Below, in pieces: positions 1-63,713 of a DNA stretch of 63,713 nucleotides. A program made the translations under genes and the position numbers. The notes beneath the pieces are model-generated. The model had not been told where the DNA came from and searched no databases. It was given only the letters and a program-made list of their open reading frames with translations. This stretch comes from Candidatus Bathyarchaeota archaeon B24 (GTDB lineage: Archaea > Thermoproteota > CALKCG01 > B24), in the NCBI GenBank assembly GCA_001593865.1, contig LUCB01000006.1, positions 1 to 63,713 on the forward strand, in the 5' to 3' direction. Positions within the stretch are counted from its first letter, which is position 1. Every line of letters starts with the position of its first letter.

Positions 1-249
1 TTAAACGCATCTTCGAGACACCTCTCACGCCGTGTCCTGCTTATCGTCTAGGAATCATTTTCTCACGTGGGTCCAGTACACATTTCCTATACTCGCATAT
101 CTGGTGAAAACAGACTTAGCGGCATAGAAGAATCCGTGGAAAACAGCATCAGACATCATCTGAGAAAACCATACAAGAACCCCTATCGATAGATGATTTA
201 GGAGGTTTAGGTGTATGAACCCATTCTTTCAGGCTTTTTTGGAAAAATG
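1..249. other. Leading non-coding stretch
   Basis: No convincing coding frame, RNA or repeat is seen here. The sequence is fairly AT-rich and leads into the promoter of the beta-propeller gene. Confidence 0.4.
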
Positions 250-257
250 TTAAATAT
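250..257 (+). promoter_or_regulatory. TATA-like box of the beta-propeller gene
   Basis: TTAAATAT lies 23-30 nt before the ATG at 280. That spacing would place transcription start at or next to the start codon, i.e. a leaderless mRNA. No Shine-Dalgarno sequence is visible. Confidence 0.5.
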
Positions 258-279
258 TTCTTAGCGTAGATAATAAACC

Positions 280-1605
280 ATGAAGGAAAAATACCCCATT
301 ATCGCGGCGCTTCTACTTTTTACCGCTTTAATCATTGTGATTCTACCATGTGGGTTTGGACAAGAGCTGACTGTGGAAGAGTTGTGGGGCAATCCCATGG
401 AGGTTTACGACCTCGCGGTGTCGAGCGACGGAAACTACATAGCCGCCGTCAACGACACAGGTCTATACTTTTTCTCGGCTGATAATCCAGACCCGTTATG
501 GTGGTTTGAAGCACAGAATGGGTTCACTTCGGTCGCTATATCGGCTGATGGAAACTACGTAGTGGCCGGAAACGGCACGGAAGACACGGGATACATCGGC
601 TACTTCGCCGACGCGCTCAGCCTCTCTGGAAGAGTCTCAGACGCTACCTGGTGGAGCAGGAACTTAATGGGCGCGGTTGAGCCTGGGACTCTAGATATGT
701 CTAGCGATGGAAACTACGTTGTAGTGGGTGGGACAGGCGTAAACATATACTATTTTGCAGACTGCACATCAAGGTCGGGTCCAGACCAGACCTGGACATG
801 GATAGACCCTACTCTCGGGATAGAGATTTACTCCGTGGACATGTCGTCTGACGGTAAATACGTGGTAGCAGGTGGATTATATTCTAATGACGAGGGGTTC
901 GTCGTCTTCTACAAGGACGCGGACATTAAATCTGAACCTGTGAACCCGGACTGGTCTTTCTACGAGGAAAATGCTCGTACAACCGACGTGGCGGTTTCTG
1001 ACGACGGATATGCTGTCGTCGCTACATTCGTTCATGAGATTAGCCCAAGGACTCTTTGTTACTGGGCGGATGCCTCAACGCTTACCGATAGCCCACAACC
1101 CGATTGGACGAATGACAACTTCTTCACGTCTGTCGATATGAGTTCTGACGGCGATAAGGTTGTCGCTGTGGGAGGGCCCCCGTTTGACAGCGCATATCTT
1201 CACTTCTGGTCTGGAGCCAGAGACCTTTCAGGCAAGCCTATGGAAACCTGGGTGGCGTTGCAGGACGTGAACGAGCTTCACGCTACTATAAGCGACGACG
1301 GTGGCTTAATAGTGGCCACGACTTACGTAGACGGCTCCCACTCCATAGTATTCTTCACCTCAGACGGTGAGGTTATAGACGAGTTCCCGCTCATGTCGTC
1401 CAGCCCTATAATATCGATGTCTGAAGACGGCAGCATAGTCGCGGTCGGGGGATCAGGCTACGACAGCATCTACGTATTCAAAGTAACAAGACCTAGACCC
1501 GTCGGGGGCTTAGTATCGTCCCCCCTGCCTATAGCCCCTATCGCTATAATAGCAGCCATAGTTGTAGCAACGGTACTGGTCACCAAAGTATGGCTACATA
1601 GATAG
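280..1605 (+). CDS. Membrane-anchored beta-propeller (WD40/PQQ-like) surface protein
   Basis: 441-aa protein predicted to face outside the cell. An N-terminal hydrophobic signal segment (residues about 6-27) is followed by roughly seven or eight repeats built on the pattern 'S-x-DG-x-Y-V-V/A-x-G' (for example MSSDGNYVVVGG and MSSDGKYVVAGG), which form propeller blades. A proline-rich linker and a C-terminal hydrophobic helix (about 416-437) ending in basic residues act as a membrane anchor. Blade-type repeats suggest protein or polysaccharide binding, but no catalytic residues are visible, so function is unknown. It stands alone between a TATA box and a possible terminator hairpin. The ATG start is the first in frame and sits at leaderless distance from the TATA box. 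Confidence 0.75.
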   Translation: MKEKYPIIAALLLFTALIIVILPCGFGQELTVEELWGNPMEVYDLAVSSDGNYIAAVNDTGLYFFSADNPDPLWWFEAQNGFTSVAISADGNYVVAGNGTEDTGYIGYFADALSLSGRVSDATWWSRNLMGAVEPGTLDMSSDGNYVVVGGTGVNIYYFADCTSRSGPDQTWTWIDPTLGIEIYSVDMSSDGKYVVAGGLYSNDEGFVVFYKDADIKSEPVNPDWSFYEENARTTDVAVSDDGYAVVATFVHEISPRTLCYWADASTLTDSPQPDWTNDNFFTSVDMSSDGDKVVAVGGPPFDSAYLHFWSGARDLSGKPMETWVALQDVNELHATISDDGGLIVATTYVDGSHSIVFFTSDGEVIDEFPLMSSSPIISMSEDGSIVAVGGSGYDSIYVFKVTRPRPVGGLVSSPLPIAPIAIIAAIVVATVLVTKVWLHR

Positions 1606-1970
1606 AGACGCATCCCCCTTTATCTGAAACCCTCATCCCGAAGGGGGAAACGGGCGAAGAAGCGAATTTCCAAAGAGGTTAATAGAGGAACCATCCACTC
1701 TAAGATCGTGTCTGCTACTGTTAGTAGTAGCTCCTTGCATTTTTCACGGTCATAGTATCGATTTAAAACTAACAGAATATATTATTCCCTAGCCGGTTCC
1801 ACGCTTCCTCCAAATCTCAACCGTGCTTACCCTCGGTAACGGTCTCCTCAGAGCATATGCGAAACTCCTAACCCGCTCACACACCTTCAAAATATTCCCC
1901 CCTCCCACCTGTTTTAATGGGCTTTAGACCCCGGATAGCCTAGAGCTGGGCTTCTTTTTAGAATCAGTGA
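1606..1970. other. 365-nt intergenic stretch
   Basis: No coding frame with plausible start and composition was found. It holds a possible terminator hairpin just after the propeller gene and the 3' flank of the tRNA-Leu gene. Otherwise I see nothing in it. Confidence 0.4.
1613..1648 (+). terminator. Possible hairpin after the propeller gene
   Basis: TCCCCCTT (1613-1620) and AAGGGGGA (1641-1648) are perfect reverse complements separated by 20 nt, 7 nt after the stop codon. Archaeal terminators are usually T-runs rather than hairpins, so the assignment is tentative. Confidence 0.3.
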
Positions 1971-2055
1971 TGCGGGGGGTGGGATTCGAACCCACGAAGG
2001 GCTACCCCACAGGGTTCTGAGCCCTGCGCCTTAGGCCAGGCTTGGCTACCCCCGC
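1971..2055 (-). tRNA. tRNA-Leu (anticodon CAG)
   Basis: The minus strand gives an 85-nt class II tRNA. The acceptor stem GCGGGGG/CCCCCGC has discriminator A. The anticodon stem CAGGG/CCCTG encloses the loop CTCAGAA, giving anticodon CAG, which reads CUG leucine codons. A long variable arm and a T-arm GTGGG-TTCGAAT-CCCAC follow. CCA is not encoded, and no intron is present. A weak AT-rich box lies upstream on the minus strand at about 2077-2090, opposite the promoter of the divergent aRF1 gene. Confidence 0.95.
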
Positions 2056-2108
2056 TCTCCGTCTTTTAGAGTCCTCTTCCGGTATAGATAAGGGTTTCGT
2101 GGGTAGGA

Positions 2109-2116
2109 TTTAAATA
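2109..2116 (+). promoter_or_regulatory. TATA box of prf1
   Basis: TTTAAATA lies 28-35 nt upstream of the aRF1 ATG at 2144, the usual archaeal spacing for a very short leader. Confidence 0.6.
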
Positions 2117-2143
2117 GCGGCCGGTTTAATGGTCTAGCTGATT

Positions 2144-3406
2144 ATGGCTAGCCTCCGGGATAGATACAGCTCCGTCGAGCTTTATAGGCTTAAGAAGATG
2201 CTTAAGACGTTGGCGTCGAAGGAGGGCCGGGGGACGGAGCTCGTCTCGCTCTACGTCCCCCGGGGTAGGCCTCTATCCGATGTCATGAACAACCTTAGAC
2301 AGGAGTATAGCACAGCCTCGAACATCAAGTCCGACAGAACCCGTAAAAACGTCCAGTCGGCGTTGGAGAGGGTTATGCAGAGGCTTAGGCTCTTCAAGAG
2401 AACCCCTCCTAACGGTTTGGTCATCTTCTGCGGAGCCATACCTCAGAACGGCCCTGGCTCGGAGAAGATGGAGACCTATGTGATAATACCTCCTGAGCCG
2501 ATAGACATCTCCTACTACGGCTGCGGCTCGAGGTTTTACGTCGAGCCTCTCCTAGACATGCTTAGAGAGAAAGATACCTACGGTATAATCCTCATAGACT
2601 CCAGCGGAGCCACCTTCGCGACCTTAACCGGGACAAGGCTTCAAGTTCTCAAAGACATAACATCCGGGATTCCTGGGAAACACAGGGCCGGAGGCCAGTC
2701 GGCTAGGAGGTTCGAGAGGCTTAGAGAGATGGAGCTTAACGAGTTCTTCAGAAGAGCCGGCAAATATGCGGATAGCCTGTTCCTCGGCATGGAGAACCTT
2801 AAAGGCTTGATCATAGGTGGTCCAGGCCCCACTAAGAAGGACTTCGTCGAAGGAGACTATATGAACTACATGCTTAAGAAGAAGGTCATAGCCGTTGTCG
2901 ATACGGCCTACGTCGGCGAGGAGGGTTTAAGAGACGTGTTGAACAGGGCCTCCAACATATTCAAAGAGGTCAGACGGGTCGAGGAGAGGAGGCTTATCCA
3001 GAAATTCCTTAACCACGTGTCCAAAGACACGGGTCTAGCAACCTACGGTGAGGAGCACGTCAGGCGTCAGCTGGAGAGGGGAGCCGTGGAGACGCTCATA
3101 CTATCCGAGGACCTTCAAACCAAGAGGCTTCTGGTCGAGTGTTCGAACTGCGGCTACTCCGAATGGGTCAGCGTCCAGCCCGTGGACATGTTCAGGTTCG
3201 AAAAAGAGCTTGCAACCCGTAAGTGTCCCAAGTGTAATCTACAGACGCTCAGGGTTAAGGAGCGAAGAGACCTGATAGACGAGCTGATAGAGATGGCTGA
3301 AAAGCTAGGAGTCAAAGTCGAGATCGTATCGTCCAGGACCGAGGAGGGGGAGATGCTCCTCAAGAGCTTCGGAGGGGTAGCCGCCATACTGAGATACCGG
3401 TTCTAG
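2144..3406 (+). CDS. prf1: Peptide chain release factor aRF1
   Basis: Class I release factor that reads all three stop codons and triggers peptidyl-tRNA hydrolysis in the ribosome. The 420-aa length is normal for archaeal aRF1. Domain 1 carries the NIKS stop-recognition motif (residues 60-63). Domain 2 carries the catalytic GGQ (183-185) in the context HRAGGQSARRF. The C-terminal domain contains the minidomain cysteine pairs C-x2-C (CSNCG, CPKC). It has its own TATA box, is divergent from tRNA-Leu, and converges with nadK with only 2 nt between the two stop codons. The ATG at 2144 gives the standard N-terminus. Confidence 0.96.
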   Translation: MASLRDRYSSVELYRLKKMLKTLASKEGRGTELVSLYVPRGRPLSDVMNNLRQEYSTASNIKSDRTRKNVQSALERVMQRLRLFKRTPPNGLVIFCGAIPQNGPGSEKMETYVIIPPEPIDISYYGCGSRFYVEPLLDMLREKDTYGIILIDSSGATFATLTGTRLQVLKDITSGIPGKHRAGGQSARRFERLREMELNEFFRRAGKYADSLFLGMENLKGLIIGGPGPTKKDFVEGDYMNYMLKKKVIAVVDTAYVGEEGLRDVLNRASNIFKEVRRVEERRLIQKFLNHVSKDTGLATYGEEHVRRQLERGAVETLILSEDLQTKRLLVECSNCGYSEWVSVQPVDMFRFEKELATRKCPKCNLQTLRVKERRDLIDELIEMAEKLGVKVEIVSSRTEEGEMLLKSFGGVAAILRYRF

Positions 3407-3408
3407 CC

Positions 3409-4227
3409 TCAGATAGAGCTTTGGAACAGTCTCCGCTTAACCCTCTCGTAGAAGTTCATCCCGAACCTTATGAACCTCACGACTCGTCTACCCTTCTTGA
3501 CGACAACCTCGAGAGGTGGTTTAAACCGCTTCACGAATTGGCCGTCGACGAGGACCACGACCATGTCTCCAGATAACGCCCTTACCCTAACCTGGGAATC
3601 CGAAGGGACTATGTAAGGCTTGAAGTTTGTCGATAGGGGGCACACAGGGACGATGAGGATCGCTTCCACCCGGCTATCTATCAGACAGCCACCGGCGCTT
3701 AACGAGTACCCTGTAGCACCGGTCGTAGTGGATACCAGTATCGCGTCTACTCTATCTCTCGCTATACACCAGTCGTCGACATAAACCTCGACCTCGACCG
3801 TTTTGAGCGGTATCTCGGCACCGACCATGACCTCGTTCAAAGCCTCCGGAAGCCCCTTATCGTTCCCTAGAGTGAAACACTCTTCAACTATGAAATCCCC
3901 TGAAACTATCCTGCTCAACGACTCGACAGCCTCCCATCCCTCGGCCTCGGCTAAGAATCCTACTCTACCGAGTCGAACCGGAAAGATAGGTACGTTCTCT
4001 CTCAAACTGTGCACGACCCTTAAGATCGTTCCGTCTCCACCTATAACGACGGCTAAGTCTCCCTCCAGTTCTTCCACAGGTTTACCGTCAAACCCCAGTT
4101 TACATGCAACCCTATCCTCCAAGTCGACTTCGAGACCTAACTCGAGAAGCTTCCTTCTAACGGCATCGGCTAGCTTGATGGCCTCTGGCTTATCGTCTCT
4201 ACCGGCTAGGATCACTTTTTTAAACAA
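3409..4227 (-). CDS. nadK: NAD kinase (ATP-NAD kinase)
   Basis: Phosphorylates NAD to NADP in the cytosol. The 272-aa protein shows the family hallmarks: GGDGT (residues 63-67) after a beta strand, an NEVMVG segment, and the DAILVSTTTGATGYSLSAGG region (20 residues) where NAD is bound. The length is typical of archaeal enzymes. It is the last gene of a minus-strand block (GPN GTPase, PfkB kinase, HTH/DUF4443-like, nadK), separated by 32 nt from its upstream neighbour, so it is probably co-transcribed. Confidence 0.93.
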   Translation of the reverse strand: MFKKVILAGRDDKPEAIKLADAVRRKLLELGLEVDLEDRVACKLGFDGKPVEELEGDLAVVIGGDGTILRVVHSLRENVPIFPVRLGRVGFLAEAEGWEAVESLSRIVSGDFIVEECFTLGNDKGLPEALNEVMVGAEIPLKTVEVEVYVDDWCIARDRVDAILVSTTTGATGYSLSAGGCLIDSRVEAILIVPVCPLSTNFKPYIVPSDSQVRVRALSGDMVVVLVDGQFVKRFKPPLEVVVKKGRRVVRFIRFGMNFYERVKRRLFQSSI

Positions 4228-4259
4228 CCCAGTTCAGTATCTATTTCACCGTCGACGAT

Positions 4260-4838
4260 TTAAGCTGTTTCCCAGGCTCTAGAGGCTATCGTGAAGACCG
4301 CCTCGACAGTCGTCCAATAGTCCTCTCCGAAGACGACGAGTATACAATCCCCATCGTTAAGCTCAAACATCCCTGAGATGGTCTTGTATACGTCATACGC
4401 CTCCATCTTAAGGTCCCTGTAGACTCCGGGTATGGAGAAGACTCCGTCTTTATACGTGATCGTAACCGCCCCCAAGGCACCTGCCCTGACGGCTTGGTCC
4501 CTCTCCTCCAAGCCTAAAGTCACCTTATCGGCCATACACTCCACGTGAGCGGCTACGGCTATAGGCCCGACCCCGAGCCTCTCACCCGGGAACCTCTTTA
4601 AGGCCCTAAGCCTCATCCAAGCAAGTCTTCTACAGAGTTCCTCCACACCCTTGGACGTTAACTCGGCTCCGAGTCGACCGATTTGAAGATACCCTTCACG
4701 CCTCAACCTATCGACCATACCTCTCGTGACACCTTCAGGGAGCTTTAAAATCCTAGCTATGGTTTTCCTACCCAAGGGTCCGAACCGGCTTAACGCGTGT
4801 AAAAGAAGAGTTTCCTTCAGCCATCTCCCGTTATCCAA
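4260..4838 (-). CDS. Winged-helix protein with DUF4443-like domain
   Basis: 192-aa cytosolic protein. Residues 1-75 form a winged helix-turn-helix: helices around LLHALSRFGPLGRKTIARIL, a recognition helix, then a wing before LTSKGVEEL. The C-terminal half (about 90-190) is an alpha/beta domain ending in GDCILVVFGEDYWTTVEA and resembles the archaeal DUF4443 family. This suggests a small-molecule-sensing transcription regulator, but ligand and targets are unknown. It lies 35 nt after the PfkB-type kinase gene and upstream of nadK, in the same orientation. Confidence 0.6.
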   Translation of the reverse strand: MDNGRWLKETLLLHALSRFGPLGRKTIARILKLPEGVTRGMVDRLRREGYLQIGRLGAELTSKGVEELCRRLAWMRLRALKRFPGERLGVGPIAVAAHVECMADKVTLGLEERDQAVRAGALGAVTITYKDGVFSIPGVYRDLKMEAYDVYKTISGMFELNDGDCILVVFGEDYWTTVEAVFTIASRAWETA

Positions 4839-4873
4839 GGTTCATCCCTCTGAAACTTGTCATGGCGGCTGTT

Positions 4874-5842
4874 TCACCTAAGTAGCTTTTCGGTTTCCAT
4901 AGACTCCATAAAAGTCTTTAAGGTATCCCAAGTGGGAATAGCCTCCCAATCTCCCCTTACCATAACGACCAACGCACCTGCGGCGTTTCCAAATTTAAGG
5001 CACTCCTCAAGGCCGTATCCCCTCAAGTAGGACGCTAGAAAGGCGGCGTCAAACGCATCTCCTGCACCTATGACATCCTCTACGTATGGGATTTTGAAGG
5101 CTGGAACCTGAGCCTCTTCACGTTTGGTCCTTGCATAGGCTCCTCTGCCTCCTAGCTTAACGACCACAACCTCAGCACCCATATCCAATACCTTAGAAGC
5201 CGCCTCCTTAAAGCTACGGCCTGGAAGTAAGATCTTTAAGTCCGCGGGACATGTAAATACTATGTTAGACTTCAGATACGTCGACAGGGTCTGCGAGGCT
5301 TCGCTAGGCTTCTTCCAGAGCTTAACCCTGACGTTCGTGTCGAACGATATGGTTAACCCGTTTCTCGAAGCAAGCCTATATGCTTTATCCAGGGCTAACC
5401 TACACGTTCGGCTTAGAGCAGGCGTTATACCGGTTATGTGTAACACCCGAGAGGACTTTATATACTCCTCGTCTACGTCATCCTCCGTCATCTTACTTGC
5501 AGCAGATCCTCGCCTATAGTATAGGACGGTGGACTCCCCTGGAACTGGATAGTGCCGTTGGACAAAGTAGACACCGGTGTAACCTTCAGGGTCGACCTTA
5601 ACCCTTGAGACATCCACTCCCTCTCCCCTGAGGGTGTTCTTTATGGCTATTCCAAACTCGTCGTCTCCGACCCTCGTTATAAGCCCCGTTCTATAGCCTA
5701 ACCTCGCTAATCCCACCATCACGTTGGCTTCGGTGCCTGCGACGTGTTTTTCAAACAAATATACGGAACGTAACGGACCGGGTGTTAAAGCGTTAAGCTG
5801 GATCATAACTTCCCCTAGCGACACGATGTCTAACCCAGCCAT
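4874..5842 (-). CDS. kdgK: PfkB-family sugar kinase, 2-keto-3-deoxygluconate kinase-like
   Basis: Ribokinase-fold enzyme that would phosphorylate KDG (KDG to KDPG) in the semi-phosphorylative Entner-Doudoroff pathway. The 322-aa protein has the N-terminal GEVMIQL strand, a GTEANVMVGLARLG segment like PfkB signature 1, an FDTNVRVKLW motif (168-177) close to the FDTNIRPKLW seen in archaeal KDG kinases, and signature 2 DVIGAGDAFDAAF with catalytic Asp262. It is encoded 41 nt after the GPN GTPase gene on the same strand. The exact substrate is inferred; another 2-keto or hexose substrate is possible. Confidence 0.8.
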   Translation of the reverse strand: MAGLDIVSLGEVMIQLNALTPGPLRSVYLFEKHVAGTEANVMVGLARLGYRTGLITRVGDDEFGIAIKNTLRGEGVDVSRVKVDPEGYTGVYFVQRHYPVPGESTVLYYRRGSAASKMTEDDVDEEYIKSSRVLHITGITPALSRTCRLALDKAYRLASRNGLTISFDTNVRVKLWKKPSEASQTLSTYLKSNIVFTCPADLKILLPGRSFKEAASKVLDMGAEVVVVKLGGRGAYARTKREEAQVPAFKIPYVEDVIGAGDAFDAAFLASYLRGYGLEECLKFGNAAGALVVMVRGDWEAIPTWDTLKTFMESMETEKLLR

Positions 5843-5883
5843 CGTTAAACCATGAAGTCTAGGATCGTTAATAAGCGTTGAGT

Positions 5884-6645
5884 TTAGATGAGTATCTCCT
5901 CTCCTCCTGTGAAGATCCTCGTCAGCGCCGCCGAAAGGTCGACAAGCCCGGCTCCGGTTTTAGAAGATACAGGTATCAAGGCTGATACAAACCCTGTGTC
6001 CCTCATACCCATAAGCAGGTTCCTTATGAGCACGTATTTCTCCCCGGTCAACCTACTCTCCACGGCAGTCTCCAATGCTTCTTCGTCCTCATACCAAGAT
6101 AGCATCTGCTCAAGCGTTTCCTCAGAGACCATATCAGCCTTAGAGATCACGTGAACTTGAGGTAGTAGAAACCTCGAGTAGACGGCTGCAGATAGGAAAA
6201 GGTTTGAAACGTAGTTGAACGGGTCGCTCGAGAAGACAGATTCGAAGAGGTAGACCACCGCCTTAGGCCCCTCCGTCAGGGTGGAGGCTATCAAAGGCCC
6301 GCTCACCCGGAACGCGAAAAGCTCAAGCTGGCCTGGGGTATCGACTATGAGGTAGTCTACCCCTAGGTTCTCGGTTTCGCTTCTAAGCTCGTCTATGTGG
6401 GCTACGATCATATCGGCTGCCAGCACGAGCGCCCCGTTAGGTCCGAGGTTATACTCCTCCATGATCTTGTAAACGTCTACGTATTCTCGGACGTCTACAT
6501 CCGGGATGTATGGTAGGTTTATTGCCCCAGGGTCTAGGTTTACCGAGGCCACACCCTGGTCTCTGGCTCTGAGGAAGTCTATCATGGCTTGTGTGAGCTG
6601 AGACTTGCCTGAGCCGGCCGTGCCTACTATGAAAGTCGTGTACAA
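5884..6645 (-). CDS. GPN-loop GTPase
   Basis: Homodimeric GTPase of the Gpn1/2/3 family, whose eukaryotic members help assemble RNA polymerases; the archaeal role is less clear. The 253-aa protein shows the P-loop GTAGSGKS (8-15), G3 DTPGQLELF, the defining GPN insertion (LGPNGAL) and G4 SKADMV. A TTG start at 6645 places the P-loop right at the N-terminus as in the family, with GGAG upstream. It is first in the minus-strand block running to nadK and divergent from the GTPBP1-like gene. Confidence 0.93.
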   Translation of the reverse strand: MYTTFIVGTAGSGKSQLTQAMIDFLRARDQGVASVNLDPGAINLPYIPDVDVREYVDVYKIMEEYNLGPNGALVLAADMIVAHIDELRSETENLGVDYLIVDTPGQLELFAFRVSGPLIASTLTEGPKAVVYLFESVFSSDPFNYVSNLFLSAAVYSRFLLPQVHVISKADMVSEETLEQMLSWYEDEEALETAVESRLTGEKYVLIRNLLMGMRDTGFVSALIPVSSKTGAGLVDLSAALTRIFTGGEEILI

Positions 6646-6735
6646 CGTTATCTCCTAGCGACCAATTATCTCCAAGGGTTAGAAGAACTTTTCCCCTCGC
6701 AGACAGTCGAGAATGCTTAAATCTACGCTAATACA

Positions 6736-6743
6736 TTTTAAAC
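6736..6743 (+). promoter_or_regulatory. TATA box of the GTPBP1-like gene
   Basis: TTTTAAAC lies about 25-37 nt upstream of both candidate start codons (ATT at 6769, out-of-frame ATG at 6773). It argues that the start lies there and not at TTG 6820. Confidence 0.5.
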
Positions 6744-6768
6744 TTAGAGGTGTCGTTAATTTAGCAGG

Positions 6769-8343
6769 ATTCATGGAGCCGAGAGGGACGAGGGTAACGT
6801 AGAGTACAAGCTCATACTTTTGAGAGACGACCGTAGGACCCTGGAGCACCTCGCGACTCAGATGCGTTACAGGCTCAACGAAGGTGGCGGCGAGGCTTTC
6901 TACGAGATAGGGGTCTCAGACGACGGCGAGCCTATAGGCTTAACAGACGAAGAGCTCGAGACATCTCTGCGGATCCTAGAGAAGGCAGCTAGCCTCATAG
7001 GGGCTAAGTGCAGGCTCCTAAGGGTGGGGAGGGGTAGGATAGGTAAGATCGCAGAGGTCCACATCAGGGTTTCCAGGGAAGGGAGGCTCCCGATATTCCT
7101 CGTAATACCGCTACTCGGAAACGTGGACGCGGGTAAATCGAGCCTAGTCGGCGTTCTATGCACGGGTGAGCTCGACGACGGTAGGGGCTCGGCTATGAGC
7201 AAGGTCGCGAGGTACGTTCACGAGATCAAAAGCGGCAGAACCTCTTCGATATCGACCCATCCGTTAGGTTTCACAGACGACGGTTACGTGGTAAACCACA
7301 GTCTTTTATCTCCCTTGGACGAGGCTCAGGTCTTCCTAAAGAGTTCGAAGATCGTGAACCTCGTAGACCTAGGTGGACACGAGAGATATCTCAGGACGAC
7401 TCTCAAAGGGGTCATGGGTAGGGTTCCAGACTACGCCCTGCTGGTCGTCGGTGCAAACGCCGGGGTCGTCGGTACGACGAAGGAGCATCTAGGCATAGCC
7501 GTCGCCCTGAAGATTCCGATAGCGGTCGTGATCACCAAGGTCGATATGGTCGGAGAGGAGAGGGTTAGAGAGGTTCTAGACGACATATCCAGGCTTCTGA
7601 AGATGCCTGGTATAAATAAGATACCGCTTCTCGTCAGGGATGTGGATGACGTATCGGTCGCCGCTAAAACCATGCCTTCTGGAAGGGTTACACCGGTGTT
7701 CCTCGTCTCCAGCAAGACCGGCCAGGGCTTAAACCTCCTTACGCTGTTTCTGAACCTCCTACCTCAGAGGATGAGGTGGGAGGAGAACGTGGGTAAGCCC
7801 TTCCTGATGTATGTAGACGATAAGTTCAACGTCCGGGGTGTCGGAACGGTCGTAAGCGGCATAGTGCTTCAAGGTAGCATAGGGGTTGACGACTACGTTC
7901 AGATAGGGCCGTTCGACGACGGAAGCTCTAGGATAGTCAGGGTCAAATCGATCCACCTCCATAGGGTAAGCGTTCAGAGGGTTTTCCCCGGTCAAGACGT
8001 ATGCCTAGCCTTGTCTAACATAGACTACGACGAAGTTGTCAAGGGTATGTGCATCCTAGATAAGTCGGAGGTTCTTAAACCTGTCAGGGTTTTCGAAGCC
8101 AAGGTAACAGTTCTACACCACCCGACGACCATATGGAGAGGATATAACGCCGTGATCCACATACACACGATAAGACAGACCGCTGAGCTGCTGGAATCGA
8201 GCCGAGAGCCTTTAAGGACAGGCGTGACGGCATACGTGAAATTCAGGTTCAAATACCGACCTGTATATATAAGGGTGGGAGACTGGTTCGTCTTCAGAGA
8301 GGGGAGAACAAGAGGCATAGGCGTAGTGACGAATATACCGTAG
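6769..8343 (+). CDS. GTPBP1/GTPBP2-like translational GTPase (COG5258)
   Basis: EF-Tu-like GTPase related to eukaryotic GTPBP1/2, which act in ribosome rescue and mRNA surveillance. An N-terminal family-specific domain is followed by G1 LGNVDAGKSSLVG, G3 DLGGHERYL and G4 TKVDMV, then two beta-barrel domains. The first canonical start in frame is TTG at 6820. However, the conserved pre-domain (DEGNVEYKLILL, matching DDEGCIEYKLKL of GTPBP1) is encoded upstream, in an open frame beginning after a stop at 6757. The only starts there are ATT (6769) or an out-of-frame ATG (6773), so the gene either uses a rare start or carries a 1-nt indel. It converges with the CinA-like gene. Confidence 0.88.
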   Translation: MHGAERDEGNVEYKLILLRDDRRTLEHLATQMRYRLNEGGGEAFYEIGVSDDGEPIGLTDEELETSLRILEKAASLIGAKCRLLRVGRGRIGKIAEVHIRVSREGRLPIFLVIPLLGNVDAGKSSLVGVLCTGELDDGRGSAMSKVARYVHEIKSGRTSSISTHPLGFTDDGYVVNHSLLSPLDEAQVFLKSSKIVNLVDLGGHERYLRTTLKGVMGRVPDYALLVVGANAGVVGTTKEHLGIAVALKIPIAVVITKVDMVGEERVREVLDDISRLLKMPGINKIPLLVRDVDDVSVAAKTMPSGRVTPVFLVSSKTGQGLNLLTLFLNLLPQRMRWEENVGKPFLMYVDDKFNVRGVGTVVSGIVLQGSIGVDDYVQIGPFDDGSSRIVRVKSIHLHRVSVQRVFPGQDVCLALSNIDYDEVVKGMCILDKSEVLKPVRVFEAKVTVLHHPTTIWRGYNAVIHIHTIRQTAELLESSREPLRTGVTAYVKFRFKYRPVYIRVGDWFVFREGRTRGIGVVTNIP

Positions 8344-8354
8344 CCTCTGCGTTC

Positions 8355-9179
8355 TCAACCTTCCTCAGCTATCTCCGATATCCTTCCACCCCGCTCCGTT
8401 ACATGTCTCTTAAGCTCTGAGACCGTGAGCTCTATGAGTTTCATCCCCTCATCCAGCGTCTCCGCCGATGTGGTCAGATGAAGCTCTACATACGCAGCCC
8501 CCTCCTCCCTCTTAGGATGAGACTTTACGTAAACCCTCGGGTTCCCCCTGAGAACCTGCTCTATTATCGGGGCGAGTTCTGACTCGTAGATCCCGTCGAC
8601 CCTTAGGCTTTTCTCGCAGAAAACCAGCCTAGACCTCTTCTTTATCATGGGGACTAGGAAGTCCTCGAATATGGCCTTCATCTCGTTCGGGACGCCTGGT
8701 AGAGAGATTATGGTAACCCCCTCGGTTTCTATCAGAACCCCCGGTGCGGTTCCGACCGGGTTCCTGATAGGCTTAGCCCCCTCGGGTAGAGTAGCCATCT
8801 TAACCCTAACGGGGGTGAGTTCGAGTTTTCGACCTCTAAGCCTACTTAAGGCCTCGTACTTGGCCTTAACCATCTCCAGGGCCTCCTCGTTGACCTCAAG
8901 CCTCCTACCTAGGGCTTGTGCGACGCCTTCAAGGGTCTTATCGTCGAAGGTTGGCCCCAACCCTCCCACGGTCAACACAAAATCCGGGTGTCTTTCTAGA
9001 CAACTCTTCAGAGCAGAGGCTATCTCCTCCACGTCGTCGCCTACGACGAGTATCCTGGTGACCTTTCCACCTAGGCTCGTTATCCTCTTCGCAAGCCAAT
9101 GCGCGTTGGTGTTCAAAATCTTACCTATCAGAAGCTCGTTACCGATGGTCAGGATCTCGAACTTGAGAGGCTCAACCAT
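8355..9179 (-). CDS. CinA/MoaB-like domain protein (COG1058)
   Basis: 274-aa protein with the molybdopterin-binding-like fold found at the N-terminus of bacterial CinA. Archaeal members are often annotated as nicotinamide-nucleotide amidase-related or ADP-ribose pyrophosphatase-like. Motifs seen: TIGNELLIGKILNTNAHWLA at the N-terminus, TVGGLGPTFDDKTLEGVA, RNPVGTAPG and SLPGVPNEM. The C-terminal amidase domain of bacterial CinA is absent, as usual in archaea. It is the third gene in a minus-strand run behind the zinc-ribbon and M20 genes. The in vivo reaction is uncertain. Confidence 0.85.
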   Translation of the reverse strand: MVEPLKFEILTIGNELLIGKILNTNAHWLAKRITSLGGKVTRILVVGDDVEEIASALKSCLERHPDFVLTVGGLGPTFDDKTLEGVAQALGRRLEVNEEALEMVKAKYEALSRLRGRKLELTPVRVKMATLPEGAKPIRNPVGTAPGVLIETEGVTIISLPGVPNEMKAIFEDFLVPMIKKRSRLVFCEKSLRVDGIYESELAPIIEQVLRGNPRVYVKSHPKREEGAAYVELHLTTSAETLDEGMKLIELTVSELKRHVTERGGRISEIAEEG

Positions 9180-9251
9180 ATGCGTTCATCCCCGGCTTAA
9201 AAGGAAAGAGGGTAATCGTTATTTAAAGGGTTTCCGACGAGGTTGAAGACT

Positions 9252-10484
9252 TTAGCCGCATGTTAAAACGGCTAGAGCTGTGTAGACCTTCGCGGCTTCG
9301 ACGAGCTCCTCGACGCTTAGATTCTCGTCTGCCCTGTGGGCTAGAGACAGGTCTCCGGGGCCTAGTATCACCGTCGGGATGCCGGCGTTTACTAGGGCCC
9401 CCATGTCGCAGTGGGCTTCGAAGCCCGATACCCCTGGGTCTCTACCTCTAACTATCTTAACGGCTTTTCTGGCAAACTGTACGACCTCTTCGTTCTCAGA
9501 GACCTCTGACGGAGGGTCTGCGTATAGAAGCCCTATATCGGCCTTAAGCTGAGGCTCCTCTGACAGGAGCTTGTCGACTATATCCTGGATCTCCGATAGG
9601 GCTGTCTGAGGGGTTTCACCTGGTATAAGCCGCCTATCTATCGTTATGCTGCATCTATCGGGGACCACGTTCCTCTTAACCCCGCCGCCTATGGTCGTAA
9701 CCGCCAGGCTGGGGCTACCGACTAAACGGCTCTGTCTAGTCTTGAGGACGGCTCTATCGAACTCCTCAAGCTTCAACACGAGCTTAGCCATACCGACTAT
9801 CGCGTTCACCCCTGCCCAGGGCATAGCCGCGTGGGCTGTCCTACCTCTAGCCGTAACCTCAACCCCTAAAACACCCTTATGCGCCGTCTTAACCTCCAGA
9901 CCTGTGGGTTCTCCTACGACTGCCATACCGCTCCTGAAGCCCTCTTTAAGAGCATGCCTTATACCCATGTTCCCGGTCTCCTCTCCCATAACCGCTAACA
10001 AGGCCAACGGCTCTGATGGGTTAAACCCAGCTCTTTTAAGCGCTAACAGGGTCTCGACCATAGCGGCTAACGAGCCCTTGGCGTCCGCAGAACCCCTACC
10101 GTATACGCGTCCGTCTACGACCTCCGCGCTGAAGGGGTCTACGGACCACCTCTCTTCACTTCCCACGGGTACGACATCCATGTGCCCCTCGAACGTCAGC
10201 TTAGGCGTACCGGGTCCTCCGAGTATGGCGTATAGATTAGGCCTACCCGGCTCGACCTCCATAAGCTCGACAGGTATACCCGCTCTCCTCAGAAGCCCTG
10301 CTATGTACGACGCCGCCCTTAACTCGTTTCCCGGAGGGTTCACCGTATCTAACTTAACTAGGCTCCTAAGGATCTGGACTGTCTCATCTGGGTCTATCTC
10401 GTCTAGAAACCTATCGACCAAGGGCACACCCATCTGTAAACCTATCCCAGGGGCTTTTAAGGGTTCTGAGAGGAGTAATCCCAC
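9252..10484 (-). CDS. M20-family metallopeptidase/deacylase (ArgE/DapE/ACY1 type)
   Basis: Di-zinc amidohydrolase that cleaves N-acyl amino acids or peptides. Metal ligands are visible: His101 (LTFEGHMDVVP), bridging Asp134 (RGSADAKGS), catalytic Glu168 and ligand Glu169 (MGEETGN), a Glu in VGEPTGLEV, and His in LAHRADE. The dimerisation lid domain sits between them. The 410-aa length is normal, though the first 17 residues are not typical of the family and an in-frame ATG at 10433 (MGVPLVDRF) may be the real start. Whether the substrate is an arginine, lysine or diaminopimelate precursor cannot be told; no amino-acid biosynthesis genes adjoin it. Confidence 0.88.
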   Translation of the reverse strand: MGLLLSEPLKAPGIGLQMGVPLVDRFLDEIDPDETVQILRSLVKLDTVNPPGNELRAASYIAGLLRRAGIPVELMEVEPGRPNLYAILGGPGTPKLTFEGHMDVVPVGSEERWSVDPFSAEVVDGRVYGRGSADAKGSLAAMVETLLALKRAGFNPSEPLALLAVMGEETGNMGIRHALKEGFRSGMAVVGEPTGLEVKTAHKGVLGVEVTARGRTAHAAMPWAGVNAIVGMAKLVLKLEEFDRAVLKTRQSRLVGSPSLAVTTIGGGVKRNVVPDRCSITIDRRLIPGETPQTALSEIQDIVDKLLSEEPQLKADIGLLYADPPSEVSENEEVVQFARKAVKIVRGRDPGVSGFEAHCDMGALVNAGIPTVILGPGDLSLAHRADENLSVEELVEAAKVYTALAVLTCG

Positions 10485-10548
10485 CGGGAAGGCTCTCCAA
10501 GGGGGAGAACCTAAGCTAGCAGCTCCGACGTCTGATATGGCTATGAGG

Positions 10549-10752
10549 TTACTTCTTCGAAAGCCACCATCTCAGGTATTCTCTCTGAAGCCTCTTCCTA
10601 CGGTCTTCCTCGACAGACTGTTGTCTTATCTTCCTCCAAGCGTCTATAAGCTCCTGATGCGTATACGCGGAGCCACAGCTTCTGCAAACATAAATCCTCA
10701 TAGGCGGGTCGTAGTAGAGCTCCCCGCCGCATTCGGGACAATACCTAACCAT
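10549..10752 (-). CDS. Small zinc-ribbon protein
   Basis: 67-aa protein whose first 28 residues form a rubredoxin-type zinc ribbon (Cys5, Cys8, Cys23, Cys26: CPECG and CRSCG), followed by a long basic helix rich in Arg and Trp. Such proteins are often nucleic-acid-binding or transcription-factor-like, but no specific role is recognised. It precedes the M20 gene on the same strand with a 64-nt gap. Confidence 0.7.
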   Translation of the reverse strand: MVRYCPECGGELYYDPPMRIYVCRSCGSAYTHQELIDAWRKIRQQSVEEDRRKRLQREYLRWWLSKK

Positions 10753-10888
10753 TTCCAGTCAAATGATCAAACGGCGCTCCTTCTAATTACTCTTTCTCAT
10801 CTCCTAAGACCTTAGAATGCCTCCTCGAAACGGCGGGATAACGCTTAATTCCTCCCGGGTTAGAGACTAGAGAGGATAAGGTGGTTTT

Positions 10889-11767
10889 TTGGCCGATAGG
10901 GTTAGGTTCGGACCCGCCGGATTTCCGATAGGGTTCAAAGGCGCGGTGACAGAGGTTCCATCATATCTCAAAGATGAGGGGTTAGATGCGTTCGAATACC
11001 AAGCCGTGAGGTGGAGCGTCAAACCACGGATAAAACGTGAGGTCGCCGAGGAGTTTAGGGCTAAAGCCTCTGAAAACGACATCTGGGTTACCATGCATGG
11101 CTCCTATTTCATAAACCTGGCCGGTAAAGAGGAGGTCGTGAAGAAGAGCATCGAGAGGCTTAAGGCTTGTCTAGAAGCTGCTCAGTGGCTCGGAGCCGAG
11201 GGGGTGGTTTTCCACCCGGGGTTCTACGGAGGTAAAGCCCCCGCTGAAGCGCTTAAAACGTGCATACGGGCTATCGGTGAGCTTGTGGAGTATATGGAAT
11301 CCAGGGGGTTTAAAACCTATCTACGCCCCGAGACCACGGGTAAGCCGAGCCAGCTCGGCAGCCTTGAGGAGATACTGGATATGTGTAGCAGGTTTAAGCT
11401 CGTCGAGCCGACGATAGACTGGGCTCACATACATGCTAGAGGTAGGGGTTCTCTGAAATCGAAAGACGACTATCTAAGGGTCTTCGAGAAAATCGAGAGG
11501 GTTTTAGGCTCCAGAAGCATCGAGACCCTGCACTTTCACTTCACCCACGTCGAATATGGCGATAAAGGCGAGGTTAGGCATAGAACGCTCGAGGAGCCCT
11601 ACGGCCCCAGCTTTGACCTGCTCGCGGAAGTGATAGTGGAAAACGGCTATAAACCCGTTATAATCAGCGAGTCTCCCATACTCGACTTAGACTCGCTCAA
11701 GATGAAGAAAACGGTGGAGTCTCTGAAGGCCAGAGGTGTCGCTTGTGGAGGAAGACCGGATCGTTGA
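10889..11767 (+). CDS. Endonuclease IV-like TIM-barrel protein (AP endonuclease family 2)
   Basis: 292-aa xylose-isomerase-like TIM barrel. Metal-site motifs of endonuclease IV are visible in order: TMHGSYFINLAG, VVFHPGFYGG, RPETTGKPSQLGSLEEIL, PTIDWAHIHARGRG and LHFHFTHVEYG, providing the usual His/Glu/Asp ligands. Endonuclease IV incises DNA at abasic sites. The start is TTG at 10889, 6 nt after a GGATAAGGTGG stretch. The 3' end overlaps the htrA start by 32 nt, implying one transcript. DNA repair is the likely role, but a sugar isomerase function in the same superfamily cannot be fully excluded. Confidence 0.8.
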   Translation: MADRVRFGPAGFPIGFKGAVTEVPSYLKDEGLDAFEYQAVRWSVKPRIKREVAEEFRAKASENDIWVTMHGSYFINLAGKEEVVKKSIERLKACLEAAQWLGAEGVVFHPGFYGGKAPAEALKTCIRAIGELVEYMESRGFKTYLRPETTGKPSQLGSLEEILDMCSRFKLVEPTIDWAHIHARGRGSLKSKDDYLRVFEKIERVLGSRSIETLHFHFTHVEYGDKGEVRHRTLEEPYGPSFDLLAEVIVENGYKPVIISESPILDLDSLKMKKTVESLKARGVACGGRPDR

Positions 11768-12674
11768 AGCCATCGAAGAGGTTCTACCGAGCGTCGTCAA
11801 CGTGTCGACCATAGTTCTCCGAAGGGATATGCTCCTCCAGGTGACCCCTGTTAAAGGCATAGGCTCGGGTACGATAATCGACAGCGATGGGTACGTGGCC
11901 ACAAACTATCACGTCGTAGAGGGGGCTAAGCGCATAGAGGTTACCCTGCATACCGGGGAGAGGTTTAACGCAATGCTCGCAGGCTTCGACAGGGCCGCCG
12001 ACGTGGCGGTGTTGAAGATAGATGCGTCGGGGCTGAAGCCGATCAAGATGTGCGACTACAAAGACCTCAAGGTCGGGCAGATAGTCGTCGCGGTCGGCAA
12101 CCCGCTCGCGTTGTCGGGCGGACCCACCGTTACGATCGGTGTCATAAGCGCTCTAAACCGTACGCTCAGGACCCCCAGGGGGGTGATGGAGCGTATGATC
12201 CAAACGGACGCCGCCATAAACCCGGGTAACAGCGGCGGCCCCCTGGTCAACCTAAGGGCTGAGATGGTAGGTATGAGCACGGCCGTCATCTCGTTTGCCC
12301 AGGGGATAGGGTTCGCGATACCCTGCGACGTCGTGAAGAGGGTCTTCGAAGACGTTATAGTCTACGGTGTCTCTAGGCCATGGCTTGGAATAACCGGTAT
12401 AGACCTCAACAGGGCGATAGCGTCCTACTATAACCTATCGTTTATCCGGGGTGTACTTGTCTTGAACGTGTTCAAAGGGGGGCCGGCTTACAAAGCCGGG
12501 ATAAGACCCGGCGACGTTATATTGAACGTCGAAGGCGTCAACATCTCGTCTACACGGGATATCTCTAAGGCGTTAAGAGGCAGGAAGGTCGGTGAAACCC
12601 TGCGTCTCACCATAGGAAGAGGCTCTAAAGTGTTTAGGGCTAACGTACTCCTCGAGGCTCAGCCTAGCCCCTGA
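11736..12674 (+). CDS. htrA: HtrA/DegP-family serine protease with PDZ domain
   Basis: Trypsin-fold protease with catalytic His59 (NYHVVEGA), Asp89 (AADVAVLKI) and Ser166 (INPGNSGGPL), then one C-terminal PDZ domain (about 225-305, with GGPAYKAGIRPGDVI). The 312-aa protein has no signal peptide or membrane segment, so it is predicted to be cytosolic, unlike the periplasmic bacterial enzymes. GTG at 11736 is used as start; another GTG at 11745 is equally possible. It overlaps the endonuclease IV-like gene by 32 nt, and its last 11 nt overlap the convergent bud32 gene. Confidence 0.92.
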   Translation: MSLVEEDRIVEAIEEVLPSVVNVSTIVLRRDMLLQVTPVKGIGSGTIIDSDGYVATNYHVVEGAKRIEVTLHTGERFNAMLAGFDRAADVAVLKIDASGLKPIKMCDYKDLKVGQIVVAVGNPLALSGGPTVTIGVISALNRTLRTPRGVMERMIQTDAAINPGNSGGPLVNLRAEMVGMSTAVISFAQGIGFAIPCDVVKRVFEDVIVYGVSRPWLGITGIDLNRAIASYYNLSFIRGVLVLNVFKGGPAYKAGIRPGDVILNVEGVNISSTRDISKALRGRKVGETLRLTIGRGSKVFRANVLLEAQPSP

Positions 12675-13347
12675 CGACGTACCGGCCCCTACGCTCGACC
12701 TCCTCAACCTTGGCTAGAACATTCTTAAGGGACTCTTCTCCGCTCACAGACGCGTAGCCTCTGAGAAACGCGTCGAAGCACTCTTGAAACAGCTTGTAGT
12801 GGGTGCTGGCTAAGGCGCGTTTGAAGAGTATGATGTCCACGGCCATGTCTTCGACGTCGCTCGTAAAAACGCTGAGGCCGAAGTCGACCAAGAAGATCCT
12901 CCCCCCCTCCGCCCTGATCATGTTCGAAGTCGTAAGGTCGCCGTGCTGTATCCCAGCCTTGTGAAGCCTAGCCGTGTAAACTCCCACAAGCCTACATATC
13001 CTAAGCCTCTCCTCTGGAGAGACCTTATCCAGAAGGTCTCTAACCCTCACACCCCGGATGTAGCTCATGACTATTATCGAGTTCTCCAAGTCTAGAAAGT
13101 AGACGGTCGGGGCGGGTACACCGTTTCTCTTGGAATGGTGCAACACCTTAGCCTCTCTCACAGTTCTCCTGAGCCTGATCTCCCTATCCAACTCCGTTAC
13201 TCTATACGGCTTAGGTATCCTGTGTTTAACCACGACCTCCAACCCGTACCATCTAGCCCTGTAAACCTCCGCCTCAGCCCCCACGTAGATAAGCCTAGGG
13301 TTTTCAAAAGAATTAGGCAGCCTCCGGGTTTCCGGACTAAGGTTCAA
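12664..13347 (-). CDS. bud32: KEOPS kinase/ATPase Bud32
   Basis: Small RIO-like kinase of the KEOPS complex, which makes the t6A37 modification of tRNA together with Kae1. The 227-aa protein shows the ATP lysine (VVVKHRIPK, Lys41), a YRVTELDREIRLRR helix typical of Bud32, the catalytic HGDLTTSN (135-142) and VDFG (154-157). In many euryarchaea Bud32 is fused to Kae1; here it stands alone and no kae1 lies in the window. The 3' end overlaps that of htrA by 11 nt. Confidence 0.94.
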   Translation of the reverse strand: MNLSPETRRLPNSFENPRLIYVGAEAEVYRARWYGLEVVVKHRIPKPYRVTELDREIRLRRTVREAKVLHHSKRNGVPAPTVYFLDLENSIIVMSYIRGVRVRDLLDKVSPEERLRICRLVGVYTARLHKAGIQHGDLTTSNMIRAEGGRIFLVDFGLSVFTSDVEDMAVDIILFKRALASTHYKLFQECFDAFLRGYASVSGEESLKNVLAKVEEVERRGRYVVRG

Positions 13348-13392
13348 CCTCCCTATCTCCGTTATCCCAAGGGGGAAGCTTAGCTTAGCTGC

Positions 13393-13938
13393 TTACAGTC
13401 CTCTCCAGGACCAGAAGCTACGTATACCTCTCCTCTCGCCCCTACCCTTGGATAACCTATGCTCGTAAGCCTCTGGGACTACATACAGGTATATCGTATG
13501 CCCCCCGAATCTCTCGATCCTAGACGCCCTCCACCCGGATATGCTGAAATCATGGCTCACTATCCTGGTACCAGGCCTAGCCTCCTTCTCGAACTTAGGC
13601 CTGAGCCGCTCGTTACCCGAAGTGGTTAGGTAGAGGGTTATAACCGTAACCTCCGAGAGGTCGGCGTTCATGCAATCCTTATTGTAGACAACAACCCTAT
13701 CGGATAGGTTTCTCATCATAACGTTCTCCAGGGTCGTCTTATAGAGGTCTTTCCTGATCTCGTATCCTATGGCCTTCTTAGCCCCAAACTCGCCGACGGC
13801 CATTATGAGAATTCTCCCGTCACCACAGCCCATATCGCAGACGACGTCGTTCTCGTTCACCTGGGCAAGCTCGAGCATCCTACGGACGACCTCTGGAGGA
13901 GAGGCTACGAAGGGAGCTAAACTGACTATAGCTATCAC
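13393..13938 (-). CDS. Class I SAM methyltransferase, aKMT/FAM173-like
   Basis: 181-aa Rossmann-fold methyltransferase with motif I CDMGCGDGRI (about 34-43) and an acidic residue after strand 2 (IGYEI). Further motifs are VITLYLTTSGNERLRPKFE and GTRIVSHDFSISGW. The PFVASPPEVVRRML N-terminus and SHDF motif resemble the archaeal protein-lysine methyltransferase aKMT and eukaryotic FAM173 proteins, which modify many cytosolic or membrane proteins. The substrate here is inferred only. It is encoded 45 nt upstream of bud32 on the same strand. Confidence 0.75.
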   Translation of the reverse strand: MIAIVSLAPFVASPPEVVRRMLELAQVNENDVVCDMGCGDGRILIMAVGEFGAKKAIGYEIRKDLYKTTLENVMMRNLSDRVVVYNKDCMNADLSEVTVITLYLTTSGNERLRPKFEKEARPGTRIVSHDFSISGWRASRIERFGGHTIYLYVVPEAYEHRLSKGRGERRGIRSFWSWRGL

Positions 13939-13964
13939 CGAAAGCTAGTTTCAGTCTCCAAGCT

Positions 13965-13972
13965 TTTAATAA
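13965..13972 (+). promoter_or_regulatory. TATA-like box before the 52-codon ORF
   Basis: TTTAATAA lies 34-41 nt upstream of the ATG at 14006, in the divergent gap after the methyltransferase gene. Confidence 0.3.
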
Positions 13973-14005
13973 ACCTTATGGTCGCCTCCATCCCCAACAT
14001 ACCTC

Positions 14006-14164
14006 ATGATAACCGGGTTCCCGCTACTCGGAATACCATACCAAGCACATATGCTACTTCAAGTAGGACGGCAACGAGATGGATTGAAGATACTACTAGC
14101 ATCAGCCGGAGCCATAACAGCGTCGGTACCGCTGTTTCTCTTCGGTACGATCATACTAAAATAG
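14006..14164 (+). CDS. Possible 52-aa small membrane protein
   Basis: Short open frame from ATG 14006 to TAG 14162. The C-terminal half is hydrophobic (ILLASAGAITASVPLFLFG, 19 residues) and ends in Lys, as a single-span membrane protein would. A TATA-like box lies 34-41 nt upstream. I do not recognise it. It may equally be the tail of a decayed larger membrane protein, because the frame stays open about 30 nt upstream of the ATG without a start codon. Confidence 0.3.
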   Translation: MITGFPLLGIPYQAHMLLQVGRQRDGLKILLASAGAITASVPLFLFGTIILK

Positions 14165-14191
14165 TTCTTCGAGAGAAGACTATGCTTTTTG

Positions 14192-14995
14192 ATGAGGCAA
14201 TTAGGAGTAGTTATAGTACTAATTGTTTTAGCTGTTGCAGGATGGGGTTCCGCTTTTTCAATTCACCAAGAGGCGACTGTTTGGAAGCAACGGTATGAAA
14301 ACCTAAGCGAACAGTTTTCCAGTCTTCAGAGCAGATATGCAGATTTAGAAAATGCGTATGCATCCCTTTCATGGAATTATTCAGAGCTTCAATCTGATTA
14401 TGACAGTCTTTCGTTAGAGTATCATGGTCTTCAAGAGGATTATCAAACGCTTCAAGGTGAATACTACGACCTTCTAGATAGGTATAACGGGTTAGTTAAC
14501 GACTGGAATAAGCTGGTCGAAGACTACAACAGCTTCATAGATGAATATAACGACCTCGTAAATAAATATAACAACTTATCCTATAAGATTGAGCTAATTA
14601 GCCAACTCTATGACCCAGTCAAATACAAGCAGACCCCATTCATAGCCGAGCTTAAGTATTGGCTAAGAACGGATAGGACAGATCAAATGGAGTATGTGGA
14701 CCCGGACTATGTCTGCTTTCATTTCGCTGTAACTCTTATGCTTCATGGAAGAGCACACCACTATCAGATCGGGGTGATTTATGTACATGGATACGATATA
14801 GTAACTGGCGAAGAGTTCCGACACGCTATTAACGCTATAGTTACTCACGAGGGATTGGTTTACATAGAGCCTCAAACCGATGACATATGGTGGCTAGAAA
14901 GCCATCAAGAGATCACGCCAGGTGAAGCCTACGAGTTTCCTGGATTCGAAAACCCTATCTACGTCCAAGAAGTAATAATAGTATTCAACTACTAA
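14192..14995 (+). CDS. Signal-anchored Tyr/Leu coiled-coil protein with transglutaminase-like C-terminal domain
   Basis: About 267 aa. An N-terminal hydrophobic anchor (about residues 5-22) leads to a roughly 100-residue coiled coil (36-135) made of heptads of the form Y-x-x-L-x-x-x, with tyrosine or phenylalanine at one core position and leucine at the other. The C-terminal domain has Cys176 in DYVCFHFA, His212 in RHAINAIV and Glu227 in YIEPQTDD, numbered from the upstream TTG at 14189. Their order resembles the Cys-His-Asp/Glu triad of transglutaminase-like thiol enzymes. Predicted to stand outside the membrane. The AT-richer composition than its neighbours suggests fast evolution or transfer. 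The ATG at 14192 is preferred over that TTG. Confidence 0.65.
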   Translation: MRQLGVVIVLIVLAVAGWGSAFSIHQEATVWKQRYENLSEQFSSLQSRYADLENAYASLSWNYSELQSDYDSLSLEYHGLQEDYQTLQGEYYDLLDRYNGLVNDWNKLVEDYNSFIDEYNDLVNKYNNLSYKIELISQLYDPVKYKQTPFIAELKYWLRTDRTDQMEYVDPDYVCFHFAVTLMLHGRAHHYQIGVIYVHGYDIVTGEEFRHAINAIVTHEGLVYIEPQTDDIWWLESHQEITPGEAYEFPGFENPIYVQEVIIVFNY

Positions 14996-15023
14996 CAACC
15001 CCTTCCGTGACGGGACGTGGCTA

Positions 15024-15031
15024 TTTAAATA
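15024..15031 (+). promoter_or_regulatory. TATA box upstream of the DUF362 fragment
   Basis: TTTAAATA lies 38-45 nt before TTG 15069. It may serve the fragment and the downstream glycosyltransferase gene. Confidence 0.45.
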
Positions 15032-15068
15032 CTTTCATCTTACATCACCCCTGAATAGCCTCGCATGT

Positions 15069-15506
15069 TTGTCTTTGAGACGCCATGGTATAAGGGACGT
15101 GGTGATCGGTGAGGGAAGCGGCTTAGCCGGCACGTTCAGGGCTTTTCAGGTCGCAGGCGTCGATGCCGTCGCGGAAAGGTGGGGTGTGGGCCTGGTAGAC
15201 CTTAACAGGGATGAATTCATCGAGGTCGAGCTTAGAGACCCCTTGGCTTTGAAACAGGTGAGAGCGGCTAAAACAGCCCTTGAGAGAGCCATAATAAGCG
15301 TCCCTAAGCTTAAGCCTCATAGCCTCGCTCGCGTAACTTTAAGCTTGAAGAATATGATGGGGTTTTCCCCGAAAGGAGCTATGCACAATCACCTGAGCGA
15401 GAAGATAGTCGACCTAGCCTCTTGTGTCATTCGACTGAGCAACGTTATTCGAGAAGAAGGGGACCATATGGTATTTCTTAGACAGTGTTTAAAAGCCCCC
15501 TTATAG
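15069..15506 (+). pseudogene. DUF362-family fragment
   Basis: A 145-codon frame encodes only the middle of a DUF362 protein: VVIGEGSGLAGTFRAF, GLVDLNRDEFIEVEL, the hallmark VPKLKPHSLARVTLSLKNMM and the HNHLSEKIVDL stretch. Family members are usually 300 aa or more. Here the N-terminal third (the KPN-type strand and loop) and the C-terminal part (the VDGIxGMEGNGP region) are both missing. The only start is a TTG, and an ATG just upstream is out of frame and stops after 15 codons. It is therefore probably a decayed gene, although a promoter and open frame remain. Confidence 0.6.
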
Positions 15507-15522
15507 TAATATTGATGTCGCC

Positions 15523-16512
15523 ATGTCGTATGTCTACGCACCGTTGGCCTTCGCCACGAGTTTCGTAGCTACTTTACTGTCGACACCTAAGGTAGCGTCT
15601 TATATGCGTGGAAAGGGTATAGTCGGCGTCGATGTGCACAAGCCGAGTAAGCCGGAGATACCTGAAAGAGTCGGGTTATCCATGCTCGTGGGTTTCATAG
15701 CATCCCTAGGCCTCCTTTGCCTGGTAGATCTCTCCTCGGCCTCCACCTACCTCGCGGTCATGCTCTCTATACTAGTGGCGGCCGGTATAGGGCTTGTAGA
15801 CGACTTCAAAGACCTAAAGCCGTTACATAAGGTTATTCTAGCTACTTTAAGCGGCCTTCCGATACTTGCGTTGAGAGCATACGAGCCTCGGCCTCTGATA
15901 CCGTTTGTAGGGAGGGTTAGGCTCACCATAGCCTATCCCATAGCCATACCCTTCGCGCTGAGCGTAACGTCTAACACCATGAACATGGCAGACCCGGTCA
16001 ACGGAGCCATGAGCGGCTCGGCGTCTATCATAATCACGACTCTTGTTTTAGCCTATCTCCTAGCCGGAAAGCCTAAAGGTGTGCTAGCTGGCTTAGCGCT
16101 CTTAGGAGCGGTTCTGGCGTTTTACGTGTATAACCGTTATCCCGCGAGGGTTTTCTCAGGTAACGTGGGAAGCTTCGCGGTCGGAGCGGCTTTAGGAAGC
16201 TTAGTCGTCACAAACGGGCTAGAGGTCGTAGCGGTAGTGGCTATGCTGCCTCAGGTGCTTAATTCCTTCATGATCCTTTCATCCGTCGGTGGTTTAAAAG
16301 GTAAGACCAGCATACCCGTCAGACCCACGAGGCTCTTAGAAGACGGCCTTATAGAGGCGGTTAAAGACCCCAGGGCTCCGTTGACCCTGGTGCGTATGAT
16401 ACTCGCCAGCTCACCTAAGAGAGAAGCTGAGATCGCCAGGGAGTTTTTAACCCTGACAGCCTTCTCCTCTTTCTTGGCTATTATAACACTTTTCCTAACG
16501 GTGGAGGTTTGA
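15523..16512 (+). CDS. GPT/MraY/WecA-type glycosyl-1-phosphate transferase (AglH-like)
   Basis: Polytopic membrane enzyme (329 aa, about 10 hydrophobic segments) that transfers a sugar-1-phosphate, typically GlcNAc-1-P, to a polyprenyl or dolichyl phosphate. This is the first step of N-glycan or lipid-linked sugar assembly at the inner membrane face. Motifs are IGLVDDFKDLKPLHK (the DDxxD metal/phosphate site), NTMNMADPVNG and YPARVFSGNVGSFAVG. It overlaps the next small membrane protein gene by a TTGA stop/start. Confidence 0.85.
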   Translation: MSYVYAPLAFATSFVATLLSTPKVASYMRGKGIVGVDVHKPSKPEIPERVGLSMLVGFIASLGLLCLVDLSSASTYLAVMLSILVAAGIGLVDDFKDLKPLHKVILATLSGLPILALRAYEPRPLIPFVGRVRLTIAYPIAIPFALSVTSNTMNMADPVNGAMSGSASIIITTLVLAYLLAGKPKGVLAGLALLGAVLAFYVYNRYPARVFSGNVGSFAVGAALGSLVVTNGLEVVAVVAMLPQVLNSFMILSSVGGLKGKTSIPVRPTRLLEDGLIEAVKDPRAPLTLVRMILASSPKREAEIAREFLTLTAFSSFLAIITLFLTVEV

Positions 16513-16748
16513 GTGTGAGAGGGACAGTGTGGATTTACGTCGACATATTCTTCGCGTGGCTCAGTATGCTCCTAGGTCTATATCTGATAGACCGGTTGGT
16601 AGACCTCGCACCGATTCTCGAGGAGTTCATGTCTAGGACTCAGGTAGGCGTGGTAGAGGTTCTCATAACGGCTTTGCTGTTCCTACTTTGGCTAATAGCC
16701 TGGAGGATTTTAACGGTAAAAGCTTTCAGGAGGATAATCGGCTCCTGA
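16509..16748 (+). CDS. Small two-span membrane protein
   Basis: 79 aa with hydrophobic segments at about residues 9-27 and 48-66 and a basic C-terminus (VKAFRRIIGS). The start TTG overlaps the stop of the glycosyltransferase gene (TTGA), so the two are translationally coupled and may act together at the membrane. No family is recognised. Confidence 0.6.
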   Translation: MSVRGTVWIYVDIFFAWLSMLLGLYLIDRLVDLAPILEEFMSRTQVGVVEVLITALLFLLWLIAWRILTVKAFRRIIGS

Positions 16749-16759
16749 GGGGCGTAACG

Positions 16760-16767
16760 TTTAAAGG
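16760..16767 (+). promoter_or_regulatory. TATA-like box of rpl22
   Basis: TTTAAAGG lies 34-41 nt upstream of the uL22 ATG, suggesting its own promoter with a short leader. Confidence 0.45.
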
Positions 16768-16800
16768 TCTGGGAACCCCCGGTTATGGGTTGAAGGAACT

Positions 16801-17262
16801 ATGCCAAACTGGGGTTACTCGGTCAAAGACTTAGACCCTGAGAAGACGGTCATAGCTTCGGGTAGAGACCTAAGGATATCACCTAAGGCCGCCGTAGAGG
16901 TCTGCAGGGCTATAAGAGGGTTAACCCTAGACGATGCTAAAAGGCTTCTAGAAGACGTTATAGCGTTGAAGAGAAGCATACCCTTCAAACGCTATAAAAA
17001 GAAGGTTGCTCATAGGAGAGACCTACAGGGTTGGTATGCAGGTAGATACCCTGTCAAGGCATGCAAAGCGATCCTTAGGGTCTTGGAGAACGCCGAGTCG
17101 AACGCGGAGTTCAAAGGTTTAAACCTTGAAAGGCTGAGGGTAATCCATGCGGCGGCTCAGAGAGGCCCGATCCTGAAACGCTATACCCCCCGGGCCTTCG
17201 GTAGAGCTACTCCCAACTTCGAATACCTAACTCATGTGGAGATAGCGTTGGTGGAGTTCTAG
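16801..17262 (+). CDS. rpl22: Ribosomal protein uL22
   Basis: Large-subunit protein lining the exit tunnel. The 153-aa protein has the archaeal uL22 N-terminus (MPNWGYSVKDLDPEKT), LRISPKAAVEVCRAIRG, and a C-terminal tunnel hairpin with KRYTPRAFGRATP. It has its own promoter, and 200 nt separate it from uS3. The usual upstream partners (uL3, uL4, uL23, uL2, uS19) are not next to it, so the cluster is broken here. Confidence 0.95.
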   Translation: MPNWGYSVKDLDPEKTVIASGRDLRISPKAAVEVCRAIRGLTLDDAKRLLEDVIALKRSIPFKRYKKKVAHRRDLQGWYAGRYPVKACKAILRVLENAESNAEFKGLNLERLRVIHAAAQRGPILKRYTPRAFGRATPNFEYLTHVEIALVEF

Positions 17263-17390
17263 CCGAAACTTCCCTTCTCCGGTGTTCGGCGTAAATAGAC
17301 CTATTCAATACGTTAGCGTATATTTCTGTTCGTCCATTTATAAACAAAAAATTTTCCCGTCTTCTGTCTCGTCATCTTTTCCTCGTAAAC

Positions 17391-17399
17391 CTTATTAAT
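17391..17399 (+). promoter_or_regulatory. TATA-like box of the uS3-to-uL30 operon
   Basis: CTTATTAAT lies 64-72 nt before the uS3 ATG, at the end of the 200-nt gap after uL22. A 5-bp hairpin (ATACG/CGTAT, 17308-17321) followed by T-rich sequence lies earlier in the gap and may end the uL22 transcript. Confidence 0.4.
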
Positions 17400-17462
17400 G
17401 TGGCGTCTGTCTTAGATTAGCTAGCCTTAGTTTATGGAGAGGGAAAAAGCGGTGATTCAGGG

Positions 17463-18116
17463 ATGTCCACGGTTCGAGACCATTTCATAAAGCAGGCTAT
17501 GGATAAGACTAGGCTAGATGAATTTCTAATGAATCGTTTAAGAGACGCCGGATACGGCGGCGCTGAGATCTCTAGAACCCCCTTGGGAACTAGGATAACG
17601 ATATTCGCGCTGAGGCCGGGTCTTGTCATAGGCCGGGGTGGCACGATCATAAAGGCTTTGAGTAAGGAGCTTCAGGAGAAGTTCAACGTTCCGAACCCTC
17701 AGATAGCCGTCGCAGATATCTCTGTTCCAGAGCTCAACCCCTATATAATGGCGAGCAGGATAGCGTTGGCTATGCAGAGGGGGATCCACTTCCGTAGAGC
17801 TGCTTTCTGGGCCTTGGAGAGAATCATGAGGGCCGGGGCCTTAGGGGCTGAGGTTAAGATAAGCGGTAAATTGACCTCTGAGAGGGCTAGATACGAGAAG
17901 TATAGGGTGGGGTATCTGCCTAAATCCGGCGACCCGGCGATGAAGTATGTTAAGTCCGCGGTGTACCATCTGCTTTTAAAACCCGGTATATACGGAATCA
18001 AGGTTACGATACTTCCTCCTGGTGTCGAGTTTCCCGATAAGATAGAATTGAAGGAGGCGGCTAAGGAGGTTCAGGTCGAAGAGGGGGAGGAGAGGTCTGA
18101 GGAGGGTGTTGGCTGA
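17463..18116 (+). CDS. rps3: Ribosomal protein uS3
   Basis: Small-subunit protein at the mRNA entry channel. The 217-aa protein contains the KH domain motif PGLVIGRGGTIIKALSKEL and the C-terminal uS3 domain (ISGKLTSERARYEKYRVGYL), then an acidic tail. The stop overlaps the ATG of uL29 (TGATG). ATG 17463 gives the standard N-terminus. Confidence 0.96.
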   Translation: MSTVRDHFIKQAMDKTRLDEFLMNRLRDAGYGGAEISRTPLGTRITIFALRPGLVIGRGGTIIKALSKELQEKFNVPNPQIAVADISVPELNPYIMASRIALAMQRGIHFRRAAFWALERIMRAGALGAEVKISGKLTSERARYEKYRVGYLPKSGDPAMKYVKSAVYHLLLKPGIYGIKVTILPPGVEFPDKIELKEAAKEVQVEEGEERSEEGVG

Positions 18117-18340
18117 TGCCTATCCTCAGGATGCGTGAGATAAGGGCTATGAGCCCTGAGGAGCGGATTAGGAGGGTCATAGAGCTTAGGATGGAGCTTA
18201 TGCGGCTGAGAGCAACCGTTAAAGCTGGCGGAGCGGTCGAGAACTACGCTAGGATCAGGGAGATCAAGAGGACTATAGCGCGTATACTGACGGTTCAACG
18301 GGAGGAGGAGCTTAAACTGGAGAGAGGTGGTTCCAAGTGA
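18116..18340 (+). CDS. rpl29: Ribosomal protein uL29
   Basis: 74-aa two-helix large-subunit protein near the tunnel exit. It shows the archaeal N-terminus MPILRMREIRAMSPEERIRR and the signature REIKRTIARILTVQRE. It is coupled to uS3 by TGATG and to rnp1 by a GTGA overlap. The SUI1/aIF1 gene that often follows in archaeal clusters is absent. Confidence 0.93.
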   Translation: MPILRMREIRAMSPEERIRRVIELRMELMRLRATVKAGGAVENYARIREIKRTIARILTVQREEELKLERGGSK

Positions 18341-18606
18341 GTCCGATAACCCCCTTCAACATACTACGGCATGAGCTGATAGGGCTTAAAGTCAGGGTTA
18401 AGGACTCCACATGCAGGTCCTACTTAGGTATAAAGGGGGAGGTAGTAGACGAGACCAGGAATATGCTATATATTAGAACTGAAAACGGTGTTAAGGCGGT
18501 TCCTAAATCTACGTGTAAGTTCGTGTTCACGCTTGACAGGACTGTTAAGGTAGAGGTCGACGGCTTGAAGCTTGTCGGCAGACCAGAGGATAGACTCGTG
18601 AGGTGA
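18337..18606 (+). CDS. rnp1: Ribonuclease P protein component 1 (Rpp29/Pop4)
   Basis: Protein subunit of archaeal RNase P, which matures tRNA 5' ends. The 89-aa protein folds as an Sm-like barrel: [35 protein letters not shown], and an FVFTL strand. Its place between uL29 and uS17 is the conserved archaeal position. It has GTG start and stop overlaps (GTGA) on both sides. Confidence 0.93.
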
Positions 18607-18926
18607 TTAGGATGCCGAAGGAGCCTGAATGTGGAGATAGGAATTGTCCGTTTCATGGAACGTTATCCGTGAGGGGGCAGGTTATAGAGGGAACCGTCGT
18701 GAGCGCTAAGGCCAAGAACACGGTTATAGTGCTTAGGGAATACTACCACTATGTCCCGAAGTACCGTAGGTATGAACGTAGAAGAAGCCGTATACCCGCC
18801 CATTGCCCACCATGCCTAGACGTTAAAGAGGGTGATAGGGTTCGTATAGCGGAGTGTAGACCCATAAGTAAGACCGTAAGCTTCGTGGTCATCGAGAAGC
18901 TGGAAGGTGGTAGAGGTGCCGCGTAG
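18603..18926 (+). CDS. rps17: Ribosomal protein uS17
   Basis: Small-subunit OB-fold protein binding 16S rRNA. The 107-aa archaeal-type form has an N-terminal Cys region ([16 protein letters not shown]), then [15 protein letters not shown] and [20 protein letters not shown] 18603 overlaps the rnp1 stop, but the GAGGTGA sequence just before ATG 18612 suggests that ATG may be the real start. It overlaps uL14 by 20 nt. Confidence 0.94.
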
Positions 18927-19374
18927 AAGACCTCCGAGGGGTGGTCCTAAGACCAGGGCGGTCTCCGCTAGGGCGGTTATCGAGTACAGACCTCACATAC
19001 CCAGATGTCTGCCTGTCGGAGCATACATCGACTGCACAGACAATACCGGAGCCAAGGTTCTGAAGATCATAGGTGTCATAGGCTATAAGGGGAGGCTTAA
19101 AAGACTACCTGCTGCGGCTGTGGGAGACATGGTGGTTGTGAGCGTCAAGAAAGGTGTCGTAGACTTGAGGGGGCAAGTCATGCACGCCGTTATAGTGAGG
19201 CAGAGAAAGCCTTACAAGAGGGCGGACGGCACTTGGATATGTTTTGAGGACAACGCAGCTGTTTTGTTGACTCCTGAAGGCGATATAAGGGGAACCGAGA
19301 TCAGAGGACCTGTGGCTTTAGAGGCTGCGGAAAGATGGCCTAGGCTCGCTGCCCTGGCGAGTATGGTCGTTTAA
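18907..19374 (+). CDS. rpl14: Ribosomal protein uL14
   Basis: Large-subunit protein at the subunit interface. The 155-aa form has an extended N-terminus followed by [30 protein letters not shown] and an [15 protein letters not shown]-terminus typical of archaea. The 20-nt overlap with uS17 implies coupling. Confidence 0.95.
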
Positions 19375-19387
19375 TGGGTGAGAGGTT

Positions 19388-19771
19388 ATGGCTAAATCTA
19401 AACAACCCAGGAAGCAGAGACTTATGCTTTACAACGCTCCTAAGCATCTAGCCCGTAAATTCCTCTCCGCTCATCTCTCCGACGAGCTTAGAGAGAAGTA
19501 TAAGCGTAGATCATTTCCCATACGTAGAGGGGATACGGTTAAGATCGTTAGGGGCGACTTCAAAGACTTCACAGGTACAGTCACCCGGGTCGATTATGAG
19601 AAGATGCGTATATACATAGAAGGTGTTACGAGGGAGAAGGTCGACGGTACGAGGGTTTTCATACCGATTCATCCGTCCAAGGTGGTTATAACTAAACTTA
19701 ATCTAGACGATAAGAGGCGGGTCGAGGCTTTAGAAAGGAAATTAAAGGTTCAACCTGCTCAGGAGGTGTAG
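19388..19771 (+). CDS. rpl24: Ribosomal protein uL24
   Basis: 127-aa assembly-initiating large-subunit protein with a KOW motif (RRGDTVKIVRGDFKDFTGTV) and the archaeal N-terminus SKQPRKQRLMLYNAPKHLA. A GAGAGG sequence precedes the ATG. It is followed by eS4 after 3 nt. Confidence 0.95.
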   Translation: MAKSKQPRKQRLMLYNAPKHLARKFLSAHLSDELREKYKRRSFPIRRGDTVKIVRGDFKDFTGTVTRVDYEKMRIYIEGVTREKVDGTRVFIPIHPSKVVITKLNLDDKRRVEALERKLKVQPAQEV

Positions 19772-19774
19772 CTT

Positions 19775-20524
19775 GTGGGTAAGATGGGGGGTTCAAAGCA
19801 TCTTAAGAGGTTGGCTGCACCTAGGTTCTGGAGGGTGCCTAGGAAAACCTATAAGTGGGTTGTTAAGCCTATCCCTGGTCCACACCCAATAGATAACTGC
19901 ATACCGCTTCAGCTTCTTATAAGAGACTATTTAGGTCTCGCTCATACGGCTAAGGAGGTTAAATTCATCCTGAATAGGGGTTATGTGAAGGTAGACGGTA
20001 AAGTCGTGAGGGAGAGACGGTTTCCGGTAGGTCTTATGGATGTGGTCTACTTCGAGAAGTTGGATAGGGCGTATCGTATACTTCCGTCTAAGAAAGGTTT
20101 AATGCCGTATCCTATTCCGCCTGAGGAGGCTTCCTTCAAACTGAGGAAGATCGTAGGAAAGTCTACGGTTAAGGGCGGCCATATACAGTTGCATATGCAC
20201 GACGGCTATAACATGCTTGTACGGGTCTCGGATCCGAGAAACCCGGTTGAGGATGTTTATAAAACCCATGACGTTTTGAAGATGAGCCTCGAAGACTCCT
20301 CGGTTCTGGAGCATATAAGGCTTGAAAAGGGGGTGTGCGTGGTCATAGTAGGTGGACGTAACATAGGCAAGTGGGGAAGGATACTCGAGACCACGCCGGG
20401 CTCTCTTACGTCGGATCCATCGGCTCTCGTCGAGACGGAAGACGGCTCTAAGGTATATACGATACTAGAATATGTGTTTCCGATAGGTGTCGAAAAGCCC
20501 TGCATATCTCTGCCGGAGGTGTAG
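19775..20524 (+). CDS. rps4e: Ribosomal protein eS4
   Basis: Archaeal/eukaryotic small-subunit protein, 249 aa, with the N-terminal KHLKRLAAPRFWRVPRKTYKW, an S4-like RNA-binding domain (GYVKVDGKVVRERRFPVG) and a C-terminal KOW segment (VVIVGGRNIGKWGRI). GTG start at 19775 behind an AGGAGG sequence. Confidence 0.95.
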   Translation: MGKMGGSKHLKRLAAPRFWRVPRKTYKWVVKPIPGPHPIDNCIPLQLLIRDYLGLAHTAKEVKFILNRGYVKVDGKVVRERRFPVGLMDVVYFEKLDRAYRILPSKKGLMPYPIPPEEASFKLRKIVGKSTVKGGHIQLHMHDGYNMLVRVSDPRNPVEDVYKTHDVLKMSLEDSSVLEHIRLEKGVCVVIVGGRNIGKWGRILETTPGSLTSDPSALVETEDGSKVYTILEYVFPIGVEKPCISLPEV

Positions 20525-20527
20525 ACC

Positions 20528-21043
20528 TTGACGTATTCTAACCCCATGCTGAAGCCTAGGATCGCTAAAGTAACGGTCAACGTATGCCCTGGTAGAAGCG
20601 GAGAGCCTCTAGAGAAGGCGATGAAGATCCTCGAAAGCCTAACCGGCGTTAAGCCATGTATGTGTAAAGCCAAGCGTACGATAAGAGACTTCGGAATCCA
20701 TAAGGGCGAACCTATAGCGGCTAAGGTCACTCTGAGAGGAGCTAAGGCCATGGAGTTTCTTCAGAAAGCCTTGGATGCGGTTAACCGTAGGATCCCTGCA
20801 AGTAGCTTCGACGAGTATGGAAACTTCTCCTTCGGGATTAAAAGCCATCTAGACTTGCCTGGTACGAGGTACGACCCCGAGCTTGGTATAATCGGTATGG
20901 ATGTATGTGTAACCGTCGAGAGACCCGGCTACAGGGTAGCTAGAAGGAGATGGAAGAGAAGTAAAATAGGTAAGAGGCATAGGTTGACGAAGGAGGAGGC
21001 GATAGCTTTCGTTAAAGAGAGTTTAGGTGTGGAGGTGGTTTGA
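20528..21043 (+). CDS. rpl5: Ribosomal protein uL5
   Basis: 171-aa protein that binds 5S rRNA in the central protuberance. It shows [38 protein letters not shown] and [18 protein letters not shown] start at 20528. The stop overlaps the uS14 ATG (TGATG). Confidence 0.95.
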
Positions 21044-21207
21044 TGGCTAAGCAGAAGCCTAAGAAGGAGCGTAAGTTCGGTAAGGGGTCTAGGCCATGCG
21101 TGAGATGCGGCTCATATGGGCCTATAATCCAGAAGTATGGGCTTATGCTCTGTCGTCAGTGCTTTAGAGAGGTTGCCGCTAAGCTCGGTTTTAAGAAATA
21201 CGATTAA
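21043..21207 (+). CDS. rps14: Ribosomal protein uS14 (zinc-binding type)
   Basis: 54-aa small-subunit protein. It carries four zinc-ligand cysteines, Cys19, Cys22, Cys37 and Cys40 ([10 protein letters not shown] and MLCRQCFRE), and the C-terminal helix [10 protein letters not shown], which is standard for the C+ form. The ATG overlaps the uL5 stop by one nucleotide (TGATG). It sits at the conserved place between uL5 and uS8. Confidence 0.96.
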
Positions 21208-21225
21208 GAGGGAGGGTGAACCGTC

Positions 21226-21618
21226 GTGGTTATGAACGACCCGCTTGCGAACGCCCTCGCGGTCATAGCGAATAGCGAGGCTAGACGTAAGAGGGAATGC
21301 ATAATCTACCCTGCCTCCAAGCTTATAGGTAACGTCTTAAGGGTTATGCAGGCTTACGGTTACATAGGTGAGTTCGAGCTTATAGACGACGGAAGAGCCG
21401 GCAAGTTTAGGGTTCAGCTCCTCGGCCGTATAAATAAGTGTAAGGCTATCAAGCCGAGGTTTTCTGTCAGGCTCAAGGAGCTCGATGAGTATAAGCGGAT
21501 GTTCCTTCCATCGAGGGATATAGGAATCCTCATACTGACTACCCCTATAGGCGTGATATCTCATAGGGAGGCTGAGGCTAAGGGGGTCGGGGGCAAACTG
21601 TTGGCCTACGTCTACTAG
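21226..21618 (+). CDS. rps8: Ribosomal protein uS8
   Basis: 130-aa 16S rRNA-binding protein: [19 protein letters not shown] at the N-terminus, [19 protein letters not shown] in the middle, and [14 protein letters not shown] with GGKLLAYVY at the C-terminus. GTG 21226 or the ATG two codons later could start it. Confidence 0.95.
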
Positions 21619-21635
21619 GGGAGGGGGTCTCGGAG

Positions 21636-22175
21636 TTGAGTCTTAGAACGGTTGAAATCCCGGAGGGTGTCGAGGTTCAGGTCGAGGGGTTAAAAGTTAG
21701 GGTTAGAGGCCCCTTAGGTGAGCTCGTTAGAGATTTTTCACACGTAGCCGGTAAGATAGCTATCAGGAAGGACGACGGGGAAGTCGTAGTCGAGATGGTT
21801 GGAAAACCGCGTAGGAAGAAGATAGCGCTAGTAGGTACGATAGCGGCGCATATAAGAAACATGATAACCGGTGTCACCAAGGGCTTCACCTATCGTTTGA
21901 AGATAGTTTACGCTCACTTCCCGATAAGTGTGAGGGTTAAAGACGGGTATGTCGTCATCGAGAACTTCCTGGGTGAGCGTTCTCCTAGGTATGCTAAGAT
22001 AGTCGGAGATGTCAAGATATCGGTCGAACAGGACGACGTGGTCGTCAAGGGGATAGACATCGAAAAGGTCGGTCAGACCGCTGCGAACATAGAGAATGCG
22101 ACGAGGATCAAGGGTAAAGACCCTAGGGTGTTCTTAGACGGCATATACGTGTACCAGAAGGAGGTGGGTATGTGA
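21636..22175 (+). CDS. rpl6: Ribosomal protein uL6
   Basis: 179-aa two-domain large-subunit protein near the factor-binding site: EVQVEGLKVRVRGPLGELVR, KGFTYRLKIVYAHFPISV and the C-terminal DGIYVYQKE. TTG start at 21636 after GGAGGGGG. Its stop overlaps the GTG of eL32 (GTGA). Confidence 0.95.
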   Translation: MSLRTVEIPEGVEVQVEGLKVRVRGPLGELVRDFSHVAGKIAIRKDDGEVVVEMVGKPRRKKIALVGTIAAHIRNMITGVTKGFTYRLKIVYAHFPISVRVKDGYVVIENFLGERSPRYAKIVGDVKISVEQDDVVVKGIDIEKVGQTAANIENATRIKGKDPRVFLDGIYVYQKEVGM

Positions 22176-22630
22176 CCGCGGAAGAAGAGGCCGTAGAGGA
22201 GGTTCCTGAAGAAGCCGAGGAGCTTATAAAGATAAAGCCCAGGCTACCCGGTGAAATAACAAGACTTTTGAAGATTAGAGCCAGGCTTAAGGCTAGAAAC
22301 CCGAGGTTCGTGAGGTGTGAAAGCTGGCGGCTCGTCAGGGTTAAGGAAAACTGGAGAAGACCTAGAGGCATCTCGAGCAAGATGCGGCTTGAGGTTAAGG
22401 GCTGGCCTCCCAGGGTTAAATCAGGCTACGGTAAGCCTAAAGCCGTCCGTCACCTACACCCCTCTGGGTTTAAGGAGGTTCTAGTCTATAGGCCGGAAGA
22501 CCTCGATAAGGTCGACCCTGAGACCCAGGCCATACGGATAGCGCACAGCGTCGGCAGGAAGAAGAGGCTTGCCATAATAGAGAGGGCTAGGGAGTTGCAG
22601 ATAAGGGTTCTGAACCCGTCGACCAGGTGA
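22172..22630 (+). CDS. rpl32e: Ribosomal protein eL32
   Basis: 152-aa archaeal/eukaryotic large-subunit protein: FVRCESWRLVRVKENWRRP, GISSKMRLEVKGWPPRVKSG and HPSGFKEVLVYRPEDL. An acidic N-terminal extension (EEEAVEEVPEEAEEL) precedes the core. Coupled to uL6 by GTGA. Confidence 0.94.
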   Translation: MTAEEEAVEEVPEEAEELIKIKPRLPGEITRLLKIRARLKARNPRFVRCESWRLVRVKENWRRPRGISSKMRLEVKGWPPRVKSGYGKPKAVRHLHPSGFKEVLVYRPEDLDKVDPETQAIRIAHSVGRKKRLAIIERARELQIRVLNPSTR

Positions 22631-22636
22631 TGTAGG

Positions 22637-23080
22637 TTGAACGTAAGCGTTCAAAGGAGAATGGCGGCTGAGATATTGGGAGTTGGGGTTAACCGTGTTT
22701 GGATAGACCCCTCTAGGCTTGAGGATGTCCGTTCCGCTATAACGAGGGAAGATATCAAGAGGCTCATAGCAGAGGGTGTCATATCTAAGAGACCTGAGAA
22801 AGGTACTAGCCGTGTCAGGGCTAGGATGCGAAGGGGTCGACGTAGGGGACCCGGTAGTAGGAAGGGTGCACGTAAGGCTAGGCTGAACCCGGAGAACCTC
22901 TGGCCTGCTAAAGTGAGGGCTTTGAGAAGCTTCCTACGTTATCTAAGGGATAGGCGGATAATCTCTAGAAGCGTGTATAGAGAACTTTATCTTAAGGTTA
23001 AAGGCGGGGCCTTCCAAGACATAGCGGCTCTGAAACGTTATATAGAGGTACGTAACCTTGTCAGGAGGAGGTTTAGGTGA
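22637..23080 (+). CDS. rpl19e: Ribosomal protein eL19
   Basis: 147-aa basic, helix-rich large-subunit protein that forms an inter-subunit bridge: NVSVQRRMAAEILGVGVNRV, IAEGVISKRPEKGTSRVRAR and the R/K/G-rich RMRRGRRRGPGSRKGARKAR. TTG start; stop overlaps the uL18 GTG (GTGA). Confidence 0.95.
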   Translation: MNVSVQRRMAAEILGVGVNRVWIDPSRLEDVRSAITREDIKRLIAEGVISKRPEKGTSRVRARMRRGRRRGPGSRKGARKARLNPENLWPAKVRALRSFLRYLRDRRIISRSVYRELYLKVKGGAFQDIAALKRYIEVRNLVRRRFR

Positions 23081-23676
23081 AGAGAGGTAAGATCAGGAAG
23101 TTTCCTTTGAAGAGACGGCTTCAGTTTAGGACAGACTATAGGCGTAGAAAGCGCCTACTCCTGTCTGGGCTACCTCGGTTCGTCGTCAGGAGGACCGGGA
23201 AGAATATAATAATCCAGGTGGTCGAGGCTAGGCTTGAAGGTGATCACGTCCTTGTCTCGGCCCATAGCAGGGAACTAGCCCGAGACTTCGGATGGTTAGG
23301 TGATAGAAATAACACACCTGCCGCTTACCTGACCGGTCTGCTGGCTGGGCTTAAATGTCTAAAAGCCGGGATCACTAAAGCCGTTTTAGACGCTGGAATA
23401 TTCAAGCCGACGAGGGGTGGACGCATAGCGGCTGCCCTTAAAGGAGGTTTAGACGCTGGTTTGGATATACCGCATGGTGAAGAGATCCTGCCGGATGAAG
23501 ACAGGATCTGTGGGAAGCATATAGTAAGTTACGCTTCAAAGCTTAGGGAGGAGGATTCTGAACTCTATGCGAGGATGTTTTCAGAATATCTTAAGAGAGG
23601 GTTACCTCCTGAGAAGCTGGTCGAGCACTTCTATGACGTTAAGAGTAGGATTCTAAAGGCCTTTGGGAGGAGTTGA
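23077..23676 (+). CDS. rpl18: Ribosomal protein uL18
   Basis: 199-aa 5S rRNA-binding protein of the central protuberance. Archaeal-type motifs include KRRLQFRTDYRRRKRLLLSG, GRNIIIQ-like strand KNIIIQVVEARLEGD, LAGLKCLKAGITKAVLDAG and DAGLDIPHGEEILPDEDRI. GTG start; stop overlaps the uS5 TTG (TTGA). Confidence 0.95.
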   Translation: MKRGKIRKFPLKRRLQFRTDYRRRKRLLLSGLPRFVVRRTGKNIIIQVVEARLEGDHVLVSAHSRELARDFGWLGDRNNTPAAYLTGLLAGLKCLKAGITKAVLDAGIFKPTRGGRIAAALKGGLDAGLDIPHGEEILPDEDRICGKHIVSYASKLREEDSELYARMFSEYLKRGLPPEKLVEHFYDVKSRILKAFGRS

Positions 23677-24305
23677 GTATGTCGCGTGTAGATGTAACGG
23701 ATCTGGAGGGTTGGAGCCCTAAGACCACGTTGGGTAAGCTGGTTTTAGAGGGTAAGATCGTCTCGCTTGAGGAGATATTTGCAAACGGGTATAAGATAAG
23801 GGAACCTGAGATCGTGGACCTCCTACTTCCAAACCTGACGCACGAGGTTTTAGACACGGCGTTCGTTCAGAAACAGACAGATGCGGGTGAACGGTCAAGG
23901 TTCAGGGTTATAGTGGCCACAGGCGATATGAACGGTCACATAGGGATCGGCTTTGGTAAGGCTCCTCAGTGGAGGATGGCCCTCCGGAAAGCTATCAAGG
24001 ATGCTAAACTGAACATAACGATAGTCAAACGGGGATGCGGCTCTTGGGAATGCGACTGCGATCTACCGCATTCCTTACCCTTCAGGGTGGAGGGTAAGTG
24101 CGGGGGCGTTCGGGTTGTCTTGCTACCCGGTCCAAGAGGTCTAGGTCTCGTGGCCGGGGATATAATAAAGACGATCCTCCGGCTCGCTGGTGTCAAAGAC
24201 TGCTGGGTTCGAACCTATGGTTCGACTAGGACCCACTCGTCCTTGATAAGGGCGACTTTCGAGGCTCTTAAGAGCACGTATAAGATGGTTGTGTTTAAGG
24301 ATTAG
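23673..24305 (+). CDS. rps5: Ribosomal protein uS5
   Basis: 210-aa protein important for decoding accuracy. The double-stranded RNA-binding-like domain contains FRVIVATGDMNGHIGIGFGK, and the C-terminal domain has VVLLPGPRGLGLVAGDIIK and WVRTYGSTRTHSSLIRATF. TTG 23673 overlaps the uL18 stop; ATG 23679 is an alternative. Confidence 0.95.
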   Translation: MSMSRVDVTDLEGWSPKTTLGKLVLEGKIVSLEEIFANGYKIREPEIVDLLLPNLTHEVLDTAFVQKQTDAGERSRFRVIVATGDMNGHIGIGFGKAPQWRMALRKAIKDAKLNITIVKRGCGSWECDCDLPHSLPFRVEGKCGGVRVVLLPGPRGLGLVAGDIIKTILRLAGVKDCWVRTYGSTRTHSSLIRATFEALKSTYKMVVFKD

Positions 24306-24324
24306 CGTATAAGAGGGGGTTGCT

Positions 24325-24780
24325 GTGATCGCTATAGTCAGGGTTCGTGGTACGGTTAACGTCAGAAGAGATGTCGCTGAAACCCTTAAACGGCTTAACC
24401 TTAAAAAGCCTAACCACTGCGTGGTCGTGCCTGAGACCAAGCCGTACCTGGGTATGATTCAGAAGGTTAAGGACTATGTGGCGTATGGTAGCATAGACCT
24501 CGAGACGTTTAAGAAGTTGTTGAAGCGTAGGGGTGAGGTTAAGGGCTTGGGAAGGCTGAGCGAGGAGAACGTTAAAACGCTGGGCTTCAACTCTATAGAT
24601 GAGCTTGCAGAAGCGTTGTACAGCGGTAAGATATCTTTCAAAGACGTTCCCCAGCTTAAGCGGTTTTTCCGTCTAAGACCTCCTAGTAAAGGCTATAAAT
24701 CCGTTAAAAAGCCGTATCCGGAGGGTGCTTTGGGGAACTGGGGCTCGAACATATCCTCTCTCATAAACAGAATGCTCTGA
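24325..24780 (+). CDS. rpl30: Ribosomal protein uL30
   Basis: 151-aa archaeal-type uL30: AIVRVRGTVNVRRDVAETLK, LKKPNHCVVVPETKPYLGMI and the C-terminal GNWGSNISSLINRML. GTG start at 24325 preceded by GAGGGGG. It closes the uS3-to-uL30 run before the inserted hsp20 gene. Confidence 0.94.
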   Translation: MIAIVRVRGTVNVRRDVAETLKRLNLKKPNHCVVVPETKPYLGMIQKVKDYVAYGSIDLETFKKLLKRRGEVKGLGRLSEENVKTLGFNSIDELAEALYSGKISFKDVPQLKRFFRLRPPSKGYKSVKKPYPEGALGNWGSNISSLINRML

Positions 24781-24812
24781 GCTTACCCATAGTTCCTCTC
24801 TAGGAACGAAGG

Positions 24813-24820
24813 TTTATAGC
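24813..24820 (+). promoter_or_regulatory. TATA-like box of hsp20
   Basis: TTTATAGC lies 38-45 nt upstream of the Hsp20 ATG in the 77-nt gap after uL30, suggesting separate, probably stress-responsive transcription. Confidence 0.4.
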
Positions 24821-24857
24821 TTAGTTAATTCCTCTGATCTCTACGGAAGGGTTAGCT

Positions 24858-25406
24858 ATGGGTAGTGAAGACCGGTGGAGGAGACGTAGGAGGAGCTGGT
24901 GGTTCGACATATTCGACGAGTTCGAACGTATGAACCAGATGATCGAAGATATAATAAGACGGAGCTTTAGGTTCGAACCTGAAGGGTTCTTCGAAAGAGC
25001 AGGTGAGCCTGGTAAGCCTAAGGTATACACATACGGGTTTTCGGTGAAGATCGGGCCTGACGGTAAACCCGTCGTCAGAGAGTTCGGCAATATCTTCCCA
25101 GGGAGATATGGGCCGGAGATTAGACCTGAGATAGAGCCTCTGGTAGACGTTATGGAGAAGGACGATGAGATAGTGGTGGTGGCGGAGTTGCCGGGTGTGG
25201 AGAAGGAGCAGATAGACCTACACGCCACCGAGAAGGTCCTCACCATAGACGTCGACTCGCCTAGAAGACGCTACCATAAGGAGCTTGAGCTTCCAGCCCC
25301 CGTAGACCCTAAGTCTTCCAAGGCGACCTACAAGAACGGTGTACTCGAAGTCAGGCTTAAGAAGGTTAAACCCTCTGCTAAAGGTGAAAAGCTTAAGATA
25401 GAGTAG
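24858..25406 (+). CDS. Small heat-shock protein Hsp20/alpha-crystallin
   Basis: 182-aa chaperone that holds unfolding proteins. The N-terminal arm is Arg- and Trp-rich (RWRRRRRSWWFDIFDEF). The alpha-crystallin domain (about 90-170) shows PLVDVMEKDDEIVVVAELPG, KEQIDLHATEKVLTIDVDS and the ATYKNGVLEVRLKK strand; a final KIE tail follows. It is inserted between uL30 and uL15, which are normally adjacent, and appears to have its own promoter. Confidence 0.93.
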   Translation: MGSEDRWRRRRRSWWFDIFDEFERMNQMIEDIIRRSFRFEPEGFFERAGEPGKPKVYTYGFSVKIGPDGKPVVREFGNIFPGRYGPEIRPEIEPLVDVMEKDDEIVVVAELPGVEKEQIDLHATEKVLTIDVDSPRRRYHKELELPAPVDPKSSKATYKNGVLEVRLKKVKPSAKGEKLKIE

Positions 25407-25430
25407 GCTTATCTTTTCCTTCAACCGGCG

Positions 25431-25877
25431 GTGAAGCTTATGCCGACGAGGCTTCGTAAGATACGGAAGTTTAGAGGGTCTAGAACCTGCGGCTGGGGTA
25501 GGGTAGGGCAGCACAGGAAAAGCGGTATGAGAGGGGGCTTCGGTAGAACCGGTAGGCATAAGCATAAATGGACTTGGGTGATCAAATACGCACCAGACTA
25601 CTTCGGTAAAAGAGGGTTCAAGTCGCCTATGCAGAAGATCAAGGTCAGGGTTAAGGAGGTTAACGTCGGTGAGCTACCTGACATCCTGGTGAAGCTCGAG
25701 AAGACAGAGACCCAGGATGGTAAACCGGTCATAGACCTGCCGGCTTTAGGATATGGCAAGTTGCTCGGTAAAGGGCGCATAGATATACCGGTAATCGTTA
25801 AGGCTTATGATTTCACGGAGACCGCCGTCGAAAAGATCAAGAAAGCGGGAGGAGAGGTTATCAAGGTAGAGGTATGA
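25431..25877 (+). CDS. rpl15: Ribosomal protein uL15
   Basis: Large-subunit protein with the glycine-rich N-terminus RKFRGSRTCGWGRVGQHRKS and GKRGFKSPMQKIKVRVKEVN. GTG 25431 gives 148 aa; the ATG three codons later (MPTRLRKIRK) matches the family N-terminus and may be the real start. It precedes secY after 6 nt, as in nearly all genomes. Confidence 0.94.
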   Translation: MKLMPTRLRKIRKFRGSRTCGWGRVGQHRKSGMRGGFGRTGRHKHKWTWVIKYAPDYFGKRGFKSPMQKIKVRVKEVNVGELPDILVKLEKTETQDGKPVIDLPALGYGKLLGKGRIDIPVIVKAYDFTETAVEKIKKAGGEVIKVEV

Positions 25878-25883
25878 TAAGCC

Positions 25884-27302
25884 ATGCCGGGTAGGTTTCT
25901 AAGCCTATTCAAGCCGATATCGAGGTTCACGTTCGAGGTTAAGAAACCCGAGAGGAGGACAAGTTTCACAAATAAGCTTCTATGGACTTTTATGGCCCTT
26001 CTGATATACTATCTCATGAGCGAGATCCCGCTCTACGGTATACCTGTAAGGGGGTTAAGAGACCCGCTTGTAGCCGCCAGGGTCATATTCGCTTCGAGAC
26101 ACGGGACGCTCATGGAGCTTGGTATAGGCCCTATAGTTACCGGAGGGCTTATCCTCCAGCTTCTGGTGGGCTCTAGGCTTATAGAATGCGACTTATCAGA
26201 CCCGGAGGATAGAGCCCTCTACACGGCGGCCACCAGGTTTATGAGTATATTCATGACTGTCTTCCAATGTCTCGTATATATCCTCGGAAGGGTCTGGGGG
26301 CCCCTAACGTTAGAAGCGAATATTTTAGTCTTCTTCCAGCTCCTCTCAGCTGGTATAATTCTGATTCTTCTAGATGAGATGGTTCAGAAGTGGGGTTTAG
26401 GCAGCGGCATAAGCCTCTTCATACTAGCGGGGGTCGCTAGGGAAATTTGGTGGTTCGGGTTCTCTCCTTTCCCCGGTATAGCGCAGGATGGCAAGCTTTA
26501 CGGAGCTTTACCGGCTTTCATAGAGGGGCTTGTTAAAGGTGAAGACTTCTCGACGGCCTTCCTGAGGACGGGCAACCTGCCCAATATGGTTGGGTTTATA
26601 TCGACGGTCGTAGCCTTTCTCGTGATCATATACCTCGAAGGCGTTAGAGTAGAGATACCGATATCATACGCTGGGTACAGAGGCTTTAGAGCCAGGTTTC
26701 CGCTTAAGCTATTGTACGTATCCGTTATCCCCGTCATATTCGCCTCGGCTTTGCTAGCCAACATATATGTTATGCTAAGGCTTCTGTGGTCTAACTTTAA
26801 CCCCGCGAATCAAGATTTTTGGTTCAACTTTCTGGCTCAGTTCGACCCTGAGACCATGGATCCTCTAAAAGGTAGTCTCGCATACTACGTGTCATCTCCG
26901 AGGAGTCTACAGTATGCGGCTGAAGACCCTATAAGAGCCGTAGTCTACGTCGCCATATTCGTCCTGCTTTGCGTGATGTTTTCCATAATGTGGATAGAGG
27001 TCGGCGGTATGGGTCCCAGAGACGTCGCAGAGCAGCTTATAGACGCCGGTATCCAGATACCCGGCAGGAGACGGACGGTTAAAAGTATAGAGCGTCTGAT
27101 GAAACGCTATATCCCGACGGTGTCGATCCTGGGAGGCGCCATAATAGGTCTCATAGCTGCTGTATCGGACCTGTTCAACGTCTTCGGCTCGGGAACCGGT
27201 GTACTTCTATCGGTAGACATAGCCTACCAATACTATCAGCTCTTGGTCAGAGAGAGGGTTGCCGAGATGTATCCGGTGCTAAGGCCGCTATTGGAGAAGT
27301 GA
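25884..27302 (+). CDS. secY: Protein translocase subunit SecY
   Basis: Channel-forming subunit of the Sec translocon (Sec61-alpha homolog), 472 aa with ten transmembrane helices. Motifs include TNKLLWTFMALLIYYLMSEI (helix 1), SRHGTLMELGIGPIVTGGLI (plug/helix 2) and VRVEIPISYAGYRGFRARFP-like cytosolic loop, plus GSGTGVLLSVDIAYQYYQLL near the C-terminus. Stop overlaps the start of the DUF106 gene (GTGA). The adenylate kinase gene that often follows secY in archaea is absent. Confidence 0.96.
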   Translation: MPGRFLSLFKPISRFTFEVKKPERRTSFTNKLLWTFMALLIYYLMSEIPLYGIPVRGLRDPLVAARVIFASRHGTLMELGIGPIVTGGLILQLLVGSRLIECDLSDPEDRALYTAATRFMSIFMTVFQCLVYILGRVWGPLTLEANILVFFQLLSAGIILILLDEMVQKWGLGSGISLFILAGVAREIWWFGFSPFPGIAQDGKLYGALPAFIEGLVKGEDFSTAFLRTGNLPNMVGFISTVVAFLVIIYLEGVRVEIPISYAGYRGFRARFPLKLLYVSVIPVIFASALLANIYVMLRLLWSNFNPANQDFWFNFLAQFDPETMDPLKGSLAYYVSSPRSLQYAAEDPIRAVVYVAIFVLLCVMFSIMWIEVGGMGPRDVAEQLIDAGIQIPGRRRTVKSIERLMKRYIPTVSILGGAIIGLIAAVSDLFNVFGSGTGVLLSVDIAYQYYQLLVRERVAEMYPVLRPLLEK

Positions 27303-27847
27303 TAGTCATGAACTTTTTCGAGATCATAGTTGAGTTCCTGAAACCGTTGGCCGTTAACCCTGGGATGGGCTCTCTAACAATCCTGGGGTTATCTGCCTTA
27401 ATGACGATATTCTCCACCCTGCTGAATAAGCTTATAATGAGCGAAGAGCTTCAGAAGGCCTATACCAAGGAGCTCAGCGAGTATAAGCGTCTTATGAGCG
27501 AGTATAAGATGAAGGGAGACAAGAAGATACTGATAAAGATCCGGAAGAAGGAGCCGATCATAGCGAACCTTAGTAAGAAGGTCCTTATAAGAACCGTTTT
27601 AAGGATGGCTATTCTTCTGGCTTTCGCCTGGGGCTTCTTCGCCGTGATAGGTGCGGTATTCGGCCCAGACTATACGATATTCATACCTTTCCCAGTCGAG
27701 ACACCTGTAGGATGGTTCGTATGGTACTTTATATGCATTTTCGCGTCTAGCCTTCCGCTCTCTAAGCTCCTCGGCATCTCTATGGTACCGTCTACCCAGG
27801 AGGCTACAAGCCATGAGGAAGAATCTTCTGTCAAAGCCAAAGGTTAA
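27299..27847 (+). CDS. DUF106/EMC3-like membrane insertase of the Oxa1 superfamily
   Basis: 182-aa membrane protein with about three transmembrane segments and a charged cytosolic coiled coil (SEELQKAYTKELSEYKRLMS) after helix 1. This matches archaeal DUF106 proteins related to YidC/Oxa1/EMC3, which help insert membrane proteins with SecYE. The position directly after secY supports this. GTG 27299 overlaps the secY stop; ATG 27308 is an alternative. Overlaps eL34 by 35 nt. Confidence 0.88.
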   Translation: MIVMNFFEIIVEFLKPLAVNPGMGSLTILGLSALMTIFSTLLNKLIMSEELQKAYTKELSEYKRLMSEYKMKGDKKILIKIRKKEPIIANLSKKVLIRTVLRMAILLAFAWGFFAVIGAVFGPDYTIFIPFPVETPVGWFVWYFICIFASSLPLSKLLGISMVPSTQEATSHEEESSVKAKG

Positions 27848-28061
27848 GATTAGGCTTCCAGGCGGTGAAACGGTCGTCAGGGTCGTTAAGAAGAAGCCTG
27901 GGAAAGCTTACTGTGGGATATGCGGTAGGGAGCTCCACGGTGTAAATTATGCAGGGAAGACCAAGTCTCAGAGAAGCGTCGAGAGGCTACATGGTGGGAG
28001 CATATGCGCTAGATGTTTGAAGCGTCTCCTCGTCAGGGAGGTGCTTTCTAGGTTTGGCTAA
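27813..28061 (+). CDS. rpl34e: Ribosomal protein eL34
   Basis: 82-aa archaeal/eukaryotic large-subunit protein with a zinc-binding set Cys34, Cys37, Cys65, Cys68 (YCGICGREL and ICARCLKRLL) and an N-terminal VKIRLPGGETVVR strand. It overlaps DUF106 upstream (35 nt) and cmk downstream (8 nt). Confidence 0.92.
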   Translation: MRKNLLSKPKVKIRLPGGETVVRVVKKKPGKAYCGICGRELHGVNYAGKTKSQRSVERLHGGSICARCLKRLLVREVLSRFG

Positions 28062-28602
28062 AGGCCTCGTGATAGCCGTCAGTGGCCTACATGGAGCCGG
28101 CAGGTCTACCCAGGCTAAGATGCTAGCGTCTGAATTCAACCTTAGATATGTATCCGCCGGAAGCCTGTTCAGGGAATATTGTCATAAGAAAGGCATAAGC
28201 TTGGCTGAGGCGGCGGAGATGCTTAAGGACGACCCTAAGCTCGACAACTACATCGACTCTAGGACCAAAGAGGAGGCTAAGAAAGGCTCTGTAGTGTTGG
28301 AAGGCGACCTCGCCGCTTGGATGGCGGGGGAGTTGGCTGACGTTAAAATATTTCTAACAGCGCCGGATGAAGTTAGGTTTAAACGTTTAGCCGAGCGTGA
28401 GGGTCGACCTATAGGGGAGGTCTCTGAGGAGACTAGGCGTAGGGAGTCTGGAGACAGGCTAAGGTATAGGCTTTTCTATGGTATAAATTTCGAGGATATG
28501 AGTATATACGATATCGTGCTCGATACGGGCAGGCTTCCGGCTGAGTCGGTCTTCAGGGTTCTGAAGACCTTGGTAGAAGAGTACGCTAAACTTAAAGCTT
28601 AG
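28054..28602 (+). CDS. cmk: Cytidylate kinase (archaeal type)
   Basis: Phosphorylates CMP/dCMP. The 182-aa P-loop kinase starts [20 protein letters not shown] and contains the archaeal-type lid and [20 protein letters not shown] segment. TTG start overlapping eL34. Its place between eL34 and eL14 is conserved in archaea. Confidence 0.92.
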
Positions 28603-28633
28603 CTTTCGTTCAACTAGGTGGGAGGATACGGAT

Positions 28634-28921
28634 ATGATAGAAGTGGGTAGAGTCTGTGTCAAAACCATGGGCCGGGAAGCAGGTAGAAAATGCGTAGTAG
28701 TCGATATCATAGACGAGAACTTCGCCCTCATAACCGGTCCTAAATCCATCAGCGGTGTTAAGAGGCGTAGGGTGAACATCAAGCACATCGAGCCTACACC
28801 TTACAAGCTAGACATATCCCGAGGTGCAAGCGACGACGAGGTCGTCAAAGCCATAGAGAAGGCTGGATTAAAAGAAGTATTCGAAAAGCCTCTGAAACCT
28901 GAGAGGAGGGCTGTTTTCTGA
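28634..28921 (+). CDS. rpl14e: Ribosomal protein eL14
   Basis: 95-aa KOW-fold large-subunit protein: [40 protein letters not shown] and HIEPTPYKL. Preceded by GTGGGAGG. The stop TGA overlaps the apparent CTG start of cbf5 (CTGA). Confidence 0.93.
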
Positions 28922-29921
28922 GGTATCAGGCTCCTTGGGAGGTTAAGTGGGATAGGCTTTACAAGTCTTTCGACGAGACCAACGAGGCTTATGGTAAACC
29001 GCCTTGGAGAAGAAGCATCGAGGAGCATCTAAGATATGGGGTCGTAGTGCTCGATAAACCGGCTGGCCCTACAAGCCATGATGTAACGGCTATGGTTAAG
29101 AGGATCGCGAACGTCGAGAAGGCTGGGCATGGGGGGACCCTAGAGGTTTAAGCCGGGGAGATCCCCCTGCCACAGGGGTCTTACCGATAGCTTTGAACGA
29201 GGCGACTAAAGTCCTTCAGGTTCTACTATCAGGCGGTAAAGAATATGTATGCGTTATGAAGCTTCACGGTGATGTCTCCGAGGAAAGGCTTCGAGAGGTC
29301 GTCGAGGAGTTTCAGGGAGATATCTACCAGAAGCCTCCGCTAAGGTCTTCCGTTAAGCGAGCATTAAGGATTCGACGAATCTACTACATCGATCTCCTAG
29401 AGGTTGAAGGTCGACTTGCTTTGCTTAAAGTCGGCTGTCAAGCCGGCACGTACATCCGGAAGCTCGTACACGATATCGGTGAGGTCCTAGGCTGTGGGGC
29501 GCATATGAGGGAGCTCAGGAGAACTAGGGTCGGGCCGTTCAGCGAGGAAAGAGGTCTAGTCACGCTTAGAACACTTGCCGAGGCCTTCGAAGCATATAGG
29601 GCAGGTGATGAAAAAACCCTCAGACGTGTAGTCCAGCCGGTCGAAGAGGTCCTCGCCTTGACGCCTAAGGTGTGGATCAGGGATACGGCTGTGGATGCGA
29701 TATGCCACGGCGCCGACCTCGCGGTTCCAGGGATAGTGAGCCTGAATTCAGGTATAAAGACCGATACTCTTGTCGGGATCTTCACGCTTAAAGACGAGCT
29801 TGTCGCGTTGGGTAGGGCGTTAATGTCTAGCGAGGAGATTCTAGAGCGGGAAAAAGGCATAGCTGTTAAGACAGAGAGGGTCATCATGAAGCCTGGTACA
29901 TATCCTAGGATGTGGAAGTAA
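28918..29921 (+). CDS. cbf5: tRNA/rRNA pseudouridine synthase Cbf5 (TruB family), intron-split
   Basis: Catalytic subunit of H/ACA RNPs and of tRNA U55 pseudouridylation (dyskerin homolog). Exon 1 (28918-29143) encodes [16 protein letters not shown] and AGHGGTL. Exon 2 (29161-29921) continues with [17 protein letters not shown], the catalytic domain ([18 protein letters not shown]) and a PUA domain ending [11 protein letters not shown]. Read straight through, the frame stops at 29149. Removing the 17-nt intron 29144-29160 gives 328 aa and the catalytic Asp76 of GTLDP. No ATG/GTG/TTG exists before the conserved N-terminus. CTG 28918, 8 nt after GGAGG and overlapping the eL14 stop, is the likely start. 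Calling it a pseudogene would be wrong if the intron is spliced. Confidence 0.9.
29144..29160 (+). other. 17-nt archaeal bulge-helix-bulge intron in cbf5
   Basis: Exon 1 and exon 2 pair through 29132-29137 (GGGGGA) with 29162-29167 (TCCCCC) and 29126-29129 (GGCA) with 29168-29171 (TGCC). The 4-bp central helix is CCCU (29138-29141) with GGGG (29155-29158). It is flanked by two 3-nt bulges, both AGA (29142-29144 and 29159-29161). The intron closes on an inner stem GGU/GCC with loop UUAA. Cutting each bulge after its second nucleotide, as the archaeal splicing endonuclease does, removes exactly 29144-29160 and restores the reading frame. Confidence 0.88.
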
Positions 29922-29931
29922 TAGGTATCTA

Positions 29932-30780
29932 TTAGCCGTCTACATTCTCTAAGATTTTCTGAAGCCTCTCCGCTATCTCTACGAAAGCGTTGCTGGCTGG
30001 ACTCTCCGGTCTCCATATAACTATGGGCTTACCCATCTCTACCGAAAGGTTGAGCTCCGGGTCTATCGGTATCTCACCTAATATGTTTAATCCAAGCTCT
30101 TCAGCCATCTTTTTTCCGCCACCACTTCCAAATATATTCACTTTATAACCGCACTTCGGACATATGAACCCGCTCATGTTCTCGACTATCCCTAGAATCC
30201 TAAGTCCAAGTCTCTTAGCAAATCCCACCGCACGTCTGACGACTATGAACGACAGGTCTGACGGTGTAGTAACGATCACGACACCTGTCATGTTCGGTAT
30301 CGAACGTGCGACCGTTAAAGCTTCATCACCTGTGCCCGGCGGTAGGTCTATGAAGAGATAATCGAGTTTACCCCATAGGACTTCGCCGAGGAACTGTCTT
30401 ATAGCCGCGGATTTGAGGGGGCCTCTCCATATAACCGGTGTATCATCGTCAGGTAGAAGTAGGTCCATCGATACAAGCCTTAGGTCTAAGGCTGTTTTCA
30501 CGGGCATTATCCCTACGGGTGCAGCCGTCAGAGGGTTCCCCCTCATGCCTAGTATCTTAGGTATGCTCGGCCCGGTTATGTCGGCGTCGAGTATACCGGT
30601 TTTGAAGCCCTTAGACGCCATGGCGCAGGCAAGGTTCGCGGCTACGACGCTCTTACCGACCCCGCCTTTACCGCTTAGTATGGCGATCTTATATTTGACG
30701 TTTCGCATAGACTTCTCTATACGCTCCATCTGCCTCCTATAGGCTTCCAAAGCCTTCAACTCCTGGTTATCCAAACACAT
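29932..30780 (-). CDS. Mrp/NBP35-family Fe-S carrier ATPase (ApbC)
   Basis: Deviant Walker P-loop ATPase that carries and transfers iron-sulfur clusters. The 282-aa protein has SGKGGVGKS (36-44), the switch DADITGPSIPK, DLPPGTGDEALT, and the cluster-binding CPKCG near IFGSGGGKKMAEELG. It converges with cbf5 (10-nt gap) and is encoded 8 nt after the metal ABC permease gene on the same strand. Confidence 0.92.
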   Translation of the reverse strand: MCLDNQELKALEAYRRQMERIEKSMRNVKYKIAILSGKGGVGKSVVAANLACAMASKGFKTGILDADITGPSIPKILGMRGNPLTAAPVGIMPVKTALDLRLVSMDLLLPDDDTPVIWRGPLKSAAIRQFLGEVLWGKLDYLFIDLPPGTGDEALTVARSIPNMTGVVIVTTPSDLSFIVVRRAVGFAKRLGLRILGIVENMSGFICPKCGYKVNIFGSGGGKKMAEELGLNILGEIPIDPELNLSVEMGKPIVIWRPESPASNAFVEIAERLQKILENVDG

Positions 30781-30788
30781 CTACCCCC

Positions 30789-31646
30789 CTACTTTATATG
30801 ATGCTCCCGAACAACCCTAAAACACTGGATTATGCTTTTACACTTTCTCCTCTTAACCGAGAGCTTTATCGATATGAGATATCCGACCGATAGGATCACC
30901 CCGACCACCGCGCTTGTAGGTAGGTTCAGCATAACGGAGACTAAAAAGCCCAATATAGACGATATGAGGATCGTGAGGAAGGAGATCTTCCCCATCTCCT
31001 CGAAGCTATGCGAAAACTGGTATGCCACTACGGCCGGTATAGCTATGAAGGCGACCGACAGGATCGAGCCTACGACCCTCAGGTTCACGACCATCGAAAC
31101 AGCCGTGAGAACTAAAAGGAGATATCTGTAAAACCTGACGTTCAAACCCATGGCACTCGACCCCTCTGGGTCGAACGTTATGTATTTGAATTCCATCTTG
31201 AAGAGGGTTATCACACCTATCACGGCTAGGCTCATAACCGCTAATACCAGAAGCTCGTTATCGGTGACGCCTAATACGTCTCCGATCAGGAATCTCCACG
31301 CCGACGCGGCGTAGGGGCTTGAAAGCGATATAGCCAACGCGGCTACGGCTGTCGAGAAGCCGAATAACACACCGATGGTCATATCCGCCTTAACTTCGCC
31401 CTTCTCCTCACCGTAGCCTGAAAGCAGGGCGAAAACCAGGCTTAATATTAATGCCCCTACGACGGGGTCTAATCCTGTCAAGAGGCTAATGGCTGCTCCC
31501 GCCAAGGCGACATGAGCTATCGCAGCTCCTATAGACGACAGGCCTCTGAGAACCATGTAGACCCCTATCAGGGCAGACGCCGAGCCGGATAAAATCACGG
31601 CTATCAGGGCTTTAATCATGAAGGGTTGGGTTAAGACTTCAAGCAT
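30789..31646 (-). CDS. znuB: Metal ABC transporter permease (ZnuB/MntB type)
   Basis: 285-aa integral membrane subunit with about eight hydrophobic helices, of the Zn/Mn/Fe ABC-3 family. Motifs: YMVLRGLSSIGAAIAHVALA, with the conserved H/A-rich segment, and VVGSILSVAFIAIPAVVAYQ. It overlaps the ATPase gene by 8 nt. The metal (Zn or Mn) cannot be told from sequence. Confidence 0.9.
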   Translation of the reverse strand: MLEVLTQPFMIKALIAVILSGSASALIGVYMVLRGLSSIGAAIAHVALAGAAISLLTGLDPVVGALILSLVFALLSGYGEEKGEVKADMTIGVLFGFSTAVAALAISLSSPYAASAWRFLIGDVLGVTDNELLVLAVMSLAVIGVITLFKMEFKYITFDPEGSSAMGLNVRFYRYLLLVLTAVSMVVNLRVVGSILSVAFIAIPAVVAYQFSHSFEEMGKISFLTILISSILGFLVSVMLNLPTSAVVGVILSVGYLISIKLSVKRRKCKSIIQCFRVVREHHIK

Positions 31647-32385
31647 GATAACTCACCCCCGTAACTATCCTTTCCCCATCTGATGCCACGACTTGAACTC
31701 TTTTCAAAAACGTCTCCGTCAGAAGAGCCTCATCCAAGACCTCGTCTGGTTTTCCGAATGCTATGATCCTACGGTTGAGTAGCATGAGCCTGTCTATATG
31801 CTTCAACAAGACGTTTATCTCGTGCGTGACTAGTATGATCGTTACACCCGATTTATCCACGAGCTCTCTGAGAAGCCTTACCAAGAGCTGGGTGGTAGGC
31901 GTATCCACGGCTGAGAACGGCTCGTCTAATAGAAGCAAACTAGGCTCCGAGGCTAAAGCCCTGGCTACTAGAACCCTCTGCTGTTGACCGCCGGATAGGT
32001 GCGCATAAGACTCCTCCCAGAACTGGTCGACCTCAAGTAGCCGAGCGACCTGTCTAGCCTTCTCTAGGTCCTCACTCGTTGCTCTCCTTGGGAAACGCTT
32101 CTTGGCGAGTCTACCCATGAGTATTATATCTTTAACCAGCACAGGTATCAAAGGGTCTATACGCTCCCTCTGGGGAACATAGCCGACGAGCCTCCTCACA
32201 CCTGGGTCCTCCACCGGGTTCCTACCTAGAACCCTTATCTCCCCTTCGACTGGTTTTATGATCCCGAGCATGGTCTTAAGCAACGTAGTCTTACCCGCCC
32301 CGTTGGGACCGACCACCGCCACGAAGCTCGGCTCGACTATGCTGAACGATAGATCCTCCAGTATGGGTTGCTGGTTTAAAACCAC
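31639..32385 (-). CDS. znuC: Metal ABC transporter ATP-binding protein (ZnuC/MntC type)
   Basis: Energises the permease by ATP hydrolysis. It shows Walker A GPNGAGKTT, signature LSGGQQQR, Walker B LLLLDEPF, and the H-loop in VTHEI. The first canonical start is GTG 32385, but conserved sequence (IVELKNVYV, the first ABC beta strand) continues upstream in frame for ten codons to a stop at 32416. Only ATA 32409 or ACG 32415 could start it there, with GAGGGG about 8 nt before the ACG. Either a non-canonical start or a small sequence error is likely. Overlaps the end of the znuA-like gene if extended. Confidence 0.9.
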   Translation of the reverse strand: MVLNQQPILEDLSFSIVEPSFVAVVGPNGAGKTTLLKTMLGIIKPVEGEIRVLGRNPVEDPGVRRLVGYVPQRERIDPLIPVLVKDIILMGRLAKKRFPRRATSEDLEKARQVARLLEVDQFWEESYAHLSGGQQQRVLVARALASEPSLLLLDEPFSAVDTPTTQLLVRLLRELVDKSGVTIILVTHEINVLLKHIDRLMLLNRRIIAFGKPDEVLDEALLTETFLKRVQVVASDGERIVTGVSYHA

Positions 32386-32405
32386 GTAAACGTTCTTAAG
32401 CTCTA

Positions 32406-33356
32406 CTATACTCGTCTAAACCACCCCTCAAAGACCAGAAACAATACGAAGAGTATAATGGTTGCATAAAGCCATATGTCTAGTCCCCCTTCACCCGTGC
32501 TCTCGGGTATATCCATCTGTAAACCGGCTAAAGCCATGGATGTCAAAGATTTGTAGAACTCCACATAGCTTTCTGAAGGATCTAGGGGGAACGCGTAGAG
32601 ATATAATACAGGAATTCCCGTGGCTCTAGAGACCTCTAGAGCAAGTCTGCCTTCATCGCTTCCTTTCTCGGTAGCCAGCACGACTATATACGCAGGTCTG
32701 GTCTCCGAGAGCGTACTCTGGAAGTCTGAGACATCTATCGGACCGGGGGCTTTACCGCCTTTGACAAGTACAGCCACCACCGTTATGTTCAAGAAATCAA
32801 AAAGAGGCTCGAAGTGTGAACCGGCTAGGGCGACCTTGGGATCCACCAGATTCAGACCTGTTAAAACTGTCTTAGCCCATGTCTTAATCCTAGAGATGTT
32901 CTCAGAAAACATCTTAAGTCGTTTGTGGTAGTAGTCTTTGCCTTCTGGGTCTATCTCAGAAAGTCTTTCGACTATTTTAGACGCCGCTTTCAAGGCGTCT
33001 TCTGGATATAGCCATATGTAATGCGGGTTTCCGTCTTTAAGCTTCAACCCCGCCTCAACCCAATCCTCCCAACTGATCCTCGGGACGTTTAATTTCTCGA
33101 ACATGCCTAGAAACTCCTCCTTACCTATCGTGACGAATAGGTCGCAGCTTCGGACAAGCAGTATGTCCCCTGGCTTAGGGGAGTACGTATGAGGGTCTAA
33201 CCCGACGGGAACTATCGAGTATACATCGACCCTTTCCCCTCCGACCTCCCTGACGATCATCGCAAGAGGCCATATCGTAGCCACGACCTTAAGCCTAGGC
33301 ATGGCTAGCGATACTTTAGCCGTCGAAGCCATAAGAGCCGTCAGGACCAGTAGCAA
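32406..33356 (-). CDS. znuA: Metal-binding lipoprotein-like subunit of ABC transporter (ZnuA/TroA family), C-terminally anchored
   Basis: Extracytoplasmic metal receptor. The 316-aa protein has an N-terminal signal segment, then the TroA-type core with candidate metal ligands in GLDPHTYSPKPGD, NPHYIWLYPEDA, GSHFEPLFD and a C-terminal acidic ligand near ATEKGSDEGRLA. The His-rich loop of many Zn-specific receptors is absent. Instead of a lipobox it has a C-terminal hydrophobic helix (WLYATIILFVLFLVFEGW, 18 residues), so it is held in the membrane by its C-terminus. It is first in the transporter operon, 30 nt after the MntR-like gene. Confidence 0.88.
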   Translation of the reverse strand: MLLVLTALMASTAKVSLAMPRLKVVATIWPLAMIVREVGGERVDVYSIVPVGLDPHTYSPKPGDILLVRSCDLFVTIGKEEFLGMFEKLNVPRISWEDWVEAGLKLKDGNPHYIWLYPEDALKAASKIVERLSEIDPEGKDYYHKRLKMFSENISRIKTWAKTVLTGLNLVDPKVALAGSHFEPLFDFLNITVVAVLVKGGKAPGPIDVSDFQSTLSETRPAYIVVLATEKGSDEGRLALEVSRATGIPVLYLYAFPLDPSESYVEFYKSLTSMALAGLQMDIPESTGEGGLDIWLYATIILFVLFLVFEGWFRRV

Positions 33357-33386
33357 TATGGATTTGGCTCGTATGGGTCACACCCC

Positions 33387-33812
33387 CTAGGGATGTCTAT
33401 GCACTATCTCCAACCCGCATGGAGCTCTCCTAGGCTTGTTGAGAAGTGAACATAGCTTGTCGCATACTTTGTGCGAAATCCTAGTTTCCAACTTTAAAGC
33501 CTCTTCATGAGCGTCTGAGGGGTTTAACTCTAAAACCTCGTGTAGGAATACCTCTAGAACACCGTGTTTATGGGCTATTTCTATGGCCTCCTTTACACCG
33601 TCCTCTGTAAGGATTACACCGACCCTTGGCACGACCTTGACAAACCCCTTGACCGCTAAACCTTGGACGATTCGTATGGCCGTCGGGGTTTTAACGGACA
33701 GCCGCCTAGCCAGCTTACTGGTTTTGACGAAGCCCTTAGAACCCCCTAGTATATAGATCGTCTTCAGATACCGGTATTCGGCTTCGGTAAGCATTAGCAT
33801 GCTAGACAGCAT
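33387..33812 (-). CDS. mntR: DtxR/MntR-family metal-dependent transcription repressor
   Basis: Metal-activated repressor expected to control the adjacent Zn/Mn transporter. 141 aa: a winged-helix domain (LTEAEYRYLKTIYILG, RRLSVKTPTAIRIVQGLAVK) and the dimerisation/metal domain (HGVLEVFLHEVL, LETRISHKVCDKLC, final HRHP). The annotated ATG 33812 lies only 9 nt from the TATA-like box at 33821-33830. In-frame ATGs at 33800 or 33794 fit leaderless initiation better. The C-terminal SH3-like domain of DtxR is absent, as in MntR. Confidence 0.9.
   Translation of the reverse strand: MLSSMLMLTEAEYRYLKTIYILGGSKGFVKTSKLARRLSVKTPTAIRIVQGLAVKGFVKVVPRVGVILTEDGVKEAIEIAHKHGVLEVFLHEVLELNPSDAHEEALKLETRISHKVCDKLCSLLNKPRRAPCGLEIVHRHP
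33795..33804. promoter_or_regulatory. Palindrome at the predicted mntR start, possible operator
   Basis: TAGCATGCTA is a perfect 10-bp palindrome lying at the expected transcription start of the regulator gene. A second imperfect repeat (CTAGA-5 nt-TCTAA, 33802-33816) overlaps it. The position is right for autoregulation, but no match to a known operator is claimed. Confidence 0.3.
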
Positions 33813-33820
33813 CTAACTAG

Positions 33821-33830
33821 TATATAAATA
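33821..33830 (-). promoter_or_regulatory. TATA box of mntR/transporter operon
   Basis: On the minus strand the sequence reads TATTTATATA. A start site about 25 nt downstream would fall near 33800. Confidence 0.5.
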
Positions 33831-33884
33831 TTTCTATGATTAACCTCATTAACCCTATCTAGTCCTATTTTCTAGTGAGTTTAC

Positions 33885-34790
33885 ATGATACGCGTAGGTA
33901 TCGTAGGCTTCGATACGTCTCATGCTGTGGAATTTACCAAGAGACTTAACCACGTGGACGTAAGCGAGGAGTATTGGGTCAGAGGAGCTAGGGTCGTGGC
34001 CGGCTATCCAGGCGAGCCATCACCTGCGGCTTCTGAGGAGCTGTTGAACGAGAGAATCGAGGTCTTGAGGCGTTATGGTGTTAAGATCGTCGATAGCCCT
34101 GAGTCTCTGATAGGGATGGTGGACGCGGTCATGATCGAGTATAACGAGGGTGCTAAGCACCTCGAAGCTTCTAAGCCTTTCATAGAGGCTGGGTTGCCGC
34201 TTTTCATAGATAAGCCCCTAGCCTGCTCCATCGACGATGCTAAGGAGATATATCGTCTCGCGGAGTCTAGAGGTGTCCCGGTGTTCTCAGCCTCGTCTCT
34301 ACGCTACGCAGTCGAGGTTCAAAAGGTCAAAAACTCAGTAGACGAGGTGGGTAGGGTCTTAGGAGCCGACACCTACAGCCCAGGTATGATAGTTCCGTTC
34401 AACCCAGGCCTATTCTTCTACGTCATACACGCGATAGAGATGCTATACGCACTGATGGGTCGGGGCTGTAGGATGGTTAGGTGCTTCACCGAAGAACGCT
34501 GGGACTTTATAGTGGGCCGGTGGGTCGACGGCCGCATAGGCGTTGTAAGGGGTTTAAGACATGGTGGCTGGGGATACGGTTTCACGGCTTTCTGCGAGAA
34601 TAAGGTTGTATCCGCCACTATAAACACCGCCTATCTGTACACCGAGCTTCTGAAGAAGGTGGTCGAGATGTTCAAAACCGGAAAGCCGCCGATAGACCCC
34701 AAGGAGACGTTGGAGATAATCGCTTTCACCGAGAAAGCCATGGAGTCGGCTAGGTTGGGTAAAGACGTGGAGGTTCCCCGAGAGATTTGA
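33885..34790 (+). CDS. Gfo/Idh/MocA-family oxidoreductase
   Basis: NAD(P)-dependent dehydrogenase, usually acting on sugars or inositols. The 301-aa protein begins with a Rossmann strand (IRVGIVGFDTSHAVEF) and has the family EKP-like motif as FIDKPLACSIDDAKEI. The C-terminal alpha/beta domain (FYVIHAIEMLYALMG) supplies the substrate site. Its G-x-G-x-x-G is degenerate (GIVGFDTSH), common in some subfamilies. It heads a same-strand trio with a PQQ-like propeller and a glycoside hydrolase, suggesting sugar catabolism. Confidence 0.85.
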   Translation: MIRVGIVGFDTSHAVEFTKRLNHVDVSEEYWVRGARVVAGYPGEPSPAASEELLNERIEVLRRYGVKIVDSPESLIGMVDAVMIEYNEGAKHLEASKPFIEAGLPLFIDKPLACSIDDAKEIYRLAESRGVPVFSASSLRYAVEVQKVKNSVDEVGRVLGADTYSPGMIVPFNPGLFFYVIHAIEMLYALMGRGCRMVRCFTEERWDFIVGRWVDGRIGVVRGLRHGGWGYGFTAFCENKVVSATINTAYLYTELLKKVVEMFKTGKPPIDPKETLEIIAFTEKAMESARLGKDVEVPREI

Positions 34791-34853
34791 GATGAAAGGT
34801 CGAAAGGTCTAATAAGGTTAGGGTGGAGATTTCAACCATCGGAGGAATCGGTC

Positions 34854-36083
34854 TTGAAGTTTCTTATCGAGGAGCTTTGGAGCCTAGATGTCGGAGTCGG
34901 GCCTGCCGAGCATGGAGTCTATAAGTTTGGGTATCTCTGGCTTTCGCCTACGTTTCGAAACCAGGTTTGGAAGGTCGATCCTGCGACCGGTAAGGTTCTG
35001 CAGGTCTTCTCTATGCCGGGTAAGGTTTGGGGGGCTCCATGGGTCGATAGGGATGCCGTGTATTCTGCGTCGGATGACGGCTCGGTTAGACGGTTTACCC
35101 ACGACGGCGAAGTCGTATGGTCGGTTAACCCGGGGCTCGGAGGGTTTATAGCCGAGGCCATCGTTGAGGCTTGGAACAGGTATCTCGCGGTTCAGTTTCC
35201 TAACGGATTGGCTGTCTTGAGGAAATCCGACGGCGGCGTTGTATGGAGTATAGAATGGAGTCCCATAGTGAACTCGGGTCAGGAGCCGACTTTCACCCTC
35301 GACACGGGTCTTCTGTGGGTGTGTAAACCCACCGCTGAAGACAACCTTGAGGCCTATGACTTGCATGGTCGGAGGTTGCATAGGTTTACCCTCCCCAGCC
35401 CACCGACCACCTATGCGTGTCCACAAGTTTGGAATAACTTGATGGCCGTGGTCTGTAGAGACGACGTGGTGGTATTAGACCACGTAGAGGGTCGGATTCT
35501 ATGGTCTAGGAGATTTAAACCTGTGGAGTATGGAGGTAAAGAGTTTGCCGCGCTGGAGGGTGGTCCTAGGGTTATAACACCCGACGGCCGTCTCATAGTC
35601 TGGACTACTGATGGTGTTTTCCACTGCTTCGGTATGGAGACTGGTGCGGCTCTTTGGAGGCTCGACATGGTCGAGCTTGGCTATGCGTCGAGGGACTGTA
35701 ACGATCCGTGGGGCTACGCGGGCGGGGCCGCTGCAGACGGTGTCCTGGTCATACTCGGTAGAAATAACCTACCTGAGGGTTCTGGTAGTCCCTTCGAGTT
35801 CCGTAAGAACAGGCTTTTCCTGATAAACTACTTCGACGGCTCGATCGCCGCTGTTTCGAAGCCTAAGTATCAGATGGCTTGTTGCTGCAAGCCGTTGGTC
35901 GCAGGGGGGAGGGTGGTCATAGGAGGATGGTATGAGGATTCTGAAAACCGGAGATACGAAAACCGGTACTACTGCTGGAGACTGGGCCCGCTTGAAAACC
36001 GTAGGGTTCGGGATATCGACTATGAGTGGTTAGGCGGTTATCACCACGGAGGGTACAGCGTCGGGACGATCCTAGGAATCTAG
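34854..36083 (+). CDS. Cytosolic PQQ/WD40-like beta-propeller protein
   Basis: 409 aa with no signal peptide. About seven blades with Trp-rich PQQ-like repeats: KVDPATGKVLQVFSMPGK, RRFTHDGEVVWSV, LRKSDGGVVWSIEW, VVLDHVEGRILWSRRF and CFGMETGAALWRLD. Catalytic residues are not recognised. In this context (oxidoreductase before it, glycoside hydrolase 6 nt after it) it may bind or act on oligosaccharide, as some oligogalacturonate lyase-type propellers do, but that is inference. TTG start at 34854 after GGAGG. Confidence 0.65.
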   Translation: MKFLIEELWSLDVGVGPAEHGVYKFGYLWLSPTFRNQVWKVDPATGKVLQVFSMPGKVWGAPWVDRDAVYSASDDGSVRRFTHDGEVVWSVNPGLGGFIAEAIVEAWNRYLAVQFPNGLAVLRKSDGGVVWSIEWSPIVNSGQEPTFTLDTGLLWVCKPTAEDNLEAYDLHGRRLHRFTLPSPPTTYACPQVWNNLMAVVCRDDVVVLDHVEGRILWSRRFKPVEYGGKEFAALEGGPRVITPDGRLIVWTTDGVFHCFGMETGAALWRLDMVELGYASRDCNDPWGYAGGAAADGVLVILGRNNLPEGSGSPFEFRKNRLFLINYFDGSIAAVSKPKYQMACCCKPLVAGGRVVIGGWYEDSENRRYENRYYCWRLGPLENRRVRDIDYEWLGGYHHGGYSVGTILGI

Positions 36084-36089
36084 GTAAGG

Positions 36090-37676
36090 TTGTTTCAAGT
36101 GAAGCCTGTTCATAAGTGGGGTGTGTTCGAAGCGATATTCAGAAGCAAAGGCCGCTACGAGGATCCCCTTCGAGACGTGTCTGTCCGCTGCGTCTTCGAT
36201 TCGCCGAGCGATGGGGAAACGGTCATCGACGCGTTCTGGGATGGGGGAGATGAATGGAGAGTTAGGTTTATGCCCGATGAGGAAGGTACGTGGACGTATA
36301 GGACCGTATGTTCTAACGAGTGCGATAAGGGTCTTCACGGCCGGAGAGGCTCCTTCAAGGTAGTTTCCTACGACGGTGACAACCCGGTTTATAGGCATGG
36401 TCCTCTGAGGCTGTCAGACGACCGTAGGTATCTGATCCACGAAGACGGCACACCGTTTTTCTGGCTTGCAGATACCGCTTGGAACGGTGTGATAAAGTCT
36501 ACTCTGGACGAGTGGCGGGAGTATCTATCTTTTAGGAGGAGACAGGGTTTCACGGTTATCCAGTTCGTTATGACGCATTGGCGTGGAGGTCCATACGACC
36601 GGCTGGGTGAGAGGGCATATGAGGGGGATAAGCGTATAAAACGGTTGAACGTCGGGTTTTTTAGACGTATAGACCCTAAGTTTTCGATGCTGAACGAGTA
36701 TGGTTTTGTAGTGGCTCCCGTGCTTCTGTGGGCGATTTCAGATGAGATAAGTCCTGGCTACAGGCTATCGGATGAGAATGCTCTTCTGCTCGCCCGCTAC
36801 CTCGTAGCTAGGTACGGCGCCTACGTAGTCGTTTGGATACTCGCTGGGGACGGCGACTATAGGGGTGAGAAGGCTGAACGGTGGCGGCGTATCGGTAGGG
36901 CGCTTTTCCAAGGCAAGCGTAGGCAACCGGTTACTATGCATCCCGCCGGGAGGCATTGGGTTCTCCAGGAGTTCATAGGCGAAGAATGGTTTGACATAGT
37001 GGGCTATCAAAGCGGGCATGGGGTGGATGAGGAGGACCTTAGATGGCTTTGCTTCGGTCCGCCTAGTAGGGACTGGATGCTCAAGCCTCCGAGACCGTTC
37101 ATAAACCTAGAGCCTAACTACGAGATGCATCTAGCCTATAGAATACTCAAACCCATAACCCCTCACATGGTTCGTAGAGCGGCGTATTGGAGCCTCCTGA
37201 TAGCGCCTACCGCCGGTGTATCCTACGGTACGAACGGTGTCTGGTATTGGGCTGAGAAGCCTGAAACCCCCTTCGCCCATCCCAATGCAGGTGTGGCTAG
37301 GCCTTGGTGGGAGGCTATGCGGCTTCCAGGGGCTGAGGACATGGGTAGACTTAAACAGATATTTACCGAATTACCTTGGTGGCTTCTACGGCCTGACCCC
37401 GGGCTTTTGACGGAACAGCCTGGGCTTGAGAAGGTGGAACGTTTCGTAGCCGCTTCCAGAAGCCTAGACGGTGAGCTAGCAGTGATATATACGCCTGTGC
37501 GACAAGAACTGCGTTTAAACCTAGCGGGGTTGAAAAGACCGGTTAGAGCCGTCTGGGTCAACCCTAGAACCGGCGAGAAATCGAAGGAAAAGAAGATATC
37601 GGAGACCTGTACAACCGTTAAACCTCCTGGAGAAGGAGACTGGATACTAATCCTCCGCCACACATCCTCTTCATAA
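36090..37676 (+). CDS. DUF5060/DUF4038-type glycoside hydrolase (apiosidase-like)
   Basis: 528-aa protein in three parts. Residues 1-95 form a beta-sandwich like DUF5060 (VHKWGVFEAIFRSKG, FMPDEEGTWTYRTVCSN). A TIM barrel of about 105-440 resembles apiosidase-like DUF4038 (EDGTPFFWLADTAWNG, VIQFVMTHWRGGPYDR, ILAGDGDYRGEKAERW, FINLEPNYEMH). The C-terminal sheet is of the putative collagen-binding type. It lacks a signal peptide, so it would act on imported oligosaccharides. The likely acids are the Glu in NLEPNYE and an upstream Asp/Glu. Substrate unknown. Confidence 0.78.
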   Translation: MFQVKPVHKWGVFEAIFRSKGRYEDPLRDVSVRCVFDSPSDGETVIDAFWDGGDEWRVRFMPDEEGTWTYRTVCSNECDKGLHGRRGSFKVVSYDGDNPVYRHGPLRLSDDRRYLIHEDGTPFFWLADTAWNGVIKSTLDEWREYLSFRRRQGFTVIQFVMTHWRGGPYDRLGERAYEGDKRIKRLNVGFFRRIDPKFSMLNEYGFVVAPVLLWAISDEISPGYRLSDENALLLARYLVARYGAYVVVWILAGDGDYRGEKAERWRRIGRALFQGKRRQPVTMHPAGRHWVLQEFIGEEWFDIVGYQSGHGVDEEDLRWLCFGPPSRDWMLKPPRPFINLEPNYEMHLAYRILKPITPHMVRRAAYWSLLIAPTAGVSYGTNGVWYWAEKPETPFAHPNAGVARPWWEAMRLPGAEDMGRLKQIFTELPWWLLRPDPGLLTEQPGLEKVERFVAASRSLDGELAVIYTPVRQELRLNLAGLKRPVRAVWVNPRTGEKSKEKKISETCTTVKPPGEGDWILILRHTSSS

Positions 37677-37678
37677 TA

Positions 37679-38086
37679 TTATCGACTCTTAGACGTTAGC
37701 ATACGCTCCTCCCTAAGCTTTATGTCTATATCCATCGTCTCCGAGAGGGCTTCACTTATCATGAATGCGTAGAGTTTTCTATCTCTAACGACTACTTTCT
37801 CTCCCTCTGATAGGGCTTTGAGCCTCAGCTTCGGCGGTGCTCTATCCAAGGGAACTAGGTCTACGGGAATTCCAAGGGCGTCCTCAAGCATATTAGCCAA
37901 TCTGATGAACTCCTTCAAGTTTGGTTTAGGGTCGAGATAGACCCCGATATCTACATCCCTAACCAGCTCCCTTCTTCTCAAGGAGCCGAATAACACAGCT
38001 ATCTTCACCTCAGGTATAGAGGCGAATATCTGTCTCAAAGTTTCCAATACCTTCTCCGCCGAGACCCGGTAGTATCTTATGCTCAA
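37679..38086 (-). CDS. MNT-type minimal nucleotidyltransferase
   Basis: 135-aa protein with the pol-beta-like motif AVLFGSLRRRELVRDVDIGV (GS-x10-D-x-D). In MNT/HEPN toxin-antitoxin pairs the MNT protein AMPylates and neutralises a HEPN RNase. No intact HEPN gene adjoins it, only a short open frame ending in a TTGA overlap with its TTG start. A long C-terminal helix follows the core. It converges with the glycoside hydrolase (2-nt gap). Confidence 0.75.
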   Translation of the reverse strand: MSIRYYRVSAEKVLETLRQIFASIPEVKIAVLFGSLRRRELVRDVDIGVYLDPKPNLKEFIRLANMLEDALGIPVDLVPLDRAPPKLRLKALSEGEKVVVRDRKLYAFMISEALSETMDIDIKLREERMLTSKSR

Positions 38087-38178
38087 CCGAGAAATTCCTC
38101 CTCCACTTTCTTAAGAAGCTCTTCGACGCACTTAAAATCGCTTTCTATATTCTTTAGAGTTAAAGAAAGAGAAATTCG
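38083..38178 (-). pseudogene. 31-codon remnant coupled to the MNT gene
   Basis: An open frame after a stop at 38179-38181 encodes a helical, charged peptide (NIESDFKCVEELLKKVEEE). Its TGA overlaps the MNT start (TTGA), as translated upstream genes do in this genome. It has no ATG/GTG/TTG start near its beginning. It could be the tail of a decayed HEPN-like partner; this is only a suggestion. Confidence 0.25.
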
Positions 38179-38209
38179 CTAAGTCTCGGTTTCAATAGAG
38201 TGGATGTAT

Positions 38210-39121
38210 CTACCATATGGTTATTCCGAAGTATCCCGTTATAAACTTCAACGATACGTATAGAAAGTACACTCCAAATATAAGCTTCAGAGTGGCTGGT
38301 TTAAACCGCTTTATGATCGCCGCTCCTACTTGGGCGCCTATTATGGTTCCTAGGGCTAGTAGTAGACCCGCACCTATATCTACGAACCCTTGTAAAAGCT
38401 TTATCAAGCCCCCTACGAGCGCTAATGGTATCATAACCGCTAGCGAGGTACCCATAGTTACGTACACCGGGGCGTGGAAAAGATAGATCAAACCTGGGAC
38501 TAACGCATATCCCCCTCCTAATCCAGCTATCCCCGTGGTCACTCCTACTATGAAGCCAAATAGGCTTAATCCAAGCCGCGTTCCAGGTATACGACTATCA
38601 CTTATGGTAGGGATTTTGCCTCGAAATATCCCCTCTTTAATCATCCTTAAGGCCGGCCATAGGAAAACGATCCCAAGTATCAACCCAAGCAATTTCGTTT
38701 GAGTCGTTAAAAAAAGAAAGATCCATGAACCTAACAGAACGCCTAGCACACCTATTCCTCCAAGCCATAGTGTAGCCCTAACGTCGAGATTTTTCCTGAT
38801 TAAATGCCCATATCCCCCAGAGACAGCCGTGAAGATCACAGCGAAAAGAGTGGTTCCTACGGCTATAGGAGCTGGATAGTTCATCCAGAAATGTATCACA
38901 GGAAGCATGAGACTACATCCACCTGTACCTATAATACCGCCTAATAGACCGGCTGAAAACCCAACAACTACCATGACCAAACCGGAAAACATGTCTAAAG
39001 GCCTAACTTCCTCAGGGCGCTGATTCTGAGGTCTCGTAAAATAGTATCCTACCAAGGTGGCTATGAGGAGCAGAAGAAATATGGTAAAAGATTGGCTTTT
39101 CAGCAAGTTTTTCCAAACCAT
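38210..39121 (-). CDS. TauE/SafE-family anion exporter
   Basis: 303-aa membrane protein with about nine hydrophobic helices in two repeated halves, each with the family's glycine motif: VGFSAGLLGGIIGTGG and VGVTTGIAGLGGGYALVPGL. Such proteins export sulfite or organosulfur anions, or sulfate; the substrate is not determined here. It is divergent from an Lrp-like regulator that probably controls it. ATG at leaderless distance from its TATA box. Confidence 0.88.
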   Translation of the reverse strand: MVWKNLLKSQSFTIFLLLLIATLVGYYFTRPQNQRPEEVRPLDMFSGLVMVVVGFSAGLLGGIIGTGGCSLMLPVIHFWMNYPAPIAVGTTLFAVIFTAVSGGYGHLIRKNLDVRATLWLGGIGVLGVLLGSWIFLFLTTQTKLLGLILGIVFLWPALRMIKEGIFRGKIPTISDSRIPGTRLGLSLFGFIVGVTTGIAGLGGGYALVPGLIYLFHAPVYVTMGTSLAVMIPLALVGGLIKLLQGFVDIGAGLLLALGTIIGAQVGAAIIKRFKPATLKLIFGVYFLYVSLKFITGYFGITIW

Positions 39122-39140
39122 AGCGGTCTTTAATAGAGAC

Positions 39141-39149
39141 TTTATAAAC
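39141..39149 (-). promoter_or_regulatory. TATA box of the TauE-type gene
   Basis: Minus-strand GTTTATAAA lies 20-28 nt before the start codon. The whole 178-nt divergent region is strongly AT-rich and probably also holds sites for the adjacent regulator. Confidence 0.45.
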
Positions 39150-39266
39150 TTATATAAAATTTTTGTTTAGAAAATAAACTATTTTTACTACCAGTTGGAT
39201 GACCTAAGGCCTAGTAATTTTTTACTTTACTCAGATTATGGATTAGATTCAAAACTTTATATGGGT

Positions 39267-39277
39267 AAATTATTTAT
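39267..39277 (+). promoter_or_regulatory. TATA-like box of the Lrp-type regulator
   Basis: AAATTATTTAT lies 23-33 nt upstream of the ATG at 39300; AGGAGA sits just before the start codon. Confidence 0.4.
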
Positions 39278-39299
39278 CTTTTAAACGAGACTAGGAGAT

Positions 39300-39917
39300 A
39301 TGGACTTGGACGAGGTCGATAGGAAGCTTATATTACACTTAGTTAAAGATGGTAGAGCTACGCTCAAAGAACTTAGCGACGCAATAGGTTACACATCTAT
39401 GGGTGTCAAGAAGAGGCTTAACAGACTTCTTAAACAGGAGCTTCTCAAAGTTTCAGCTAGTGTAAACTTAGATAAGATGAACTGGGTTTCTATGCTTATT
39501 TTCATGGAGGTTGTGGATAAGGATTCTATGTACTCCATTTTAAACCGTTTCAGAGAGTGCCCGAGGGTTGTTTGGCTCTTCCCAGCCCTAGGTGGCTATA
39601 ACCTGATAGCCTTTATCGTAGCTGAGGATTATCGAACACTGCATTGTATATCGAGCGAGGGTTGCTCTATGAGAGGGCTCAACGGTGTTAGACGTATCGA
39701 GTTTTACCCGATTAGCAGCATCCTTTATGAACCGTTTATACCCTTGAGGCTCAACCTAGCTTATAGGAATCTTGATAAACCACCTTGTGGTATCGAATGT
39801 CCACCTTGTAGAAGCTATATTGAAGGTAAATGTGTAGGCTGTCCTGCTACGAAGTTCTACCGCTATAGATGGGGTCTCGGTAAGCGTTCTCGAAGGGCTA
39901 GAACTCGTGGGGTCTGA
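39300..39917 (+). CDS. Lrp/AsnC-type regulator with C-terminal cysteine cluster
   Basis: 205 aa. The N-terminal winged helix (DEVDRKLILHLVKDGRATLK, VKKRLNRLLKQELL) binds DNA, and a degenerate RAM-like domain follows. The C-terminus (163-181) carries Cys163, Cys167, Cys170, Cys178 and Cys181 (CGIECPPC and CVGCPATKFY), able to hold zinc or an Fe-S cluster. The Cys tail suggests metal or redox sensing. Divergent from the TauE-type exporter, its likely target. The 3' end overlaps the NifX-like gene by 20 nt. Confidence 0.8.
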   Translation: MDLDEVDRKLILHLVKDGRATLKELSDAIGYTSMGVKKRLNRLLKQELLKVSASVNLDKMNWVSMLIFMEVVDKDSMYSILNRFRECPRVVWLFPALGGYNLIAFIVAEDYRTLHCISSEGCSMRGLNGVRRIEFYPISSILYEPFIPLRLNLAYRNLDKPPCGIECPPCRSYIEGKCVGCPATKFYRYRWGLGKRSRRARTRGV

Positions 39918-40275
39918 ATTTGGGCTGATAGGGTCTGCTTACGAGTCTCCCCTCTAGGTAGGCTTCTACTATGTCTCTCACCTTACCTTGGGCACCTGTC
40001 ACGACTTTTATGCCGAACCTGTCGAACAAATCCATGGCCCTAGGGCCCATACCCATGGCAATAACCACGTCTACTCCTCGGTCTTTGAGATATCGGGGTA
40101 CGACGCCGGGCATGTGGCTTATAGCAGGGTTCTTTTCGACCTTAACATCGGCTATTCGGCCATCTTCGATGTCTACTAAAACGTAGTACGGTGCTCTTCC
40201 GAAGTGCTCGGCTACGTATGAGTCTAACCCGTCTCCGCTATCGGAGGGTATAGCTATCCTAACCATACACCGCAC
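39898..40275 (-). CDS. NifX/NifB-C-like dinitrogenase cofactor-domain protein
   Basis: 125-aa ribonuclease H-like fold protein of the COG1433 group: RIAIPSDSGDGLDSYVAEHF, GRAPYYVLVDIEDG, VDVVIAMGMGPRAMDLFDRF and GIKVVTGAQGKVRDIVEAYL. These bind Fe-S or Fe-Mo cofactors in nitrogen fixers, but in most archaea they act outside nitrogen fixation, and no nif genes are nearby. The start could be the Met at residue 4. Confidence 0.88.
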   Translation of the reverse strand: MRCMVRIAIPSDSGDGLDSYVAEHFGRAPYYVLVDIEDGRIADVKVEKNPAISHMPGVVPRYLKDRGVDVVIAMGMGPRAMDLFDRFGIKVVTGAQGKVRDIVEAYLEGRLVSRPYQPKFRPHEF

Positions 40276-40412
40276 CTGGAGTTTAATGAGCCATCGCCGA
40301 AAAATTAAGCTTTTTTCCTTCTACTCCACGTCCGAGGTAGCCGTAGACTTCGACTACGCATCCGTCAGGTTCTATGGTCGATGAACCGCTCTGCTAAGAA
40401 CTTGTTAAAAAA

Positions 40413-40423
40413 GGTTTAATTTA
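40413..40423 (+). promoter_or_regulatory. TATA-like box of the purine cluster
   Basis: GGTTTAATTTA lies 48-58 nt upstream of the purF GTG. The same AT-rich block reads as a TATA on the minus strand, so it may be bidirectional. Confidence 0.4.
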
Positions 40424-40470
40424 CCCCCAGGGTTAGCTGATCCCGGTTCAAGGAAGCAGGGTGGTTTCTA

Positions 40471-41871
40471 GTGGCTCCAAGGGAGGCCTGCGCGGTATTT
40501 TCAGCGTACTCTAGGTCGGCCGATGCAGATGTCTCAGGCCTGATATTCGGCGGTCTCCTAGCCCTACAGCATAGGGGTCAGGAGTCGGCCGGCATGACCG
40601 TTTTAAAGAATAATAGGCTTCTAACGTTCAAGGGAGTGGGGCTTGTGCTTCAAGTATTCGACCGAAATGTCCTGAAGGAGCTGAGGTCGCCTAGAGGCAT
40701 CGGACATGTAAGGTACTCGACCTACGGAGCTTCTGCCTTCAGAAACGCTCAACCCATAGAGTTCAACTCTAAGCCAAGGTTCGCCTTATGCTTCAACGGC
40801 ACTATAGTGAACTACGACGAACTCAGGACAGAGCTTAAAGGTAAGGGCTATCGGTTCGAGACGACTTCTGACTCAGAGGTTATAGGATATCTGATCTCGG
40901 ACGGTCTAAAGCACAATTCCACGCTCGTCGAGGCCATACGGTATGCGATGGATAAGCTCGAGGGAGCATACTCGGTGACTCTGTTATCCGAAGACGGTTC
41001 AATGGCTGTCTTCAGAGACCCCTATGGGTTCAGACCGCTGTGCATGGGATACATGAAGGACCTGGACGCCTATGTATTCTCATCCGAAACCGCCGGTCTA
41101 GACGCGGTAAACGCCTCGTTCATCGAAGACGTTCAACCAGGCTCGATAAAGCTCGTGGAAGATGGAAAAGTTAGAAGCGTGAAGGTATCAGAAAGTAGAC
41201 ACGCCCACTGCATGTTCGAATGGGTCTACTTCGCGCGTCAAGACTCCGCGATAGAAGGCATAGACGTTTTCGAGGTTCGGTGGAGACTTGGCGAAAAGCT
41301 TGCTGAGCTCAACCCCGTCGACGTAGACTACGTGGTCCCCGTCCCCGAGACCAGTAGGGTCGCGGCCTTAGGGTATTCGGCTAGGTCTGGTATACCGATC
41401 ATGGAGGGCTTCGGGGTTAACAGGTACGCCCTTAGGACGTTCATAATGCCTGCGAACAGAGGCTACTTTGCGAGGCTTAAACTCAACCCTCTCAAAAGGG
41501 TTTTGAAAGGTAAGCGTATAGTGCTCATAGACGATAGCATAGTGAGGGGGACGACGTCGAGGACCATAGTTTCGATGCTTAAGAAAGCAGGTGTAAAGGA
41601 GGTTCACCTCAAGATAACCTGTCCACCTCTGATAGCGCCGTGCTATATGGGTGTGGACTTCCCGACGTTCGAGGAGCTGATCGCCCACGGTAGGAGTGTA
41701 GAGGATATCCGAAGGGCCATAGGTGCCGATAGCTTAACGTATATGACGGTTGAAGGGTTGGTAGAAGCCATAGGCCTCCCTAGGGATGAGTTGTGTCTAG
41801 CCTGCTTGACAGGCATATATCCCGAGGGTATACGACCCAGGTTTAAGAGTAGAGAGGTGATCAAGAGGTGA
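40471..41871 (+). CDS. purF: Amidophosphoribosyltransferase PurF (glutaminase-active copy)
   Basis: First committed step of purine synthesis: PRPP plus glutamine to phosphoribosylamine. The 466-aa protein has a short propeptide and then catalytic Cys7 (REACAVFSAYS). Glutaminase residues follow in LQHRGQESAG, GHVRYSTYG, NGTIVNYDEL and SDSEVIG. The PRPP loop is VLIDDSIVRGTT. Four Fe-S cysteines of the Bacillus-type enzyme are seen (HCMFEWVYFAR, LIAPCYMGVD, LCLACLTG). GTG start. Stop overlaps the second purF (GTGA). Confidence 0.95.
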   Translation: MAPREACAVFSAYSRSADADVSGLIFGGLLALQHRGQESAGMTVLKNNRLLTFKGVGLVLQVFDRNVLKELRSPRGIGHVRYSTYGASAFRNAQPIEFNSKPRFALCFNGTIVNYDELRTELKGKGYRFETTSDSEVIGYLISDGLKHNSTLVEAIRYAMDKLEGAYSVTLLSEDGSMAVFRDPYGFRPLCMGYMKDLDAYVFSSETAGLDAVNASFIEDVQPGSIKLVEDGKVRSVKVSESRHAHCMFEWVYFARQDSAIEGIDVFEVRWRLGEKLAELNPVDVDYVVPVPETSRVAALGYSARSGIPIMEGFGVNRYALRTFIMPANRGYFARLKLNPLKRVLKGKRIVLIDDSIVRGTTSRTIVSMLKKAGVKEVHLKITCPPLIAPCYMGVDFPTFEELIAHGRSVEDIRRAIGADSLTYMTVEGLVEAIGLPRDELCLACLTGIYPEGIRPRFKSREVIKR

Positions 41872-43142
41872 GCGGTTTAATCGGTATATTCGCCTTCGAC
41901 GAGCTATGGTCTATAGCCAGGTTCATATATTACGGGCTTATGGGGCTACAGCATAGGGGTCAGGAGTCAGCCGGCATAACGACCGTCAAAGATGGTAGGT
42001 TTTACACAAGAGTCTGTAAGGGGCTTGTCGAGGAAGCGTTTAAGGAGGATGCTTTGAAAGGGCTTCCGGGTCATATAGGATGCGGCGGGGTTTCGATGGA
42101 CCCCGCGGTTTCTCAGCCCATAGTCATAGAGGACCGTGGCAAAAGCTTGGCGTTAACCTTCTCAGGAGGGCTTCTAGAAGGCGATTTGAAAGACTTCGGG
42201 TTAGCACTTCTCAGAGAGCTCTCTAAAAGCGACCCGGAGCAGGCGGCTTTGACCGTTATGGAGCGTTTCAAGGGTGGATACAGCTTCCTAGCCTTAACGA
42301 ACGACGGCCACATCGTAGCCGGTAGAGACCCGATGGGTGTAAAGCCTCTATGCGTAGGTGGGTTAGGCTTCGACTTGGCGGTTTTCGCATCAGAGTCGTC
42401 GGCCCTAGACGTGGTCGGAGCCGACCTATCTAGAGAGGTGGAACCGGGCGAGGTTATGTCCGTCGAGATGTTCAGCATAAAAAGGGCTTCTACAGGCTAT
42501 AGTAGACGCGCCTACTGTAGCTTCGAATACGTATACTACGCCAGGCCAGACTCTATAATGAACGGTATCCATGTGTATGAGGTGAGGAGACGGATAGGCC
42601 TATTGCTCGCTAAGGAGAACCCGGTCGAAGCCGATGTCGTCATAGGGGTTCCTGAAACCGCTATACCCTTCGCGATGGCTTATTCACAGGCCACAGGCAT
42701 ACCTGTCGAGATGGGTTTCATGAGGACCGGTAGGTCCGTTAGGACGGCTATAAAACCCACCCAGTTCGAGAGGCTCGTAGGCGTCCAGCTTAAGCTTAAC
42801 CCGGTCAGAGCCGCGGTTAAGGGTAAAAGGGTTGTGCTCATAGACGATAGTGTAGTGAGGGGGACGACTTTGAGGAACACCGTGTATCTTCTAAGGAAGA
42901 GAGGGGCTAAAGAGGTTCACGTCAGGATCGGAAGCCCCGCCATCGTCGCCAGATGCCCCTACGGCACGGCCGTACCTCCCGAGGACGAACTCATAGGTAG
43001 GGCTTTAAAGCCAGACGAGATAGCCCAGGTCATAGGCGCCGACAGCTTCAGCTACCTAAGTGTCGATGGATTAACCGAGGCCATAGGTCTTCCCAAGGAC
43101 AGCCTATGCCTAGGATGCTTCACAGGGGAATACCCGATCTAA
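41868..43142 (+). CDS. PurF paralog with inactive glutaminase domain
   Basis: 424-aa second copy of PurF. The N-terminal nucleophile is replaced (MSGLIGIF instead of MCGI). The RYST pocket is now HIGCGGVSMD, the NG oxyanion site is FSGGLLEGD, and the downstream Asp site is lost. In contrast LQHRGQESAG, the PRPP loop VLIDDSVVRGTT and the four Fe-S cysteines (YCSFEYVYYAR, IVARCPYG, LCLGCFTG) remain. It probably cannot use glutamine. It may form a hetero-oligomer with the active copy, act on ammonia, or regulate. Translationally coupled to purF by GTGA. Confidence 0.88.
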   Translation: MSGLIGIFAFDELWSIARFIYYGLMGLQHRGQESAGITTVKDGRFYTRVCKGLVEEAFKEDALKGLPGHIGCGGVSMDPAVSQPIVIEDRGKSLALTFSGGLLEGDLKDFGLALLRELSKSDPEQAALTVMERFKGGYSFLALTNDGHIVAGRDPMGVKPLCVGGLGFDLAVFASESSALDVVGADLSREVEPGEVMSVEMFSIKRASTGYSRRAYCSFEYVYYARPDSIMNGIHVYEVRRRIGLLLAKENPVEADVVIGVPETAIPFAMAYSQATGIPVEMGFMRTGRSVRTAIKPTQFERLVGVQLKLNPVRAAVKGKRVVLIDDSVVRGTTLRNTVYLLRKRGAKEVHVRIGSPAIVARCPYGTAVPPEDELIGRALKPDEIAQVIGADSFSYLSVDGLTEAIGLPKDSLCLGCFTGEYPI

Positions 43143-43218
43143 GATTGACCTACGGTTCTACGATTTTTCCTTAACCGCTGGAATCACATCTAAGTTTTAG
43201 CTCGCCGTGACCTGTGAG

Positions 43219-43226
43219 TTTAAAAG
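43219..43226 (+). promoter_or_regulatory. TATA-like box upstream of purD
   Basis: TTTAAAAG lies 75-82 nt before TTG 43301 in the 158-nt gap after the second purF, suggesting a secondary promoter. Confidence 0.35.
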
Positions 43227-43300
43227 TTTACATAAAATGCTCAAAAAGGTTAAAGAGGCTGGGCTTTCTTTCACTGATATTAGGCTGTTGGGTGGTTTGG

Positions 43301-44770
43301 TTGAAGGTCCTAGTGGTCGGTGACGGTTCGAGGGAGCAGGCTATAGCGGAGACCTTAGCCCGAAGTGTTAAGGAGCCGAGGATCTACGCGATCATGCGGA
43401 TCTTAAACCCGGGTATAGTTAGGGTGTGCGAATCTACGGGAGGCGGGTTCAGAAGAGGGAAACCCACAGACCCGGTTCAGGTGGCGGACTACGCCGAAGA
43501 GCTCAACGTAGACTTCGTGTTCGTAGGCCCGGAGGAGCCTCTGTTCCACGGCGTGGCGGACGAAGTCGAGCGACGGGGTATAGGCTGTATAGGGGCTAAG
43601 AAGTCGTTGGCGGAGATAGAGATGTCCAAGGCCTACATGAGGCGTCTGATGTGGAAATATGAGGTGCCTGGTAGGCTTAGGTTTAAGGCTTTCAAGAACG
43701 TCGAGGATGCTATAGCTTACATAAACGAATACGCCGAGAGCCTAGCGATCAAGCCTGCGAGACAGGCCGGTGGTAAAGGTGTTAAGGTGATAGCAGACCT
43801 CCAGGCGTATTTGTCAAGGGAGAAGAAGAAGGTCAAGGCTAAACACGCGGTCAAGGTCGTTAAAGAGCATATGAGAGGCTACACAGACATCGAAGACCGT
43901 ATCCTACTCGAGGAGAGGGTGGAGGGGCCAGAGTACACGCTTCAGTGCTTCTGCGACGGTAAAACTGTTCTACCAACCCCGCTTGTTCAAGATAATAAGC
44001 ACGCGTTCGAAGACGACCTCGGTCCTGAAACCGGTGGAATGGGGTCGATAGCCGGCAAAGGCTTGACTTTACCGTTTATAACGATGGATGAGTACAACCG
44101 CTCGGTCGAGATCGTTAAAAAACTGGTGGACGCTGTTCAGAGGGAATCCGGCGAATACTATAAGGGTGTCATAGCCGGCCAGATGATGCTGACGGATAAG
44201 TGGGGTCCAACTATAATAGAGATGTACAGCCGCTTCGGGCAACCCGAGGGTGAGAACATCCTACCCTTACTAGAGACGGATATGGTCGAGATATGCGAAG
44301 CCATACTCAGCCAGAGCCTAGCCAAGGTTAAGCTCAAGTTTAGGGAGAAAGCCACGGTGATTAAATGTCTAGCCCCTCGGGGATATCCAGACCATAGAGA
44401 GCTGGCTAAGGGACATCCGATATGGGTCGACGAGGAGGCTATCAGGAAGGCGGGTGGTAAGCTTTTCTGGGGCTCGGTGGATACGGTCGACGGCTCTTAT
44501 GTAACCGGAGGCTCGAGAGCCTGTGAGATATATGCAGAGGCCGACACAATAGAGGAGGCGGCTGAGATAGCTGAGCGGTGTATCCCTTACGTCAAGCTCC
44601 TCGACGGCTGGGGCCTATTCTACAGAAGCGACATCGGTAGTAGGAGGCTTCTAGAGAAACGTATGCGGTTAGCCGAGATGGTCAGAGAGATCTATTTGTA
44701 CAGGGAGAAGAAGGGGATCCTAGGTAAGACGATAGACTGGATCCCCGGTAGAGGCAAGATAGAGGTGTAA
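43301..44770 (+). CDS. purD: Phosphoribosylamine-glycine ligase PurD
   Basis: GAR synthetase: phosphoribosylamine plus glycine plus ATP to GAR. ATP-grasp protein of 489 aa from TTG 43301, which gives the family start KVLVVGDGSREQAIAETLAR. An in-frame start at 43214 would add 29 unrelated residues, so it is rejected. ATP-grasp motifs: AIKPARQAGGKGVKVI, VEGPEYTLQCFCDG and GGMGSIAGKGLTLPF. The protein is longer than typical bacterial PurD (about 430 aa) through an insertion after the Gly-rich loop, as in many archaea. Confidence 0.94.
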   Translation: MKVLVVGDGSREQAIAETLARSVKEPRIYAIMRILNPGIVRVCESTGGGFRRGKPTDPVQVADYAEELNVDFVFVGPEEPLFHGVADEVERRGIGCIGAKKSLAEIEMSKAYMRRLMWKYEVPGRLRFKAFKNVEDAIAYINEYAESLAIKPARQAGGKGVKVIADLQAYLSREKKKVKAKHAVKVVKEHMRGYTDIEDRILLEERVEGPEYTLQCFCDGKTVLPTPLVQDNKHAFEDDLGPETGGMGSIAGKGLTLPFITMDEYNRSVEIVKKLVDAVQRESGEYYKGVIAGQMMLTDKWGPTIIEMYSRFGQPEGENILPLLETDMVEICEAILSQSLAKVKLKFREKATVIKCLAPRGYPDHRELAKGHPIWVDEEAIRKAGGKLFWGSVDTVDGSYVTGGSRACEIYAEADTIEEAAEIAERCIPYVKLLDGWGLFYRSDIGSRRLLEKRMRLAEMVREIYLYREKKGILGKTIDWIPGRGKIEV

Positions 44771-44776
44771 GCCGCC

Positions 44777-46039
44777 ATGAGCTTCCTAAGAGACCTAGGC
44801 TATGTCGAGAAGCTGGATCCAGAGGTTGCGAGGCTAATACGGGAGGAGTTCGATAGACAGGTCTACGGGATAAACTTGATAGCCTCGGAGAACTATGCAG
44901 ACGAAGCCGTAATAGAGGCCCAGGCATCCGTGCTGATCAACAAATATGCTGAGGGATACCCGGGACGGAGATACTACAGCGGATGCATGTTCTACGACGA
45001 GATAGAGCGGTTAGCCATAGAGAGGGCTAAACAGCTTTTCGGAGCTGAACATGCGAACGTTCAGCCGCATTCAGGGTCTCAGGCGAACCAAGCCGTCTAC
45101 CTAGCGTTTCTTAAGCCCGGCGACACCGTGCTGGCTATGGACTTGGCTCACGGCGGGCATCTGACCCACGGTAGCCCGATAAACTTCTCAGGAATATTCT
45201 ACAACTTTATCCATTACGGTGTCGATAGGGTGAGCGAGCGCATCGACTACGACCAGGTCGAGAAGCTGGCCTTGGAGCATAAGCCTAAGATGATAATCGC
45301 AGGTGCAAGCGCATATCCAAGGGAAATAGACTTCAAAAGGTTCAGGGAGATTTGCGACAAGGTCGGGGCCTACTTCATGGTCGACATGGCTCATATAGCC
45401 GGTTTAGTGGCCGCAGGCCTACATATGAACCCGACGCTCTATGCCGACTTCGTGACGAGTACCACGCAGAAGACCCTCAGAGGCCCTAGGGGAGGGTTCA
45501 TACTTTGCCGTAAGGAGTACGCAGAGGCCATAGACCGGGCGGTCTTCCCAGGTACTCAAAGCGGACCGCTTATGAACGCTATAGCTGCTAAAGCCGTTGC
45601 CTTTAAAAGAGCCATGACCGAGGAGTTTAGGAATTATCAACGTCTCATAGTCGAAGACGCTAAAGCCCTCGCTTCTGCGATGGCTGATAGGGGCTACCGT
45701 ATAGTAAGTGGGGGGACGGATAACCATCTGCTTCTCGTAGACCTTAGGTGTTTAGGGGTTTCAGGTAGGAGGGCGCAGAGGGTTCTAGAGAAGGTTCGTA
45801 TCTATGTTAACAAGAATCTGATACCCTTCGACGAGAAGCCTCCGTATATCACAAGCGGGGTCAGGCTTGGAACACCATGCGTGGCAGCTAGGGGCATGGG
45901 TAAGTCTGAGATGGCCTATATAGCTGAGCTTATAGACCTAGCCCTTAGGAACAGACGTGATAAAGAGGTCTTAAAGAGCGTCGAAGATAGGGTTGTGGAG
46001 CTCTGTAAGAGATTTCCCATATACGGTGGTTCACTTTGA
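44777..46039 (+). CDS. glyA: Serine hydroxymethyltransferase GlyA
   Basis: PLP enzyme converting serine plus THF to glycine plus methylene-THF, feeding both the glycine for PurD and the one-carbon unit for PurN. The 420-aa protein has [29 protein letters not shown], the [12 protein letters not shown] strand and the PLP lysine in [12 protein letters not shown] (His of the bacterial TTHKTLRG motif replaced by Gln). Overlaps folD by TTGA. Confidence 0.95.
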
Positions 46040-46890
46040 CCAACCCCATGATCATGGACGGTAGGACTTTAGCCAAGTCCTTTGCTGAAAAGTTCAAGAC
46101 CGAGGTCTCACGTCTAGCCGAAAGCGGTGTGAAACCCTGTTTATCTGTTGTTATGGTGGGGGAGAACCCTGCCTCTAAGGTTTTCGTGAGAAACAAGGTG
46201 AGGTTCTGCAACCGCGTAGGAGTCAAAGTCTCTGTCTTAACCAAGCCGGCTTCCATAAGCGAATCCGAGCTTCTCGAACTCATCGACTTGCTTAACGAGG
46301 ATGAAAACGTTCACGGCATACTCGTCCAGCTTCCTCTTCCCGACCACATAGACCCGTTTAAAGTTATGGCGCGTATAGACCCTGTCAAAGACGTGGACGG
46401 CTTAACCCCTGTAAACCTCGGTAGGCTCGCATACGGCGACGAGGCCCTGGCACCTTGTGGGGCTAAGGCCGTTATGAGGCTTCTCGAGAGATATGGTGTA
46501 GACCTTGAAGGACAGGACGTATGCATCATAAGCAATAGCGTGCTCGTCGGTAAACCTTTATCGGTTATGATGACGAATAGGTTCGCTACTGTGTCGCTCT
46601 GCCACGTCAAGACGAGGGTTCTCGATGAATACACGTCTAGGGCCGACGTCTTGATATCCGCGACAGGCGTCCCCCACTTGGTGAAGGCCGATATGGTTAA
46701 GAGGGGCGCCGTAGTGGTGGACGTAGGTATCTCGAGGCTTAAAGGTAGGATAGTCGGTGATGTAGACTTTGAGAACGTCAAGGAGCTGGTCTCGATGATT
46801 ACCCCGGTTCCAGGTGGCGTCGGTCCTATGACTGTAGCTATGGTCGTCGAAAACCTTCTGAATGCGTTAAGGCTTCAAAGAGGAGGGTAG
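46036..46890 (+). CDS. folD: Methylenetetrahydrofolate dehydrogenase/cyclohydrolase FolD
   Basis: Converts methylene-THF to formyl-THF precursors, the donor for PurN. 284 aa with [16 protein letters not shown] (substrate lysine present, usual Tyr replaced by Phe), [20 protein letters not shown] and [12 protein letters not shown]. The NADP-site motif normally GRSxxVGKP reads SNSVLVGKP here. TTG start overlaps the glyA stop. Confidence 0.93.
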
Positions 46891-46897
46891 TCGAGAG

Positions 46898-47575
46898 ATG
46901 TCTCGTGAGGCTCCTGCGAGCGTATACGAGATCCCTCCCGTAGAGGATAGGCCTCTTAGGATAGCCGTGTTGGGCTCGACTAGGGGCACCGACCTACAGG
47001 CGGTTATAGACGCCATAGAGTCCGGCGACCTCGACGCCGAAGTTGTCTGTGTTATAAGCAACAGGAGGAAGGCGTATATCCTCGAAAGGGCGCGAAAACA
47101 CGGTATCGAAGCCATCTACATAAGCCCCAAAGGCCTGTCTAGGGAGGAATACGACCGTCTCGTTATGAAGGAGCTTGAGAAACGCGCACCCATAGACTTG
47201 ATACTCTTGATAGGGTATATGCGTATCCTGAGCAACGAGTTCGTCAGAAGATATCGGTGGAGGATCATGAACATCCACCCATCTCTCCTCCCGGCATTCG
47301 CAGGAGGTATGGACCTTGACGTCCACAGGGCAGTGCTGGACTACGGTGTGAAGGTCACCGGATGCACCTTGCACTTCGTCGACGAAGGCGTCGACACCGG
47401 GCCGATAATTCTTCAAAAGCCGGTTAAGGTGGATGAGGACGATACCCCTGAGACGCTTAAATCCAAGGTTCAGAAGGCTGAGCAAGAGATCATACTAGAG
47501 GCCATAAAGCTTTTCAAGCAGGGCCGTTTAAGGGTCGAGGGTAGACGGGTTAGAATACTCCCCGATAAGCCTTAG
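46898..47575 (+). CDS. purN: Phosphoribosylglycinamide formyltransferase PurN
   Basis: Formyl-THF-dependent GAR transformylase, third step of the pathway. The 225-aa protein carries a 20-residue N-terminal extension, then RIAVLGSTRGTDLQAVIDAI, VVCVISNRRKAYILERA, catalytic MNIHPSLLPAF (Asn/His) and GCTLHFVDEGVDTGPIILQ (Asp). FolD/GlyA next door supply its cofactor. Many archaea use the formate-dependent PurT instead. Confidence 0.94.
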   Translation: MSREAPASVYEIPPVEDRPLRIAVLGSTRGTDLQAVIDAIESGDLDAEVVCVISNRRKAYILERARKHGIEAIYISPKGLSREEYDRLVMKELEKRAPIDLILLIGYMRILSNEFVRRYRWRIMNIHPSLLPAFAGGMDLDVHRAVLDYGVKVTGCTLHFVDEGVDTGPIILQKPVKVDEDDTPETLKSKVQKAEQEIILEAIKLFKQGRLRVEGRRVRILPDKP

Positions 47576-47604
47576 AACATCATAGGAGCTGTTAGGACCG
47601 GCTT

Positions 47605-48942
47605 ATGAGCCGCTACAAAGAAGTCACGGAGTATGTGTACAACCTCAAGAGGCTAGGGCCTAAGCTAGGTTTGAGGAACATCCGTAGGCTCTTGAAGCTC
47701 ATAGGAGACCCGCAGAAGTCCTTCAAATCGGTTCTCGTGGGAGGGACGAACGGGAAGGGTTCGACGGCCGCTATGATAGCCTCGATCCTCATGGCTGAAG
47801 GCTTTAAGGTCGGCTTGTTCACCAAACCTCACCTGTCAAGCTATACCGAAAGGTTTGTGGTCGACGGTAAGCCCATAAGCGAAGAAGACGTCGTCAGGAT
47901 AATCTATGAGCTTAAACCCTACATGGAGAGGATGGCGCGTTGTAAACGGTATAGGCATCCGAGCTTTTTCGAGGCCACTGTGGCTTTGGCGTTCAAATAC
48001 TTCTCAGAGCAGGAGGTGGATATAGCGGTCGTGGAGGTCGGGCTTGGAGGCCGCCTAGACGCTACTAACGTTTTAAACCCGTTGGTCTCGGTGATCACGA
48101 ACGTGCATCTCGAGCATACTAGGATCTTAGGCGATACAGTCGAGAAGATAGCTTGGGAAAAGGCTCACATAATAAAGCCTAACGGTCTAGCGGTTACGGC
48201 TACGAATAGGGATGAGGCTTTTAAGGTAATCGAGAGGTTTGCACGTAGGAGACGTGCGAGGCTTTTTAGGGTGGGACGTGATATACGCTTCAGGGTTAAA
48301 GACGCTAGTATAAACGGTGAGATATTCGACCTGGAAGGTTTGAGAGACTTCTACGAAGGACTTAGGATCTCTATGCTTGGTCTCCACCAAGTCGTCAACG
48401 CAGCTACGGCCGTCGGAGCTGTCGAGTCGTTAGCATACAGAGGTATAATAGTCTCCGAATCCTCTATACGACGGGGGCTTGAAAACGCTTTCTGGCCTGG
48501 TAGGTTGGAGATAGTTCAGAAGAGCCCGTTTGTCGTGTTGGACTGTGCCAAGGACCCGGCTGCAGCTGCCACGCTTAGACAGGAGGTGGGTAGATTCTTC
48601 GACGGTAGACGAGTTATACTCGTCGTGAGCATATCCTCCGACAAGGACTATAGGAGGATGATGGATGAGTTTTGCGGCTTCTCAAACCTCGTAGTCGCTT
48701 GTAGGCATAAGGTCATGAATAGAGCCTTAAACCCCGAGCTCCTAGCCTCTGAGGCTAAACTACGCGGGGTGGAAGCCTTTATAGTAGATGACGTTAAAGA
48801 TGCGGTCAAGGAGGCGTTGAAGCTGGCGTCTCGGAAAGACGTGATCGTGGTTACAGGATCCGTGTTCACAGTCGGAGAGGCTAGGGAGCTTTGGTTTGAC
48901 GGCAGATATCCTATGGGTCGGGATTTTAACGAATCCGTTTAA
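47605..48942 (+). CDS. folC: Folylpolyglutamate synthase/dihydrofolate synthase FolC
   Basis: Mur-ligase-family enzyme adding glutamate to folate (and possibly to dihydropteroate). The 445-aa protein shows the P-loop VGGTNGKGSTAAMIASIL, FTKPHLSSYTERF, VEVGLGGRLDATNVLNP and NVHLEHTRILGDTVEKIAWE. It belongs with glyA/folD/purN functionally by retaining polyglutamylated cofactor. ATG 47605, 29 nt after purN. Confidence 0.92.
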   Translation: MSRYKEVTEYVYNLKRLGPKLGLRNIRRLLKLIGDPQKSFKSVLVGGTNGKGSTAAMIASILMAEGFKVGLFTKPHLSSYTERFVVDGKPISEEDVVRIIYELKPYMERMARCKRYRHPSFFEATVALAFKYFSEQEVDIAVVEVGLGGRLDATNVLNPLVSVITNVHLEHTRILGDTVEKIAWEKAHIIKPNGLAVTATNRDEAFKVIERFARRRRARLFRVGRDIRFRVKDASINGEIFDLEGLRDFYEGLRISMLGLHQVVNAATAVGAVESLAYRGIIVSESSIRRGLENAFWPGRLEIVQKSPFVVLDCAKDPAAAATLRQEVGRFFDGRRVILVVSISSDKDYRRMMDEFCGFSNLVVACRHKVMNRALNPELLASEAKLRGVEAFIVDDVKDAVKEALKLASRKDVIVVTGSVFTVGEARELWFDGRYPMGRDFNESV

Positions 48943-48960
48943 ATCCAAGGGTGGTTCTGT

Positions 48961-49458
48961 TTGGAGAACGTTTGGAGCGTATGCGTAGGGTATAAGGAGG
49001 AGCAACTGGACCCGGTGAGTAGGAGGGTTAGGTGGGAGATCCGGGATCTCGGCGTCAAGGGGGTCGAGTGGGTTAAGACCGTTCAAGTTTTCCAGCTTAA
49101 AGGCAGGCTAGACGAGTCTGATATCAAGTTCCTATGCGAGGAGCTTCTTCACGACCCTATAGTCCAAGAATACACCTATGTGAGGGGTGAAAAGGTGGCT
49201 CCTTTGTTCGAGAAGCCCGGTGTATGGGTCGTCGAGGTCAGGTATAAGCCTGGGGTCTTCGACAGTCTAGCCGGAAGCGTCCTAGAAGGGGCTAAGGTCA
49301 TAGGTGTTCAAGGTCTAGAGGAGGCTGAGACGTACACGATATACCTCCTGTCTGGGGATTTAAACCATAAGAAGGTCGAGCTGATCTGTAGAAGATGTCT
49401 AGCGAACCCGATAATCCACAGCTATAAAATATATACGCCGCCAGATACTTCTACCTGA
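48961..49458 (+). CDS. purS: Tandem double-domain PurS, FGAM synthetase subunit
   Basis: PurS couples PurQ and PurL in FGAM synthetase. It is normally about 80 aa; this 165-aa protein holds two PurS-like copies. The first is about 1-75 (VKTVQVFQLKG, FLCEELLHDPIVQEYTYV). The second is about 85-160 (VWVVEVRYKPGVFDSLAG, EAETYTIYLLSG, ICRRCLANPIIHSYKIYT). Each has the pattern of a strand, a turn, and a 'C/L-x-x-x-L-x-x-D/NPII-x-x-Y' end. TTG start at 48961. Confidence 0.8.
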   Translation: MENVWSVCVGYKEEQLDPVSRRVRWEIRDLGVKGVEWVKTVQVFQLKGRLDESDIKFLCEELLHDPIVQEYTYVRGEKVAPLFEKPGVWVVEVRYKPGVFDSLAGSVLEGAKVIGVQGLEEAETYTIYLLSGDLNHKKVELICRRCLANPIIHSYKIYTPPDTST

Positions 49459-49468
49459 CGGAGATGCG

Positions 49469-50569
49469 TTGAAGCTAAGGAGCATAACGCTTTACCTGAG
49501 TCCGAAAAGCTGGGACACCGGATACCTTAAAGAATACGTAGAGTCCAGGGTCTCCTCTCTCAACGAAGCCGTAGAGACAGTCAAACCCCACATAGAAGTA
49601 TGGAGCCTAAGAGTGTCGACTCCCCCTCCCCCGAGCGGGATCGACTTAATCAAAGCCGCCGAAACCATATACGAGGCTTCAGCAGACTTAGGTGTGAGCC
49701 TGGTCTCAGGCTTCACCTTGGACGCCGAGGACTTAGACCCAGGCTTATTGACGCGGCTTCTCGAATCCGGGGTCTACGTATCTGTCAAGATGAAGCGTGA
49801 GGATTATTCTAGAAATGTATCGAAGGCTCTCGTAGAGGTAGCCTACAGGAACCCTGTGCTCTTAGCCGACGTAGCCGTCATCCCAAGAGATCTTAAGGGT
49901 TTTCTCACACCATACTTCCCCTTGTCTGTGAATATAAACCCTGTAGAGGGGTTAGCCGTCGCTCTCCTATATCCGATGGACCTGTTGAATGCCTATGAAA
50001 AGGGTGGATGGAGTGAATTGTCTAGGGAGGCTTCCCGGATGATATCCGAGGCCGAGATGTGGGGGCGAAAACTCTCGTCTCGTCTTAAAGTGGAGTTCTA
50101 CGGCGTAGACTATTCGATTTCTCCATGGATGGAAGACTCCTCGGCGCGTTTGGTCGAAGCTGTCTCCGGCGTTCCCATACCGGAGCCAGGCTCCGTGGCG
50201 GCGGTCGCTAAGCTTAACCGGATGGTTCAAGAGGCGGCGTCGAAAGTCGGGGTTAAAGAGACGGGTTTCTGCGAGCTTATGTTACCCGTGGCTGAAGACG
50301 ATATTCTGAAGCTTAGGGGTCGAGAGGGTAGGCTCAGGCTTAGAGACCTCGTAGCTCTCTCTACGGTCTGCGTAGCCGGGGTCGACATGGCAGTCATACC
50401 TGCCGATGACGCCATACCGGTTGTCGAGAAGCTTATGGAAGACGTTTATCAGATTTCGAGGTTTAAAAGAAGGGTGTTAGGCGTGAGGGTGATACCGTAT
50501 CCAGGTGTAGAACCAGGTGATAACGTACAGCTCGGCTTCTTCGGAGAGGTCCCTGTTATACCGCCTTAA
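49469..50569 (+). CDS. DUF711 (UPF0210) family protein
   Basis: 366 aa. Typical DUF711 motifs: VSLVSGFTLDAEDL, FYGVDYSISPWMEDS, GVPIPEPGSVAAVAKLNRMV, ETGFCELMLPVAEDD, LRLRDLVALSTVCVAG and DMAVIPADD. The family's enzymatic role is not established. Lying 10 nt after purS and before purL inside a purine cluster suggests an undescribed link to purine or folate metabolism, but this is inference. Confidence 0.82.
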   Translation: MKLRSITLYLSPKSWDTGYLKEYVESRVSSLNEAVETVKPHIEVWSLRVSTPPPPSGIDLIKAAETIYEASADLGVSLVSGFTLDAEDLDPGLLTRLLESGVYVSVKMKREDYSRNVSKALVEVAYRNPVLLADVAVIPRDLKGFLTPYFPLSVNINPVEGLAVALLYPMDLLNAYEKGGWSELSREASRMISEAEMWGRKLSSRLKVEFYGVDYSISPWMEDSSARLVEAVSGVPIPEPGSVAAVAKLNRMVQEAASKVGVKETGFCELMLPVAEDDILKLRGREGRLRLRDLVALSTVCVAGVDMAVIPADDAIPVVEKLMEDVYQISRFKRRVLGVRVIPYPGVEPGDNVQLGFFGEVPVIPP

Positions 50570-50623
50570 ACCTGAGAGAAAGCCTAATTAAACGTCTAGG
50601 CGATATAGGCTTAGTTTCTGGAG

Positions 50624-52984
50624 ATGGTTAGGGTAGCTGTCATACCTGTTAGATACGCAAGCGATAGGGAGCTTTTAGAGATAAGCCGACGCTATATGCT
50701 CTCCCTATCGTTAGAGGAGATGAAGGCGGTTCAGAGATACTTCAGAAAAATAGGCAGAGACCCTACGGACGTCGAGATAAATACGATAGCGCAGACCTGG
50801 TCTGAACACTGCTATCACAAGACGTTTAAAGGAATCATAGAAACCCAAAGGGGTGTAGTAGACGGTCTTCTAAAGACGTATATATTCAAGGCTACCGAGG
50901 AGCTTAACAAGCCCTGGTGCCTCGTCGTCTTTAAGGATAACGCGGGTATTGTGGCTTTCGACGAGGAGTGGGCTGTAGCGGTTAAGGTTGAGACCCACAA
51001 CCATCCGACCGCGTTAGACCCCTACGGCGGAGCGGGAACGGGGACGGGCGGTGTCTTCAGAGACGTCATGGGTGTAGGGGCTAAGCCGATCCTCTCGACG
51101 GACGTACTCTTCTTCGGCCCCCTAGATTATCCATACGAGAAGCTTCCGCCAGGGATCATGCATCCGAGGAGGCTCATGAGAGGGGCAGTAGCGGGCATAA
51201 GGGACTATGGGAATAAAATGGGTATTCCGACCGCATGCGGGGCCATAGGGTTCGACGAGGGCTATGTATGTAACCCGCTCGTATACGCCGGATGCGTAGG
51301 CATAATGCCGGTCAGGAAATACACTAGGAACCCTAAACCAGGGGACTTGATAGTTCTAGCAGGCGGTAGGACGGGGCGGGACGGTCTCAGAGGGGTCACC
51401 TTCGCTAGCGCCGAGTTGACGCCGGAGTCTGAGAAGGTATCGGCTGTTTCGGTGCAGATAGGTAATCCGATAGAGGAGAAGAAGCTTCTAGAAGCCATCC
51501 TGAGGGCTAGGGATAAGCGCGATAAGCCGCTGTACTCGGCTATAACCGACTGTGGTGGAGGAGGCTTATCCAGCGCCGTAGGTGAGATGGCTAGGGGTCT
51601 GGGAGCGGACGTCGAGTTGACGCGTGTGCCGTTGAAATACACCGGTCTAGAGCCTTGGGAGATATGGCTCTCAGAGTCTCAGGAGCGTATGGTCATGGCC
51701 GTCCCGAAGGAGAACCTTGAGGAGCTTCTAGAGATATTCCGTAACGAGAACTGTGAAGCCACCGTGATAGGTGAGTTCACGTCTACGAATAGGCTCGTCG
51801 TCAGATACGGTGGAAAGATTGTATGCGACCTAGACCTGAAGTTTCTATTCGACGGTGTACCTAGAGTACGGAGGAAGGCTTACTGGACTCCGCCATGTGA
51901 GGAAGACCCGGAGTTTCCTCAACCCGGCGACCTGATGGACGTTCTCAAAAGGATCCTCAGCAGCCCTAACGTCGCCAGTAAAGAGTGGGTCCTAAGACAG
52001 TACGACCATGAGGTTCAAGCTAGGATGTTCGTCAAACCCCTCGTAGGGGTTCACCAAGACGGCCCCAGCGACGCCTGTGTGCTTAAGCCCCTGAAAGACA
52101 GTTGGAGAGGGGTAGTCGTCTCATGCGGTGTGAACCCGAAGTACCATATACACCCCTACAAGATGGCGTTATCGGCTATAGACGAAGCTATAAGGAACAA
52201 CGTGGCCGTAGGAGGACGTAGGATAGCTCTACTGGACAACTTCAGCTGGGGAAACCCTGAGAGGGAGGAGACCCTAGGAGCTCTCGTCGAGGCCGTCAGA
52301 GGATGCTACGATGGCGCAGTAGGATTCGACACGCCTTTCATATCCGGTAAGGATAGCCTGTATAACGAGTATAGGTTGCCTGACGGAGGCTACATATCTA
52401 TACCTGGGACGTTGCTTATAACGGCCGTAGGTATAATCCCGGACGTTAGGAAAGCCGTGACGATGGACTTTAAGGAGCCTGGAAACCCCGTATACGTTCT
52501 CGGTTTAACCAGGAACGAGTTCGGGGGCTCTCACTACTACATGGTTTTAGGGTTAAAAGGCGGAGCGGTTCCAGGGGTCGACGTTAAAACGGCTAAGGCG
52601 ATCATGGATAGGCTCGTCGAAGCGATAGACCTAGGCTACGTGAGGTCGTGCCACGACTGTTCCGAAGGAGGTCTAGCGGTGTCCTTAGCCGAGTCGAGTT
52701 TTGCAGGAGGGCTGGGTGTAGAGGTTTGGCTGTCGAAGGTACCGGTCGAGGGTTTAAACAGGGACGACAAGATAATGTTCTCCGAGTCTAACAGTAGGTT
52801 CATCGTCGAGGTTTCTCGGGATAGACTCTATGAGTTCGAGAGCCTCATGAAGGGTCTTCCATACTCTAGGATAGGCGTCGTAACACCAGGGAATAAGTTA
52901 ACAATCCACGGGTTGAAAGATAGGGTTTACGAAGAAAACATCTGGGAGCTTAAGAGGGCTTGGAAATCCACCTTCGACTGGTGA
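50624..52984 (+). CDS. purL: Phosphoribosylformylglycinamidine synthase subunit PurL
   Basis: FGAM synthetase catalytic subunit of the small PurL type, acting with PurQ and PurS. The 786-aa protein has the signature AQTWSEHCYHKTFKG, HNHPTALDPYGGAGTGTGG, the ITDCGGGGLSSAVGEM motif in the ATP site, and a C-terminal half with KDSLYNEYRL and CHDCSEGGLAVSLAES. It is slightly longer than bacterial small PurL. The partner purQ lies 0.9 kb away, behind an inverted TIM-barrel gene. Confidence 0.96.
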   Translation: MVRVAVIPVRYASDRELLEISRRYMLSLSLEEMKAVQRYFRKIGRDPTDVEINTIAQTWSEHCYHKTFKGIIETQRGVVDGLLKTYIFKATEELNKPWCLVVFKDNAGIVAFDEEWAVAVKVETHNHPTALDPYGGAGTGTGGVFRDVMGVGAKPILSTDVLFFGPLDYPYEKLPPGIMHPRRLMRGAVAGIRDYGNKMGIPTACGAIGFDEGYVCNPLVYAGCVGIMPVRKYTRNPKPGDLIVLAGGRTGRDGLRGVTFASAELTPESEKVSAVSVQIGNPIEEKKLLEAILRARDKRDKPLYSAITDCGGGGLSSAVGEMARGLGADVELTRVPLKYTGLEPWEIWLSESQERMVMAVPKENLEELLEIFRNENCEATVIGEFTSTNRLVVRYGGKIVCDLDLKFLFDGVPRVRRKAYWTPPCEEDPEFPQPGDLMDVLKRILSSPNVASKEWVLRQYDHEVQARMFVKPLVGVHQDGPSDACVLKPLKDSWRGVVVSCGVNPKYHIHPYKMALSAIDEAIRNNVAVGGRRIALLDNFSWGNPEREETLGALVEAVRGCYDGAVGFDTPFISGKDSLYNEYRLPDGGYISIPGTLLITAVGIIPDVRKAVTMDFKEPGNPVYVLGLTRNEFGGSHYYMVLGLKGGAVPGVDVKTAKAIMDRLVEAIDLGYVRSCHDCSEGGLAVSLAESSFAGGLGVEVWLSKVPVEGLNRDDKIMFSESNSRFIVEVSRDRLYEFESLMKGLPYSRIGVVTPGNKLTIHGLKDRVYEENIWELKRAWKSTFDW

Positions 52985-52989
52985 TAGTC

Positions 52990-53778
52990 TTAGAAGATTA
53001 TATTATCCAAGAAGTCTATAGCCTTAGGTACGGCTGTTAAGGGGTCTTCCCTCCCCTCGTATTCGAGTGATATGTATCCGTTATACCCAGACTTTACGAG
53101 TATCTCCATTATCCTTCTATAATCTAGCCTTTTTTCGACCCAGTAACTATCCAACCCATGCCACTCGAGACCCAGCTCATATATCTTGGCATGGATATGA
53201 ACCGCGTAAGGTGCAACGGCCTCTATGCTCTCATAGATGTTCTCTCGAAAGTTTCCCGTATCCAAGTTCACCCTGAACCAGTCGGAGTTTACGGCCTCTA
53301 GGAGCTTGACCACCTGCTCAGCCGTGGAGGTTATACCTCCGTGGTTTTCAACCACGAGCATAAGCCCATACCGCTCCGCGTAGTTAGCAGACTCCTTTAT
53401 ACATTCGACAGCCCACTTGAAAGCCGTATCCTGTGAGACGCCTTCAGGAGGCCAACCGGCGTTTATCCTCATCACAGGAGAGCCGAGGGTAACGGTGGCA
53501 TCTATCCACTTCCTGACGAACTCGACCTCCTTTCTCCTCTCCCCTGGGTCAGGTTTGCAGAAGTTATTATCTACGGTTACACACGAAAGGTCAAGCCCAT
53601 AATTCAAAAGGATCCTTTTGATAAGCCTGATCCGGTCGATCTCCGGTTTAAAGTAAAGCTGGTTAAGCTCCACTCCATCCACACCTAGCTCGAAGGCTCT
53701 ATCTATGAAGTCCTCTAACTCCATGGTACCGTCTCTCAAGTATCTGTTATACGAATAGCTGGCTATACCCAACCGCAT
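52990..53778 (-). CDS. Xylose-isomerase-like TIM-barrel protein (sugar phosphate isomerase/epimerase family)
   Basis: 262-aa cytosolic TIM barrel. Metal-site residues appear in MLVVENHGGITSTAEQV (Glu/His), FRVNLDTGNF (Asp), VHIHAKIYELG (His) and YISLEYEGREDP (Glu). Sugar epimerase/isomerase or inosose-type dehydratase activity is likely; the substrate is unknown. It is inverted between purL (5-nt gap) and purQ, so it has its own minus-strand promoter at about 53813-53822. Confidence 0.82.
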   Translation of the reverse strand: MRLGIASYSYNRYLRDGTMELEDFIDRAFELGVDGVELNQLYFKPEIDRIRLIKRILLNYGLDLSCVTVDNNFCKPDPGERRKEVEFVRKWIDATVTLGSPVMRINAGWPPEGVSQDTAFKWAVECIKESANYAERYGLMLVVENHGGITSTAEQVVKLLEAVNSDWFRVNLDTGNFRENIYESIEAVAPYAVHIHAKIYELGLEWHGLDSYWVEKRLDYRRIMEILVKSGYNGYISLEYEGREDPLTAVPKAIDFLDNIIF

Positions 53779-53846
53779 ACTCGAATCACCAGAGGAGAGT
53801 AGACCGAGAGACCATTTAAGTTTGACCTAACACCTGTGAGAAACCT

Positions 53847-53854
53847 CTATAAAA
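53847..53854 (+). promoter_or_regulatory. TATA box of purQ
   Basis: TCTATAAA lies 32-39 nt upstream of the purQ TTG, followed by a GAGGGAGG ribosome-binding site at about 53874. Confidence 0.5.
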
Positions 53855-53885
53855 TTCGACCTGACACTGCTATGAGGGAGGAAAA

Positions 53886-54692
53886 TTGTCTGAAGATATG
53901 GGCGTCAGGACGCTTGTGCTCAGGGTGGAGGGTACGAACTGCGACATAGAGACCGTTGAAGCCTTCGAGGAGGCGGGTTCCCAGGTCGAGCTTAGGCATC
54001 TGAACGAGCTTCTCAGGGGAGATGTCGGGTTAGAGGATTTTCACATATTCTGTATACCAGGCGGCTTCAGCTATGGGGACGACCTAGGAGCCGGTAAACT
54101 TCTGGCTAACCAGCTCAAATACCGGCTGAGAAAGAGGCTTGAACTCTTCATAAGCGAAGGTAGGGTTGTGGTCGGGATATGCAACGGTTTCCAGGCGCTT
54201 GTTAAAGCCGGCCTATTACCGGCTTTCGACGGCCCATTCTCGAGACAGGAGGTCACCCTTGCCTTGAACGAAAGCGGCTTATTCGTAGATAGATGGGTCT
54301 ATGTGAGGCATGAAGAAGCCTGTAGATGCCTCCCGACGAGGAAGCTGGGCTCTAGGGTTCTCCATATTCCGGTGAACCATGCCGAAGGGCGGTTCGTAGC
54401 CCCCGACGCTACTCTGAATCGTCTCGAAGAAGAGGGATACGTAGTCTTCAGATATGTGGATCCGCACGGTAGACCTTCTGGGTATCCGTGGAACCCGAAC
54501 GGATCCATGAATAACATCGCAGGCATATGCAACCGTGAGGGTAACGTCATCGGGCTGATGCCTCATCCTGAAAAATATACGAACGCCTATCTTCATCCGA
54601 GCTGGACGAGGTTTAAGACCTTAGCTTCTGAAACCGATGGTTTAGCCTTCTTCAAGGCGATAGTCGACTATGTAGTCGAAAACCTGCTTTAA
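53886..54692 (+). CDS. purQ: Phosphoribosylformylglycinamidine synthase subunit PurQ
   Basis: Glutaminase subunit providing ammonia to PurL. Class I glutamine amidotransferase of 268 aa: FCIPGGFSYGDDLGAGKLLA, nucleophile Cys99 in VGICNGFQALVKAG, and His/Glu in GLMPHPEKYTN. TTG start behind GAGGGAGG. It has its own promoter because an inverted gene separates it from purL. Confidence 0.95.
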   Translation: MSEDMGVRTLVLRVEGTNCDIETVEAFEEAGSQVELRHLNELLRGDVGLEDFHIFCIPGGFSYGDDLGAGKLLANQLKYRLRKRLELFISEGRVVVGICNGFQALVKAGLLPAFDGPFSRQEVTLALNESGLFVDRWVYVRHEEACRCLPTRKLGSRVLHIPVNHAEGRFVAPDATLNRLEEEGYVVFRYVDPHGRPSGYPWNPNGSMNNIAGICNREGNVIGLMPHPEKYTNAYLHPSWTRFKTLASETDGLAFFKAIVDYVVENLL

Positions 54693-54715
54693 CCCATCCA
54701 CCTATATAAGAAAGG

Positions 54716-54725
54716 TTTATTATAT
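54716..54725 (+). promoter_or_regulatory. TATA-like box of the PINc-ATPase gene
   Basis: TTTATTATAT lies 33-42 nt before GTG 54758. Another AT-rich box, CTATATAA, sits at 54702-54709. Confidence 0.4.
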
Positions 54726-54757
54726 GGTTCCGCCGCTCTCATGTGTGATCTTCTCCC

Positions 54758-56278
54758 GTGAGAGAGCGAGATAGAAATATGTACCTACCAGACGAGATCG
54801 CGATCGAAAGCGGCCTGTTAAGCAGGCTTCTCCTAGATGGGAGAATCAAGGGTAAGGTTCTCATACATAGCTCCATAGTACGCGACCTCGAGCATAAGGC
54901 TTTAAACGGGGACTTCAGGGGAATACGGGAGCTTGAGAACGCCCGTAAAGTCGCCGAAAGCATGGGTGTCTCGTTCGAGCTTCTCAACGGAGACCCAGGT
55001 TTAAACCCTAAGGAGGCGTTGAGGGAATTCGCCCTCAAAACCGGCTCGACGATAGTCACAGCGGATTACATCTCGGCTATGGTCGCTAAGGCCTTGGGGA
55101 TAAACGTCCTCTATGACAGAAGCCACGTCAAACGGAGCTTAACAGACTTCTTCGAAGAAGACGTGATGTCTGTCCACTTGAAGGAGGGTCTGCCTCCGAG
55201 GGTTAAACGGGGTAAGCCTGGTAAATGGGTTTTCGAAACCCTCGACGAGACGCCGCTTACCAGGGAGGAGGTCGAAGACCTGGTGAACGAGATCTTAGAC
55301 CGTGCTCGGTCCGGTGAGGGCTTCATAGAGACCGATAAGGAGGGGTCTACGATAATCCAGCTCGGAGCCTACAGGATAGTAGTTACCAAACCGCCTTTCA
55401 GCGACGGCTTAGAGGTGACGGCCGTCCGACCGATAGTTCACAGAAGCATCGAGGATTACAACCTACCCCGTAAACTCCTCAGGAGACTTGAGGAGCAGGC
55501 TGAGGGAATTCTTATAGCCGGAGCACCTGGGATGGGTAAGTCCACGTTCGCCCAAGCCTTGGCCGAGTTCTACCTCAGGAAGGGTAAGATAGTTAAAACG
55601 GTCGAGGCGCCGAGGGACCTTCAGCTTCCGGACGAGGTTACACAGTATTCCAAGGTGGTGGGAGATTCTCAGGAGATACACGATGTCTTACTCCTAAGCA
55701 GGCCGGACTATACGATATTCGACGAGATGAGGGATACCAACGACTTTAGGCTATATTCGGACTTGAGGCTTTCAGGGGTCGGTATGGTCGGCGTCGTACA
55801 TGCTACGACGGCTGTAGACGCGATCCAGCGCTTCATCGGTAGGGTCGAGTTAGGGATGATACCCTCCATAATCGATACGGTTATCTTCATGAAGGACGGT
55901 GAGGTCGCTAAGGTCTACAGCGTCGAGAGCGTCGTTAAAGTCCCGCACGGCCTTAAGGAGGCTGACCTCGCAAGACCGGTTGTCGTCGTTAGGGACTTCT
56001 TGACGGGTGAGCCTGAGTACGAGATGTATGTATTCGGAGAGAAGACGTTCGTGATACCTGTCAAGCGTAAGAGCCCGAGGGAGAGGGCTGTGAGCAATAG
56101 CATAGACTCGCTTCTCCGTAAGTATACCTATGACTACAGGGTCGAGATGAGCGGAGAGGTCTTGGAGATATACGTGCCTAAGGAGGTCTACGCCATAATC
56201 TCCCGAAGATGCTTCAGAAAACTCGAGAGAATCGGTAGGAGAGCCGGTTTCACGGAAGTAGCGATCCATGTAATATAA
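54758..56278 (+). CDS. PIN-domain/KH-domain P-loop ATPase (COG1855)
   Basis: 506-aa archaeal ATPase with three parts. The N-terminal PIN-type nuclease domain (1-125) has candidate acids in YLPDEIAIES, IVRDLEHKA and TIVTADYISAM. A PilT/VirB11-like ATPase follows with Walker A AGAPGMGKS (254-262) and YTIFDEMRDTNDF as Walker B. A KH-like domain ends it (EVLEIYVPKEVYAIISRR). The family probably processes or degrades RNA using ATP; its exact role is unknown. It separates purQ from purE. Confidence 0.88.
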   Translation: MRERDRNMYLPDEIAIESGLLSRLLLDGRIKGKVLIHSSIVRDLEHKALNGDFRGIRELENARKVAESMGVSFELLNGDPGLNPKEALREFALKTGSTIVTADYISAMVAKALGINVLYDRSHVKRSLTDFFEEDVMSVHLKEGLPPRVKRGKPGKWVFETLDETPLTREEVEDLVNEILDRARSGEGFIETDKEGSTIIQLGAYRIVVTKPPFSDGLEVTAVRPIVHRSIEDYNLPRKLLRRLEEQAEGILIAGAPGMGKSTFAQALAEFYLRKGKIVKTVEAPRDLQLPDEVTQYSKVVGDSQEIHDVLLLSRPDYTIFDEMRDTNDFRLYSDLRLSGVGMVGVVHATTAVDAIQRFIGRVELGMIPSIIDTVIFMKDGEVAKVYSVESVVKVPHGLKEADLARPVVVVRDFLTGEPEYEMYVFGEKTFVIPVKRKSPRERAVSNSIDSLLRKYTYDYRVEMSGEVLEIYVPKEVYAIISRRCFRKLERIGRRAGFTEVAIHVI

Positions 56279-56369
56279 AACCTCCTAATCGAAACCTAGC
56301 TTTTACCTTAATGAGAAACCGAAAGCCTCTTAAGCGATCCGCTAATCGATCCCGAAATGGTGTTATTCG

Positions 56370-56852
56370 GTGGATGTGTTGGTGGTCTTGGGTAGTATAT
56401 CGGATAGAGAGTATGCAGTTAAGGTGCTTGAGACCCTGAAAAAACTAGACGTCGAAGCTGAGGTCGAGGTGGCGTCGGCGCATAGGTCTCCGGAGAGGGT
56501 TAAAACGATAGTCGAAGAAGCTGAAGATAAGGGGGTGATGGTCTTTATAGCCGTGGCGGGTTTATCCGCCCTGCTTCCAAGCCTCATAGCCGCTTATACG
56601 GTTAAACCTGTGATAGGTCTCCCTGTCAAGAGGTCTCTTGAGGGTTTAGATTCTCTACTATCTATAGCTCAAACGCCTCCGGGAGTACCCGTGGCCTGCG
56701 TGGGGGTCGATAACGCGGTGAACGCAGCCGTCTTAGCCGCGGAAGTCGTGGGGCTGAGTAAACCCTCTGTCGCTGAAAAGCTTGAGGAATACCGTAGTGC
56801 CCTTAGACGTAGAGTCGAGGAGTCAGCTAAGAAGCTTAAGGGTCTCCTCTAA
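56370..56852 (+). CDS. purE: N5-CAIR mutase / AIR carboxylase PurE
   Basis: 160-aa Rossmann-like enzyme of the CAIR step. VLGSISDREYAVKVLETL, the signature SAHRSPERV (class I-like, rather than the AHKGP of class II) and QTPPGVPVACVGVDNAVNAA are visible. No purK is in the window, so it either works with a distant PurK or directly on AIR and CO2. GTG start at 56370. Confidence 0.93.
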   Translation: MDVLVVLGSISDREYAVKVLETLKKLDVEAEVEVASAHRSPERVKTIVEEAEDKGVMVFIAVAGLSALLPSLIAAYTVKPVIGLPVKRSLEGLDSLLSIAQTPPGVPVACVGVDNAVNAAVLAAEVVGLSKPSVAEKLEEYRSALRRRVEESAKKLKGLL

Positions 56853-56941
56853 GGCTCCCTGGAGAGGTTTGACCCTGCTTTTATATTCAAAAGCTCGACT
56901 CCCTCGAGTATGTGCAACAGGCTTTCAAAAGAGGTAGGTAG

Positions 56942-56951
56942 AAATATTAAA
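56942..56951 (+). promoter_or_regulatory. TATA box of purC
   Basis: AAATATTAAA lies 20-29 nt before the purC ATG, indicating a leaderless purC transcript. Confidence 0.5.
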
Positions 56952-56970
56952 GCCTTTGCTCGTCTATTAG

Positions 56971-57831
56971 ATGCCTCGGTGGCTCATGGCCGGAGAGGGT
57001 TTACGGCTCTTGAAGAGGGGTAAGGTTAAGGACATCTATGAACTCGATAGGGATAGGCTTCTGTTCTACTATACCGATAGGGTTTCAGCCTTCGACGTAG
57101 TGCTTCCGTCGACGATACCGTTTAAAGGAGAGGTTTTATGCCGTATGTCCGCCTTCTGGTTTAAAAACCTCGACTTCCCGAACCATATGCTAGAGCTCAT
57201 ACCGCCGAACAAGATGGTCGTTAAGCGTCTAACGATGATACCTATGGAGTTCGTGGTCAGGGGATACCTCTACGGAAGCCTCTACGAGAGGGTTTTGAGG
57301 GGCGAGGCCGAGGTTCCGATAGAGCCTGTGCTGGCGGCTAAGCTTCCAAAGCCTATACTCGACCCCACGACCAAGTTTGAGGCTAAAGATAGGCCTGTGA
57401 CGAGGGAGGAGGTCGTCGGGAAGGGGTGGCTTACGGATGAGGAGTACGACATGTTGGAGGATGTGTGTATAAAGATCTACACGGCTATGGCTAGGAGAGC
57501 AGACGAGGCCGGTTTCATACTCGCAGACCTCAAACTCGAGTTCGGGAGAGATAAAGACGGTAGTATTCTCCTCGCAGATTCTATAGGCCCAGACGAGTTC
57601 AGGCTTTGGGTTAAAGCCAACTATAAGCCCGGTAGGAGACAGGACAGTTACGATAAGCAGCCGGTCAGGGATTGGCTTGAAAGCGTAGGCTATAAGAAGG
57701 CTGTCGAAGAGGCCGTTAAACACGGTAAGCCCATACCGCCACCTCCGAAGCTTCCAGAGGAGATAATCAGAGAAGTCAGTAGACGATACGTGGAGGCTTT
57801 TGAGAGGCTCACCGGCGAGAAGTTCCGATAG
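56971..57831 (+). CDS. purC: SAICAR synthetase PurC
   Basis: Joins aspartate to CAIR with ATP. The 286-aa protein shows KRGKVKDIYELDRDRLLFYY, TDRVSAFDVVLPSTIPFKG, PMEFVVRGYLYGSLYERV and LADSIGPDEFRLW followed by SYDKQPVRDWL. ATG 56971 is at leaderless distance from a TATA box; residues 7-14 (GLRLLKRG) match the family start. Confidence 0.95.
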   Translation: MPRWLMAGEGLRLLKRGKVKDIYELDRDRLLFYYTDRVSAFDVVLPSTIPFKGEVLCRMSAFWFKNLDFPNHMLELIPPNKMVVKRLTMIPMEFVVRGYLYGSLYERVLRGEAEVPIEPVLAAKLPKPILDPTTKFEAKDRPVTREEVVGKGWLTDEEYDMLEDVCIKIYTAMARRADEAGFILADLKLEFGRDKDGSILLADSIGPDEFRLWVKANYKPGRRQDSYDKQPVRDWLESVGYKKAVEEAVKHGKPIPPPPKLPEEIIREVSRRYVEAFERLTGEKFR

Positions 57832-57840
57832 CATCTCTGG

Positions 57841-58920
57841 GTGGAGTTTGCCATGAAAGTTCCTAGAAGCTACCGTGAGGCGGGGGTGGATGTAGACAAG
57901 GTCACACGGCTTCACAAGTTCATGAGCAACTTGCTCAAAGCCACTTTTAGGTTTAGAAGCGGAAAAACGGGAGAAGTGCTGACCGAGATAGGTCACTACG
58001 CGGGTTTGATAGACCTCGGTGACGGTAGAGTTTTAGCCCTCCATGTCGACGGCGTAGGCACGAAGGTCCTGGTCGCTCAGATGATGGGTAAATACGACAC
58101 GGTCGGCATAGACTGTGTAGCTATGTGCGTGAATGATCTGATCTGCCTGGGGGTCGAGCCCATGGCTTTGGTAGACTATCTGGTGGTTCAGGAGCCTAGG
58201 GAGGACCTGGTAAAGCCGATCATGGAGGGGATCGCTAAGGGGGCTGAGGAGGCTTCCATAGCGGTCGTCGGGGGGGAAACCGCGGTCATGGGAGACGTGA
58301 TCAAAGGCGTTAAAGAGGGTTATGGGTTCGACCTGGCGGCTATGTGCGTCGGCATAGCGGATAAGAGCAGGATAATCACCGGCGAGTCCGTTAAGCCCGG
58401 AGACGTCATCGTAGGTCTAGCCAGCAACGGTATACACTCAAACGGATTAACGTTAGCTAGGAAGGTTCTGCTATCTAGGTTTCAGATAGACCGCTATGTG
58501 GATGAGCTTGGATGTACGGTCGGAGAGGAGCTTCTTAAACCGACGAGGATCTACGTGAAACCGGTCCTAGGGCTTTTAAAGCGATTTAGAGTTCATGGTC
58601 TAGCCCATATAACTGGAGGAGCTTTCACTAAGCTCATGAGGATAGGTCGTTTAGCGAAAGTGGGGTTCGACCTCCTTAATATGCCTAAACCCCCTCCGAT
58701 ATTCAGCCTGATAAAGACGGCGGGCTCCATAGATGATAGAGAGATGTACAGGACCTTCAACATGGGGGTGGGCTTCTGCGTGATAGCTCCGCCAGACGAG
58801 GCGGAGGATATAATATCGTTCTGCGAAAAAATGGGGGTTAAAGGCCAGGCTGTGGGGTGGGTTTCAGAGGAGATGGGTGTTAGGGTCAAAGTCGACGGAA
58901 AACCCATCATCTTATGCTAG
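57841..58920 (+). CDS. purM: AIR synthetase PurM
   Basis: Closes the imidazole ring of FGAM to AIR. The 359-aa protein has ALHVDGVGTKVLVAQMMGKY, CVAMCVNDLICLGVEPMALV, VVGGETAVMGDV, LASNGIHSNGLTLARKVL and HITGGAFTKL. GTG 57841 or ATG 57853 could start it. It converges with an Lrp-type gene, overlapping by 14 nt at the 3' end. Confidence 0.95.
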   Translation: MEFAMKVPRSYREAGVDVDKVTRLHKFMSNLLKATFRFRSGKTGEVLTEIGHYAGLIDLGDGRVLALHVDGVGTKVLVAQMMGKYDTVGIDCVAMCVNDLICLGVEPMALVDYLVVQEPREDLVKPIMEGIAKGAEEASIAVVGGETAVMGDVIKGVKEGYGFDLAAMCVGIADKSRIITGESVKPGDVIVGLASNGIHSNGLTLARKVLLSRFQIDRYVDELGCTVGEELLKPTRIYVKPVLGLLKRFRVHGLAHITGGAFTKLMRIGRLAKVGFDLLNMPKPPPIFSLIKTAGSIDDREMYRTFNMGVGFCVIAPPDEAEDIISFCEKMGVKGQAVGWVSEEMGVRVKVDGKPIILC

Positions 58921-59419
58921 CTCTTCGACCGCTCTTTCTACCTCTCCTCTCCGACATAGGCGCCTCGAGAATTCTGGGTATTAAACCGTTTTGAATACTC
59001 TTTATAATGGGCGTCGCAAACTCTATCTCGACACTCATATCCTTAAGCTTCGACAAGATGTTATCTATCTCCTCCTTGTTCCTACCTACCACGAAAAGTA
59101 TACCCTCAGGCTTGCCCAGGGAGCTTATAACCATGGTCACCTGAGGTATGTCCCTAATCCTCTTAAGAAACTCGTTTCTGAACCTGTGGTCTGGAAAGTT
59201 AACGCCTATGCACATATACTCGGTTAAGCCGAGCTTCTCGAGGTCCAATACGACCGTGTAGCCTTTGATCACACCCATCTCCTCGAGCTTGTTGATTCGG
59301 TAGGCCACCACATTGGGATGCATGTTAAGCTTTCTACCTATATCAACAAGCGTAACGCTTGAGTTTTCAAGCAATAGGGATAAGATTCTTAAATCCTTTT
59401 CGTCTATATTGGCATGCAC
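58907..59419 (-). CDS. Lrp/AsnC-family transcription regulator
   Basis: 170 aa: N-terminal winged helix (DEKDLRILSLLLENSSVTLV, MHPNVVAYRINKLEEMGVIK) and a RAM-type ligand/dimer domain (about 60-150), with a basic tail (MSERRGRKSGRRASIR). It follows cdvC by 13 nt on the same strand, so it may be co-expressed with, or act on, the division operon. Confidence 0.85.
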   Translation of the reverse strand: MHANIDEKDLRILSLLLENSSVTLVDIGRKLNMHPNVVAYRINKLEEMGVIKGYTVVLDLEKLGLTEYMCIGVNFPDHRFRNEFLKRIRDIPQVTMVISSLGKPEGILFVVGRNKEEIDNILSKLKDMSVEIEFATPIIKSIQNGLIPRILEAPMSERRGRKSGRRASIR

Positions 59420-59432
59420 CTCCTAACACCTC

Positions 59433-60548
59433 CTAAACGGCTTTAAATTTCTCCCACCATTCTTCATAACGCCTGACGTTCTCTCTCGACACGCTGGGTT
59501 TCCTATGTCTAAGCAACTCTAGGAAATCGTTCATGGTTATCGCTCTGACATCTCCCCCGTCTCTCTCGAAATACTCCCTGACGACCCTGACCTGAGCCTC
59601 CTGAGCTATGTCCCTGATATCGCTTCCCGTATATCCCTCTGTCAGCCTCGCAAGCTCCTCGAGGTCGACGTCTCGGCTAAGCTTAAGGTTTCTACAGTAT
59701 ATCTTGAAGAGTTCAAGCCTTGCCCTGAAATCTGGAGGGGGAATATATATCCGCCTCTGAAACCTCCTTATGAAAGGCTCGTCTAGGTTCCATGGCTTAT
59801 TAGTGGCTCCTATCACGTAGACGTAGAGGTTTTTACCCTTATCCTGGAGCCCATCCATCTCCTTAAGAAGCTGGTTTCTAGCCCTGACCTCTCCACCTAC
59901 TTCATGGCTTCTAACACCGACCAGAGAGTCTATCTCGTCTATGAATATGATCGCGGGTTTACCCTCGTGCGACAATTCCCTTGCGTTCTCGAAGAGGGCT
60001 GCGACGTTTTTCTCCGATTCTCCAAGCCACTTCGACATTATAGTGGCCGAGTCTACGTAGAAGAAATGCGCGTCGACCTCGTTAGCGACCGCAGCGGCTA
60101 GCATCGTCTTACCGCACCCCGGGGGTCCAAAGAATAATATGCCTCTAGGCCATCCAAGCGGAAAAAGGTCTGGTCTCTTAACAGGGTACACGATAGCCTC
60201 TCTTATGGCCCTCTTGGCGTCCTCTAGGTCCGCTATGTCTTCCCACCTTACGTTAGGCCTATCCTTCAACGGGGAGCCTGTTTTTTTAAGGCTGGGGAGG
60301 CTTGTTCCCGAGGTAGCGCTTTCAAGGCTTAGGTTTTGAAGCTCTTTAACCCTCCTAAGGTATGCCTCGGCTTTCTCGGCGTAAACCCGTGACTGGGGAG
60401 ACTTAGGATATAGCGAGCAGACGGTTAATAGGATCTCAGCCGCCCTCTGATACTTAGCCGCTGCCAACCTAGCGGCTCCTTGTTTGTCAAGCCTGATGGC
60501 GTCTAAGGCGTTTTTCTCAGCCATCCTTATAAGCTCCTCGTACGCCAT
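59433..60548 (-). CDS. cdvC: ESCRT AAA-ATPase CdvC (Vps4 homolog)
   Basis: Disassembles ESCRT-III (CdvB) filaments during division. The 371-aa protein has an N-terminal MIT domain (1-75, three helices, ARLAAAKYQRAAEILLTVC), a linker, then a single AAA domain: Walker A GPPGCGKTM (141-149), pore-loop KWLGESEKNV, Walker B IIFIDEIDSL (200-209), sensor IGATNKPWNLDEPFIRRF and arginine fingers. Order in the operon: cdvB paralog, cdvA, cdvB, cdvC. Confidence 0.96.
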   Translation of the reverse strand: MAYEELIRMAEKNALDAIRLDKQGAARLAAAKYQRAAEILLTVCSLYPKSPQSRVYAEKAEAYLRRVKELQNLSLESATSGTSLPSLKKTGSPLKDRPNVRWEDIADLEDAKRAIREAIVYPVKRPDLFPLGWPRGILFFGPPGCGKTMLAAAVANEVDAHFFYVDSATIMSKWLGESEKNVAALFENARELSHEGKPAIIFIDEIDSLVGVRSHEVGGEVRARNQLLKEMDGLQDKGKNLYVYVIGATNKPWNLDEPFIRRFQRRIYIPPPDFRARLELFKIYCRNLKLSRDVDLEELARLTEGYTGSDIRDIAQEAQVRVVREYFERDGGDVRAITMNDFLELLRHRKPSVSRENVRRYEEWWEKFKAV

Positions 60549-60563
60549 ATGCCTCCCCGTCGG

Positions 60564-61397
60564 TTACACTATCCTTATCCTACCCTTCTCCCTCAACCTG
60601 TCGAGAGCCTTTTTAACATCCTCCGGGCTTAGCTTAAGCTCTAAAGCACATTTTCTTACGCTTATCCTACCCTGGTTTTTCACTATGTAATTGAATACCT
60701 CTTCATCGATCTCTCTAACGGTCAGGCTCACCGGCCTAGCCACGACTACGGGCGAGGGGGCTACGGTTACGTTAAGCGCGCCCTCGGCTAAAGGCTCCGC
60801 TATCTTAGGAAGCTCCGGGAACCTCTCACGTATCTTCTGCTCGGCTATCACAGACGCCTCCTCCATTATACGCTTAGCTTCGTTGCTCAAAGCCTGCGGC
60901 GTCTCTACGCTCTCAGGTATACCGGTCTCCAGGACTGTCTGATTCAGAAGCCTATGAACCCTATCGAGCTCGCTAGAGACCTCGGGCATAATCCCGCTCA
61001 GCCTCTTACCCACCTCCCTGACTATACCCAATACTGGGGTCAGCTGGTTCATTATGTCACCGAACTCTTTAACGGTCTCAAGCCTGAGGATAACCCTCTC
61101 AAGGCTTAGCTGAGCGCTTATGACGAGTTTAGCCATCTTCCTGATCTCGGCGCACTCGTTCGCGTAGAGCACGGCGTGAGCCAAATCGTTCGATAGATGG
61201 GCTCCTATACACCTCTCGAAGACTTGTCGGTCCCGTCTCTGAAGCTTGTTCAACGTATGCTCAAGCTTATCCCTCTGAACCTGAAGACTGTAGATCGCTT
61301 TAACTATCCTTTCCTTCAGAGGCTTATCGGAGATCTTAAGCTTCCTTTCTATCCTTCTCCAGATGCCTCGGTCCTCATTAGACCACCTTATTCTCAA
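60564..61397 (-). CDS. cdvB: ESCRT-III protein CdvB with winged-helix tail
   Basis: Filament-forming division protein. The 277-aa protein has a basic N-terminal helix and ESCRT-III core (about 10-190; LKERIVKAIYSLQVQRDKLE, LYANECAEIRKMAKLVISAQ), then a proline-containing MIM2-like segment (RFPELPKIAEPL) for the CdvC MIT domain. The C-terminal winged helix (about 225-277, REIDEEVFNYIVKNQGRISV) recruits CdvB to CdvA in Sulfolobus. A 15-nt gap follows to cdvC. Confidence 0.95.
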   Translation of the reverse strand: MRIRWSNEDRGIWRRIERKLKISDKPLKERIVKAIYSLQVQRDKLEHTLNKLQRRDRQVFERCIGAHLSNDLAHAVLYANECAEIRKMAKLVISAQLSLERVILRLETVKEFGDIMNQLTPVLGIVREVGKRLSGIMPEVSSELDRVHRLLNQTVLETGIPESVETPQALSNEAKRIMEEASVIAEQKIRERFPELPKIAEPLAEGALNVTVAPSPVVVARPVSLTVREIDEEVFNYIVKNQGRISVRKCALELKLSPEDVKKALDRLREKGRIRIV

Positions 61398-61417
61398 AGA
61401 AAACCCTCCCTTTGAAG

Positions 61418-62197
61418 TCAGTCCTCAACCTTAACGTCTATGGGGGAGCTCTCCTTACCCTTATCACCTAAATCCTCTTTCTTCGACTTTTCTTCGGTCG
61501 ACGGTTCGGGGATCCTAGATTCCTGCTTTACCTCGACCTTAGGTGGTTTCGGAAGTACGGTCTTGATCTCCTTCCTCAGAGAGGGTGTTTTAAAATCAAG
61601 CTTCGAAAGCCTGTTTATCGTATTCTCCAGCTCCTCCTTCTCTGTGAAGGCCTTATTCAATCCATCCTCCACTATCGATATGGCGTCTTTGAAGCTATCC
61701 TCCTCGATCTCGCCGGTAGCCCTCTGCATCTTAAGGCTTGTCCTGAACATCTGAAGCTCTCTGATCTGGCTGTTCAACTTGTCTATGCGGCCTTTAAGCC
61801 TGTTTATCAACCTATCCCTTCTCTCCTTAAGCTCCCTAAACGACGCCTCATGGATTTTCTTAAACTCCTCATAGGTCTCGCCGGGTATCTCTCCCATCCT
61901 GAAGAGGTCGTCTAGGGCCTGAATACGCTTAATAGCTAGGTCCAAAGCCTTCGCTATTTCCATAGACTCCAGCTCCCACGGGTAGAGATATATCAGTGTA
62001 CCCGCTTCTATCATCAGCTGTTTACTGGGGCATCTCACGAACTCTCCGTTTCCAAACTCTATCTCGACGTCGGTTACGTTCTGGTTTACATCGGTTATCA
62101 GCCCAACGATCCTTCCGAGAGGTCTCCCGTATCCATCTACGACGTGTTTACCCAAAAACCTCTTAAACCCTTCAAACTCAAGACCCATTCTTCTCAC
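61418..62197 (-). CDS. cdvA: Cell division protein CdvA
   Basis: Archaea-specific membrane/DNA-binding protein that marks the division site and recruits CdvB. The 259-aa protein has a PRC-barrel (about 8-75, LGKHVVDGYGRPLGRIVGLI), a long coiled coil (about 80-200) and an acidic, low-complexity tail ending SSPIDVKVED, where the CdvB-binding E3B peptide would lie. GTG 62197 overlaps the upstream stop. However, GGAGG (about 62195-62199 on the minus strand) points to ATG 62188 (MGLEFEG) as the true start. Confidence 0.92.
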   Translation of the reverse strand: MRRMGLEFEGFKRFLGKHVVDGYGRPLGRIVGLITDVNQNVTDVEIEFGNGEFVRCPSKQLMIEAGTLIYLYPWELESMEIAKALDLAIKRIQALDDLFRMGEIPGETYEEFKKIHEASFRELKERRDRLINRLKGRIDKLNSQIRELQMFRTSLKMQRATGEIEEDSFKDAISIVEDGLNKAFTEKEELENTINRLSKLDFKTPSLRKEIKTVLPKPPKVEVKQESRIPEPSTEEKSKKEDLGDKGKESSPIDVKVED

Positions 62198-62799
62198 CTC
62201 CTAACATGTTCCGATTCTGAAGAGGGGAGTTCAGGAAGCCTTTCTTTGATCCTCTGCTCGGCTAGACTGGCGGCTTCGGCGAGTATCTTACGCGCCTCCG
62301 AGTTCACAGGCTCCAGCTGCCACCTATGACCCGTAGCCTCCCCTGCCTCGACGACTATCTTACTGAGCTCGTCTCCTATCTGACCAAGCTCGTAGCTGAC
62401 CTCAGGAACTATCCCTCCAAGCTGATTCTTCAAAGCCGATATGACGCCGGCAACCGGTCCCATAACGGTTATGACATCGCCGAACTCCTCGACCGTCTCA
62501 AGCCTTAGGAGGACCTGTTCGAGGGCTAACCTGCTTTTCAATAGGAGCTTTGAGATCTTCCTAACCTCGGCGCACTCGTTCGCGTATAGGGAGGCCCGGG
62601 TCTCGTCACCCATGGCTTGAGCCGCGACGCACTTTTCGAAGAGCTGTTTTTCATGCTGGTTCATCCTCATGGCCGCCATCTCAAGCCTGCTCAGTTGACT
62701 CTTAAGCCTGTAAATGGCCTCGTCTATCCTTTCTTTAAGCGGTCTCTGCCTCCTGATTAAGCCGGTCGGTCTATCCCAACTCTTAAGCTTTTTACCCAT
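62194..62799 (-). CDS. CdvB paralog (ESCRT-III, no winged helix)
   Basis: 201-aa second ESCRT-III protein, first in the division operon. Its core resembles CdvB strongly (LKERIDEAIYRLKSQLSRLE, ASLYANECAEVRKISKLLLK, LLRLETVEEFGDVI), but the chain ends after a shared MIM2-like RIKERLPELP, without the CdvA-binding winged helix. In Sulfolobus such paralogs (CdvB1/CdvB2) drive constriction. Stop overlaps cdvA (4 nt). Confidence 0.92.
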   Translation of the reverse strand: MGKKLKSWDRPTGLIRRQRPLKERIDEAIYRLKSQLSRLEMAAMRMNQHEKQLFEKCVAAQAMGDETRASLYANECAEVRKISKLLLKSRLALEQVLLRLETVEEFGDVITVMGPVAGVISALKNQLGGIVPEVSYELGQIGDELSKIVVEAGEATGHRWQLEPVNSEARKILAEAASLAEQRIKERLPELPSSESEHVRR

Positions 62800-63089
62800 G
62801 GATTTACACCTCTAGAACAGCTAGACGGATCTAGCCGACGATCGAGACTTAAGAATAGTCAAAGATTTTTTAGAAAAACAAACTCCTTCAGGGATGTAAA
62901 TTTTCCCTCTTTAAAACTCTATTTAAAACCTCACATAAGCGTAGGTAATACCCTGAGCTAGCTCTCGGTCTTATCTTTAGGACTGTCTTATCTAATAACG
63001 TCTTAATAACGCCTAGTAGTGTTGTTAACAGAATAGGTAATGCTTAAAAGTTAGCCGCCAAACCTAGACTATTTTTTGGTGAATTTAGC
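62800..63089. other. Divergent intergenic region between the cdv operon and npdG
   Basis: AT-rich, no gene seen. It must hold the promoters of both units. Minus-strand candidates include an AT box near 62925-62935 and another near 62865-62875; neither is certain. Short direct repeats of TCTTAATAAC-like sequence occur at about 62990-63010. Confidence 0.4.
63043..63051 (+). promoter_or_regulatory. TATA-like box of npdG
   Basis: CTTAAAAGT lies 39-47 nt upstream of TTG 63090. Confidence 0.4.
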
Positions 63090-63713
63090 TTGGAAAAATC
63101 CATCGCTATTATAGGGGGGACCGCCGGTATAGGCTATGCTCTTGCTCTAAGACTTGCCAGAGCAGGTAGAGAGGTGATAATCGGTTCAAGGTTTCCCTGG
63201 AAAGCCGAACGAGCTGCTAGAGCGCTCGAAGAGAAGGCTGGAAAGGCACGTGTTATGGGGTTTAAAAATCATGAAGCCGCCGCTAAAGCAGATATCGTGG
63301 TCTTAGCAGTACCCTTCAAAGCCCAGATGAGCATTTTCGAAGACATCAAAGGCTCTTTAAGACCGAAGGCTGTTCTAGTGGATGTAACGATTCCTCTGAA
63401 GCGTTCCAAGAACGGATGCAGGCTCATACGGGTGAAGGAGGGCTCAGCTACCGAAAGGCTTCTGGGTCTTCTGCCTGAAGACGTCGACCTGGTGGCGGCG
63501 TTTAAAAACATCTCAGAACACGTTCTTAAGGATCTGTCTCAGCCCCTAGACTGCGACATCCTACTCTGCGGCGACTCCGACGAGGCTAAAAAGAAGGTCA
63601 TAGAAGTGATAGAGGATATAGGCGCTAGAGCGGTGGATTGCGGCTCTCTAGCCAATTCCCACCTTCTCGAAGCCCTCGGCGTCCTCATGATAAACCTCGA
63701 GATCTTACATAAG
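63090..63713 (+). CDS. npdG: NADPH-dependent F420 reductase (partial, runs off the window)
   Basis: F420H2:NADP oxidoreductase, exchanging reducing power between F420 and NADP. 208 codons are present and open to the last base, so the C-terminus is cut by the window end. Rossmann motif IAIIGGTAGIGYALALRLA, NADP-phosphate site VIIGSRFPWKAERAA, VVLAVPFKAQ, LVDVTIPLKR and AFKNISEHVL match the family. TTG start at 63090. Its presence shows that the organism makes coenzyme F420. Confidence 0.9.
   Translation, partial: MEKSIAIIGGTAGIGYALALRLARAGREVIIGSRFPWKAERAARALEEKAGKARVMGFKNHEAAAKADIVVLAVPFKAQMSIFEDIKGSLRPKAVLVDVTIPLKRSKNGCRLIRVKEGSATERLLGLLPEDVDLVAAFKNISEHVLKDLSQPLDCDILLCGDSDEAKKKVIEVIEDIGARAVDCGSLANSHLLEALGVLMINLEILHK

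Follow-up and report, generated by a model that had tools for sequence, protein, structure and literature searches.

A 17-Nucleotide Bulge-Helix-Bulge Intron in the cbf5 Gene of a Bathyarchaeotal Genome and Its Same-Site Counterparts in TACK and Asgard Archaea

The introns of crenarchaeal cbf5 genes, known from a few thermophiles, are located between nucleotides 1 and 2 of the codon for the catalytic aspartate (Yokobori et al. 2009, PMC2738675). Their published lengths are 16–44 nt (PMC2738675, Table 1), the shortest, of 16 nt, being found in Desulfurococcus, and spliced cDNA has been reported for crenarchaeal cbf5 (PMC2738675). The 2020 paper that describes the bulge-helix-bulge (BHB) intron of Haloferax volcanii HVO_1309 names the crenarchaeal cbf5 intron as the sole earlier additional example (PMC7714728). 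The host range published in the accessible literature consists of Desulfurococcales and Sulfolobales. No cbf5 intron from outside the Crenarchaeota was found in the literature searched, where subscription papers fall mostly outside the coverage and absence is no proof.

In this report, we describe the cbf5 gene, which encodes an RNA pseudouridine synthase, in a window of 63,713 nucleotides (contig LUCB01000006.1, positions 1 to 63,713) from Candidatus Bathyarchaeota archaeon B24; all features given below lie on the + strand. The host belongs to neither the Desulfurococcales nor the Sulfolobales. In the Cbf5 tree its order, which includes a genome deposited under the name Ca. Bathyarchaeota SKYB62, is a supported clade in its own right (100/98), separate from the clade with the Desulfurococcales-labelled family f53. 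An earlier note on this DNA had stated that cbf5 introns are known in some Crenarchaeota, and those introns occupy the same site (PMC2738675). The insert described here shares with them the gene, the nucleotide position, the cut between nucleotides 2 and 3 of the bulge, and the short length, but its BHB motif is canonical, whereas most of the structures new in PMC2738675 were termed unconventional. The interruption of the active-site codon, to which the note had drawn attention, was confirmed, but it is the rule for the cbf5 intron and no peculiarity of this genome. The BHB introns of archaeal tRNAs have the same motif, similarly small sizes (11–175 nt, PMC2738675), and presumably the same EndA and RtcB machinery, but they interrupt a tRNA and not a protein-coding gene. 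The intron of HVO_1309 likewise belongs to an mRNA processed by EndA, although it is found in the 5' UTR (PMC7714728) and the intron in the window interrupts the coding frame. The kind of intron, its site, and its size class are already known, and 17 nt is no record; what is new is the host range of the same-site cbf5 intron, which is wider than published.

The 17-nt insert, AGGTTTAAGCCGGGGAG, was read directly from positions 29144–29160 of the window, and its borders were set by frame restoration, fold, and comparative alignment. Without splicing, the frame of exon 1 (28918–29143, from translation and relatives), which reads ...EKAGHGGTL, continues through E-V to a TAA codon at 29149–29151, and the remainder of Cbf5 is found in a different frame. 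The translation thus agrees with the claim that the frame stops at 29149 after AGHGGTL. Deletion of the 17 nt yields a continuous Cbf5 up to the stop codon at 29919–29921. The last base of exon 1 is the G of the catalytic Asp codon, and its junction with exon 2 (29161–29921, from translation and the TruB and PUA domains) at 29143/29161 forms G|AT and restores GGTLDP, as had been proposed. The spliced protein matches the Pfam families DKCLD, TruB_N, TruB_C_2, and PUA, and it aligns over nearly its full length with solved archaeal Cbf5 structures (2aus, E 2e-120). No second full cbf5 was found in a search of the host genome, which is a draft metagenome bin that is 90% complete. In-frame ATG, GTG, and TTG codons are all absent upstream of the conserved N-terminus, and the start codon is probably a CTG that overlaps the stop codon of L14e (28918–28921), since the sister genus has a TTG at the corresponding position.

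The minimum-energy fold of the local 42-mer (-19.7 kcal/mol) is the same canonical BHB that had been proposed from inspection, with CCCU/GGGG, AGA bulges, and a UUAA loop. A 7-bp outer helix between the exons, with its 5' strand GGGGGGA in exon 1 at 29130–29136, is followed by the 4-bp central helix, whose 5' strand CCCU at 29137–29140 is supported by the fold and by covariation in 125 introns. Each strand has an AGA bulge. The 5' bulge region is 29141–29145 (fold and bulge tally), in which AGA is 29142–29144 and positions 29141 and 29145 flank it; the 5' splice site at 29143/29144 leaves AG on the exon side and A on the intron side. Within 29144–29160 are the 3-bp inner stem GGU/GCC, the UUAA loop, the 3' strand GGGG of the central helix, and, at the end of the intron, AG as the first two bases of the 3' bulge. 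The folding-energy z-score of an 81-nt stretch is modest (-1.82 vs shuffles), and therefore folding energy alone is no proof and the case rests on comparison.

Across all loci read, 125 distinct introns were identified at the exact cbf5 site. A 12-nt "intron" in Sigynarchaeota (L171/L177) was rejected as the product of a spurious border setting, and these loci were left out of the intron statistics. The central helix is paired in 490 of 500 cells (98%), compared with a mean of 448 and a maximum of 458 in 2000 shuffles, a comparison that ignores kinship and whose figures are not probabilities. All four central pairs are present in 116 of the 125 introns, and the compensatory exchanges in this helix include C-G, U-A, and A-U. 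With ACC, ACT, or ACA as the Thr codon, the base in the intron that faces the third codon position is mainly G, A, or T, respectively. The 5' bulge is AGA in 103 of the 125 introns. The Leu codon CTA ends exon 1 in 101/125 intron-bearing genes vs 8/107 intronless genes, and it is favored at this place because the 5' bulge needs AG. Some cbf5 genes read AHAGTL in place of GHGGTL. The lengths, from 13 to 76 nt, cover all three classes modulo 3, and therefore not all of these introns can be translated through.

Any frame-breaking insert in a draft bin can in principle be read as a sequencing or assembly error or as the mark of a decaying pseudogene. The earlier note had suggested that the cbf5 genes of related genomes be aligned and that an independent genome be inspected for an uninterrupted frame. 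The second sampled genome of the host genus was found to carry the identical 17 nt at the same site, with no uninterrupted frame, and in the sister genus the intron at that site is 16 nt long and differs in sequence; taken together, these inserts exclude an assembly error. Two other families of the order have introns of 33, 34, and 76 nt, and the same-site intron is present in 7/7 genomes sampled from the order. Both exons are conserved, and with no second full copy of the gene in the genome, an error or a decaying pseudogene is extremely improbable. The frame would also be restored if the insert were retained in the mRNA and the ribosome hopped across it by programmed bypassing or frameshifting. 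This explanation is scarcely credible for inserts of 13–76 nt in three classes modulo 3, with a covarying BHB and 3-nt bulges at their borders, and for a gene whose crenarchaeal homologues have given spliced cDNA (PMC2738675). The insert at 29144–29160 is almost certainly a genuine BHB intron of an archaeal cbf5 pre-mRNA.

Two genes of the EndA family were found in the host genome. The first (G000:C17) encodes a protein of 186 aa with a DHAPY motif, for which the best match is the splicing endonuclease 3p1z_B (E 7e-46). The second (G000:C26) encodes a more divergent protein of 194 aa with no His at the aligned place, and a gene for RtcB is located about 2.3 kb away from it, the two genes lying within some 4 kb (G000:C26:70689–75025). 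The pair of a DHAPY-type and a divergent EndA presumably fits the alpha-beta heterotetrameric type, and the two subunits may form one complex. The cbf5 transcript would fold into the canonical BHB, the two-subunit EndA would cut each 3-nt bulge after base 2 with release of the 17 nt, and the RtcB ligase would join the exons and so complete GAT, the codon for the catalytic aspartate. Translation of an unspliced mRNA would stop at 29149–29151, ahead of the active site. From the genes present, cleavage by EndA and ligation by RtcB are predicted to happen in the cell. This model is supported by the restored frame and protein, the canonical fold, the conservation across the order, the covariation, and the presence of genes for EndA and RtcB, as well as by a position and phase that equal those of the crenarchaeal introns with cDNA support (PMC2738675).

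Within the phylum of the window, the same-site intron was found in 94 of the 136 genomes in which the site was read and in 42 of the 51 sampled families, although the sample is biased toward genomes that resemble the window and these frequencies are not unbiased. Five families are mixed for the presence of the intron. The bearers include Ca. Bathyarchaeota SKYB62 from the order of the window (33 nt), Bathyarchaeota RBG_16_48_13 (22 nt), Ca. Terraquivivens (20 nt), Ca. Pelearchaeum (22 nt), Thermofilaceae archaeon S146 (26 nt), SJ3.Bin21, which is labelled Methanomethylicota (22 nt), and genomes of the Aigarchaeota type. Intronless cbf5 genes are found in Methanomethylicia (f7), Thermoproteaceae, Pyrodictium, and families f6 and f22, among others. 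Introns of 13–14 nt, shorter than any published for cbf5 (16 nt or more), were found in families f8, f9, f15, and f18; introns of this length were read at loci L039, L046, L050, L052–L054, L057, L058, L033, and L034. The intron in the window had been expected to be among the smallest in archaeal mRNA; 17 nt is indeed short, but the 16 nt of Desulfurococcus (PMC2738675) and the 13–14 nt introns of this comparison are shorter. The minimal intron of family f9 consists of one bulge base and a GCAA loop closed by an A-U pair, followed by GGGG and a further two bulge bases.

The Asgard sample was made up of 139 genomes of the phylum that contains a Jordarchaeia genome. The cbf5 gene is uninterrupted in most of them, and the same-site intron is found in four clades. 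These are Jordarchaeia/Freyarchaeota (31–32 nt); the group of G408, G425, G441, and G448, one of which was deposited as Jordarchaeia QC4 (29–35 nt); LC30 with G469 (41 nt); and G419, G427, and G442 (30–35 nt). The intron-bearing cbf5 of G408 shares a 1.1-Mb contig with genes for full-length Ras-family GTPases, and the gene order L34e-cmk-L14e-cbf5 is retained there; this contig is therefore no stray contaminant. The Asgard bins G486 (L265, G486:C57) and G455 (L266, G455:C131) each hold a second cbf5 copy with an intron. In the Cbf5 tree these second copies group with genes from the phylum of the window (TACK); they are probably the result of binning contamination and were set aside. The intron is absent from every euryarchaeal and DPANN cbf5 whose site was read. 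Judged by length, the cbf5 frames of 95 Thermococcus-phylum genomes and 126 Methanothrix-phylum genomes are generally too long for a break at the site; the few shorter frames, considered as a group, involve partial matches, contig ends, other breaks, or shorter haloarchaeal proteins.

The state of the intron must change 17–20 times on the Cbf5 trees, and in the careful tree the supported branches require at least 10 of these changes. The intron-bearing genes form one clade in 0 of 200 bootstrap trees. The sister of one intron-bearing Asgard clade is intronless Asgard, with support of 100/91, and the placement of another such clade close to intronless Asgard genes is moderately supported. The spread of a single intron-bearing cbf5 gene by horizontal transfer could be read from the second copies in G486 and G455, which group with TACK genes even if they resemble contamination. 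The lack of a single clade and the intronless Asgard sister nevertheless make one such spread improbable; horizontal transfer is unlikely as the sole explanation, and local transfers are possible.

The intron may instead date back to the ancestor that TACK and Asgard archaea have in common and have been lost many times since. Its identical base position across so many sampled families and the four Asgard clades argues for this history, the mixed families indicate frequent recent loss or change, and the euryarchaeal genes read have no intron despite the common GGTLDP motif. Against it stand the poor resolution of the deep gene tree, the changes placed on supported branches, and the absence of the intron from most Asgard genomes, and we hold it as a tentative reading with a substantial chance of being correct. 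Repeated independent gain, which we regard as possible but rather doubtful, would account for the patchy distribution and for the number of state changes on the trees. The exon codons of the GGTLDP motif on the two sides of the site are complementary to each other (GGGAC / GATCC), so that the coding sequence itself would supply a ready outer helix for inserts spliced by EndA. This explanation would require the same phase every time, and no such gain was seen in euryarchaea with the same motif. Old presence is slightly preferred over repeated gain because of these euryarchaea.

With its range across the phylum and into the Asgard archaea, the cbf5 intron changes from a late crenarchaeal oddity to one that is old or repeatedly gained. 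The Asgard archaea are the closest archaeal relatives of eukaryotes. If the intron was present in the TACK and Asgard ancestor, a coding intron with tRNA-type splicing would be far older than the crenarchaeal orders, and it would have been carried by lineages near the archaeal ancestor of eukaryotes. Because of the wide same-site range, how an archaeal mRNA intron arises and is lost can be tested directly. In intron-bearing genomes, ordinary gene-calling programs cut cbf5 short, with the loss of the catalytic residue.

Elsewhere in the window, two PurF-like ORFs are located side by side at 40471–43142, and by reading only, the N-terminal nucleophile Cys of the second is seemingly missing. The Cbf5 proteins of L059 (G007:C11, from the phylum of the window) and L270 (G421:C9, Asgard) each contain an in-frame intein that has both splicing and LAGLIDADG domains, and the insertion point in both of these cases is YIRKL|C. 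Open frames of 836–867 aa for Cbf5 are also found in G449, G450, G453, and G505. The cbf5 gene of G007 carries a BHB intron and an intein together.
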